Below are positions 1 to 39,992 of a stretch of 39,992 bases of DNA, in pieces. Under the pieces are notes generated by a model. That model did no database searches. It saw only the letters and a program-made list of their open reading frames with translations, and had not been told where the DNA came from. Each line of letters begins with the position of its first letter. Within the stretch, counting starts at the first letter, position 1. This DNA comes from a virus. A program made the translations under genes and the position numbers. Location: the IMG/VR virus record IMGVR_UViG_3300020380_000066, positions 1-39,992 of that record, one strand, 5' to 3'.

Positions 1-495
1 ATTAGCGTTTACTGCATTAATTGCAGTTTGATCTGAAGATGTTGGTTTAACTGTAACCCATGATGAGCCAGTGTAAACTCGCATTATATTATCAGTAGTA
101 TTAAAATATAATGCACCTGTTAGTAATGCATTACCATCATTATCAACAGTAGGATCACTAGTTTTATTTCCTAAATATCTATCATCAAAAGCATCTAAAG
201 TATTAGCCGCATTAGTAGCTGAAGTTGCTGCTGCTGTTGCACTATTACCTGCATTAGTAGCTTGTGTAGATGCAGTAGTTGCACTATTTGCTGCATTAGT
301 TGCTGAAGTTGCTGCATTAGTTTCACTAGTCTTTGCATTAGTAGCAGAGGTTGCTGCATTAGTAGCTTTAGTTGCTATTGCTTGTTCAATTGTTGAAAGA
401 GTTGTATTATTTAAACTATTAAACAATCCTCCCTTTGAGGCATCATCAGTTGCTCCAACTGAATTAACTGTATCTGGTGCTGCTGGTGTTGTCAT
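1..495 (-). CDS. Tail fibre protein, N-terminal part (cut by window edge)
   Basis: Reading leftward from the ATG at 495, the frame stays open to the window edge (165 codons seen). After about 35 residues comes a low-complexity stretch of Ala/Thr/Ser/Asn repeats (units like ATSATNA), typical of fibre shafts. A short segment then reads FDDRYLG, followed by GALYFNTT and MRVYTGSSW, a module I know from marine phage tail fibres. The ATG overlaps the stop of the adaptor gene (TAATG), so the two are translationally coupled. The fibre role is inferred from the repeat and the module. The C-terminal receptor-binding part is outside the window. Confidence 0.75.
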   Translation of the reverse strand, partial: MTTPAAPDTVNSVGATDDASKGGLFNSLNNTTLSTIEQAIATKATNAATSATNAKTSETNAATSATNAANSATTASTQATNAGNSATAAATSATNAANTLDAFDDRYLGNKTSDPTVDNDGNALLTGALYFNTTDNIMRVYTGSSWVTVKPTSSDQTAINAVNAN

Positions 496-1370
496 TAGAT
501 TAACCCTCTTCCGCTAAAGTTTACTTGTACATTTCCTCCTGCTGCATTACGTTTAGAATCTTCATCATTCAATTCAAATATTTCTTGATCAAATAACTTT
601 TTATACTTAACGCCTTGATCGTCATCTTGCAAATAATAAAATACTTCTGCAAGTGCACCCATTAATAATACTCTTTCATTTTCATCTCTTAACCAATTAG
701 CTGCTTCATTACCTTTATATTTAGCATTATTAGTATTACCTTGATTACCACCTGCAGCTTCTGTAGCTTCTGCCTGAGTAGCATAAGCTGTATTGGTATC
801 TCCATTAACAAAGAAAAGACTTACAGCCGCCGCATTATCTTGTGTTAAAAATCCTGCAGCATAGTTAGCTGGTGTTACGTCATATGTTGCATTTAATGCA
901 GGTAGTCTTCTATAATAATGTAATTCTATTTTATCTGCAGTGCTTAAACTATTTGCTTGACCAAATCCTGGTGCTAATAATAATGTATTACCTTGTCTTG
1001 AAAAATAACCTATATAACTAGTCTTAAGTGCTGACCAATCATTAAATGTTCTTAAATCAGTTTTTTCATTAAACACTCTACATGTTCTACCAGCTGAATC
1101 AATTTCTCTTATTTGTATAAACTCTATTAAATCAGTTGGTAAAGTTAAATCTGTTTGACTTGGTAAAAAAGTATTAGCCGCTGTGGTAGCAGCTTCTAAA
1201 GCTGTAGAGTTATATGTTATAGTATTTTCTAATGCCGCTACTCTAAGATTTCTGTAACACTTATCCGCAGCATATCTTAAACAATCTTGAATCCTGGTAT
1301 CAGATAATACAGATGAATCTTTGTTAGACCAATCTCTAACTAATGCTGTAAAGTTTGCATAAGTCGGCAT
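495..1370 (-). CDS. Head-tail adaptor protein (SU10-like)
   Basis: 291 aa. The N-terminus (YANFTALVRDWSNKD... then a helix with DCLRYAADKCYRNLRV) followed by LPTDLIEF, a segment with LLLAPG, and KIELHYYRRLPAL is the pattern of phage adaptor proteins that dock under the portal and join head to tail. A C-terminal helical part contains LLMGALAEVFYYLQDD, also usual for this family. It lies between capsid-side genes and the tail fibre gene, where an adaptor is expected. The family call comes from recalled sequence pattern, not from a search. Confidence 0.65.
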   Translation of the reverse strand: MPTYANFTALVRDWSNKDSSVLSDTRIQDCLRYAADKCYRNLRVAALENTITYNSTALEAATTAANTFLPSQTDLTLPTDLIEFIQIREIDSAGRTCRVFNEKTDLRTFNDWSALKTSYIGYFSRQGNTLLLAPGFGQANSLSTADKIELHYYRRLPALNATYDVTPANYAAGFLTQDNAAAVSLFFVNGDTNTAYATQAEATEAAGGNQGNTNNAKYKGNEAANWLRDENERVLLMGALAEVFYYLQDDDQGVKYKKLFDQEIFELNDEDSKRNAAGGNVQVNFSGRGLI

Positions 1371-1379
1371 AATTATCTC

Positions 1380-1724
1380 CTAAGTATTTACAAGCAAATG
1401 TTTATATTCCGTTTGTAATATATACTTTAGCTTTTTCATTTTATCTTTATCACGCATAAACGTACCATCGTGTAAATTTATTCCATGATCTTCATTGATT
1501 TTAATAGCTACAATATCTGGTATAGTGGCCATCTTTCTAAAACCACTTTTATTTTGTTTTCCGAAATAAGCCTCTTTATCTCTATCAAGCTTAGCATTAT
1601 TTAAGTATTGAGTAATATCTTGCTTAGCTTCCCAATCTCCAGAAGATAAATCAAAGCCTGCTCTAATACCTTGCTTTGGATTTACTGTAGCACTACCAAA
1701 TGTGAATTCGTTTTCTTTTGCCAT
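1380..1724 (-). CDS. Conserved phage protein of unknown function
   Basis: 114 aa, soluble and mixed charge, with no membrane segment. The C-terminal half (MATIPDIVAIKINEDHGIN, then LKYILQTEYKHLLVNT) looks like a small conserved protein I associate with marine podovirus capsid-adaptor regions, but I know no function for it. It is preceded by GGAGAAGAGG upstream of the ATG and lies 9 nt from the adaptor gene in the late operon. A virion or assembly role is inferred from position only. Confidence 0.6.
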   Translation of the reverse strand: MAKENEFTFGSATVNPKQGIRAGFDLSSGDWEAKQDITQYLNNAKLDRDKEAYFGKQNKSGFRKMATIPDIVAIKINEDHGINLHDGTFMRDKDKMKKLKYILQTEYKHLLVNT

Positions 1725-1736
1725 CCTCTTCTCCTA

Positions 1737-1970
1737 TTAAGTAGCCGGTTCTGTAATAGCTATAAACCTACCTGACTTACCAATGTAACCTAATAAATCT
1801 CCAGCTGTTGCTGCTGTAAGCGATGCTTGTAAAGCTGGTGCTGGTGCACTACTTACATTTATAAGATCTAAATGTGTTAACTTATATCCTCCACCTGTAG
1901 CTGCGCCTATTCTGTATACACACTTTTCTACTGGGTATATATTTCCTGCATTTGTTTTAATAACGTACAT
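1737..1970 (-). CDS. Small hypothetical virion-region protein
   Basis: 77 aa. It begins MYVIKTNAGNIYPVEKCVYRI, a beta-rich opening, followed by a Gly/Ala-rich middle and an end reading LLGYIGKSGRFIAITEPAT. No known motif is visible. A GGAGGG ribosome-binding sequence precedes the ATG. It sits in an unbroken series of late genes, so a structural or assembly role is plausible but unproven. Confidence 0.55.
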   Translation of the reverse strand: MYVIKTNAGNIYPVEKCVYRIGAATGGGYKLTHLDLINVSSAPAPALQASLTAATAGDLLGYIGKSGRFIAITEPAT

Positions 1971-1981
1971 AGTTCCCTCCG

Positions 1982-2260
1982 CTATTTTTTATGTTGTTTA
2001 CGTATGGCTTCTTTACCTTTTTTAAATATACTAGCCACTTGATTTTTCTTCATTACTTTAGCTCGCTGTTCTCCAACGGTAAGGATTTGAATTTTTCTTG
2101 CATACGGTTTATTGATCCTTTTAACCTTAGCAACCGTTGCTCTGGCGTCAGATGGAGTTGCGAATTTGATTCCAACCGTGTCCTTAGGATTTTCATCTGT
2201 GTAAAGACGCCTCCCAGAACCTTTAGGTTTTTTTCCGGTTCCTTTTTTTGGATCTGCCAT
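1982..2260 (-). CDS. Small basic protein
   Basis: 92 aa from the ATG at 2260 (MADPKKGTGKKPKGSG...). The frame extends five codons further to a TTG, but the ATG has GAGAGAAAT just upstream and is the better start. It is strongly basic, with many Lys/Arg and a Lys-rich tail. It has no recognisable domain. It overlaps the next upstream gene by 38 nt. The cluster of small basic proteins here suggests nucleic-acid contact inside the virion, which is inference. Confidence 0.6.
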   Translation of the reverse strand: MADPKKGTGKKPKGSGRRLYTDENPKDTVGIKFATPSDARATVAKVKRINKPYARKIQILTVGEQRAKVMKKNQVASIFKKGKEAIRKQHKK

Positions 2261-2366
2261 TTTTATTTCTCTCAAGTTTATTTATATCAGCTGCAGTTAT
2301 TTTCTTACGAGGTGGTGCCACTGCAGCTAATCTTTTTTGTTTAGCCGAATATTTACTATAAGGCAT
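2223..2366 (-). CDS. Tiny basic protein (47 aa)
   Basis: This short frame starts at an ATG that overlaps the stop of the preceding gene (TAATG at 2366). The product begins MPYSKYSAKQKRLAAVAPPR and ends in a Lys/Arg-rich tail. The opening (YSKYSAKQKRLAAVA) is like a small protein I associate with marine phage morphogenesis regions. Stop-start coupling and the upstream gene order support it as real. Function unknown. Confidence 0.6.
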   Translation of the reverse strand: MPYSKYSAKQKRLAAVAPPRKKITAADINKLERNKNGRSKKRNRKKT

Positions 2367-2695
2367 TACTTCTTTTTCTTAGCTTGTAATATTTTCTTTT
2401 GTAAAAAGTCTGGTAATGTTTTCTGAGCAGCTGTTAAACCTTCTCTGCCTGTCATTACTTCGCCGCCATCTTTATAATATTTAGCCATACCACCCATTGC
2501 TTTATAGCTAGCTTTAGTTTTTAAGTTAGTACGATTACCTAAAGCATCTGTATTACCTTTAAATTTAGGTTTAGCTTTTGGCATAGGTACATTAGAAAGC
2601 TTTTGTTTCTGACCGCCTTTAGTACTTTTAACTTTAGTCTTACGCATTGCTGCGCCTTCTTTATGATAACCTTTATAAAAATCTGGTAATACCAT
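2366..2695 (-). CDS. Small basic protein with YYKDGG motif (paralogue 1)
   Basis: 109 aa, Lys-rich. Around residues 73-85 it carries KYYKDGGEVMTGRE, followed by about 25 further residues ending in poly-Lys. The two upstream neighbours end in almost the same motif, so the three look like tandem paralogues. MRKTKV at residue 17 could be an alternative start, but the ATG at 2695 overlaps the preceding stop (TAATG), which supports the longer form. Function unknown. Confidence 0.6.
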   Translation of the reverse strand: MVLPDFYKGYHKEGAAMRKTKVKSTKGGQKQKLSNVPMPKAKPKFKGNTDALGNRTNLKTKASYKAMGGMAKYYKDGGEVMTGREGLTAAQKTLPDFLQKKILQAKKKK

Positions 2696-2919
2696 TAATC
2701 TCTCCCTGTAATAACATAGCCACCGTCTTTATAATAGCTTGAAACTTTACCACCTTTTTTAAAACCTGCCCAGCCTGCATTTTGTCTGTTTAATTTTTTA
2801 CCAGTCATTACTGCAAACTCAATAGCTTTTCTTTTTCTATCTGGATCTAAAGCAAGAAACTTATTCATATCAAATACTGTATTAGCATCAAATCCCTTAT
2901 CTTTCTTTTTTCCTGGCAT
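2695..2919 (-). CDS. Small basic protein with C-terminal YYKDGG motif (paralogue 2)
   Basis: 74 aa, beginning MPGKKKDKGFDAN and ending SSYYKDGGYVITGRD. The C-terminal motif is shared with both neighbours. Its start overlaps the stop of the upstream gene and its stop overlaps the next start, so the three genes are stitched together by TAATG junctions. The body is otherwise unlike its neighbours. No enzyme motif is seen. Confidence 0.6.
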   Translation of the reverse strand: MPGKKKDKGFDANTVFDMNKFLALDPDRKRKAIEFAVMTGKKLNRQNAGWAGFKKGGKVSSYYKDGGYVITGRD

Positions 2920-3122
2920 TAGTCTCTCCCTGTTATAACCATGCCACCATCTTTATAATACTTTGAAGATTTATTATAAGGTGACTTTTCTTTCTTTTTC
3001 TTTTTCATCATATTTTTAACAGTTCTTGATATATCACTAGTTATTGTTTCAGCACCTAATTTCCAATCATCATAGATACTTTTACCAATACCTACTGCTG
3101 ATACTTTTTTATCTTTAGGCAT
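2919..3122 (-). CDS. Small basic protein with C-terminal YYKDGG motif (paralogue 3)
   Basis: 67 aa, ending SSKYYKDGGMVITGRD, the same tail as paralogue 2. A Lys-rich run (MMKKKKKEKSP) precedes the tail. It is the first gene after the capsid terminator; the T-run of that hairpin and GGAGAAT lie just upstream of its ATG. No known domain. Confidence 0.6.
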   Translation of the reverse strand: MPKDKKVSAVGIGKSIYDDWKLGAETITSDISRTVKNMMKKKKKEKSPYNKSSKYYKDGGMVITGRD

Positions 3123-3133
3123 ATTTATTCTCC

Positions 3134-3166
3134 AATAAAAAGGAGAGACTAATTAAAGCCTCTCCT
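3134..3166 (-). terminator. Rho-independent terminator behind the major capsid gene
   Basis: Read leftward, AGGAGAG (3166-3160) pairs with CTCTCCT (3147-3141) across a 12-nt loop and is followed by TTTTATT. It lies 9 nt after the capsid stop codon. T7 likewise has a terminator after its capsid gene, tuning down the genes behind it. Confidence 0.75.
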
Positions 3167-3175
3167 AATAGTATT

Positions 3176-4345
3176 TTAGTTAAGTCCGTAGATTGCTCCA
3201 CAACCTAATGGGTTACGTACTTCAAGAGTACATTCTTCAACCATCATACCTTTGGTTGAGTCACCCTGCTGACCTACGTCAACCTCTTGTAGAGGTCTTA
3301 AGTAAGCTGTAGCAAACCACATTGGATCATAAATCAATGCTGAGAAGTTAGCCATGTCTGGTCTACCTGATGAGGTAAACTTTGTAGAAGCATGGTTAGA
3401 TCCAAGCATATTATCGATTACGTTAGATAGACCCATAATATAGTTAGGCATAACCATAATCTCACCGAAGTCTGACATATACACATCAACAGATTGTCTT
3501 AGCTGACCACCTGCATCAATGTTTCTAACTACGCCTGTATCACTAACCATAAGGTCAGAGAAGTCTCTTCGGATCTTTGGTGATACCATGATCTTTGTAG
3601 CTTTACCACCTTGCTCATAAATCTTCTGCATAACAGAATCAATATCAGTAAGAGCTAAACTTCCTCTTGCTGGAGCAGCAGAACTTGAAGGAGCAATAGT
3701 TGCTCTTGGAATTTCAGTTCCGTCATTATTAGGCTTTGAACCTGTACCTGTAGCTGGCTGTGTAAACTCACCTACATAAGTACATGTATCTGTGCTGTTA
3801 ATAAATGATTGATAACCACCGGCTGATCTTGCGTCACCGTTCTGTGCACTAATAGCGGCAGATACATTATAGCCGTGAATCATATCAAATTCAACGTCTC
3901 TTCGTAGTTCTGTACCACGCTTCTTAAGCTGGTATGCATATTCGTCTGCAACACCTGCTTGGTCAACTGCACGTCTTGTTCCTGACACAGCAATAGTTTT
4001 ACCATTGATCTGTGTGTAGTTACCTAGTCTAGTTCTCTGAGGACCTGACTCTGCAAACTTACTACCAACACTAGGAGTTGCAGAAGCACCACCAGAAGCT
4101 GGAGCTAAGAAGTCTTGACCTTCAGGGATTCTTGAATCGCCTGGAGCTTCAAGTGTATCTGTTTGCCATTCATGATAAATAGCAGTGGCGGATGATTTAC
4201 CAATGTCTGATGTGAACGGAGTCTCATCTCTAGTAATCATTGTTATAAAGTTCGCTAGGTCTTCTCTTTGCGAGACATTAGCACCTGTGCCACGTGTTGG
4301 ACCGCCTGGGCCTCCGGTAGCGCGAACAGCTAATAAATTAGTCAT
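3176..4345 (-). CDS. Major capsid protein (SU10/DUF5309-like, HK97 fold)
   Basis: 389 aa. The N-terminal region has QREDLANFITMITRDETPF, then IYHEWQTDTL, followed by a Gly/Ala-rich loop and QINGKTIAVSGTRRAVDQAG. This order (DL..I..I...TPF, then HEW..D, then VSGT..AV..AG) is that of the SU10-type capsid family. It forms the shell of the head. The gene directly follows the acidic scaffold gene and is followed by its own terminator, the usual position for the most abundant virion protein. Confidence 0.85.
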   Translation of the reverse strand: MTNLLAVRATGGPGGPTRGTGANVSQREDLANFITMITRDETPFTSDIGKSSATAIYHEWQTDTLEAPGDSRIPEGQDFLAPASGGASATPSVGSKFAESGPQRTRLGNYTQINGKTIAVSGTRRAVDQAGVADEYAYQLKKRGTELRRDVEFDMIHGYNVSAAISAQNGDARSAGGYQSFINSTDTCTYVGEFTQPATGTGSKPNNDGTEIPRATIAPSSSAAPARGSLALTDIDSVMQKIYEQGGKATKIMVSPKIRRDFSDLMVSDTGVVRNIDAGGQLRQSVDVYMSDFGEIMVMPNYIMGLSNVIDNMLGSNHASTKFTSSGRPDMANFSALIYDPMWFATAYLRPLQEVDVGQQGDSTKGMMVEECTLEVRNPLGCGAIYGLN

Positions 4346-4363
4346 ATCTTAATTCTCCTAAGA

Positions 4364-5485
4364 TTAAATATTAGATAGTGACCGCTCAGCTAAACTTCTT
4401 AAAAATGCATCTTGATCTTCTTTAGTTGCATCTTTACTCAAAGCTCTTTGTCTTAAAGCCTGTGCAGCATCTTGTTTCTTTTGCTTTACAGGTTTAGACT
4501 TTTTAACAGGAACTGATTTAGTTGGCGTAACTTTACGTTTAGCCGCACCTTTATTCAATCCTTGTTTTAAAACTCTATAATCATTAACAAACTTAACTAT
4601 ATTAGGATCGATAATAGTATCTAATACTTTTTCATCGATTCCTTCTTTGATTGCAAATTCACGAATATCTTTAGCAATAGTTTCATTAAACCCAGGAATT
4701 AAAGTTGGAATAGTTTCGTCAAATACTTTTAACTGTTCATCCCATACTTTTTGCATTTGTTCCTTAGATTTTTCAGCAACGGTTTTTTGTAAACCTTCTC
4801 GCTCTCTTCTTGCTGTCCAATATTTCTTTTGAATTTGTTCTCTCTGATCTTTAAGTTCTCCTAAATCAAAAGAGTTATTTTCACTTCGAGCTTTATCAAT
4901 CTTTTCTTCAATAGCATGAAACTCTTTAGCATGCTCTTGTTCAGATTTATATAAGATAGCAATTGAAGTATCTGACATTTCTTTTACTTCAGCTAACTTA
5001 TCTTGATACTCTTTTTCAAAGTCTTTCCTTGCGTCACCAAGTTCACGACCCTTTTTAGATAGAGATTGTTCAGTAGAATAACCTTTAATAAGGTCATTAA
5101 AAGAAACTTCAGTATCTTGCCCATCGATCTTAATAGATACTTTTGCTTCTAAGTCTAATTCTTCAGGAGTAAATAATGTAGTGTCTTGGGTAGCGGATTC
5201 TTCATCGGCATCCTCAACCACTTCTTCAACTTCTTCAGTCTCAGCTTCTTCTTCAACTTCTTCTTTTACAGGTTCATCAGTTTCTTTTGGGTCTTCTATT
5301 TCTTCTGATTCGCCTGGGTCTACTTCAGGTACTTGCTCTTCGGGTAGAGATTCTTCTTTCGGTACGAAGTCCGAATTAGAAATAATGTCAGCCAGCAATT
5401 GTTCTTGTGTTCGACCATCCTTTGCAATAGCGTCATCCGCAGGTGGGGTAGAGGCTACTTCTGCTTCGGTTATTTGTTCACTCAT
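4364..5485 (-). CDS. Capsid scaffolding protein
   Basis: 373 aa. The first 110 residues are extremely rich in Glu/Asp. A helical, coiled-coil-like middle follows (about 150-260), and the tail is basic (KRKVTPTKSVPVKKSKPVK). Acidic, helical proteins with a basic C-terminus directly upstream of the capsid gene are typical scaffolds: the basic end binds capsid protein and the rest leaves the prohead. The role is inferred from composition and position. Its ATG overlaps the previous stop (ATGA). Confidence 0.75.
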   Translation of the reverse strand: MSEQITEAEVASTPPADDAIAKDGRTQEQLLADIISNSDFVPKEESLPEEQVPEVDPGESEEIEDPKETDEPVKEEVEEEAETEEVEEVVEDADEESATQDTTLFTPEELDLEAKVSIKIDGQDTEVSFNDLIKGYSTEQSLSKKGRELGDARKDFEKEYQDKLAEVKEMSDTSIAILYKSEQEHAKEFHAIEEKIDKARSENNSFDLGELKDQREQIQKKYWTARREREGLQKTVAEKSKEQMQKVWDEQLKVFDETIPTLIPGFNETIAKDIREFAIKEGIDEKVLDTIIDPNIVKFVNDYRVLKQGLNKGAAKRKVTPTKSVPVKKSKPVKQKKQDAAQALRQRALSKDATKEDQDAFLRSLAERSLSNI

Positions 5486-5676
5486 TTCTTAGTTACCTCT
5501 TTTTTAGGTTTTAATAGTGAGTTATATCTTTGTTGTAATGAATATAAATAATATAATTTATCACAGTTAAGTTTAGTTTTACCACCACTTCTGCTTGAAT
5601 CATATTCTAATGTATTAATCATTTCATCAATATTCTGTAATAATTTGTCGTAATCAATTTCTCGATTCGTCATCAT
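5482..5676 (-). CDS. Small hypothetical protein
   Basis: 64 aa, polar and helical (MMTNREIDYDKLLQNIDEM...). Two adjacent ATGs are possible (5676 and 5673); GGAGGG upstream gives a better distance to the second. It overlaps its upstream gene by 23 nt and the scaffold gene by 4 nt. No family recognised. An assembly role is possible from position. Confidence 0.55.
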   Translation of the reverse strand: MMTNREIDYDKLLQNIDEMINTLEYDSSRSGGKTKLNCDKLYYLYSLQQRYNSLLKPKKEVTKK

Positions 5677-5995
5677 TGCCCTCCTTTAGGTATGGAATAT
5701 TTTTTCCATATGTCTCGAAGTTTATCATTCTTTCTTTGACACTACCAAGTGCCATAGCTGAAGAGTAGAGGAACTCTCGAGATTTAGTTTCATGTGGTTC
5801 GGTTTTTAACCACTCAACAAATAAGTCAATTAAGACTTCGCCATATACTTCATCAAAAAATTCATCTCGTTCTTTAGATGCGAAGTGCCCTTTAACATGG
5901 GCACGCCGCGCTAATTCTTCCGGATGTATTTTATGTTTACCGTATGACTTTGCATTACCCAGCCTCTTCTCAGCTGTCTCACGGTACTTATCCAT
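5654..5995 (-). CDS. Hypothetical protein
   Basis: 113 aa, charged and mostly helical, beginning MDKYRETAEKRLGNAKSYGK. The middle has DEFFDEVYGEVLIDLFVEWL. No signal peptide or known motif is seen. It lies between the tiny membrane protein at 5997-6110 and the pre-scaffold gene, in the same late operon. Confidence 0.55.
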   Translation of the reverse strand: MDKYRETAEKRLGNAKSYGKHKIHPEELARRAHVKGHFASKERDEFFDEVYGEVLIDLFVEWLKTEPHETKSREFLYSSAMALGSVKERMINFETYGKNIPYLKEGNDDESRN

Positions 5996-5996
5996 A

Positions 5997-6110
5997 CTAG
6001 CCGCCGAATATCATGACTAGTGTTGGTGTAATTACTTCCTTTGCTAAACCAATAGCTAGTACAGCTTTGATGCCAAAACTAACTACGCCTGAAAATGTAA
6101 TTGGATCCAT
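5997..6110 (-). CDS. Tiny membrane protein (37 aa)
   Basis: The product begins MDPITFSGVVSFGIKAVLAI and is mostly one hydrophobic segment ending in MIFGG. A perfect GGAGG ribosome-binding site lies 5 nt upstream of the ATG, which strongly supports translation. It could be a holin-like or other membrane-acting peptide, but nothing specific proves that. Confidence 0.65.
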   Translation of the reverse strand: MDPITFSGVVSFGIKAVLAIGLAKEVITPTLVMIFGG

Positions 6111-6119
6111 AATGTCCTC

Positions 6120-6542
6120 CTATTTAATTTTAATTAACTTGGGTTTCTTTTCTTCTGGAATAATTCTTTCCAGTAGTATAGTTAAAAGACCATCCTCTAA
6201 CTTTGCGTCTTTAACTTCAATGTCATCTGCAATTGTAAACTCACGGGTAAACTTTCTATATGATATACCTTTATAAACGTTTTTCGTATCATGTTCGTTT
6301 TCTTTTACAGATTTTATTTTTAATACATTATCTGCAACTTCAACTTCAATATCTTTTTTACTGAAACCTGCAAGTGCCATTTCAATTCTAAAATTATATT
6401 CATCGTCCTTCATAATATCATATGGAGGATATGTTTTAGTTACTCTTGAACTATGCGCAAGCTGATCGAATAAACGATCAAAGCCAACAGCATAAGGTGT
6501 TAATGTATTAAAGTGATCAAATAAAGTTAATGTTTGATTCAT
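6120..6542 (-). CDS. Small heat-shock protein, HSP20/IbpA type
   Basis: 140 aa, the usual length for IbpA. The N-terminus has the IbpA signature GFDRLFDQL, followed by YPPYDI. The alpha-crystallin domain runs from about residue 45 to 130, with MALAGFSKKDIEVEV and the conserved A.L.DGLLTI near residue 117. The tail IPEEKKPKLIKIK resembles IbpA. HSP20 proteins are ATP-independent holdases that keep unfolded proteins soluble. The gene lies among capsid assembly genes rather than in the early region, so it may act on virion proteins late in infection (inference). It was probably acquired from a bacterium. Confidence 0.93.
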   Translation of the reverse strand: MNQTLTLFDHFNTLTPYAVGFDRLFDQLAHSSRVTKTYPPYDIMKDDEYNFRIEMALAGFSKKDIEVEVADNVLKIKSVKENEHDTKNVYKGISYRKFTREFTIADDIEVKDAKLEDGLLTILLERIIPEEKKPKLIKIK

Positions 6543-6606
6543 AAGCTTTCTCCTTTGTAAGCAAGATTGTTAGTAACCCATTAGGCATTACTATTTATTA
6601 ATTATT

Positions 6607-6891
6607 CTAAGATGCTAGATGAATATATAATTTTTCATCTTTTTGCGCAACTGTTCCATGCGCAGTTCTAACGCTTGTTAATGTCTTAGCAGCATTAGCA
6701 AGACCTGATAATATTGTAAAATCTTTTTTCTGTATAGTTATACCAGATTGTTCTACTGTTGATCCTCCAGTTGTTACGTCAAATGTAACAGCAGCATCAG
6801 TATCATTAACAATTAATATGCTAGTTCCTGATACGGCTCCGCCTGATTGTGCTGCACCAACACCTGATGCATTAATTGTAACTGTTGCCAT
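6607..6891 (-). CDS. Small beta-rich protein, possible head decoration
   Basis: 94 aa, rich in Thr, Ser, Gly, Ala and Val, with few long helices (MATVTINASGVGAAQSGG...). It lies 2 nt downstream of the portal gene. Such composition suits a capsid decoration or head-completion protein, but no motif confirms it. GGGAGAATAATT precedes the ATG. Confidence 0.55.
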   Translation of the reverse strand: MATVTINASGVGAAQSGGAVSGTSILIVNDTDAAVTFDVTTGGSTVEQSGITIQKKDFTILSGLANAAKTLTSVRTAHGTVAQKDEKLYIHLAS

Positions 6892-6893
6892 AA

Positions 6894-9044
6894 TTATTCT
6901 CCCTTTAAGATTTGTTTGGCCATCATTATTATTTGAGCATAATTAGGATGCTCAGCTATTGGTGCGCCTTCCTTAGTTGCTTTAATAGTAAGGTCAGCCC
7001 ATTCTTGATAATGTTTATCTATAGCTACCGCTAATTGTTTTGCATTATCATCCTCGGTATTTTTAGTTTGAGCATTAGTAAAACTGACGTTAGCCTCCGC
7101 TAAAGCGGAATCTGCTGCAGCTTTATTCTTTTCAAGCTCTTTCATTTGTTCAGCATCTTGCGATTGCTTTTGAATTGTTTGAGCAGCCTTCTGCTTAAAC
7201 TCATCAGTAGTATAGTCCTCTAAGAAATCATTACTATCTAAGTTCATTGCTTCAATTAACTTAGTAGCTAATATAGCAGGTGCTTCAGGTTTAATAACCA
7301 TTCCTACACCCTGCTTATTTAATGTAGGTAATATTTCTCCACCTATCTTAGATAGCTTTTGAATTTGATTAGCATTAGAATTTTCACCAATATCTAATAA
7401 AATTTCTACATCCATATTAGAAGGTAAGCTATCCATATTAACAGTACCGTATACACCTTCTAGGTTATACATTATTTTACCCTTTACATTCTTACGCATA
7501 GTTTCATATATACCAGCAACTAGCTTTTTAAATCCAGTCTCAGCAAACCTACGTGCAATATGCTGTATTCTCTTTTGCGCTGCGGACTGCACAGCAGCTA
7601 GCTTTTGTTCTGAGTTACCTGATATATACAAAGTATCATTAAGGCCCTGTGCGGCCTTCGACATGCCCGTTGCTTGCTCCTTTATTAGCTGTAAGTATTC
7701 TAATAATGGTACAGTACCTGTAGATATTGTTTCAGGTTGCATTTGTTGTACTGCATTTACTGGACTACCGTTAGTTGGTATAATCTGTTTAGGCTTCATA
7801 TTCTGTAATGCACTAAAGTCAACTACATTAGGATCTGCAAGTTTAGGTGAATAGTTAGTTAAGTAAGTATTCTCTACAAATCCACGTAGTATAGCAGTAG
7901 ATGCTAGGGTAGATGATCTAGTAAAGTCTGCCATTGACAAACCATAAAACTCAAATGGTATGTCTATAGGTGTAATAGACGCTAATGGTATGCTATCAAT
8001 GTCTTCTTCATACATTATATAATCGCCAACAGTTATTATATGCTTTAATTCTGCAATACCGTCACCATCTCTGTCCACATTTAGCCACGATTCTGTAACT
8101 GTTACCGGTTTATTAGCTTCTAATGGCGCATCATTCTCTACCATGCTGCCTGATATGTACTCTTGTCCTGTAATTTCTTTTCTTGCAGCAACTTCTTGCG
8201 AATATCTTAGACTACCTGCGTAAGCTGTATCACCTAATTCGTCCCATTCTGTAATATTTGCAGTTTCTTCGGGATAATGCTTACGTAATTCTGATCTTGT
8301 CATCTCTGTTTGTATACCAACAAAAGATGCTTCTTCAATTGACGTAGCTTCACGCGATATTCTAAAGTTTTCTGGTGGAACTAACTCTAATTTTACACGA
8401 GATCTGTCAATTGTTTTCTTTAATCGTACGTTTATGTACATTAATTCTGCTTGTGGCTGCATACTTGTTAATGGATCTGCAGGTGCAAAGTCATTTTCAA
8501 ACTGTAATTCGCCAACAATTTCTGTATTTTCATCTGAAAGTAATTCATCTAGCTTAGCTTGTGAAATTCTTTCGTATTCTTCAAACTCATGTTTCTTATC
8601 TTCTATATATGTCCAGCGACATACAGAATTTTTCCATAATAACGCAGCTTTAATCCACTGAGACATAAGCTCCCAGCCGTTATTCTTTTTAAACAAACAA
8701 TAATTTACTATAGCTGAAGCATCTTTGGCCGCAGCAAAGCTGCCTGGTGAGTCATCATAAGGCACAAAGCGTGCTAGTTTATTATTACTTAAGAATAAAT
8801 CTGATATAATTGCAGTATATGCTTCAACAACTTCTGTTGTAGATGTATCAACAATGGTACTTACGCCCTGTGGTGTTAAATGACTTTCAGGTACACCAGC
8901 ATATTCATATGTAGCTTTTAATCTTTCTCTTGATAGATCTGCTGAATCCAGCCAATCACCGCTAGAATTCATTATGCCTCTATCAATAAGCTCAACTAAT
9001 TCATCATCAGTTACAGGTTCTTTATATCCATAAGGTTCGGTCAT
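6894..9044 (-). CDS. Portal protein
   Basis: 716 aa, the size of large podoviral portals. Early residues include TTEVVEAYTAIISDLFLSNN and a region around 100-140 on packing helices with a Trp-rich stretch (LLWKNSVCRWTY). The centre has the conserved DRDGDGIAELKHIITVGD and a C-terminal helical part with ATGMSKAAQGLND, followed by a long Gln/Ala/Glu-rich coiled tail. The portal forms the dodecameric DNA gate at one head vertex and anchors the terminase. Its ATG overlaps the upstream stop (ATGA). Confidence 0.88.
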   Translation of the reverse strand: MTEPYGYKEPVTDDELVELIDRGIMNSSGDWLDSADLSRERLKATYEYAGVPESHLTPQGVSTIVDTSTTEVVEAYTAIISDLFLSNNKLARFVPYDDSPGSFAAAKDASAIVNYCLFKKNNGWELMSQWIKAALLWKNSVCRWTYIEDKKHEFEEYERISQAKLDELLSDENTEIVGELQFENDFAPADPLTSMQPQAELMYINVRLKKTIDRSRVKLELVPPENFRISREATSIEEASFVGIQTEMTRSELRKHYPEETANITEWDELGDTAYAGSLRYSQEVAARKEITGQEYISGSMVENDAPLEANKPVTVTESWLNVDRDGDGIAELKHIITVGDYIMYEEDIDSIPLASITPIDIPFEFYGLSMADFTRSSTLASTAILRGFVENTYLTNYSPKLADPNVVDFSALQNMKPKQIIPTNGSPVNAVQQMQPETISTGTVPLLEYLQLIKEQATGMSKAAQGLNDTLYISGNSEQKLAAVQSAAQKRIQHIARRFAETGFKKLVAGIYETMRKNVKGKIMYNLEGVYGTVNMDSLPSNMDVEILLDIGENSNANQIQKLSKIGGEILPTLNKQGVGMVIKPEAPAILATKLIEAMNLDSNDFLEDYTTDEFKQKAAQTIQKQSQDAEQMKELEKNKAAADSALAEANVSFTNAQTKNTEDDNAKQLAVAIDKHYQEWADLTIKATKEGAPIAEHPNYAQIIMMAKQILKGE

Positions 9045-9181
9045 CTACTACCTCCCTGATGCATAAGCACTTTCTTTTTTAAGTCCTGTAAATTTGATAC
9101 AGCATATGAACCAGGTTTAGGAAGAGTTCTAGGTTCTTTCTTTTTCTTTTCCTTACGTGGTTGTTGTATATATCTTGACAT
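9041..9181 (-). CDS. Tiny basic protein (46 aa)
   Basis: The frame starts at the ATG at 9181 after AGGAGCGGAAT and ends in an ATGA overlap with the portal start. The product is basic in its first half (MSRYIQQPRKEKKKKEP) and ends HQGGSR. Coupling to the portal and the good ribosome-binding site support it. Function unknown. Confidence 0.6.
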   Translation of the reverse strand: MSRYIQQPRKEKKKKEPRTLPKPGSYAVSNLQDLKKKVLMHQGGSR

Positions 9182-9197
9182 ATTCCGCTCCTGGGAT

Positions 9198-9659
9198 TTA
9201 CAATTTATTTAAAAATCTTGCTATATGATGTACAAATGGTAACAATGTAGCTGCCATAAATAGATTAACACCTGAGTGTGCTACAGCTATTCGTAATGTA
9301 TCACCCTTAGGTAAACCATCTGAAACAAGCAATCCTGCTAACCATATAGTTCCGGTTGTTCCTATATTAGCACCTAATACTGCAGCAACAGCAGAAGGTA
9401 AAGGTAAGAAACCACTTGCTACTAATCCTACGATTGCTGTTGTTGATAATGAACTTGACTGCCACATTAATGTACAAACAATTCCACCTAAGAACATTAG
9501 GTATGGATTGGCTATAAAAGGTTCAAGCTGTTCTACTCTACCAAGCGCTTTCATTCCGCCTGCAAACATTTTAAGTCCTACATAAAATACTATTAGTCCT
9601 ACTATAATTTTAAAAACTGGTGTATGATGTATTGAAGCTATATTAGGTAAATCTGTCAT
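9198..9659 (-). CDS. Half-size Na+/phosphate cotransporter (NptA/PF02690-like)
   Basis: 153 aa with about four hydrophobic segments. It carries the two hallmark motifs of the Na/Pi cotransporter family: QSSS at residues 67-70, and GANIGTT at 96-102, followed by VAHSGVNLF near 127. Family members take up inorganic phosphate with Na+. Full-length transporters carry two such repeats in inverted orientation; here only one is present, with no second copy next to it. It may be a dual-topology dimer, a partner of a host transporter, or something else. The membership is firm on motifs; the activity is inference. Confidence 0.88.
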   Translation of the reverse strand: MTDLPNIASIHHTPVFKIIVGLIVFYVGLKMFAGGMKALGRVEQLEPFIANPYLMFLGGIVCTLMWQSSSLSTTAIVGLVASGFLPLPSAVAAVLGANIGTTGTIWLAGLLVSDGLPKGDTLRIAVAHSGVNLFMAATLLPFVHHIARFLNKL

Positions 9660-9662
9660 GTC

Positions 9663-9869
9663 TTAGCCCTCGCATGTACATTCCTTTTTATTTGCTAGCT
9701 CTGCTAGTAACTCTTTATTTCTTTGCAACAATTTATAATGGGCTTTTTGTAATTCTTTTAAATCCATTTTAGTTAACCATAAAGCTTGCCTTGCAGATAA
9801 CATTTCTCTTCTTAATGTTTCTTCAAAACTTTCTTCATGGTTTTGCCATCCTTGTCCATTGATAACCAT
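9663..9869 (-). CDS. Small coiled-coil protein
   Basis: 68 aa. Almost the whole chain is predicted helix with heptad-like Leu spacing (LRREMLSARQALWLTKMDL, then LQKAHYKLLQRNKELLAEL), ending in a Cys pair (ECTCEG). No known family. It sits between the transporter gene and the EF-hand membrane protein. Confidence 0.55.
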   Translation of the reverse strand: MVINGQGWQNHEESFEETLRREMLSARQALWLTKMDLKELQKAHYKLLQRNKELLAELANKKECTCEG

Positions 9870-9870
9870 A

Positions 9871-10206
9871 TCATCCTCTTTTACTCATCCATGCTGATGT
9901 ACCCATGTATGCACCTACTATACCAGCACCTGATATATAAAATAAGTTACTTACATCTGATAGAGCTTCAACTCTTTCTAATGGTACCCATGGTAAAAAC
10001 ATAGCTACTGTAAACACACCCATACCTATTAAAGTATATCTGGCCATTCTAAGTTGGCCCAACTGCTTACGCAGTGCAGCTTCTGTTTCTTTTATTTCTT
10101 TTAAATGAGATAGTTCTTCATCAGAAACTACGCCATCACCGTCTTCATCATACTCATTAAATCTTGAGTTTTTCTCTAAGTTCTTCTGTATTGCTTTCAT
10201 TACCAT
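9871..10206 (-). CDS. EF-hand membrane protein
   Basis: 111 aa from the ATG at 10206 (MVMKAIQKN...). Residues 20-31 form a near-perfect EF-hand calcium loop (DEDGDGVVSDEE). A charged helix follows, then two hydrophobic segments (TLIGMGVFTVAMFLPWV, and FYISGAGIVGAYMG) ending TSAWMSKRG. I associate this arrangement with hypothetical proteins of marine phages. A holin or membrane-remodelling role is possible. The frame continues upstream to another ATG at 10260, but that lies inside the neighbouring gene and lacks a good ribosome-binding site. Confidence 0.65.
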   Translation of the reverse strand: MVMKAIQKNLEKNSRFNEYDEDGDGVVSDEELSHLKEIKETEAALRKQLGQLRMARYTLIGMGVFTVAMFLPWVPLERVEALSDVSNLFYISGAGIVGAYMGTSAWMSKRG

Positions 10207-10411
10207 TGTACTTTTCCGGGTTTGTAAATTGATCCGTACATTTTTGTTTAATAACCACAAATGGTAATTTATTATTTATTATATCAAATTTCATTTCTTC
10301 TATTCTTACTTCACATTTTTCCATTTCTATGTATGGACCATTTAGATCTTTAAATGTACGGCAATCCATAAAATTATAAACTGAGCATACCATTATGAAT
10401 GCTTCAAACAT
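10157..10411 (-). CDS. Small Cys-containing protein with hydrophobic N-terminus
   Basis: 84 aa. The N-terminus MFEAFIMVCSVYNFMDCRTF is short and hydrophobic, followed by NGPYIEMEKCEVRIEEM and a third Cys (IKQKC). AAGGAG lies upstream of the ATG. The Cys pattern suggests an exported or membrane-attached protein. It overlaps the EF-hand gene by 50 nt in another frame. Function unknown. Confidence 0.6.
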   Translation of the reverse strand: MFEAFIMVCSVYNFMDCRTFKDLNGPYIEMEKCEVRIEEMKFDIINNKLPFVVIKQKCTDQFTNPEKYNGNESNTEELREKLKI

Positions 10412-10426
10412 GTCCCCATCTCCTTA

Positions 10427-10552
10427 TTATTTACATAGATCATCAAACTTTATTGAATGTATTCTATGTCTGCTTTTATCAAGTAATTTGTCTAATAATA
10501 TTTTATTTCTGTTTCCTATTAACCATAGCATTTGTTGAAATAAAAATATCAT
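10427..10552 (-). CDS. Tiny protein (41 aa)
   Basis: The frame begins MIFLFQQMLWLIGNRNKILL and becomes basic toward KFDDLCK. Its ATG overlaps the upstream stop (ATGA), and GAGG precedes it. The hydrophobic start may insert in a membrane. Support comes from coupling and the filled gap in an otherwise gapless operon. Confidence 0.55.
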   Translation of the reverse strand: MIFLFQQMLWLIGNRNKILLDKLLDKSRHRIHSIKFDDLCK

Positions 10553-10800
10553 CTGTGCCTCGCTACTTTCTTTGCAATTCGTTTTGGTTGTTTAGAGTGC
10601 TGCTTACCAGCTTTAGTATCTTTTCTTTTCTTCCTAGTTGTTGCAGCATACTCAGCGGCAGTTAAAGATTTTATCGCTGACGATGGCATATATCTTTCAC
10701 CTGTAGCTTTTGGACCTACAGTAGAATTCTTACCACTCTTAGTTCGCCACTTTTCTTTACCCCACTTCTTTAGACTTTTTTGACCTTTGGTTAAAGCCAT
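10549..10800 (-). CDS. Small basic conserved phage protein
   Basis: 83 aa, very basic. It reads SLKKWGKEKWRTKSGKNS, then GERYMPSSAIKSLTAAEYAA, then TRKKRKDTKAGKQHSKQPK. This matches a small conserved family I recall from marine viruses (possibly annotated DUF5872; unverified). The Trp and Arg/Lys pattern suggests nucleic-acid binding. Function unproven. Confidence 0.65.
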   Translation of the reverse strand: MALTKGQKSLKKWGKEKWRTKSGKNSTVGPKATGERYMPSSAIKSLTAAEYAATTRKKRKDTKAGKQHSKQPKRIAKKVARHR

Positions 10801-10973
10801 TATCTATAGCCCCCACCTTTAGCTTTATATTGTTTAGCTAACATTTGAGCTTTACGTGCAGACCATTGTCCTGGTCTACCACCTTTACCACCTGCTTTTA
10901 TTCTCTGAAAGAGTTGCTTACGCATAGTTGGTTTAGTATAATTACCTGCTTTGTTTACTGTACTTTTAGCCAT
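10800..10973 (-). CDS. Small basic conserved phage protein (57 aa)
   Basis: The frame begins MAKSTVNKAGNYTKPTMRKQ and ends QYKAKGGGYR, with RPGQWSARKAQMLAK in the middle. It ends in a TAATG overlap with the following gene. The sequence is like a tiny basic protein I associate with marine phage late operons. Likely nucleic-acid or virion associated, which is inference. Confidence 0.62.
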   Translation of the reverse strand: MAKSTVNKAGNYTKPTMRKQLFQRIKAGGKGGRPGQWSARKAQMLAKQYKAKGGGYR

Positions 10974-10974
10974 A

Positions 10975-11259
10975 TTACCATTTAACCTTATGTGACCAGT
11001 ATCTGGCGCTTAACTTGCTTGGGTTTGCATCTTGCGCATTATGTCTAGCATAATATGATTTCTTACGCGCTTTATCTTTTTTACTTGTAGGATTTTTACC
11101 AGCACCGCGTACGCCTTGCTGTCCAAATCTAATTGTTTTAACTTTATCACCCTGCTTAGCTACCACTACATGTGATTTAGTAGGATGCCCTGGAGTTCTT
11201 TTAGGTTTATTATAACCTGATACTCCGGCTCTTTTTAATCGTGGATCCCTTTCAGCCAT
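10975..11259 (-). CDS. Small basic conserved phage protein
   Basis: 94 aa. The C-terminal half has IRFGQQGVRGAGK, then KARKKSYYARHNAQDANPSK, and closes with SARYWSHKVKW. This FG..G...ARH...YW...W pattern is a conserved phage family I recall (possibly DUF6321; unverified). Its ATG overlaps the upstream stop. Function unknown. Confidence 0.62.
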   Translation of the reverse strand: MAERDPRLKRAGVSGYNKPKRTPGHPTKSHVVVAKQGDKVKTIRFGQQGVRGAGKNPTSKKDKARKKSYYARHNAQDANPSKLSARYWSHKVKW

Positions 11260-11546
11260 TAGCTTTCTCCTATAAAATCTATTATTTCAGCTGAATTATT
11301 ATCTTCAACTACTTCCCATTCTATAACTTCTTTCATTGCGCCTATATATTCTGATAGCCCCATCTCAGATAATAACTGTAATGGTGCAGCTAGCGTATCA
11401 CATTTAAATATTAATATTTTACATGACTTAGTTATTGTAAGTTTAATACCTAATGCTTCCGCTAACGCAATCATAGCTATAGATTCTTCAGGTGATATTT
11501 CGTCAACTAAAGTTATAATCTTTGTGTTTACACACCTGGCTTTCAT
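11259..11546 (-). CDS. Small hypothetical protein
   Basis: 95 aa, acidic at the C-terminus, alternating strands and helices (ITLVDEISPEESIAMIALAE...). No motif recognised. Its start overlaps the stop of the tiny membrane-protein gene upstream (ATGA), so it is part of the same late transcript. Confidence 0.5.
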   Translation of the reverse strand: MKARCVNTKIITLVDEISPEESIAMIALAEALGIKLTITKSCKILIFKCDTLAAPLQLLSEMGLSEYIGAMKEVIEWEVVEDNNSAEIIDFIGES

Positions 11547-11659
11547 TGTATAAAGATATGATAAATTAACAAACCAATTATTAATAGTTTACCGTAATCT
11601 AAATCCCAGGCTGTGCCTTCACCAAAGTTTTTACTAAAATTCTTAAATTTTTCTTTCAT
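11543..11659 (-). CDS. Tiny membrane protein (38 aa)
   Basis: The product begins MKEKFKNFSKNFGEG and ends in one hydrophobic segment (LLIIGLLIYHIFIQ). A GGAGG site lies 6 nt before the ATG, and the stop overlaps the next start. It is the first gene after the large terminase. Function unknown. Confidence 0.65.
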   Translation of the reverse strand: MKEKFKNFSKNFGEGTAWDLDYGKLLIIGLLIYHIFIQ

Positions 11660-11674
11660 ATATACCTCCGTAGG

Positions 11675-11710
11675 GTGGCGGATTTATCCCCTGCTTCCGC
11701 CGGAGCAGCG
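11675..11710 (-). other. GC-rich hairpin between terminase and the next gene
   Basis: In this AT-rich genome the 66-nt gap holds a GC-rich block with two competing stems: GGCGGA (11677-11682) with TCCGCC (11696-11701), or CTGCT...AGCAG around 11691-11708. There is no T-run, so an mRNA processing or stabilising hairpin is more likely than a terminator. Confidence 0.4.
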
Positions 11711-11726
11711 AGGACAATGGGAACTC

Positions 11727-13397
11727 TTAAAGCCACTGTGTATCATCATCAAACAAAAAATTATCTGCTTTCTGCGACCAGGGTACTTTATTCATAGTTA
11801 ACTTGTCATAATGTGTTCTTAATGTTTCTAAGGCAATAGCTGTAGCCATAATAGTATCATCATGACACCCAGGAGCAGCCTCAGTTCTTCCGGAGTCGGT
11901 ACTAACATAATCTTTTAATTCCTGTATAATAGTACGTGATGCTATCCATATATCATCATTTTCTACAGCATTTTTTAAATTACCAATTATATGTGGTTTT
12001 GTTACCTGAGTTGTTTTAAACCCTGGTACCATACCTTCTTCTTTTGATATAGCCGAAATTTTTGTTTGTTTATATAAATTTATATAATTCATCTGTGCTA
12101 GTCGAGATAATGTTGCAACGCCCATTGAATTACTTTCAACAGTTAACAATGCATTATTATAATAGCGACCTAAGTAAAATAACAAATCACCAAACTTACT
12201 AGGGTCAATATAATTATCTCTATACAAAGCAATTACTTTTCTATCTGTGTCCATAACAACAGCTGCTGAATAATCTTGTCCAACACCTAATGCAACATCG
12301 GCAGCAAGAATATAATTACTATCCCAATCAGGAAACTCCCATATATCCAGATTGCCATCTTTCGATGCCTCCCACGTAAATGAATTAAAATCAAATATCA
12401 TTCTTTTATCAGGTTCAGCAGGTAATAACTTTTTTAATTTGTCCATTGCAAATACAGATTTACCTGCAGTAATAAATGCTTCATCGGGAGTTGCTGGGTA
12501 TTCCTGGCGGAACTTTAGTTCCCCACCTTCAGCAATCTTCAACCGACGCCAGTAGAGTTGTCCGTTGTTTAAGTTGTGATCCTCTACCAGTAGCTCTTCT
12601 TCTGAAGAACGTTCGAAGTCTTCCGGTGGTTCTCTGTAGTATTCAGAGGTCGTAAACCACGGAAGGAATATCGGTGTGTATTCATTCTCACCCTCTAATG
12701 CACCACGCCATAGTCTATAAAACTCACCTTGTGCACCATTAGCTGTTGACTCAAGTATAACTTCAGTACCCGGCGCTTCAGATATACCCTGAAACAAACC
12801 AGCTAATATTTTCTCATCATGTTGCCAGAAAGCAATCTCCGATAGATGTGCTATAGTCGGTGTAGTTCCACGGCCAGCCTCAGGACTACCCGCAGTATAT
12901 AATCTATATGACGATACAGGTTTTTCACCAGTAGCATCTTTTTTAAAGTGAGGTGATGAAATAACAATTTCTTTTGCATTTGATCGCAGCTCAGTCGGTT
13001 TATACAAAGAATCCATATTCCTTATAATATTACGGCTCATATTAAATAGTGCATCAGATGTTGCACTGTCATGTGCCATAACAACTGAACGAGCATGCGG
13101 TGTAAAATATGTTTTCCAGAATACTCTGCCAGCACAGTAAGTTGATATTCCTTGCTGTCTAGCTTTTAATATAATAGCTCTGACCTTTCCATTGTCAGCT
13201 AACTGTTTATCTAAAATTTCTGTAATTTTTTTCTGACAGTCATTGAACGTAAAGTTTACAAAGCCCCTCCTTGCATCTTTAGTAATAATCTTAATATTGT
13301 CTGATGCAAAGTCAGTAAAGTTATTCTGATAGTTATTTAGCTTTTTTCTTTTATGTTTTTCTTCGAGAAGCTGGATTAACTGTTTCTTCTTATTCAT
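11727..13397 (-). CDS. terL: Terminase large subunit
   Basis: 556 aa. The N-terminal packaging ATPase has a variant Walker A (KARQQGIST, residues 78-86) and Walker B-like IAHLSEIAFW (182-191, Glu187). The C-terminal RNase H-like nuclease begins with ADVALGVGQDYSA (about 370), then TVESNSMG, and closes with HDDTIMATAIA, giving the expected acidic residues. It pumps DNA into proheads at the portal and cuts it. This is the first gene of the leftward late block. A matching small-subunit candidate lies 4 kb away at 17413-17808. Confidence 0.93.
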   Translation of the reverse strand: MNKKKQLIQLLEEKHKRKKLNNYQNNFTDFASDNIKIITKDARRGFVNFTFNDCQKKITEILDKQLADNGKVRAIILKARQQGISTYCAGRVFWKTYFTPHARSVVMAHDSATSDALFNMSRNIIRNMDSLYKPTELRSNAKEIVISSPHFKKDATGEKPVSSYRLYTAGSPEAGRGTTPTIAHLSEIAFWQHDEKILAGLFQGISEAPGTEVILESTANGAQGEFYRLWRGALEGENEYTPIFLPWFTTSEYYREPPEDFERSSEEELLVEDHNLNNGQLYWRRLKIAEGGELKFRQEYPATPDEAFITAGKSVFAMDKLKKLLPAEPDKRMIFDFNSFTWEASKDGNLDIWEFPDWDSNYILAADVALGVGQDYSAAVVMDTDRKVIALYRDNYIDPSKFGDLLFYLGRYYNNALLTVESNSMGVATLSRLAQMNYINLYKQTKISAISKEEGMVPGFKTTQVTKPHIIGNLKNAVENDDIWIASRTIIQELKDYVSTDSGRTEAAPGCHDDTIMATAIALETLRTHYDKLTMNKVPWSQKADNFLFDDDTQWL

Positions 13398-13418
13398 TTT
13401 AGCTTCTCCTCAGTTTAA

Positions 13419-13456
13419 CTTTAAGGGGACATTTAAATTTAAACGTCTCCTTAAAG
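13419..13456. promoter_or_regulatory. 12-bp inverted repeat in the divergent control region
   Basis: CTTTAAGGGGAC (13419-13430) is mirrored by GTCTCCTTAAAG (13445-13456) around an AT-only-like spacer; one G-T mismatch. It sits 22 bp upstream of the large terminase, between the leftward late and rightward early blocks. The half-site CTTTAAGGAGAC recurs at 17828 and 27937, so it looks like a phage regulatory element rather than a plain hairpin. Confidence 0.5.
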
Positions 13457-13602
13457 GGGGGATCTATATATTATATATAAGCTGAAGGATAAGTAAACTT
13501 AACTTATAAAATGTGTATATACCCCTATATACTTTCAGCCCCCTACTTTTTAATATGCGCCTATCCTTAACTTTTCTTTTACATCTTTACTTCCTTAACA
13601 TA

Positions 13603-13644
13603 AAATTTACTCCACGTTGTTCCATAAATTTTTCTATACTTTTC
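13603..13644 (+). promoter_or_regulatory. Candidate phage promoter, copy 1
   Basis: AAATTTACTCC, a 9-nt spacer, then CATAAATTTTTCT. The same arrangement recurs at 14345 and 17856, each time just upstream of a rightward gene. Copies 1 and 2 are both followed by TTATATAAAGG. With a T7-type RNA polymerase in the genome, this is a candidate for its promoter, or for a host-type early promoter. Confidence 0.5.
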
Positions 13645-13670
13645 TTTCAATTATATAAAGGATCTCCATT

Positions 13671-14024
13671 ATGCAATTTCAAAAACCTCTTTCTTTTCTT
13701 AATCCTCTTTATAATTCACAACAATTCACTAACTTATATAATTATATAAATCTTCCACAAAATAATAATTTCTTTCACACTCATTCATTTAATTATATAA
13801 TTACAAATACACAAACCCAACAATTTTATACACAACACTATAAAATTATAAATCAAACTCTGGGTTTGCAACCTACTCCTTCTAACCCTAATTATATTAC
13901 TCCACAACAAAATAATATAATTAATCAATATAATCCTCTTCCTCCAATACCTTCTACACCTCAGGCACCTGAAGCACCTCAAACATCTACTCCCACTCCT
14001 TCAGAACCTGTTTCTAATTTATAA
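13671..14024 (+). CDS. Low-complexity Asn/Gln/Pro/Thr-rich early protein
   Basis: 117 aa. It is dominated by Asn, Gln, Tyr, Thr, Pro and Ile, has no Asp, Arg, Cys or Trp, and only one Gly and one Val. The second half is Pro-rich (PLPPIPSTPQAPEAP). AAGGA lies 8 nt before the ATG, a promoter-like repeat is upstream and a strong terminator follows, so it forms its own transcription unit. The odd composition follows from the near absence of G in the DNA, so it is uncertain whether protein or nucleic acid is selected. No family recognised. Confidence 0.5.
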   Translation: MQFQKPLSFLNPLYNSQQFTNLYNYINLPQNNNFFHTHSFNYIITNTQTQQFYTQHYKIINQTLGLQPTPSNPNYITPQQNNIINQYNPLPPIPSTPQAPEAPQTSTPTPSEPVSNL

Positions 14025-14032
14025 ATCTCTAA

Positions 14033-14061
14033 ATACCTCACCTAGCGGTGGGGTATTTTTT
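14033..14061 (+). terminator. Strong rho-independent terminator
   Basis: ATACCTCACC pairs with GGTGGGGTAT (one T-G pair) over a TAGC loop and is followed by six T. It closes the single-gene unit 13671-14024. Confidence 0.88.
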
Positions 14062-14120
14062 AAAAGAACCTACATCCGTAGACCCACACGTGTTACGTTG
14101 AAGTTTACTTGAAGTTAATC

Positions 14121-14136
14121 TGTCAGAATTCTGACA
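14121..14136. promoter_or_regulatory. Perfect 16-bp palindrome, operator candidate
   Basis: TGTCAGAATTCTGACA is a perfect palindrome lying 36 bp upstream of the ATG at 14172, next to AT-rich TATAAC. The 147-nt gap holds this, the upstream CACGTG palindrome and one CCTACATCC element (14069). Dyad symmetry suggests a dimeric regulator site; none is identified. Confidence 0.45.
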
Positions 14137-14171
14137 ATATAACCCGCGTCCAAACTTTATAGGAGTTCTCT

Positions 14172-14342
14172 ATGTTATTCTCTAATCTCAATAAACGTCT
14201 CGATGACGAGTTCCTTTTAATCTATACGAAACTCAAAGCTATTGAGAATCAATTAGATCTCATCATAGTCAAACTTAATCAAGAAGATAATGATGAAGAT
14301 CTTCTCTCAGAGTCTGAAAAATCTTTTCTCTCAGATTCCTAA
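14172..14342 (+). CDS. Small acidic helical early protein (56 aa)
   Basis: The frame begins MLFSNLNKRLDDEFLLIYTK and continues as an amphipathic helix with regular Leu/Ile (AIENQLDLIIVKL), ending in an acidic Ser-rich tail (LLSESEKSFLSDS). AGGAG stands 6 nt before the ATG. It lies alone between a palindrome and promoter-like copy 2. It is a plausible early host-takeover or regulatory peptide, by position only. Confidence 0.6.
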   Translation: MLFSNLNKRLDDEFLLIYTKLKAIENQLDLIIVKLNQEDNDEDLLSESEKSFLSDS

Positions 14343-14344
14343 CC

Positions 14345-14388
14345 AAATTTATTCCGGCTAACGCTACATAAATTTTTCTTTACTTTTC
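14345..14388 (+). promoter_or_regulatory. Candidate phage promoter, copy 2
   Basis: AAATTTATTCC, then GGCTAACGCTA and CATAAATTTTTCT, almost the same as copies 1 and 3. It is followed by TTATATAAAGG and a 120-nt leader with one CCTACATCC element (14428) and a TGAGC/GCTCA hairpin before the SSB gene. Confidence 0.55.
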
Positions 14389-14522
14389 CTTCTCTACATA
14401 TACACCTTATATAAAGGTCCAGATGTTCCTACATCCTAAGAGAAGCAAAACGAACCTGAGCATGTCGTTAAACTGCTCACGAATTATTTAATTTTAACAT
14501 CTAGCAAAGGAAGGTACTATCC

Positions 14523-15011
14523 ATGCAGAATTTTGAAGCACGTAATTATCGTATTGATAATGTCGAAATCAATTGGGCTAAGCTAGCTAAGCCTGTAAAT
14601 CCTTTTGGCACTGAGCAATGGGAAATACAAATAGCTACTACTGATAAAGCTAAAGCTGATGAATGGTCAGCTAATCATTTTAATGTAAAGACTGATAAAG
14701 CTGATTCGTCTAAGTATACTGTTTCTCTCAAAAGAAAAGCATACAAAGCTGACGGTTCATCTAACGGTCCAGTCAGAGTTGTTGGTAAAGATACACAACC
14801 TATCGCAGATCCTTCAGTAATCGGTAACGGTTCTGTTGGTAATGTTATTGTATATCAATACCCTTATGCTACTGCAGGTCGCGAAGGTATTGCAAGTTCT
14901 TTAACTGCAGTACAAATCGTTACTCTTAACGAATACACACCTGCTGTAGACTTCGAGCCGATTGTTGAACCTCAGCAATCTAATGATCAACCAGCAGAAA
15001 TGCCATTCTAA
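14523..15011 (+). CDS. Single-stranded DNA-binding protein (T7 gp2.5-like role)
   Basis: 162 aa. The body is beta-rich, like an OB fold, and the chain ends in a short tail finishing QPAEMPF; an acidic or polar tail with terminal Phe is the protein-interaction tip of phage and bacterial SSBs. The position at the head of the replication operon also fits. It coats single-stranded DNA during replication and recombination. GGAAGG precedes the ATG. The assignment rests on tail, size and context. Confidence 0.6.
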   Translation: MQNFEARNYRIDNVEINWAKLAKPVNPFGTEQWEIQIATTDKAKADEWSANHFNVKTDKADSSKYTVSLKRKAYKADGSSNGPVRVVGKDTQPIADPSVIGNGSVGNVIVYQYPYATAGREGIASSLTAVQIVTLNEYTPAVDFEPIVEPQQSNDQPAEMPF

Positions 15012-15021
15012 GGAGATACTT

Positions 15022-15183
15022 ATGGGTGTTATAGCCACAGGTTTATTCCAAGGTATTGTTACTTTAATGCTTATCGCCGGTACTATTACTACAGTCGAAG
15101 ATAATAGTTCTTTAGACATTACCGGTCTTAAAGCGCAAAAAGAAGCAATCTTCATGTCTACAGACGATAACACGTCTAATTAA
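15022..15183 (+). CDS. Small membrane protein (53 aa)
   Basis: From the ATG at 15022 with AAGGAG upstream the product reads MGVIATGLFQGIVTLMLIAG, a clear membrane segment, followed by a polar tail ending TDDNTSN. An upstream ATG at 14962 lies inside the SSB gene and has no better site. Function unknown. Confidence 0.6.
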   Translation: MGVIATGLFQGIVTLMLIAGTITTVEDNSSLDITGLKAQKEAIFMSTDDNTSN

Positions 15184-15244
15184 ATAATTATTCGGGACCA
15201 CGAGAAACGCTTGATTGTTCACTCTCCTGGTCCCGACATTATTT
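15182..15244 (+). other. Long hairpin after the small membrane-protein gene
   Basis: TCGGGACCA (15192-15200) pairs perfectly with TGGTCCCGA (15228-15236), and flanking AAATAAT/ATTATTT extends the stem. An inner GAG/CTC may add to it. There is no T-run after it, so RNA processing or 3'-end protection is more likely than termination. Confidence 0.55.
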
Positions 15245-15277
15245 AGCAAACCGTCATCCAATATAGAAAGGTAGCTT

Positions 15278-15790
15278 ATGGCAGTTTATAGAAAACCTCG
15301 TAACAGTAAGAAAGCATGGCGTACTAAGTCATATAAATTTACTGTAGCAACTAAAGATGATAAAAGTCTTATCGATCTTAAAAATACTATTACTAAACAA
15401 AATGCAAACGTAAGAAAGCATGCAAGAACTTATCAAATGATTACAGATTATGATATGCTCTACACAGTGCGCCTTATGGCGCGTGGCCCAAGACGATGGC
15501 ATACTAAATATAAATCATCTCTTGTAAGATACTTCAAAGGTGCATACGGTATTCCTCAAACACAAAAGTTATTACATGGCAATGCCGATTCTAATCTTAA
15601 TCATAAATTTGCTGAAGAGTTCGACGTATACGTACATCACGATAGACACGCTCTCGATAAACTAAAACATGAAATCGAAACCGGTCAAAGTCCTGGTGTT
15701 CAACGTAAAATCGAAAAGCTTAAGAATAAAATATGGCGTCTTGAGTTCCAAGCTAAAAATGATAAGTTAGCAGCTTATGGATCAAATTGA
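15278..15790 (+). CDS. Hypothetical basic early protein
   Basis: 170 aa, strongly basic (begins MAVYRKPRNSKKAWRTKSYK), with mid-segment ARGPRRWHTKYKSSL and a C-terminal coiled-coil-like helix (KIEKLKNKIWRLEFQAK). No family recognised; DNA or RNA binding is plausible from charge. AAAGG lies upstream of the ATG. Confidence 0.65.
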   Translation: MAVYRKPRNSKKAWRTKSYKFTVATKDDKSLIDLKNTITKQNANVRKHARTYQMITDYDMLYTVRLMARGPRRWHTKYKSSLVRYFKGAYGIPQTQKLLHGNADSNLNHKFAEEFDVYVHHDRHALDKLKHEIETGQSPGVQRKIEKLKNKIWRLEFQAKNDKLAAYGSN

Positions 15791-15872
15791 TCCGTTCTGG
15801 GAATACGTCGGTTCAGGTATCGGCGTAATCCTTTTGATACGAGCAATCCTATATTGGTGGTCGTATCGATAA
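15777..15872 (+). CDS. Tiny membrane peptide (31 aa)
   Basis: The frame reads MDQIDPFWEYVGSG then one hydrophobic segment (IGVILLIRAILYWW), ending SYR. It overlaps the previous gene by 14 nt. The regular membrane-peptide design supports it; the ribosome-binding site is weak. Confidence 0.4.
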   Translation: MDQIDPFWEYVGSGIGVILLIRAILYWWSYR

Positions 15873-15907
15873 ACCCATTCCCTTTAACAACTAAAGAGTT
15901 TAAAATT

Positions 15908-16186
15908 ATGCTATTTAAAGTATATAAAGATATTATTAACAATGCTCAATCAGTTCTAGAATCCAGATCTGATGAGCTCGAAGCTATCGTAAATGATTTT
16001 ATTGAAGAAACTGTTCTCGAGTTCCGTGAAAATGTAACTCAACTAGCAGCTAATCATAATTTTACTGATGAAGACATTCAAATTATTATCGCAGGCTGTC
16101 GTACTTCTGATGAATATAAAGATCTCGAAGACATCGAAAACTGCGAAATACGAAATGTTTTAACTTCAACATTCTGTAATTTCTAA
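15908..16186 (+). CDS. Small acidic helical protein
   Basis: 92 aa from the ATG at 15908 (MLFKVYKDIINNAQSVLESR...). The frame is open further upstream, but that ATG (15854) lies inside the preceding membrane-peptide gene. The product is helical and acidic with a Cys near the middle and ends FCNF. No family recognised. Confidence 0.5.
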   Translation: MLFKVYKDIINNAQSVLESRSDELEAIVNDFIEETVLEFRENVTQLAANHNFTDEDIQIIIAGCRTSDEYKDLEDIENCEIRNVLTSTFCNF

Positions 16187-16188
16187 TT

Positions 16189-16377
16189 ATGGTAGTCGAA
16201 TATAAAATAGTACTCGATGAGAAAGAACGCGATTTGCTTCTTGATCTTATCGAACACCGAGTATTCTTAATTAATTCTAAAATTGATGAAAATTATAATA
16301 TCAAAGATCGTAAAGGTTATAAAGATTCATGTTCAGAATTAAAAATGCTTTATAAAATAGGAGACAGATTAACATGA
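16189..16377 (+). CDS. Small helical protein (62 aa)
   Basis: MVVEYKIVLDEKERDLLLDL opens a mixed-charge helical protein. The stop overlaps the next start (ATGA). No strong ribosome-binding site is visible, so coupling to the preceding gene 2 nt away is likely. Function unknown. Confidence 0.5.
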   Translation: MVVEYKIVLDEKERDLLLDLIEHRVFLINSKIDENYNIKDRKGYKDSCSELKMLYKIGDRLT

Positions 16378-16460
16378 CACTTCCAAGATTTATGCTCGGC
16401 ATAGCTTTAGGTATTCTATTAATTTTAATCATTGAAAATGTAAAGGTTGTAATAATATGA
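16374..16460 (+). CDS. Tiny membrane peptide (28 aa)
   Basis: The product reads MTLPRFMLGIALGILLILII then ENVKVVII: a single hydrophobic helix. AGGAGA lies 9 nt before the ATG, and both ends overlap neighbours by ATGA junctions. This is strong support for so short a gene. Confidence 0.55.
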   Translation: MTLPRFMLGIALGILLILIIENVKVVII

Positions 16461-16696
16461 CTATGACTCGACCCGACTTCGAAGCACTTGCACATATGTG
16501 TGCTGACGAAACTCACAAAGATTTACTTTGCGATGCTACTATTGATTTACTTGTAGCATTCTGTAAATCTCGAAATCCTAACTTTGATTCTGACAGATTT
16601 CATAACAAAGTTGCTAAACTTAAACTAGCCCAACGTATGGCTATGAAAGGTGTTAATAAAGAATGGTTTGATAAACACGTTGAGGTTATACTATAA
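16457..16696 (+). CDS. Small hypothetical protein (79 aa)
   Basis: MTMTRPDFEALAHMCADETH opens a helical protein with two further Cys. The start could be either of two in-frame ATGs (16457, 16463). AAAGG lies upstream. Overlaps both neighbours by a few bases. No family recognised. Confidence 0.55.
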   Translation: MTMTRPDFEALAHMCADETHKDLLCDATIDLLVAFCKSRNPNFDSDRFHNKVAKLKLAQRMAMKGVNKEWFDKHVEVIL

Positions 16697-16929
16697 TGCA
16701 ATTAACAAATATATTTAATAATAATAAATACGGTGATGCTATTCAATACAACGTATTAATGTGTAAACAACAATACTCTGAAAAGCAAATTGCAATTAAA
16801 TTAGATGAGATTGAATCAATTGAAGAATGGAATAATGGTTCTTTATGTATGTACATGCAATCAGGTACCAGACATTATGTTGAAGGTAATCTATCTGATA
16901 TATTTGAAGAGGTAAACTATCTAAAATGA
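16696..16929 (+). CDS. Small hypothetical protein (77 aa)
   Basis: MQLTNIFNNNKYGDAIQYNV; mixed strand/helix, acidic near IKLDEIESIEEW, then LCMYMQSGTRHYVEG. TAATG overlap with the upstream gene and a 4-nt overlap with the downstream gene. Function unknown. Confidence 0.5.
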   Translation: MQLTNIFNNNKYGDAIQYNVLMCKQQYSEKQIAIKLDEIESIEEWNNGSLCMYMQSGTRHYVEGNLSDIFEEVNYLK

Positions 16930-17156
16930 TTAAACTATTCCACTTCGATGTTTCTGAAAAATCTCCTGTTGATAACCGAGTTCGAGCTTTTGCTAAAGCT
17001 ACCTCGCTTGATCTCGGTCTATCTACTAAAGATGAAATCAAAGCTAAACAAAAGATTAATGGCACTCACTGGGTTCCATTAGGTTCGTTCAAGAATAAGA
17101 AAGATGCATACGATTATATTCAAATACTTCGTGACGAACAAAAAGCATTACGGTAA
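16926..17156 (+). CDS. Small hypothetical protein (76 aa)
   Basis: MIKLFHFDVSEKSPVDNRVR opens a basic protein with THWVPLGSFKNKKDAYDYIQ near the end. Its last codon and stop lie inside the 5' end of the tRNA-His gene, a 5-nt overlap. No family recognised. Confidence 0.5.
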   Translation: MIKLFHFDVSEKSPVDNRVRAFAKATSLDLGLSTKDEIKAKQKINGTHWVPLGSFKNKKDAYDYIQILRDEQKALR

Positions 17157-17226
17157 CTATAGTGTAACGGTTGCACGACAGTTTGTGATTCTGTTAGTTT
17201 GAGTTCAAGTCTCAATAGTTACCCCA
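17152..17226 (+). tRNA. tRNA-His (anticodon GTG) with encoded CCA
   Basis: A full cloverleaf can be drawn. G-1 pairs with C73, the hallmark of tRNA-His; acceptor GTAACTA pairs with TAGTTAC; D-arm GTGT/GCAC; anticodon stem ACAGT/TCTGT with one T-T mismatch at the loop and loop TTGTGAT (GTG anticodon); T-arm TTGAG/CTCAA with loop TTCAAGT. CCA is encoded at 17224-17226. The 5' end overlaps the stop of the preceding gene. Confidence 0.92.
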
Positions 17227-17341
17227 TATTTTTGCAATGAGAGTTAAGGCCTCCTAGTCGGTAGCGACGAAATTAAATAACCACGCGACTCCTCTTGACA
17301 GGTTCCTTGAGTTCACTCGGCCTGGTGAAATTGCAAAAATA
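17227..17341 (+). ncRNA. Candidate structured RNA between tRNA-His and terminator
   Basis: A perfect 12-bp inverted repeat, TATTTTTGCAAT (17227-17238) with ATTGCAAAAATA (17330-17341), encloses 91 nt with more stems: AGGCC/GGCCT (17247-17251 with 17319-17323), a GTCG-GTAG-CGAC hairpin (17257-17268) that competes with CGACT at 17286-17290, and a bulged stem CAGG..CC..GAG-TTCA-CTC-GG-CCTG (17299-17324). It starts straight after the tRNA and ends at the terminator, so it would be cut free by tRNA 3' processing. It could instead be a DNA site (pac or origin). No known RNA family was recognised. Confidence 0.45.
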
Positions 17342-17384
17342 AGCCTAGAGCGTACACAATCAAGTGATACCTCTAGGCTTTTAA
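17341..17384. terminator. Bidirectional terminator
   Basis: AAGCCTAGAG (17341-17350) pairs with CTCTAGGCTT (17371-17380); inside, GTACAC pairs with GTG-A-TAC. T-rich sequence follows on both strands (TTTTAAAA right; TTATTTTTGC on the other strand). It can end both the early tRNA transcript and the leftward gene at 17413-17808. Confidence 0.8.
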
Positions 17385-17390
17385 AATTGC

Positions 17391-17403
17391 TAACCCACAT
17401 CCG
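17391..17403 (+). repeat. Direct repeat TAACCCACATCCG, left copy
   Basis: Identical to 17908-17920. The pair flanks the single leftward gene at 17413-17808. Related CCTACATCC elements occur at 14069 and 14428. Confidence 0.6.
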
Positions 17404-17412
17404 AGATACGTC

Positions 17413-17808
17413 TCAGTCCGACAATTCTGCAATTTTTTTCTGCAAATCCTCTTCCGACATTTCCGCCGTATCAAGCGTCAAGCTAGTCTGGTCAATACGC
17501 TGTAGCTTCGGCTGTTCATATTCAGCCAACGCCATAGCCAATCGTTCTATAGTTTCTTGATCTTCCAATTCAATAGCCTTCGCCAATTGTACTTTAAGTA
17601 TATCAACGGCCGATGGCATTTCGGAAATTACTTCATCCCTAATTTTTTTAAACTCGGAGGCTGACAGTCTCATAGCTTCTCTGAGTGCTTTGTTCTGACG
17701 ACGCTTCTCCGCGCCTCTCGCCTGCATCTCACGAGCTGTCTCTGAGTCCATCACTGGTCTCAACTGTGCAAGCGAATTCGGGTGCTTCCCGCAATTCTCA
17801 TAACCCAT
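17413..17808 (-). CDS. Probable terminase small subunit
   Basis: 131 aa. It begins MGYENCGKHPNSLAQLRPVM, the P-N-S-L...L-x-P opening common to small terminases, followed by a basic helical part (EMQARGAEKRRQNKALREAM) and an acidic tail. The small subunit selects viral DNA for the large terminase. It is the only leftward gene inside the rightward early region, has its own AAAGGAGG site and terminator, looks more GC-rich than its neighbours, and is flanked by direct repeats. The assignment is by pattern and exclusion. Confidence 0.55.
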   Translation of the reverse strand: MGYENCGKHPNSLAQLRPVMDSETAREMQARGAEKRRQNKALREAMRLSASEFKKIRDEVISEMPSAVDILKVQLAKAIELEDQETIERLAMALAEYEQPKLQRIDQTSLTLDTAEMSEEDLQKKIAELSD

Positions 17809-17827
17809 AGGTACCTCCTTTAGATTT

Positions 17828-17851
17828 CTTTTAGGAGACGTTTAAGATCTT
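17828..17851. promoter_or_regulatory. CTTTTAGGAGAC motif, junction copy
   Basis: CTTTTAGGAGACGTTTAAG matches the 13419 inverted-repeat arms and the 27937 copy. It lies between the leftward small-terminase start and promoter-like copy 3. GGAGAC recalls the start region of T7 promoters, but the bases upstream are not conserved between copies. Confidence 0.4.
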
Positions 17852-17855
17852 AATT

Positions 17856-17888
17856 AAATTTATTCCGCTGTCGCTACATAAATTTTTA
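17856..17888 (+). promoter_or_regulatory. Candidate phage promoter, copy 3
   Basis: AAATTTATTCC, then GCTGTCGCTA and CATAAATTTTTA, closely matching copies 1 and 2. It stands 43 nt upstream of the first gene of the nucleotide-metabolism and replication operon and is followed by an AT-only run (TATATAATATATA). Confidence 0.55.
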
Positions 17889-17907
17889 TATAATATATAT
17901 TTTTTAA

Positions 17908-17920
17908 TAACCCACATCCG
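17908..17920 (+). repeat. Direct repeat TAACCCACATCCG, right copy
   Basis: Same 13 bases as 17391-17403. Here its end merges into the GGAG ribosome-binding site for the gene at 17931. Confidence 0.6.
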
Positions 17921-17930
17921 GAGTATGCGT

Positions 17931-18098
17931 ATGAAAACAAGTATTAGAATCATTAATCCTATAGCTAAAGCTATGAATGAAGGTAGAAGACGTGAATACG
18001 CACATAAAGTTATTCCGGATAAAACTAAATACAATCGTAAGAAAGGAAATAAGTATGGCAAAAGTAACAGCCTCGACGATATTGAAAGAAGCCGCTGA
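17931..18098 (+). CDS. Tiny basic phage protein (55 aa)
   Basis: MKTSIRIINPIAKAMNEGRR, then HKVIPDKTKYNRKK. The NP.AK...(R)...PDKTKY.RK pattern resembles a very widespread family of tiny basic phage proteins of unknown role. GGAG lies 7 nt before the ATG at 17931; an in-frame ATG at 17925 is too close to it. It overlaps the next gene by 44 nt. Confidence 0.65.
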   Translation: MKTSIRIINPIAKAMNEGRRREYAHKVIPDKTKYNRKKGNKYGKSNSLDDIERSR

Positions 18099-18357
18099 GC
18101 TTAAAGAAAGAAAGCAAGCTGATTACCAAGGTAACATGTGGACTGAAGAAGATTACTTTCCATATGGTAATAAATCGTATATGCATATGATTCATACTAA
18201 GTATTTACGCATGAGAAGTCTTGCAGAAACTAAAGATAAAAAGATTAACTTTGAATCCTTAGAAGATACGTTAGTAGACATGGCAGTTTATTGTGCAATG
18301 TTTGCAGCTTATTTAGAAAATAAAAAGTTAAAAACTACTGTAATGAGATCTGGTTAA
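18055..18357 (+). CDS. Nucleotide-modification-associated domain 1-like protein (DUF1599-like)
   Basis: 100 aa from the ATG at 18055 (AAAGGAAAT upstream). The frame is open further left, but that part overlaps the tiny basic gene. The pattern ILKEAAELKERKQADYQGN, then a Tyr/His segment (SYMHMIHTKYLRM) and SLEDTLVDMAVYCAMF is like DUF1599, described as a nucleotide-modification-associated domain. No activity is proven for the family. Its stop overlaps the start of the ThyA-family gene, supporting a shared pathway. Confidence 0.55.
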   Translation: MAKVTASTILKEAAELKERKQADYQGNMWTEEDYFPYGNKSYMHMIHTKYLRMRSLAETKDKKINFESLEDTLVDMAVYCAMFAAYLENKKLKTTVMRSG

Positions 18358-19169
18358 TGCAAATATATAATCAAAAGTATTTAAATATAGCTGAAGACAT
18401 ACTAAGATATGGTCGTCAGAAAGAAGGTCGTAATGGTTATACTAGATCTTTACCATTTAAAGAACTAGAATTTGATATGCGTAATCATTACTTCCCGTTA
18501 CTAACATCACGTAAGATACACTATGAAGGTGTATTAGGTGAATATGCTGCTATAATTAGACAGCCTAAAAATGTTAAAGACTTTCAGAAATGGGGGTGCA
18601 ATTACTGGAATGAGTTCGGAGATCCTGATACTGGCGAGTTACGTCTTAGTTACGGTAATAGTTGGTATAATTTTAATGGTGTTAATCAAGTAAGAAACGT
18701 ATTAAATAATCTTAGATCTAATCCATATGATAGAAGACATATTATTAGCGCATGGAATCCTGAAGGTATGGAAGATTTAAGTTTACCACCATGTCATTTC
18801 TTATATCAATTCTATGTTGATGAAGATAAATATGATAATGAGAAAACTTTATCTATGTTAATGTATTCAAGATCAGGTGATTGGATGGTAGGTATACCAA
18901 GTGATATGGTATTTGGTGCTACTATGCTAGCATGTTGGTCTAACTTAATTGGTGCTAAGTCAGGTACACTAAAACTAATGGTAGCTGATGCACATATTTA
19001 TTCAGATCATTTTAGTACAGCTTGGTCACAAATAGAAAATGGTTATGTACATTATGATGCTAACTATCATTTGCAACCACAGTTTAGTACAGAAGATTTT
19101 GAACCAAAGCATATGGAAATATATAACTACGAACATAAAGGAAATATAAAGTATGAGCTTAAAACGTAA
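18357..19169 (+). CDS. ThyA-family enzyme, predicted dCMP hydroxymethylase or methylase
   Basis: 270 aa with the full thymidylate synthase fold pattern: FPLLTSRK (46-53), DRRHIISAWNP (125-135), nucleophile Cys146 in PPCHFLYQFYV, RSGDWMVGIPSD (172-183) and DAHIYSDH (211-218). The residue matching the dUMP-selecting Asn177 of E. coli ThyA is Asp183 here. T4 dCMP hydroxymethylase has Asp at the same place (RSNDVVFGFRND), and Asn-to-Asp in bacterial ThyA gives activity on dCMP. The C-terminal hydrophobic tail of true ThyA is also missing. I therefore predict formation of 5-hydroxymethyl- or 5-methyl-dCMP from methylene-tetrahydrofolate. Simple annotation would call it thymidylate synthase. Confidence 0.82.
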   Translation: MQIYNQKYLNIAEDILRYGRQKEGRNGYTRSLPFKELEFDMRNHYFPLLTSRKIHYEGVLGEYAAIIRQPKNVKDFQKWGCNYWNEFGDPDTGELRLSYGNSWYNFNGVNQVRNVLNNLRSNPYDRRHIISAWNPEGMEDLSLPPCHFLYQFYVDEDKYDNEKTLSMLMYSRSGDWMVGIPSDMVFGATMLACWSNLIGAKSGTLKLMVADAHIYSDHFSTAWSQIENGYVHYDANYHLQPQFSTEDFEPKHMEIYNYEHKGNIKYELKT

Positions 19170-19686
19170 CGAAAATTATTCAGAATGGTATGATGATATT
19201 AGAATCATGCATGATAAATTCGGTGCTAAAGAATGGGTTAGACGCCAATTCGAAGCAAGAAATTTTAAATTATTAAATGATTTCTTAGCATTTAGATTAG
19301 ACTTTTTAGAAGAAGAGTTTGAAGAAACTCAAGCAGCTTTCTTAAATAAAGATCACAAAGAAGTAGTTGATGGTTTAATTGATCTTATTGTTATTGCAAT
19401 AGGTACATTAGAATTATTTAATTGTGATGCCGATAAAGTATGGAAAGAAGTACATAAATCTAATATGGCTAAAGAGCCTGGAGCAAATAAATCCAGGAAA
19501 AATCCATTTGGTTTACCAGATATGGTTAAACCAGAAGGTTGGAAAGGACCTGAAATAACTAAGTATGATTGCGGAATACTATCTGATATATTTGAAGCAG
19601 AAAGAGAAAGGCTTTTAATATTAAGAGAAAAGCGTGATTTACAAAATGAATTTAAAGGTCAAGTAGCAAACTCACAATACGAATAA
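19153..19686 (+). CDS. MazG-like nucleotide pyrophosphohydrolase, candidate dCTPase
   Basis: 177 aa. The all-alpha NTP-pyrophosphatase motif is present: FLEEEFEE (residues 51-58) then EVVDGLIDLIVIAIG (70-84), giving the E..E and E..D metal ligands, followed by KSNMAKEP. The family splits nucleoside triphosphates to monophosphate and pyrophosphate. T4 dCTPase (gp56) belongs to the same superfamily. It overlaps the dCMP-modifying enzyme by 17 nt, so removal of unmodified dCTP is a natural role, but substrate cannot be read from sequence. Confidence 0.75.
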   Translation: MSLKRNENYSEWYDDIRIMHDKFGAKEWVRRQFEARNFKLLNDFLAFRLDFLEEEFEETQAAFLNKDHKEVVDGLIDLIVIAIGTLELFNCDADKVWKEVHKSNMAKEPGANKSRKNPFGLPDMVKPEGWKGPEITKYDCGILSDIFEAERERLLILREKRDLQNEFKGQVANSQYE

Positions 19687-19695
19687 GGAGTATAT

Positions 19696-19893
19696 ATGAG
19701 TAAAGATGATTTACAACAAACTAATGTTGCTGATAACAAACCTGTAACGGTTGATGATGTTAGACGAGCAATAATAGGTGATGAAAATAAATTCTTGTTA
19801 TTAAATGTATTCAATAATTTAATGCAAGATAATCAACAACTTAAAGCTGAGCTTGATGCCAGCAGAAAGGCTAACAATGAGGCTAACGTTTGA
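19696..19893 (+). CDS. Small helical protein (65 aa)
   Basis: MSKDDLQQTNVADNKPVTVD, then a helix with FLLLNVFNNLMQDNQQLKAE. AAGGAG lies upstream of the ATG. It overlaps the polymerase start by 17 nt. A coiled-coil accessory factor is possible; no family recognised. Confidence 0.55.
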   Translation: MSKDDLQQTNVADNKPVTVDDVRRAIIGDENKFLLLNVFNNLMQDNQQLKAELDASRKANNEANV

Positions 19894-21712
19894 TATAGAA
19901 ACTGACGGTCTAGATGCGACTAAGATATGGTGTTTAGTAATACAAAACATAGATACAGGTCGTATCATGAAATACACTAATGAATCCGATAAATATGATG
20001 GGCCTATTGAAATGGGCCTATCATTATTAGAAAAAGCAAATTTACTAATAGCACATAACGGTATTGGTTTTGATGCGCTAGTAATTAAAAGATTATATAA
20101 TGTTGATTTGTATCAAGGTAATAGATTCTTTGATACATGGATAGCATCTCAAGTATTAAATTACAGACGCCCACATAAACATGGGTTAGCTGGATGGGGT
20201 GAATATCTTAAATATCATAAAGGTAGTTATGATGATTGGTCACATTTCTCTGATAGAATGATGGAGTATTGTGTAAGAGATGTTAAATTAAACTCTGTAA
20301 TATATGGTCATCTTACATCAGAATTAAATAGATTAGCAATAAAGAAACCATTAATACGTAAAGGTTTACGAAATGAAATGACTGCTGCTAAGTTTGATGC
20401 ATACTGTCAATACTATGGCTGGGCTTTTAATAAAGATAAAGCTAATTTATTATTAGATGATATTGAAAATAGTATGAATGCTATCGAAAAAGTAATTGAA
20501 CCTGAGCTACCACCAGTTACTAAATTAATTGATAAGAAACCTAAGACACCTAAGTTTACTAAGAAAGGTGAATATACTGCAGCTACTGCACGTATGTTAA
20601 GTGAATTTCTTAATCAAGAAGTTAAACCTAATCATACATTTAAATGGGCAGCTGGTAGAGAGTTTCAAAGAAAAGAAACTAAGAAAGCTAACATGGGTAA
20701 TCTTGCACAAGTTAAAGAATACTTATATTCAATCGGATGGGAACCTGATGATTGGAAAATGGAAAGATTCGGTAGAGAGTTCATTAAGAAAACACCTAAG
20801 CTTACATCAACTTCATTAGAAAAACTTGGTGATAAGGGTAAAATGATTGATGAATGGACTACACTTAGATCACGTAAAGGTGTTGTCGAAGGCTGGCTTA
20901 ATAACTTAAAGAATAATAGATTACATGGTAAACTATGGATAGTAGGTACACCTACATTCAGATGCCGCCATGAAGTTATTGCTAATCTTCCAGCAGCTAA
21001 TGCTAAACTTGGTAAATCAATTAGAGAATTACTAACAGCAGAACCTGGAAGAAAGATAGTAGGTGCTGACTCTAGTGGTAATCAATTCAGATCATTAGCA
21101 CATTATGTTAAATCAGATAGTCTTACAAATCAAATACTAGATGGAGATATACATCAGTATAATGCAGACATTATTAATACTGATAGACGTACTGCAAAGA
21201 CTTGGATCTATGCATTTCTATTTGGTGCTGGTGCTACTAAACTTGGTAAAGTACTTACAGGTAAAGGTAACATACAAGCTGGCAAGCAATCTATAGAAAA
21301 GTATGGTGATGCTATTCCTGGTTTAAAAGCATTAAAAGATAATTTAGTATCAATGTGGAACATAACAGATAATCATAGCAGAAATGTTGAAGGTTACATT
21401 CCTGGTCTTGATGGTCGTAAAGTTTATGTACCGCAAGATTATCAAACATTAAATTATTTGTTACAAAGTTGTGAAGCTATAACTACAAAAGCTGCATTGC
21501 ATTATCAAATGAATAAAATTAAATCAGAAAATCTTGATGCTGAACCTAGACTTTATTATCATGATGAAGTAGCATGGTCAGTAGCAGAAGAAGATGCTGA
21601 TAGAGTATTAGAAATACTTACTGAATCATTTGCTGAAGGTCCTAAAGAAATGGGCGTAGATATTATGGCAGGTGAAGGTACAATTGGTAATAACTATGCG
21701 GAGGTACACTAA
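19877..21712 (+). CDS. Family A DNA polymerase with 3'-5' exonuclease
   Basis: 611 aa from the ATG at 19877, chosen because AGAAAGG stands just upstream; the frame extends to a TTG at 19853. Exonuclease: FDIETDGL near the start, LIAHNGIGFD, and YCVRD. Polymerase: motif A GADSSGNQFR (Asp398), motif B RRTAKTWIYAFLFGAG (Lys441, Tyr445, Phe449) and motif C HDEVAWS (562-568). Tyr445 matches position 762 of E. coli Pol I, a Tyr type as in T7. The steric-gate Glu of motif A is Gln403 here. It is somewhat shorter than T7 gp5. Confidence 0.95.
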   Translation: MRLTFDIETDGLDATKIWCLVIQNIDTGRIMKYTNESDKYDGPIEMGLSLLEKANLLIAHNGIGFDALVIKRLYNVDLYQGNRFFDTWIASQVLNYRRPHKHGLAGWGEYLKYHKGSYDDWSHFSDRMMEYCVRDVKLNSVIYGHLTSELNRLAIKKPLIRKGLRNEMTAAKFDAYCQYYGWAFNKDKANLLLDDIENSMNAIEKVIEPELPPVTKLIDKKPKTPKFTKKGEYTAATARMLSEFLNQEVKPNHTFKWAAGREFQRKETKKANMGNLAQVKEYLYSIGWEPDDWKMERFGREFIKKTPKLTSTSLEKLGDKGKMIDEWTTLRSRKGVVEGWLNNLKNNRLHGKLWIVGTPTFRCRHEVIANLPAANAKLGKSIRELLTAEPGRKIVGADSSGNQFRSLAHYVKSDSLTNQILDGDIHQYNADIINTDRRTAKTWIYAFLFGAGATKLGKVLTGKGNIQAGKQSIEKYGDAIPGLKALKDNLVSMWNITDNHSRNVEGYIPGLDGRKVYVPQDYQTLNYLLQSCEAITTKAALHYQMNKIKSENLDAEPRLYYHDEVAWSVAEEDADRVLEILTESFAEGPKEMGVDIMAGEGTIGNNYAEVH

Positions 21713-22188
21713 TGATTGTAGATATTAATGTAACAAAAGATTTTATTAATCAACGTGATGCTCGCGCTGAAATATATAATCCAAGAGGTAGATCATTCGA
21801 ACGATTAAAACTTGATATTGAATGTGAAATATTTGAGTGGTGGATGATTGATAAAGGTACTTGGCAAGATCATATTGACTGGCAAGTTGATGGCGTCGAT
21901 CAAATATATGGTAATGTTGATGTTAAATTTATTAAAACCTGGTATAATATTCCATGCAATAAAATGGTTTATTTATTAAAGCAAAGAGAATTAACAGATA
22001 ACTTTTTCTTTTGTGAATGGAATGATAGACCTGAAAGATTATTAGTTGCAGGTGATATGGTTAAAGTTAATACACTTGGTATACTAGAATACTGGGAACT
22101 AATGGATATAATTAAACCTTCTAAATACAACGGGTTTTATGCAGATATTCGTAAGCATTTAGAAAGAAAGGAAGTACATGGAAACTAA
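21712..22188 (+). CDS. Hypothetical protein, possible PD-(D/E)XK nuclease
   Basis: 158 aa. The centre reads DWQVDGVDQIYGNVDVKFIK: an acidic residue, then a strand ending in D-V-K, as in PD-(D/E)XK nucleases. Place in the operon (between polymerase and exonuclease) would suit an endonuclease or nuclease-like recombination protein. No further catalytic signature is clear. It starts in a TAATG overlap with the polymerase and overlaps the exonuclease by 11 nt. Confidence 0.5.
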   Translation: MIVDINVTKDFINQRDARAEIYNPRGRSFERLKLDIECEIFEWWMIDKGTWQDHIDWQVDGVDQIYGNVDVKFIKTWYNIPCNKMVYLLKQRELTDNFFFCEWNDRPERLLVAGDMVKVNTLGILEYWELMDIIKPSKYNGFYADIRKHLERKEVHGN

Positions 22189-22960
22189 ACACATGTTTGT
22201 AGATACAGATTCTATATTCTTTAAGATAGCATATAAATCTAAGAATCAATCTGAACTACGCAAGAACTATAATAGCTTTTGTAATAAGATGAAGCTAGAA
22301 GTTTCTGATAAAATGGTTAATCCTTTTACTGAAGAACTAAAAGTATTATATGCAGTTAAAGGTAAAGGTAACTATCGCAAAGAACTTAGTTCTGATTATA
22401 AGTCTACGCGTCCTGAGCTTGATAAAGATGTAAGAGATAAACTAAATTACTTACATAAACATGCAGTATCTAAAGGTGCTATTCAAGCAGACGGTATGGA
22501 AGCAGATGACTTAGTTTCTATATGGGCACGTGAAGCGCTCGATAGAAAAGAAGAGTATGTAATTTGTGGTATAGATAAAGATTTACTACAGATACCAGGT
22601 CATCATTACAATTATGGTAAAGATACTTGGCAGCTTATCAATGAAGAAGAAGCATTACATAATCTATATATTCAATGTTTGACTGGTGATAACACAGATA
22701 ATATTCCAGGTCTAAAAGGTATTGGCCCTAAGAAAGCAGCAAAGATTTTAGCTGGCGTACCACTATCAAGACAATGGAATAAGATTAAAGCTACGTGGAA
22801 AGAACATGGTCAGACTATAAAACAGTTAGAGCTTAGTCATAAGTTACTAAAAATGCTAACGTCATGGGAAGAATATGAAGATATTAAAGCATACATTCAA
22901 AGTAAAGCCACTGTCAGCGAATCAAATGACGTACAGGAACAAGTCGATAAAGTCGGCTAA
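22178..22960 (+). CDS. 5'-3' exonuclease / flap endonuclease (T7 gp6-like)
   Basis: 260 aa. The metal-binding acidic residues are seen in FVDTDSIFF (start), ADGMEADDLVSIWA, and GIDKDLLQIPG, followed by the helix-three-turn-helix region TGDNTDNIPGLKGIGPKKAA. It removes RNA primers and degrades host DNA in T7-type phages. The last 86 nt also encode the start of the RusA-like gene in another frame. GAAAGGAAG precedes the ATG. Confidence 0.9.
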   Translation: METKHMFVDTDSIFFKIAYKSKNQSELRKNYNSFCNKMKLEVSDKMVNPFTEELKVLYAVKGKGNYRKELSSDYKSTRPELDKDVRDKLNYLHKHAVSKGAIQADGMEADDLVSIWAREALDRKEEYVICGIDKDLLQIPGHHYNYGKDTWQLINEEEALHNLYIQCLTGDNTDNIPGLKGIGPKKAAKILAGVPLSRQWNKIKATWKEHGQTIKQLELSHKLLKMLTSWEEYEDIKAYIQSKATVSESNDVQEQVDKVG

Positions 22961-23297
22961 GTATATCGAATATCAAAATGAATTAAGAGACGAACTTCAA
23001 GGGGTCGAATGGCCCTTTGAAAAATCTGATCAATTAGAATTTGATATTATTGCTGGTGTATCTAATAAAATGGCAGACCTAGATAACGTAGTTAAGCCAC
23101 TATTAGATACATACCAGGGTATCTTTGAAGAATTTAATGATAATAAAGTTTATCATATAACATTAGATAAACAAATAGTAGCTAAAGGTAATGAATATTT
23201 ATTTGTTAAAGTCGAACGATGGCCTGAACAAATACCTTTAGAAATAGTAAACGACGAAGAGTTGTTAGAAAGGACGGTAATTAATGTCAAGGTATAA
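22875..23297 (+). CDS. RusA-like Holliday junction resolvase
   Basis: 140 aa. The N-terminus FKVKPLSANQMTYRN and the catalytic segment MADLDNVVKPLLDTYQG are typical of RusA, with Asp residues that bind metal. It cuts four-way junctions so that branched DNA can be packaged. The conserved N-terminal part lies wholly within the exonuclease frame, an unusually long overlap; the ATG at 22875 with GGAA upstream is needed to include the PLSAN motif. Confidence 0.85.
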   Translation: MKILKHTFKVKPLSANQMTYRNKSIKSAKYIEYQNELRDELQGVEWPFEKSDQLEFDIIAGVSNKMADLDNVVKPLLDTYQGIFEEFNDNKVYHITLDKQIVAKGNEYLFVKVERWPEQIPLEIVNDEELLERTVINVKV

Positions 23298-24900
23298 GCA
23301 AACTGCTTGCCCAGAGTGTGACTCATCTGACGCATTTACAATATACGAAGATGGTGCATACTGTTTTTCATGTCAATATACAACTAAGAAAGTAAACATT
23401 ATGAATGACTTAGAACCTGTTGCTAAACCAAATAGTAACATAACACTTGAAGAAATTAACGACTTAAATAGTTTTCCTATTAACAGTCGTGGTATATCTA
23501 AACAAGTAGTAGATCACTTTGGAATTAAGATGGCTGTAAATCCTGATGGTTCCGGTGGTTCGCACTTCTATCCTTATACTAATGAAGGTAGAGTTGCCGC
23601 ATATAAAGAACGTAAGTTACCAAAAAGCTTTGTAGCACATGGTAACTTTAGTAATGTAGAATTATTCGGTCAATCAGTTGCTAGTGGTGGTAAGACACTT
23701 GTAATAACTGAAGGCGAGCTAGATGCTTGCGCAGTAGCTGAAGCATTCTTACATAAATATAAAAGAATATTTCCAGTAGTATCAATGCCTAGTGCTACAG
23801 GTTGCAAGACAGTATTAGCACAAAGAGAATGGATCAGACGATTTGAATCTGTAATATTATTCTTTGATAAAGATGAAGCTGGTCAAGCAGCAGTACAGAA
23901 AGTTGCTAAGATAATTGGTGCTGGTAAAGTTAAAGTAGCTAAGCTATTAGAGAAAGATCCATGTGAACAACTACTAAAGCATGGACCACAAAGTTTATTA
24001 CAAAGCTATTGGGATGCCGAAACATGGTCACCCGCTGGTTTAGTAATGGGCGAAGCAATATGGGAACAGTTCCAGCAAAGACAAAGAACTAAGTCTAGAC
24101 CTTATCCTAAATGCTTAGCAGGTTTAAATGATAAACTTAAAGGCATTAGACAAGGTGAGATTACTTTGTTTACTAGTGGTACTGGTTCAGGTAAATCAAC
24201 AATCGTTAAAGAAATCGTACTTGATTTATTAAAAGATGAAGAAAACAAAATTGGTTTAATATCACTTGAAGAAAGTGTAGGTGATACAGCTGAGAAGTTT
24301 ATTGAAATGACATTGAATCAAAAGCTAGATCATGATGATAACAATCTTTCTGAACTAGATTTACGTCAAGGTTTTGAATCAGTATTCGCAGATGAAAGAT
24401 TAGTTTTGTTAGATCATCAAGGTTCTGTAGGTGATTCAACACTAACAGATAAGATAGAATATATGTGTCTAATGGGTTGTAAATACTTAGTACTAGATCA
24501 TATAACTATAGCGGTATCAGAAGGCTCTGAAGGTTTATCTGGTAACGAAGCAATCGATAAAGTAATGAGTGACTTACTTAAGATTGTTAAGAAACATAAT
24601 ATATGGTTATGTTTAATCTCACACTTAAGAAAAGCTCCAGGTGGTGGTGCTTCATTCGAGGAAGGTAAGCTAGCCTCTATAGATGATATTAAAGGTAGTG
24701 GTTCTATCAAACAAATATCATTTGATATAGTAGCATTCGCTAGAAACCTAGTAGCTGATAACGCAACTGAACGTAATACAATTAAGTTTAGAGTATTGAA
24801 ATCTAGATTTACAGGTCTTACTGGTTCAGCAGGTGCAGCTATATACAATACTAAAACCGGTAGACTAACATCTACTGATAATGTATTTATGGAGATCTAA
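23284..24900 (+). CDS. Primase-helicase (T7 gp4-like)
   Basis: 538 aa. A Cys4 zinc ribbon (CPECDSSDAF, then YCFSCQ) is followed by the TOPRIM domain with ITEGELDA and ILFFDKDEAG, then a RecA-like helicase with Walker A TSGTGSGKST and Walker B YLVLDHITI, plus ISHLRKAPGG. It unwinds the fork and makes primers. The order and length match bifunctional phage primase-helicases. AAAGGACGG precedes the ATG. Confidence 0.94.
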   Translation: MSRYKQTACPECDSSDAFTIYEDGAYCFSCQYTTKKVNIMNDLEPVAKPNSNITLEEINDLNSFPINSRGISKQVVDHFGIKMAVNPDGSGGSHFYPYTNEGRVAAYKERKLPKSFVAHGNFSNVELFGQSVASGGKTLVITEGELDACAVAEAFLHKYKRIFPVVSMPSATGCKTVLAQREWIRRFESVILFFDKDEAGQAAVQKVAKIIGAGKVKVAKLLEKDPCEQLLKHGPQSLLQSYWDAETWSPAGLVMGEAIWEQFQQRQRTKSRPYPKCLAGLNDKLKGIRQGEITLFTSGTGSGKSTIVKEIVLDLLKDEENKIGLISLEESVGDTAEKFIEMTLNQKLDHDDNNLSELDLRQGFESVFADERLVLLDHQGSVGDSTLTDKIEYMCLMGCKYLVLDHITIAVSEGSEGLSGNEAIDKVMSDLLKIVKKHNIWLCLISHLRKAPGGGASFEEGKLASIDDIKGSGSIKQISFDIVAFARNLVADNATERNTIKFRVLKSRFTGLTGSAGAAIYNTKTGRLTSTDNVFMEI

Positions 24901-25355
24901 TGAGTAACTACACAAATGCAGTAACTAAACAAGCTAGATATGATAACTTGTATTTAAATATTGCTAAGGAAGTAAGTAACATGTCACACGATACCGACAA
25001 TAAAGTTGGTGTCGTAGTTGTTAAAGATAATAATATACTTGCATTCGGATTTAATGGTATGCCTGCGGGTATGGATAATGAATGTAAAAATCCTAATGGT
25101 TCTACAAAAAAAGAAGTTATACATGCAGAAGCTAATGCATTATGTAAGTTAGCAAAGGGGACAGTAAGTTCAGAGGGTGCTACATTATATAGCACTCTCT
25201 CACCTTGCATTGAATGTGCTAAACTTATAATGCAAGCAGGTATAACAAGAGTTCTTTTCAGTGAAACATATACTGATGAAGCAGGTATATTATTACTATT
25301 AAATAATAACATAAAAGTAAAGGGCAATAAATGGAGGAACAACTTGGATATTTAA
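24900..25355 (+). CDS. dCMP deaminase
   Basis: 151 aa. Zinc motifs are intact: HAEANAL (His and catalytic Glu) and SPCIECAKLI (two Cys). It deaminates dCMP to dUMP. T4 has both a deaminase and a dCMP hydroxymethylase, so the two are compatible. It overlaps the primase stop (TAATG) and the RNA polymerase start by 25 nt. Specificity for dCMP is by family; a close relative acting on another cytidine cannot be excluded. Confidence 0.88.
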   Translation: MSNYTNAVTKQARYDNLYLNIAKEVSNMSHDTDNKVGVVVVKDNNILAFGFNGMPAGMDNECKNPNGSTKKEVIHAEANALCKLAKGTVSSEGATLYSTLSPCIECAKLIMQAGITRVLFSETYTDEAGILLLLNNNIKVKGNKWRNNLDI

Positions 25356-27520
25356 AGAAAAAGATTACTAAATCTAAAGCACATATTGCTTGTAATCTTT
25401 TGAAAGAAACTTCGTTAGAAGATTTAAAAGCGTACTTAGTATTTACTATGGACACTATCCAACAACACTTTGCTCGTAATAGTATGAGAGGAAACAAATC
25501 ATACCAAGGTGAAGCTAACCTTACACACTTAAGCGTAGCGGTTGGCACTCATATCTTAACAGAAATAAAGTATTCTAATAAGGATGATGCACCTTGGGAT
25601 TGGTTTAGACTTCGAGTTATGATGGGAGATTTATTCTTAGAACCTTTCTATCAAACACATCAGATTAATATAGGTAAAACCAGGGATAATACATTTATTC
25701 CAGTGGAATCTTTAGACCGTAGTTTAAAGAGAAGCCGTGCACATTACATAGTAATACCAGAGAAGTGGGATTTACTTGTGCCAGAAGGTAGTATGGATTT
25801 GTTAAAAGGAACTGTATTTGAAAAGCCAGGGCCTATTAATTCTTTAATGCAACCTACTGAACGACCTGTAATAAAAGGATGGACACATGATAGAAGCAAA
25901 GAGTTTAAACCTTATCTAGCAAACAGCTTTATTAAAAGCATGAATGTGTTACAGCAAACTGAATGGAAAGTTAATAATAAAGTTCGTAATATTTTAAATC
26001 GTAATCGAAATAAAATACTAGATCAATACAAAGACTTTCCTAAGAAATATAAATCAAAGATAATAGAATTTGATTTAACTATGGCACGATCTAAATTAAT
26101 AGGTGACAAAACATTTTATCAATATGTTGAAGCAGATTATCGTGGTAGAATATATTATACTACACCATTCCTAAACTTTCAGGGTAATGATATAGCAAGA
26201 GGCCAAATGCTTTTTGCTAAAGGCAAACCCATGACTGATGCAGGATTAAGAAGATTAAAGATTCATATAGCAGTATGTTATAATGAAACTTATCATAAAG
26301 ATAGTTTACCCAACTGGTTAACAACAGATTATAAACCTTACTTAAAAGACGAAGAGTTAGATGATATATCTGTAGATAAAATGACGTTAGAAGATCGTGA
26401 AGCATGGACCGATAATAATATTGATAGACTATTAGAGATAGCTAACAAAGAAATTATAGATCCTAATGCAGAAAAACCTATTAGCTTGCTAGCTAGTGTA
26501 TTAGAAATTAAAGATGCACTCGAGCAAGAAGAATATATTACTTATCTTCCAATACCAATTGATGGTTCTAATAATGGATGGCAACATCTATGCGCTATGT
26601 CTAAAGACAAAGAAGCAGGAGAGTTAGTTGGGATTGTACCACAGGATATTCAAAAAGATTTTTATGTGCAATGCGCTAAGGATTTAATTAAAAGAGTACC
26701 GGAATGGTTTGAAGAAAGACAAATGCCAATGAAACATATACGTAAAGGTATAGCTAAACGCGGTTCAATGACTCGAGCATACAGTGCTGGAGCTCAAAAG
26801 ATCGCAGAAAATATGTATCTTGACTGTCATGTGGAAGGGTATTTAGATAAGTATAATATAACTGAAGAGGACTGTGAGTTACTTGCTAAACATTTAATCA
26901 AAGCAATTGATAGTGTTTGTGCAGGTCCATTACAAACAATGAAGTTCTTACAAAAGATTGCTGAAGCTGAGATAGCTTCTGACTATGCTAAGAACACTAA
27001 ACAAAAGTCTATACGATGGACTACACCATCTGGGTTTCCAGTTATATATGAAGCATTCGTTGAGAATGAATTTAAAGAAAAAGCTATTATTAGTTGTAGT
27101 AAACGTAAAGTTAAACCTACTATAACAAAAGAAGATGGTAGCAAAGAAGAAACAGATACAATAAGAATACAACACGTAGGTAAAGAACCAACAGACAAAC
27201 CAAAGATAAGATCTTTTATGTCTGGTATATCACCTAACTTTGTGCACTCTATGGATGCTGCACATATGGCTAAAGTAATTGCTAAGTGGGATGATAACTT
27301 TGGTGCAGTACACGATTCATTTAGTGTACATGCTTGTGATGTAGATGAGTTATTAGCTTTTATTAAAGAAGAGTTTATAACAATGTATAGTTATTCTAAC
27401 TTCTTTGAAGTCATTGAAAGAATGATAGTAACAAACCCAGATAATTTTAACTATCAACAACCTAAGCTAGGCAGCTTAGATATTAGAGAGGTAAATAAAA
27501 GTGACTACTTCTTCGCGTAA
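25331..27520 (+). CDS. Single-subunit T7-type RNA polymerase
   Basis: 729 aa, well short of the 883 of T7. Catalytic motifs are complete: PIDGSNNGWQHL (Asp411), AKRGSMTRAYS (Lys476, Tyr484), ISPNFVHSMDAAHM, and VHDSFSVHACD (His661, Asp662), ending SDYFFA like the T7 ...FAFA terminus. The missing length is mainly at the N-terminus, the part that in T7 contacts promoter and nascent RNA. It should transcribe the phage genes, but here its gene is the second to last of the replication operon, not early-first as in T7. Confidence 0.95.
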   Translation: MEEQLGYLKKKITKSKAHIACNLLKETSLEDLKAYLVFTMDTIQQHFARNSMRGNKSYQGEANLTHLSVAVGTHILTEIKYSNKDDAPWDWFRLRVMMGDLFLEPFYQTHQINIGKTRDNTFIPVESLDRSLKRSRAHYIVIPEKWDLLVPEGSMDLLKGTVFEKPGPINSLMQPTERPVIKGWTHDRSKEFKPYLANSFIKSMNVLQQTEWKVNNKVRNILNRNRNKILDQYKDFPKKYKSKIIEFDLTMARSKLIGDKTFYQYVEADYRGRIYYTTPFLNFQGNDIARGQMLFAKGKPMTDAGLRRLKIHIAVCYNETYHKDSLPNWLTTDYKPYLKDEELDDISVDKMTLEDREAWTDNNIDRLLEIANKEIIDPNAEKPISLLASVLEIKDALEQEEYITYLPIPIDGSNNGWQHLCAMSKDKEAGELVGIVPQDIQKDFYVQCAKDLIKRVPEWFEERQMPMKHIRKGIAKRGSMTRAYSAGAQKIAENMYLDCHVEGYLDKYNITEEDCELLAKHLIKAIDSVCAGPLQTMKFLQKIAEAEIASDYAKNTKQKSIRWTTPSGFPVIYEAFVENEFKEKAIISCSKRKVKPTITKEDGSKEETDTIRIQHVGKEPTDKPKIRSFMSGISPNFVHSMDAAHMAKVIAKWDDNFGAVHDSFSVHACDVDELLAFIKEEFITMYSYSNFFEVIERMIVTNPDNFNYQQPKLGSLDIREVNKSDYFFA

Positions 27521-27764
27521 GAAAGGAATATTACCAGTAAGACTAGGCTTACAACCTGACAATAAAACAGCATTAGCTGAATTAAAAATGGATGTTACAC
27601 TAGCAGATCGTATGACTGACCAACAGTTAGACGAATTAATAATAGAAAATGAGTATTTAAGAATACTAGATTATTATACAGATCAAGGATTACCTGAAGA
27701 AGGTAAAACAAATGCTCATGAATGGAAGAAACAAGCGCTTGCTAAAGTAGCAGCAACCCAATAA
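27501..27764 (+). CDS. Small hypothetical protein (GTG start)
   Basis: 87 aa. GTG start at 27501 with AGAGG upstream, overlapping the RNA polymerase gene by 20 nt. The product is helical, acidic in its middle (RMTDQQLDELIIENEYLRIL) and ends in a Lys/Ala helix. It is the last gene of the rightward operon. No family recognised; coupling to the RNA polymerase makes an RNAP-related role worth testing. Confidence 0.6.
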   Translation: MTTSSRKKGILPVRLGLQPDNKTALAELKMDVTLADRMTDQQLDELIIENEYLRILDYYTDQGLPEEGKTNAHEWKKQALAKVAATQ

Positions 27765-27768
27765 AAAA

Positions 27769-27811
27769 ACCCCTAAGAATATCTTATGATACTCTTAGGG
27801 GTATTTTTTTT
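27769..27811. terminator. Strong, probably bidirectional terminator
   Basis: ACCCCTAAGA pairs with TCTTAGGGGT, extended by TATC/GATA, with a T-run to the right (27803-27811) and an A-run to the left. It separates the rightward operon from the convergent leftward late block. The rest of the gap to 27950 has only one copy of the GGAGAC motif. Confidence 0.88.
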
Positions 27812-27936
27812 CGTCTTTAATATCGGCTAAACAATTTTGAAAAATCTACATAGTCATAATTAAAATCTAAAAATCTTCTATGAAACAACGGCCACATCTT
27901 AAACCCTCTATAGTTATAGTTATATTTTGCTTTCCT

Positions 27937-27959
27937 CTTTAAGGAGACAATTAAAGATC
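27937..27959. promoter_or_regulatory. CTTTAAGGAGAC motif, convergent junction copy
   Basis: CTTTAAGGAGACAATTAAAG overlaps the end of the leftward giant gene. Same core as at 13419-13456 and 17828. All copies sit at borders of gene blocks. Confidence 0.4.
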
Positions 27960-30900
27960 AATGTTTAAAGTATCTTGACTTCCGATTTCTCTAGCTAGTT
28001 CACCTCTTGATTGTGTAACAAGCTGCCTACCTTCTTTAATTCTTGCAGGCATTTCTAAAGTTCTAACTATTTCTTCTAATATTATACCGATTTCCTGGCC
28101 AGTAAAACTTTTATCAAGCAAAGATTTTTTGTTAACCTTTAATTTTTTATTAATGTTTGATTCCATTTCAAGCGCCATTTTTTTAGCAGCATTAAAAGTT
28201 TTCTTATTCCATTCTTCTAAAGTATCTCCTTTAATATTAATATTGTCTGCTCTTTCCCATTGAAAATCACCTTGTCTTTGAATTAGCTTTACAAAAGTTT
28301 TGCGAGAACCATTTGTAAATCTATCAGGATTAGCTAACAGACCAGCTATAGTTTTAAATTCAGATTCTTTATTAACTACACCATCTTTAAATAATTCATA
28401 TGTAGTTGTATCATTCTTTAATGTATTTAATTTTTCTGTAAAAGTACTTTCATACCAATCAAATAATTTTTCAATAGCTTGTTCATTAATTAAAGAATTT
28501 TTATGATGCTCATTAGCAGATCTTCTTACAACATCCATTGTACCAGAGTCAGTTAAAAATGCATCGTATATTTGTAATACAAATGGATTACTTGCTCCTA
28601 AACTTTTAGATATATCTTTAATTTTATCCCATGAATTTGTAAAAGTTTTAGTAACCATATTAGAATCAAATGCTTGTATTATAGATGGCTGAGCTCTACC
28701 TACTGCGTAACCACCAAACTCCGGTGCTTTACCTGGCATAGGTTTAATAGCAGACGGATCTGTCTTTACATTATAATGCTGCACAGTAACAGTTCTAGGT
28801 TTACCTGCTTCATCTTTAATTTGATATTGTGTTTGTCCTGCCTGTTCAGATGTTAAGCCTGCAAGCGTAGATACTAAACCAGTAGGCTGTTTAATTTGTA
28901 ATAGCTCTGCTGAAAGCGGAGACATAAAAGCAATAGCTTTCATTAGTTTAGTCATTCTTAAAGTCTGCGGATCCATAGTTTCATAAATAGAATCAACTAA
29001 TATAGTATGTAAGAAATCAATAACATCGTTATTATTTAATTTATGATTAGCCATTATACTTTTTATTTCATCATTTAAAAATACAGTTCGATCTACGTGC
29101 TGCTTTAATGAAAATATATCCTGACCATATCCCATAGTCATAGGTGACTTCTTTAAAAAGTTTTCTCTATCACCAATAGCTTCTTCTAATATTCGCTCAT
29201 AAGCATTCGCTATTGACGGTAGTCCCGCCTTGTTATCGTGTGTTACTTTAGTTACACCTTTAACTAAGCTAGGAAACTTTCTTCTCATTTCATCAGCCAT
29301 AGCATCTCTAACATCTTTATAATCGCTAGACTCTAGCTTTTCTAAGAAAGGTGTTTTCATTATTATACCAGATCTCTTAGCCATATTTAAACTACCAAGT
29401 AATGTAGCAAGAGTTGCAGGACCATGTGTTTGTCCATCTATTTCAAATGCCTGCGTATCTGTAAATATAGTTCCATTCTTTTTAGCTCTTTCGTATTTAG
29501 CTAATGCCATTAAGTAATCTGCTTGATGTATAGCATCAGTTTCAAAGTCAGCTAAGTATGCTTTTAATCTAGGACTTAATGGATCTGAACCATATCTTTG
29601 TGCTATTTGTTTCTTAACTTCATTTGCTTGCTGAGGCGAAGCTGCTTTTTTAAATGCAGTTAATAATGCACCAGCTTCTCTTGTATTAAAGCCCGCTGTT
29701 CTTTCTATTAACTCATTACCCCATTGTACATATTGATTATATAAACCAGCACCAGGATTTTGTTCAGCTTGCTTTTCAAACTCTTTAAATATTCTTATTC
29801 TTTCTGAAGTAGGTCTACCCATACCATACTTTTTCTTAAAGCTAGATTCAACCTTTCTTCCTTCTTCATCAGTTACTTTAGGATCTTCAAACAAATGCTT
29901 TGACATTCCTTCTGTCCAGTTTTGTTCGAGCTTACCACCTTTACCAGGTTGCCACTGATATTTATTACCGCCTCCTACTATACCTCTTACAATAGGACTA
30001 GCCTGAGGATTGTATATAGTTTGCTGAGCATGCATTCTTCCAGTTAATAACTGTAATGCAAAAGTTAAATAGTTAGATTTACCTGAGTATCTTCCTACAC
30101 CTTCCATAAGATTTACAAACTTTTCTCTTTCAAGTCTAAGAATATTTTTAGGATTATAATCTCTATATGTTTTTTCAGCTAACTTAACTTGTTCTTCTGA
30201 TGCACCTTGCTCTATTAATCTTTGCACTCTATTTTTTAAAGATGCTTTTTCATTTAATAAATCTTGGTATTTTTGTTTACCTATTTTAAAAATGTTTGCA
30301 TAGAAAATATCATTGTTAGGACCTGGTATATATTGATCTTGCATATCTATATTTCTTACAGTTCCTGCGTTTGCTAATGCAAGCATTGATAAATATGTTG
30401 CAACCTTTTCTCTATTAGGATCATTAATAAATGCTACTTGATTCATATTCTTAGTAGCTTCAAAGTGTGCAGAGGTATCACCAATTTCTTTTGAAAGTCT
30501 AGTTGTCATATCACGAGTATACTGAGATGCTTCTCCCATAACTCTACCATCTTGTGACGGTGCTGATAACGGTGTTACTTCTTGTGTACTAAACAAACCA
30601 GTATATACACGATACATATTTTCAAATATTTTTGCACCCTTTTCAGTAGGTTCGAATACTACTCGACCACCTACATTCTTTTCTTGTATCATATCAGGAT
30701 TAGCAGCAGCATAAGTAGTCTTAGCTATATCACCAATCTGTGTAAATACTTCAGGTCTAATATTATCTATTTCATTTAAGTATTCAGCAGTATCTCCTAA
30801 ACCTTTTTGCATAGCTTTAGTTCTTTTATATTCTCTATAAACTTCTTTACCTAACTGTTGAATACCTTGTGCCTTTTTAAACTCTAACTTTTTAATAGAG

Positions 30901-31679
30901 TCTTGCTCATTTACTTCTTCAACAACATCACTAACTTCTTCAGGATCTGTAGTAAACATACTTTGTACAAAGAATTCTTCTGTAAGTATTCCCATTAAAC
31001 CAAACAATTCAGGATCAACTATAAAAGTTCCTTTATCATTTAACGTACCTGCATCTAACACATCATAAAATATATTTTTATTTGTAGTGTTTAAGTTATT
31101 GATATTCTTATATAAAGGCGCTACAGGTGCATCAGTTGTCTGAGCAGCTTCTCTAAAATTACCTGTTGATAAAAACTTTGCTTTCTGATCTGCAGTTAGT
31201 TTAGTACCTGCTATTCTTCCAGTGTTAGCTAAGCCTGCAACTTTACCAGCTCTATTAATAGCACCACCAAATGATGACGCTGCTTCATCTATACTAGGCT
31301 GACCAGTAATTGCTTTTTCTAATTCGTATGCACCTCTTAAAGTTGTTATATCTTTACCAAGTGCTTCACCAAATTGTCGTACACGTGGTTTAATTCTAGC
31401 AGCTTCTTCTGATGCTAACTCTTCAGGTGTCTTATTAGCTATTGCCTCTTCATCAGTGCTTGCCATTATTCCTGCAATGTCTTCAATATTATTATCAGCA
31501 ATCACTTGATTTGCAACTGCTGTATCTACAGGTTGCTGAATTGTTTCTATATCTTTTTTAACAAGCTCTTCTTTATCAGCTACTGACCAAAGTTTATGTG
31601 TACCTGCTAACTTTTTAGCAAGCATGTCAGTTGGTTTATCAAGCATAGAACCGGATTTTGCGCTTGTATCTATTGCCAT
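27951..31679 (-). CDS. Giant internal virion protein (1242 aa), function unknown
   Basis: 1242 aa, mostly helical and soluble, rich in Lys/Glu/Ala. It begins MAIDTSAKSGSMLDKPTDML. I see no enzyme motif. Size and place (last of three giant genes ending the leftward block) match internal core or DNA-ejection proteins of T7-type phages, e.g. in the position of gp16. TAA at 27951 is followed by the junction motif. The call is from context only. Confidence 0.6.
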   Translation of the reverse strand: MAIDTSAKSGSMLDKPTDMLAKKLAGTHKLWSVADKEELVKKDIETIQQPVDTAVANQVIADNNIEDIAGIMASTDEEAIANKTPEELASEEAARIKPRVRQFGEALGKDITTLRGAYELEKAITGQPSIDEAASSFGGAINRAGKVAGLANTGRIAGTKLTADQKAKFLSTGNFREAAQTTDAPVAPLYKNINNLNTTNKNIFYDVLDAGTLNDKGTFIVDPELFGLMGILTEEFFVQSMFTTDPEEVSDVVEEVNEQDSIKKLEFKKAQGIQQLGKEVYREYKRTKAMQKGLGDTAEYLNEIDNIRPEVFTQIGDIAKTTYAAANPDMIQEKNVGGRVVFEPTEKGAKIFENMYRVYTGLFSTQEVTPLSAPSQDGRVMGEASQYTRDMTTRLSKEIGDTSAHFEATKNMNQVAFINDPNREKVATYLSMLALANAGTVRNIDMQDQYIPGPNNDIFYANIFKIGKQKYQDLLNEKASLKNRVQRLIEQGASEEQVKLAEKTYRDYNPKNILRLEREKFVNLMEGVGRYSGKSNYLTFALQLLTGRMHAQQTIYNPQASPIVRGIVGGGNKYQWQPGKGGKLEQNWTEGMSKHLFEDPKVTDEEGRKVESSFKKKYGMGRPTSERIRIFKEFEKQAEQNPGAGLYNQYVQWGNELIERTAGFNTREAGALLTAFKKAASPQQANEVKKQIAQRYGSDPLSPRLKAYLADFETDAIHQADYLMALAKYERAKKNGTIFTDTQAFEIDGQTHGPATLATLLGSLNMAKRSGIIMKTPFLEKLESSDYKDVRDAMADEMRRKFPSLVKGVTKVTHDNKAGLPSIANAYERILEEAIGDRENFLKKSPMTMGYGQDIFSLKQHVDRTVFLNDEIKSIMANHKLNNNDVIDFLHTILVDSIYETMDPQTLRMTKLMKAIAFMSPLSAELLQIKQPTGLVSTLAGLTSEQAGQTQYQIKDEAGKPRTVTVQHYNVKTDPSAIKPMPGKAPEFGGYAVGRAQPSIIQAFDSNMVTKTFTNSWDKIKDISKSLGASNPFVLQIYDAFLTDSGTMDVVRRSANEHHKNSLINEQAIEKLFDWYESTFTEKLNTLKNDTTTYELFKDGVVNKESEFKTIAGLLANPDRFTNGSRKTFVKLIQRQGDFQWERADNINIKGDTLEEWNKKTFNAAKKMALEMESNINKKLKVNKKSLLDKSFTGQEIGIILEEIVRTLEMPARIKEGRQLVTQSRGELAREIGSQDTLNIDL

Positions 31680-31687
31680 AAGTTCTC

Positions 31688-34600
31688 CTATTCAACTAAT
31701 GAAGCACCAGCTGCAGCTAGTCTTCTATTAAGTATATTAACTGGCCCAATCAATGGTGCAGTTTTAAATAATTTATATAAGCCTGTTTCCGTTTTCCCTT
31801 CTAGTACCTGGCCTGCTCCTGTTAAAGCTCTTGATACGTTTGATAAAGCTGCTGCTTCACCTGATACTGTATCAAAAATTTCTTCAACCATATTACTAGA
31901 TGATGTTTCATAAATAGGAAAGAAAAAGTTAAGTGGTCTTTCAGCAACACCAATCATACCTGATGCGCCTATACCTCTTTGTATTTTTTCTAATCGATCT
32001 AAATAAGGTGTAGCTTGTCCATACTTTAATAAATCTTTTAAGTATTGTGAAACAAAACCTAACATAATCATAGTAGTCATGATTGCAAAAGCATTATATT
32101 TTAATCTAGGTGTACCTCTCTTTACATAATCTCCCCACAATCTTGGTAATATATTTGCAGAAAATGTTGCAATAAAACCTTGGAACTGTGTGAATAAAGC
32201 TAAGTGTGGGTTCTGATAAAACAATGGTCTATTAGCTGTTCCCGGTAATGCAATAGCTTCATTAACAAAGTTGTATTCAGCTTGTGATAATATATCATCT
32301 AACCTTTCGCTAGCTCTTCTCATATCTGAAAGATGTTCTTCTCTAGTTTTATTAGCAGGTTTTTCAAATGGTAAACCATCAATTTCTAATAGCTCTGTAA
32401 CATTTATACCTAGATTTCTTAATTGTTCTTCAGCTTCTTGCTCTTCATTATTTTGTGGTCTGCCACTCATTCTACCTTCTTTAACAGTAGCTAAGTGATC
32501 CATAATAAAATCATCAGCAATTGAAGCTCTTACATTACGTGTATAATCTGTCCACTGCTGTAAACCAATAACTCTAAAATACTTATCTAACAAATATCTT
32601 GAAGCAAAAGTATTTTCAGTAGCACCTGTAGTTTGTGCAGCACCTACATCCCAATCAAAATAACCTAATCTTTTTAGGCGAGCTTGCCTTTCTTCTTTCT
32701 TAAGTCTAGCTTTAGTTCCTGTAGCTAACTTTAAATTAGGTGTGGGTGTAGTAATAGTTTCCCATATTGCTTGACCAAGTTCTCTACCAGCATTCTTTAA
32801 TACACCTTGTATTTGTTCTGGTGATAGTGCTCTCATAGTCATCATAAATTCTACAAGCGATGAGATAGTTGCTAATGGTAGTCCTGCAAGTGTAGTCCAT
32901 ACTAATACGTTCTTTTGTATTTTAGCAAGTGTTTCATTATCTATTTTCTTATAGTTACCTGATTCAGCATTAAGATAATCCTGTAAGAATGCTGCTAATC
33001 TATTAGCACGCTCTTCAGTTATCTCACCCTTTTGTACAGCTTCATCAAGTACCTGATTGATAACCTCACCATTATCACCAACAAACTTCTGATACGTAGT
33101 ATATCTAGCAGCAGATTTAGCAGCATTACTAACATTTATAAACAAATCCTTTTCCATATATTTTTCAAACTTACCACTAGGATGTGTTGCTAATCCAAGT
33201 GTTCTTCCTTTATGCGAACCAGGAATATGCCTACCTCTACCAATATTAAAATCAGTTAAAGTATTATCATCTACAATATCATTATTATCTAATATAGCAT
33301 CTGCTAATCGCTTAGCTTGATCCTGTGTGAATTGAAACTCATCTTTAAGATCTTTAATAAATTCTTCTTTATTCTTTTCAACTTGTACTTTATCTAATGA
33401 TTTATATGTACCTAAATAATTATTTAAATAACCTACATCAAATCTTTTACCAGTTCTACTACCATCTAAAAAGAATTCTCTTGCTGTCTTTTGATCTTTA
33501 AAAAGTTTATCACCAAGCTTTTGTAGTTGACTTGTAATTAATTTATAAAAATCTTTATCCTTTCTAAATTCCTCAGGTAAATTATCAAAGTCAACTTTAC
33601 TTAATTCTTGATCTTTAACAACATCTCTATAAAATCTATATACCATATCTGATATAGTTAAAGTATCAATGTTCTTTTGTTTAAGCATACTAGCTGCGCC
33701 AGCTGGTGACATTATCTCTTCTTTATATTTAGCTAACTCACCTTGCTTATGCTCTTCAAAGTTTCTACCAGGATGTACTCTATGTAAGAATGCACCAAAG
33801 AAAGAACCAAGTTCTCTTATTGTAGGTGAGCCAACTGCATCTTGCCACATAGCATGACCAACAGATCCCCTCCATAATACAGGAAATTCTTTAGCCGCTG
33901 CTTTAATTTTTTCAAGAAGATCTCTATCCTTTGCTTGCTTTCTACCGGCTTCATCTCTACCAGCAAAACTACTACGATCTATTACTTCACCATATGCTTC
34001 ACGCTCTGCTTCACTTGTACGCTTAGCTTTTAATTTTTTTCTATAGCCATCAAGTAGTTCCAAAGTATTTTTTGGTTTAACATATCTTGCAATAGTACCA
34101 TCAGGATTTTTAATATTATACTTATCTTCGTTTTCTTTTGCCCACTTACCTTCAGTAGATAACCTTTTTTCTTCAGCTGGTGCTAGCCTAACATTTACAT
34201 CAGCCCATGCGCCAGCATCATATGCAGCTCCTGGTATTGCAAAGCCTGCACCTAATGTACCACCAGCTACAAAAGCATTTACTAATCTATTATGTAAGTC
34301 AACTGAGTTAAATGGTTTATCACTACCATATACTGAAGCTAAGTATTGTGTAAGCTCTTGTCCAACTTCTGTAGTTGATTCTATACCAAAGCCTGTTGCA
34401 GATCTTGCAGCAAATGCTCGTAGTATATTACCATATGTTAATTGTTCTTTAGCAATTTGTGCAGCACTACCTATTAGCTTAGCTGATTCCATACGTGTCA
34501 TTTTAGCTATAGCTGCTTTAGCTACTGCATCTGTTGCACCTGGATTCTTTTTCTGATAAGCCTTAACCATTTTATCACGGTATTCTTTCTTTAATATTGT

Positions 34601-35797
34601 ACCGCTTACACCACTCATTAAGGTTTTAATACCAAGCCTATCTAATACAGACATAGTAACACCAGAAGCTGTAGCTAATATAGCACTCTTATCTTCAGCA
34701 TCACCTTCCATATCATTATATGTCATACCTGTATACATAGCTACCGGTGCTATCATACCTACAGGTGCTGTCATAGCGCCTGCAAATGTTACTCCCATAT
34801 ATGGTAATGAAATAGCTGCCATGTTTCCTACGTATTCAAAGAAACCACTTAGCCCTCCAACATCCCATTCATTAGCAATAACATTACCGTCATCATCTAA
34901 TGTAGGTTTTAGTATACTCATTTTTAATTCAGGCTTAGATCTTAAATAATCATGCTGTCTTTTAATACCAGCTGAACCAATCTCTGAGAACCAATCAAAT
35001 CCTGATTCTTCTCCAATCATATTAACAGCACCATACATTCCTTCAATAGCACCTGTCCAACCTATATCAAAGCCATCAGCCCAAGGATGAAGTGATTTGT
35101 TTTGTAATGTTCTATCGCTATGCCTATTTAAAACCATAGAATCTGTATACTCAGCTGCCATTTTCTTTCTGAATGCAAACTCTGCAATAGATTCTCCAGG
35201 TTGTCTAGGTGCATTTAATCTAGCTAGCTGCTGTTCATTCAATGCAATCTTAGCAAACTCTGAATCATACCATTGTTCTTTATCAGCAACTTGCTCTATT
35301 GTAAGTTGTGCTTGTTCAAACTCATCAAGTGGTTCATCAGAAAATTTATTTATTCTATCTGATTTACGTGCAGCTCCCCATTGATATGCATTAATTTCTT
35401 CAGGTGAACTATACTTACCTAATTTATTTATACCATATCTGCTTAATGTTTCTACAAAGTCTCTACCATCCTCATCAGTTATCCTAACTAATTGTCTGGT
35501 ACCTGTAGCATCCATCTTAGGTGAGCCATCTGGATTTGTAAGTTTAATTACATTATTATAGTTAAACTTTTTAGCTAACCCTTCAATCTGTTCAGTAGCT
35601 GCTAAACCACCAGGAGTTCCAGGAGCAAGCTCACCCTGTCCTGTAATATGCATAATCTCAGGTGCGCTTAATCCTTCTATTCTAAATAGCTTACCTTCTT
35701 TATCTGTTAATGTATCACCATCAATAAACTTATGTTCTTCCTGGTTTATTGCTTTAGGCATTACAAAATCAGAAGTATCTATATTATATAAAGCCAT
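31688..35797 (-). CDS. Giant internal virion protein with N-terminal SNase-like domain
   Basis: 1369 aa. Residues about 20-155 resemble staphylococcal nuclease: HKFIDGDTL (Asp26, Asp28), LFRIEGLSAPE (Arg39, Glu47), ITDEDGRDF (Arg112), and a closing helix with QWGAARKSDRINKFSDE. The three catalytic residues of SNase (Arg35, Glu43, Arg87) are matched by Arg39, Glu47 and Arg112; one calcium ligand (Asp40) is Ser44 here. The remaining 1200 residues have hydrophobic segments (SLPYMGVTFAGAMTAPVG; AFIMLG-like helix near the end) and long helices, as in ejection proteins. I infer an internal or injected protein with a nuclease-like domain. Confidence 0.7.
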   Translation of the reverse strand: MALYNIDTSDFVMPKAINQEEHKFIDGDTLTDKEGKLFRIEGLSAPEIMHITGQGELAPGTPGGLAATEQIEGLAKKFNYNNVIKLTNPDGSPKMDATGTRQLVRITDEDGRDFVETLSRYGINKLGKYSSPEEINAYQWGAARKSDRINKFSDEPLDEFEQAQLTIEQVADKEQWYDSEFAKIALNEQQLARLNAPRQPGESIAEFAFRKKMAAEYTDSMVLNRHSDRTLQNKSLHPWADGFDIGWTGAIEGMYGAVNMIGEESGFDWFSEIGSAGIKRQHDYLRSKPELKMSILKPTLDDDGNVIANEWDVGGLSGFFEYVGNMAAISLPYMGVTFAGAMTAPVGMIAPVAMYTGMTYNDMEGDAEDKSAILATASGVTMSVLDRLGIKTLMSGVSGTILKKEYRDKMVKAYQKKNPGATDAVAKAAIAKMTRMESAKLIGSAAQIAKEQLTYGNILRAFAARSATGFGIESTTEVGQELTQYLASVYGSDKPFNSVDLHNRLVNAFVAGGTLGAGFAIPGAAYDAGAWADVNVRLAPAEEKRLSTEGKWAKENEDKYNIKNPDGTIARYVKPKNTLELLDGYRKKLKAKRTSEAEREAYGEVIDRSSFAGRDEAGRKQAKDRDLLEKIKAAAKEFPVLWRGSVGHAMWQDAVGSPTIRELGSFFGAFLHRVHPGRNFEEHKQGELAKYKEEIMSPAGAASMLKQKNIDTLTISDMVYRFYRDVVKDQELSKVDFDNLPEEFRKDKDFYKLITSQLQKLGDKLFKDQKTAREFFLDGSRTGKRFDVGYLNNYLGTYKSLDKVQVEKNKEEFIKDLKDEFQFTQDQAKRLADAILDNNDIVDDNTLTDFNIGRGRHIPGSHKGRTLGLATHPSGKFEKYMEKDLFINVSNAAKSAARYTTYQKFVGDNGEVINQVLDEAVQKGEITEERANRLAAFLQDYLNAESGNYKKIDNETLAKIQKNVLVWTTLAGLPLATISSLVEFMMTMRALSPEQIQGVLKNAGRELGQAIWETITTPTPNLKLATGTKARLKKEERQARLKRLGYFDWDVGAAQTTGATENTFASRYLLDKYFRVIGLQQWTDYTRNVRASIADDFIMDHLATVKEGRMSGRPQNNEEQEAEEQLRNLGINVTELLEIDGLPFEKPANKTREEHLSDMRRASERLDDILSQAEYNFVNEAIALPGTANRPLFYQNPHLALFTQFQGFIATFSANILPRLWGDYVKRGTPRLKYNAFAIMTTMIMLGFVSQYLKDLLKYGQATPYLDRLEKIQRGIGASGMIGVAERPLNFFFPIYETSSSNMVEEIFDTVSGEAAALSNVSRALTGAGQVLEGKTETGLYKLFKTAPLIGPVNILNRRLAAAGASLVE

Positions 35798-35805
35798 ATA
35801 AACTC

Positions 35806-38800
35806 CTACTGATTAGCCATTCCTTCCATTATATTTTCTAAGTATACTTGCCCAAACAATGCAAATGGTGTTATGTTTTCACCTGAATCAATAACATGCT
35901 GCTCAAATATTTTCTTCCAAGGTTTACCAGATTCTTTATCATTTCCTTTATATACTTTAGCAACAGTATTCCAAAATCTATTTACATCTCCTGTAACATT
36001 ATTAATCTTACCATTTAATATTACAAGTTCAGATGGATTCATTTCAATTTTATTACCATTAACTATAGCAGTTGAAACAGGTGGTACACCTTTAAGATTA
36101 TCTAGTCTTTGTTTAATAGTAGCTTCTTCTAAGTAAGGTAATAAAGAAGTTATGCTAACATCAATACCTTGGGCTTCAGCTTCATCAGCTGCAGCAATAG
36201 CCATATTCCATGCTTGCTGAATACCAGATCCCATTTCATAAACTTCAAAGCCATTCTTATCTGCCCATGCTGCAACTTCTCTAGCAGCAAACTCAGGTTC
36301 AATATCAGTCTTATAAACGTTTTGCATAATACCTTTATCGATATTCTTTTCTTTAGTTTTATCTTTACCTTCTTTAAAAGCTTTCATTTGACCTACTATT
36401 CTATCAGCAGCTTTATTAATCTTTTCATTGTATTCATCAGTACCTTGTACATCAGAACCATCAGAAGTCCAAGCGCTACTAACTCTTTGCTTTACATCAC
36501 CACCGTCTTTATCCCATGACCAGTAAGTAAAGTCATCGCCTTGAGCATTCTTTTTCTTAAACTTATAAGCAACCCTTGCTTGACCTGCTGCATTGTAATA
36601 AGTTTTCTCTTCGCCTTGAGGTCTAGGTGTAGAGCCAATAGGTGTAAGCATATTAGGATCACCAGTTCTTTTATAATCAGCAAGTGATTTCTTAGTATAC
36701 TTACCAGCGTTTTCTTTAATAAACTTATCCATAAGAGCATTCTTTGTATCAACTCTTTTAAGATAGTTCTTTGCTACATAACCTATAGTATCATTATGAT
36801 CGTAGCCTAATGCTCTTGATGCTAAGTAAATTGCAATGCCTCTTCCAAGCTCTTGGCCATCTATTAAATCACCAAACAAAAAGTTAAGTACTCCTTTAGC
36901 TTGCTCATATGCAGGTGTACCCTGACTTTGATTAGCATCATTCTGAGCAGCCTTACCAGCATCACTATTTAAATCTTGATTTAGTTCCGCTTCTTTAGCC
37001 GTATTTAAATTGTTTGCAACAGATACTAACTTAGATTGACTTTCTTCTAATGGTGTAGTTACTTCTGTTGTATCTTCTTGGTTATTTAAATCACTTAAAG
37101 CCTGTGAAGCTACAGTCTTTTCTGTTTCAGTTGTTTCATCAGAAGAAATAACTTGCTCTAAAGCAGCTTTATTAGCTTCCTTTTGTATTTCTTCTTTAGC
37201 TGCTTCAACATTAGGAACAAAGTCTGAGGTTGCTCTAAATTCTTCTAAGGCTTGTGTCTTCTTAAGATCTTTAATTTGATCTTCAAGTTTATTAACAATC
37301 TTTCTTGAAGTTTCTAACATTTTCGGATTAGGTTTAACGTCACGATATATAGTTAAATTCTTCATTTCATTATCAAGCATCTTTTGTTTTTCAGCTATTT
37401 GAGCTGCTATACCAACATCAGTAGGCAACATTAAATTTGAAAGTATATCACCTTCCATTTGAAGCATATTAGGTTTTGTTACTCCCATACTTACAGGCTT
37501 ATCTACTTTTAATAGTTTGTCACCAGTTTCTTGGTCATACATATCAGGATCTATCTGCTGAAATACTGGTGGTATTTCATAAGCAGGTGAACCACTTAAT
37601 TCATCTTGAACCATTTTATCGTAGCTACTCATATATGTAGGATCTGCCATTGGCATACCTAAACCTTGTGGATCATATGATTCTACATAATTATCTGATG
37701 GTAAAGACATATCCATTGACATAGTAGTAGTATCATCTTCAGGTACTTTTACAGAACTTAATATATCATCTGTCTTATCAGATAACTTTTCTGATTCAAA
37801 TATTAGTTTCATTATATCATCTTGGTCATCTAATGTAGGATATACTATACCACCTGGATCTAGGTGTTGTACTTTACCGCCATCACTTTTTCTATCAAAT
37901 ATTCCTGAACGCTTAGGCATTTCAAATTTATTAGAAGAAAACTTTAAAGTAGGTAAACCAATATTATTTGGATCTACAAAATCTTTTACAGTTTTAGCAA
38001 GACTGCTAGCTTTTTCTTTAATACTACTAAGAGGATTAGGAATGTCAAAGCTAAGTCCATCTGAACTGGGAGGCACTTGTATTCCTGCCTCTCTATACTT
38101 ATCATAAACTGAAGGATCACCAAATGCTTTATTATCTATTAGCTCTTTTATTTCTTTAGCTTTATTAACTCTTCTATCAGCATGAGGAACACCTGGTTTT
38201 AAATGTTTATTCATTACATCTAAAGCTATAGTTTCAGCGTCGTTATTAGCAAATGATTTTTGTAAATTTTCAGCATTTGTTTTACCTATCCTAAAACCAC
38301 TTTTATTTGTAGGATGAGGTACAGCATCTTTATTATATATGCTTTGTACAAAATAATCTAACTGAGAAGCCATAGAATCTTTTTTATCATTTGCTTTTAA
38401 ATAATTTAAATAAGGTTTCTTTTGTTCATCAAATTGAAATAATCCCATACCTGGACCTATTCGATCACCAGTATTTTCATTTTGTCTAGTAGTGTACTCA
38501 TAAGTATAACCAGTTTCTACACCTATATTACCCATAATACCTGCAATAGCATCATCAGTTAGCTGAGGATAGTTTTCTTTTAAGTAATTATAAATATCAG
38601 ATTGTCTGCTTCTTTTATTTTTAAACTTTTCTCCAGCTATAACATCTTTATTAGGCTTAGGTACAGGCATGCCAACTTCTGCATACTCAGGTTTCATATT
38701 CTGAATCTTTCTGCCTTCATCATTTATCTTTTTAATTAATGGTCCGTACATATCTGTTGCTTCTTTATTAACAACAAATTCACCAGGAGTAAGCCAAGCT

Positions 38801-38949
38801 GGTACAGTATCAGTACCTTTAGGTTCTCCAGGATGATCGTACATTGGTACAGCTGAAGTCATAGGAGGAACTTCTAGCTGATTATCCATTGTAATCTCTA
38901 GAGATTTCATATTACCATAGCGGTCTTTTTGAGTGGCTTTATATTTCAT
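35806..38949 (-). CDS. Virion-associated lysozyme / structural protein (1047 aa)
   Basis: 1047 aa. An early segment reads DTVPAWLTPGEFVVNKEAT (47-65), a motif seen in large phage structural and tape-measure-type proteins. Residues about 117-200 match a phage tail-lysozyme domain: IYNYLKENYP, then AGIMGNIGVETGYTYEY with Glu145 as likely catalytic residue, then GPGMGLFQFD. The rest is long acidic and helical. It would locally open peptidoglycan during DNA entry. No separate endolysin was found in the window. Confidence 0.75.
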   Translation of the reverse strand: MKYKATQKDRYGNMKSLEITMDNQLEVPPMTSAVPMYDHPGEPKGTDTVPAWLTPGEFVVNKEATDMYGPLIKKINDEGRKIQNMKPEYAEVGMPVPKPNKDVIAGEKFKNKRSRQSDIYNYLKENYPQLTDDAIAGIMGNIGVETGYTYEYTTRQNENTGDRIGPGMGLFQFDEQKKPYLNYLKANDKKDSMASQLDYFVQSIYNKDAVPHPTNKSGFRIGKTNAENLQKSFANNDAETIALDVMNKHLKPGVPHADRRVNKAKEIKELIDNKAFGDPSVYDKYREAGIQVPPSSDGLSFDIPNPLSSIKEKASSLAKTVKDFVDPNNIGLPTLKFSSNKFEMPKRSGIFDRKSDGGKVQHLDPGGIVYPTLDDQDDIMKLIFESEKLSDKTDDILSSVKVPEDDTTTMSMDMSLPSDNYVESYDPQGLGMPMADPTYMSSYDKMVQDELSGSPAYEIPPVFQQIDPDMYDQETGDKLLKVDKPVSMGVTKPNMLQMEGDILSNLMLPTDVGIAAQIAEKQKMLDNEMKNLTIYRDVKPNPKMLETSRKIVNKLEDQIKDLKKTQALEEFRATSDFVPNVEAAKEEIQKEANKAALEQVISSDETTETEKTVASQALSDLNNQEDTTEVTTPLEESQSKLVSVANNLNTAKEAELNQDLNSDAGKAAQNDANQSQGTPAYEQAKGVLNFLFGDLIDGQELGRGIAIYLASRALGYDHNDTIGYVAKNYLKRVDTKNALMDKFIKENAGKYTKKSLADYKRTGDPNMLTPIGSTPRPQGEEKTYYNAAGQARVAYKFKKKNAQGDDFTYWSWDKDGGDVKQRVSSAWTSDGSDVQGTDEYNEKINKAADRIVGQMKAFKEGKDKTKEKNIDKGIMQNVYKTDIEPEFAAREVAAWADKNGFEVYEMGSGIQQAWNMAIAAADEAEAQGIDVSITSLLPYLEEATIKQRLDNLKGVPPVSTAIVNGNKIEMNPSELVILNGKINNVTGDVNRFWNTVAKVYKGNDKESGKPWKKIFEQHVIDSGENITPFALFGQVYLENIMEGMANQ

Positions 38950-38950
38950 A

Positions 38951-39364
38951 CTAAACTCCTTTAGACAAAGGTCCCATATTCACTTCGTATTCGTGTGTAA
39001 CATCCCCACCATGTGTTTTATATTTTACTTTTGACATATTACCAAGCGGACCTACATAACCACCTGTATTAAATAACTTAAATACTTTACCTAATACAGC
39101 AGCGCCAGCTAACATAGGCAATGCACTTAAAGCCATAGATCCTAATGCTCCTGCACCCATAGTTGGAGCTGTCATAGCAGTTCCCAGTTTTCCCATTGCT
39201 GCTTCACCAGCTTTACCTATCATACTACTACCAGCTGCTTTAGCAACATCCATTAAAGGATTTGATTGTTGTTGTACTGATTGAGGTCTTGGTGTATACT
39301 GTGCACGTGCTAGCATTCTTTTTACTTCTTCCTCGTCATACGGCTTAGCTAGTTCTACAACCAT
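38951..39364 (-). CDS. Internal virion protein, Gly/Ala-rich
   Basis: 137 aa. It begins MVVELAKPYDEEEVKRMLAR; a hydrophobic Ala/Gly/Met-rich middle (MTAPTMGAGALGSMALSALP) suggests a membrane or packing segment, and the end has FNTGGYVGPLGNM and THGGDVTHEYEV with GG.V motifs. TAATG overlap with the gene upstream. Function by position only. Confidence 0.55.
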   Translation of the reverse strand: MVVELAKPYDEEEVKRMLARAQYTPRPQSVQQQSNPLMDVAKAAGSSMIGKAGEAAMGKLGTAMTAPTMGAGALGSMALSALPMLAGAAVLGKVFKLFNTGGYVGPLGNMSKVKYKTHGGDVTHEYEVNMGPLSKGV

Positions 39365-39930
39365 TATTTACCTCCACCACCAGTAGTGGTTTGTGTTTGT
39401 TGTTGAGGGGCTGCTCCTAAATAACCAAAGTATCTTGAAGCTACTGTAGCTGGTGCATCAATTTTTTGCTGTGCATACTGTTGTCTAGCACTACCAACTT
39501 GACCAAGTCCTTTAGCGCCTGACTGTATATCTTGTTGTCTTTGCTGTTGAAACTGCATTGACTTATCACCAACTGCACTAGCCATCATTCTTTGTGCTCG
39601 AGCTGATCCACCATAACCACCAAGTGCCGCTTGTCCAGCTGCTGAACCTACTACATTCTGTATGTCACGATTCATAGCATTCGTATAATCAAATGCACCG
39701 GTACCAGTAACAGCTTGATTAGCTAATGCTTCTTGTGCTTTAAGTGCTGACTGTTGAGCAGGATCTAATGCAGCTACAACACTACTTGTATCTCCTGCTC
39801 TAATTTTACCAATGTCTGTTTCATATTGTGATGTAACATCTTTTAAAACAGTTTCTAAATACGGCTTAAACTCTGGATCAATACCTGATTGAGTAACCGT
39901 TTGTTGGGGTGCGCTTCTTCCTCCGCCCAT
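39364..39930 (-). CDS. Internal virion protein, Gln/Gly/Ala-rich
   Basis: 188 aa. Opens MGGGRSAPQQTVTQSGIDPE, with a helical body and GGYGGSARAQRMMASAVGD, and ends in a Gly-rich tail. This composition is usual for small T7-type internal core proteins (gp14 position). GGAGAATAA precedes the ATG. Inference from composition and order. Confidence 0.6.
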   Translation of the reverse strand: MGGGRSAPQQTVTQSGIDPEFKPYLETVLKDVTSQYETDIGKIRAGDTSSVVAALDPAQQSALKAQEALANQAVTGTGAFDYTNAMNRDIQNVVGSAAGQAALGGYGGSARAQRMMASAVGDKSMQFQQQRQQDIQSGAKGLGQVGSARQQYAQQKIDAPATVASRYFGYLGAAPQQQTQTTTGGGGK

Positions 39931-39933
39931 AAT

Positions 39934-39992
39934 TTATTCTCCTATGACACCTCTTATTGAGGTATTTAATTTAGCATCATATCTTTTTGCTA
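39934..39992 (-). CDS. C-terminal fragment of an unseen late gene
   Basis: Read leftward from the window edge, one frame gives 18 residues (AKRYDAKLNTSIRGVIGE) and a TAA 3 nt before the next ATG. The rest of the gene lies outside. Confidence 0.5.
   Translation of the reverse strand, partial: AKRYDAKLNTSIRGVIGE

Follow-up and report, generated by a model that had tools for sequence, protein, structure and literature searches.

What is a sodium/phosphate cotransporter with only one of its two repeats doing in a phage genome? Two-repeat transporters are thought to derive from duplicated dual-topology halves, and living half-length relatives have, to our knowledge, rarely been found. In the window (by which we mean the whole 39,992-base virus record analysed here), positions 9198..9659 of the minus strand encode a protein of 153 residues that carries QSSS once, at residues 67–70, and GANIGTT once, at residues 96–102. 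Membership of the family is supported by Pfam PF02690 (E 1.1e-16; score 61.6 bits, cut-off 29.1), which matches in a single stretch covering profile positions 2–89 of 137, and by the NCBIfam model Na_Pi_symport (NF037997; score 57.3 bits, cut-off 50). No PHROG family matched the protein, and a profile search of the full record returned no second PF02690 match. The reading frame opens with an ATG that is preceded by GAC and, one codon earlier, by an in-frame stop; a GAGGG lies upstream of the ATG, and the gap to the preceding gene (9663..9869) is three bases.

The half-length form is common in viruses. Pattern scans of IMG/VR returned 439, at least 580, at least 595 and at least 589 related stretches, and relatives are encoded on at least ~600 IMG/VR contigs. 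Phage members of matching length, for which the original prediction proposed a search, do exist. We drew 137 distinct proteins from 311 loci, viral or from MAGs, many of which overlap. All 137 have exactly one QSSS, and none the two repeats per chain of the known transporters; the single repeat noticed in the window protein is borne out as a fixed trait of a large viral family. The C-terminus is fixed as well, with the chain ending 87–88 residues past the QSSS in 136 of these proteins. The segments WQSSSLSTTAI and LGANIGTTGTIW, which hold the QSSS and GxNIGT motifs, are invariant across 59 distinct proteins, PF02690 is matched at E 0.001 or better by each of the 51 relatives scanned, and the median dN/dS of close pairs is ~0.14, which shows, at the level of sequence, that the viral half-length gene is under purifying selection. 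Because both motifs are invariant and this ratio is so low, chance is excluded as the source of the reading frame and its motifs, and the evidence is that of a real gene.

These same observations bear on the most prosaic reading of the locus, in which a two-repeat bacterial gene has broken down to the remnant seen here, or the assembly is at fault. Such a product would have half the usual length, as this one does. We nevertheless consider that reading refuted, and its probability negligible, given the C-terminal end shared among the distinct proteins, the low dN/dS, the fully supported viral clade described below and the occurrence of the gene on independent contigs in many contexts. A second repeat elsewhere in the genome, which had been named as the finding that would count against the single-repeat idea, did not appear: a search of 36 viral records, which range from 17 to 177 kb and are in many cases fragments, gave exactly one copy in each. 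One scan of viral contigs with a bacterial query, made with poor patterns, yielded no two-repeat version, and no close match to the viral transporter was found among ~50,700 phage records, a set that may omit very near records. The phoH gene is also present in 3 of 26 viral records with the transporter gene, with no clear link.

Cellular members of the family are built differently. Among 120 Pseudomonadota and 61 Bacillota genomes, matches to PF02690 or to the viral profile lie almost all in reading frames of at least ~300 residues with two repeats, so the premise that known transporters have two repeats per chain is correct for the bacterial PF02690 genes sampled. A set of 398 Pseudomonadota genomes gave one match beyond E 1e-15, within a frame of 709 residues. 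In the short bacterial cases that were opened, the apparent stand-alone single repeat dissolved: three were contig ends (L370–L372), and in the fourth (L369) a two-repeat gene had been frameshifted. When 84,980 genomes were scanned by pattern, one single-repeat match was produced, located on a 28-kb contig that belongs to a Chloroflexi MAG (L082); this is the sole close cellular match, and its contig may itself be viral or cellular.

Like the bacterial NptA-type Na/Pi symporters (PF02690, NF037997), the viral protein has a QSSS hairpin, a GxNIGT helix and an H..N helix. The NptA-type proteins, however, have two repeats per chain (284–709 residues in the 43 taken) and often a PhoU domain, whereas the viral chain has one repeat and is without PhoU. 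To which repeat, R1 or R2, does the viral one correspond? When the viral profile was set against these 43 bacterial two-repeat proteins, R1 matched better in 21 and R2 in 22, the R2 matches usually reaching viral position 130–147 and the R1 matches usually ending near 106. SLC34A2 (solved structure, PDB 9z60) is a chain of 646 residues with two inverted repeats, each of which aligns to the lone viral repeat, with 64 and 54 bits. Profile matches of this kind show the single viral repeat to be homologous to both repeats of the SLC34 and NptA proteins.

Phylogeny leaves more than one history for such a protein. When 109 repeats were placed in one tree, the viral proteins formed a single clade (100/100), outside both the R1 clade (80/43) and the R2 clade (88/76); the support for this placement is modest, and the viral branch is long. 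AU tests did not reject topologies in which the viral clade is joined to the halves of the 384–413-residue type (p 0.38 and 0.43). We tried to derive the viral proteins from a named bacterial half and set the attempt aside, as no single origin is fixed by the tree or the AU test. With modest support, a long branch and such p values, the viral protein may be either a relic from before the duplication or a derived half. That these proteins are a separate phage lineage branching at the R1/R2 split, working as a single-repeat antiparallel homodimeric Na/Pi carrier, whether as a pre-duplication survivor or by viral reversion, is a suggestion that we make tentatively and with some doubt.

The topology of the chain is central to how one repeat might suffice. 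A monomer model built from viral sequences alone was unusable (pLDDT 62), and a fold search from that model was meaningless; once further viral rows and eight repeats from bacteria had been added to the alignment, AlphaFold2 modelled the window protein with a pLDDT of 90.4. In this model helices span residues 13–37, 42–48, 51–65, 68–80, 86–111 and 119–151, and the break at 65–68 falls at QSSS. They are predicted to form TM1 (residues ~13–37), a re-entrant hairpin (51–80) with QSSS at its turn, a transmembrane helix (86–111) containing GANIGTT and another (119–151) containing the H128...N132 motif. Three crossings and a re-entrant hairpin, an odd count, would place the two ends of the chain on opposite sides of the membrane, and a second, equal copy must then be inverted. 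A fold search with the better model gave no clear PDB or BFVD match (best Z 6.2), and SLC34 entries were absent among the matches listed. Weak whole-length rows to a sorbitol PTS half and to INDY/NaDC3/YdaH-type carriers (Z 4–6) fell below the threshold for a claim.

Charge distribution offers a separate view of orientation. Over the same segments, bacterial R1 has a mean K+R bias of -3.1 and bacterial R2 one of +3.0; opposite signs are expected of inverted repeats, and they serve as a control for the three-crossing reading. The viral core runs from -2 to +4 with a mean of 0.25 over 28 representatives (the window protein has -1), and differs both from R1 (p 2e-9) and from R2 (p 4e-6) in tests that treat related sequences as independent. 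Once the whole N-tail is counted, the bias climbs to +4 to +6, as in R2, in 12 of the 28 representatives. A basic N-tail in many relatives could fix one orientation, which weakens the case for dual topology.

The window protein is, on present sequence evidence, best explained as a virus-specific, half-length but complete member of the NptA/SLC34 superfamily of Na/Pi cotransporters. A half transporter so strongly preserved, and never seen with a second half, probably pairs with an inverted copy of itself, and the chances seem to us evenly balanced that it forms an antiparallel homodimer in which two identical QSSS hairpins make up one symmetric Na+/phosphate site. The dual-topology homodimer of the original prediction is supported indirectly: three crossings per repeat, a near-zero core bias and an about equal fit to R1 and R2 speak for it, while the basic N-tail of many relatives speaks against it. 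Each chain would supply one structural repeat (TM1, the QSSS re-entrant hairpin, the GANIGTT helix and the H..N helix), and two identical chains would be inserted in opposite orientations. The dimer would form a two-fold symmetric substrate site, equivalent to that made by QSSS-1 and QSSS-2 within a single chain in bacteria and animals. It would carry inorganic phosphate together with Na+, most likely inward, and the imported phosphate would feed nucleotide synthesis while the phage infects. Dimerisation, antiparallel insertion, the direction of transport and the benefit to the phage are all steps that we infer, and specificity for phosphate and coupling to Na+ would follow from membership of the family. 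The absence of a clear match in the fold search and the low co-occurrence with phoH count against this account. Phosphate import is not a property that can be assumed for the superfamily, since YjbB is insufficient for it (PMC13170248).

That last observation lends some weight to a homodimer of the same build with another substrate or direction: export of phosphate, transport of another anion, or a Na+ leak that aids depolarisation or lysis. Membership of the family, which includes groups of unknown function, does not fix either property; an endolysin gene lies near the transporter gene in some phages (context c5), and Na+/phosphate symporter genes of estuarine viruses have been classed among genes for osmoregulation (PMC13288924). 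On the other hand, QSSS and GxNIGT both match the SLC34 repeats of known Na/Pi carriers, and lysis cassettes make up a minority of contexts, so we regard a different substrate or direction as rather unlikely.

The original prediction also allowed for a protein that modifies a host transporter. Host-modulating membrane proteins are known from phages, and a polypeptide of fixed orientation that does no transport by itself, but acts on a host Na/Pi transporter or some other membrane protein by pairing with it, blocking it or retuning it, would agree with the basic N-tail of many members and with a gene that is always single-copy in the viral records searched. A blocker, however, would not need the residues of the substrate motifs, all of which are invariant in the 59 distinct proteins although these come from unrelated phages. 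Bacterial NptA, being one chain, offers no free half with which to pair, and 57 of the 120 sampled Pseudomonadota are without any PF02690 match. We judge action on a host protein to be unlikely.

Does the position of the gene say anything about its use? It had been placed inside the late operon, and this was taken as a functional clue. For the window phage the presumed late position is borne out in gene order: the gene lies between that for the terminase large subunit (11727..13397), upstream, and that for an SU10-type portal protein (6894..9044), downstream, all on the minus strand, as are the neighbours that follow. Directly upstream, in the same operon, is a predicted coiled-coil protein of 68 residues (9663..9869), matched by no Pfam or PHROG family. 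Two genes upstream is a protein of 111 residues (9871..10206; phrog_27150, function unknown), in which an EF-hand-like loop, DEDGDGVVSDEE, precedes two hydrophobic segments, and whose position is kept in this phage group; it is at most a candidate participant in the function of the transporter. A basic protein of 46 residues (9041..9181) separates the transporter and portal genes and provides operon context only. A run of three genes after the terminase (10549-11259) encodes small, very basic proteins of 83, 57 and 94 residues, and an Hsp20 small heat-shock protein gene (6120-6542) sits within the block of structural genes. The phage itself appears podovirus-like, with an SU10-type capsid and its own T7-like RNA polymerase and DNA polymerase. 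Its nearest isolate, Roseobacter phage CRP-7 (60% identity in the terminase, 52% in the portal), lacks the transporter gene and has a terminase–portal gap of 741 bases, compared with 2682 in the window phage; none of the genes tested from the latter's gap is shared with that of CRP-7, and the tested genes of 10549-11259 had no counterpart there.

Elsewhere the surroundings change. The transporter gene occurs in about ten unrelated phage contexts, which makes the late-operon placement particular to the window phage and deprives it of general value as a clue to function. In other phages the neighbours include T4-like major head and scaffold genes, a T4-like DNA polymerase, ribonucleotide reductase, an exonuclease, portal or head-morphogenesis genes, a carbamoyltransferase and, nearby in c5, the endolysin, among others. 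Amid these unrelated neighbours the transporter proteins mostly remain 60–86% identical, which points to transfer between phages and to strong constraint. Right after the transporter gene of L048 (1083-5474, plus strand) is a reading frame of 1463 residues that fuses a head-morphogenesis-like region to a segment with a match to phage RNA polymerase, and its product may be a polymerase fusion carried in the virion; in L037, L041 and L054 the transporter gene has beside it a Nol-like carbamoyltransferase gene and a tandem run of three related genes, one of which matches a phage radical SAM family.

Virus-borne genes of this kind have been reported before. PF02690 was found in eight HMO-2011-type (subgroup I) marine phage genomes, with a suggested role in phosphate uptake (PMC9038755, 2022); these genes are phage-borne like ours; the passages considered here describe them by neither length nor repeat number, and they may or may not be of the half-length form. 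The sodium/phosphate symporters of algal viruses also travel in viral genomes, but those viruses infect eukaryotes and the proteins are full-length (459–534 residues, 9–10 TMs) and resemble host genes (PMC6163359). We came across no account of a half-length Na/Pi protein in the open-licence literature that we searched. Parallels in architecture are offered by UPF0016 and the EmrE/SMR-type dual-topology proteins, likewise single-domain forms of inverted-repeat transporters, although their folds are unrelated to that of the viral protein. Single, paired and fused forms of UPF0016 all occur in cellular genomes, and antiparallel homodimers were proposed for it from a weak K+R bias (PMC4067407). 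The single form of UPF0016 is thus cellular, whereas that of the Na/Pi family is found here in viruses. If the viral homodimer works, the SLC34/NptA group would gain a minimal form, whose mechanism could be dissected with one hairpin; and, if the proposal is true, a common phage gene would affect the supply of phosphate across a large set of uncultured phages.
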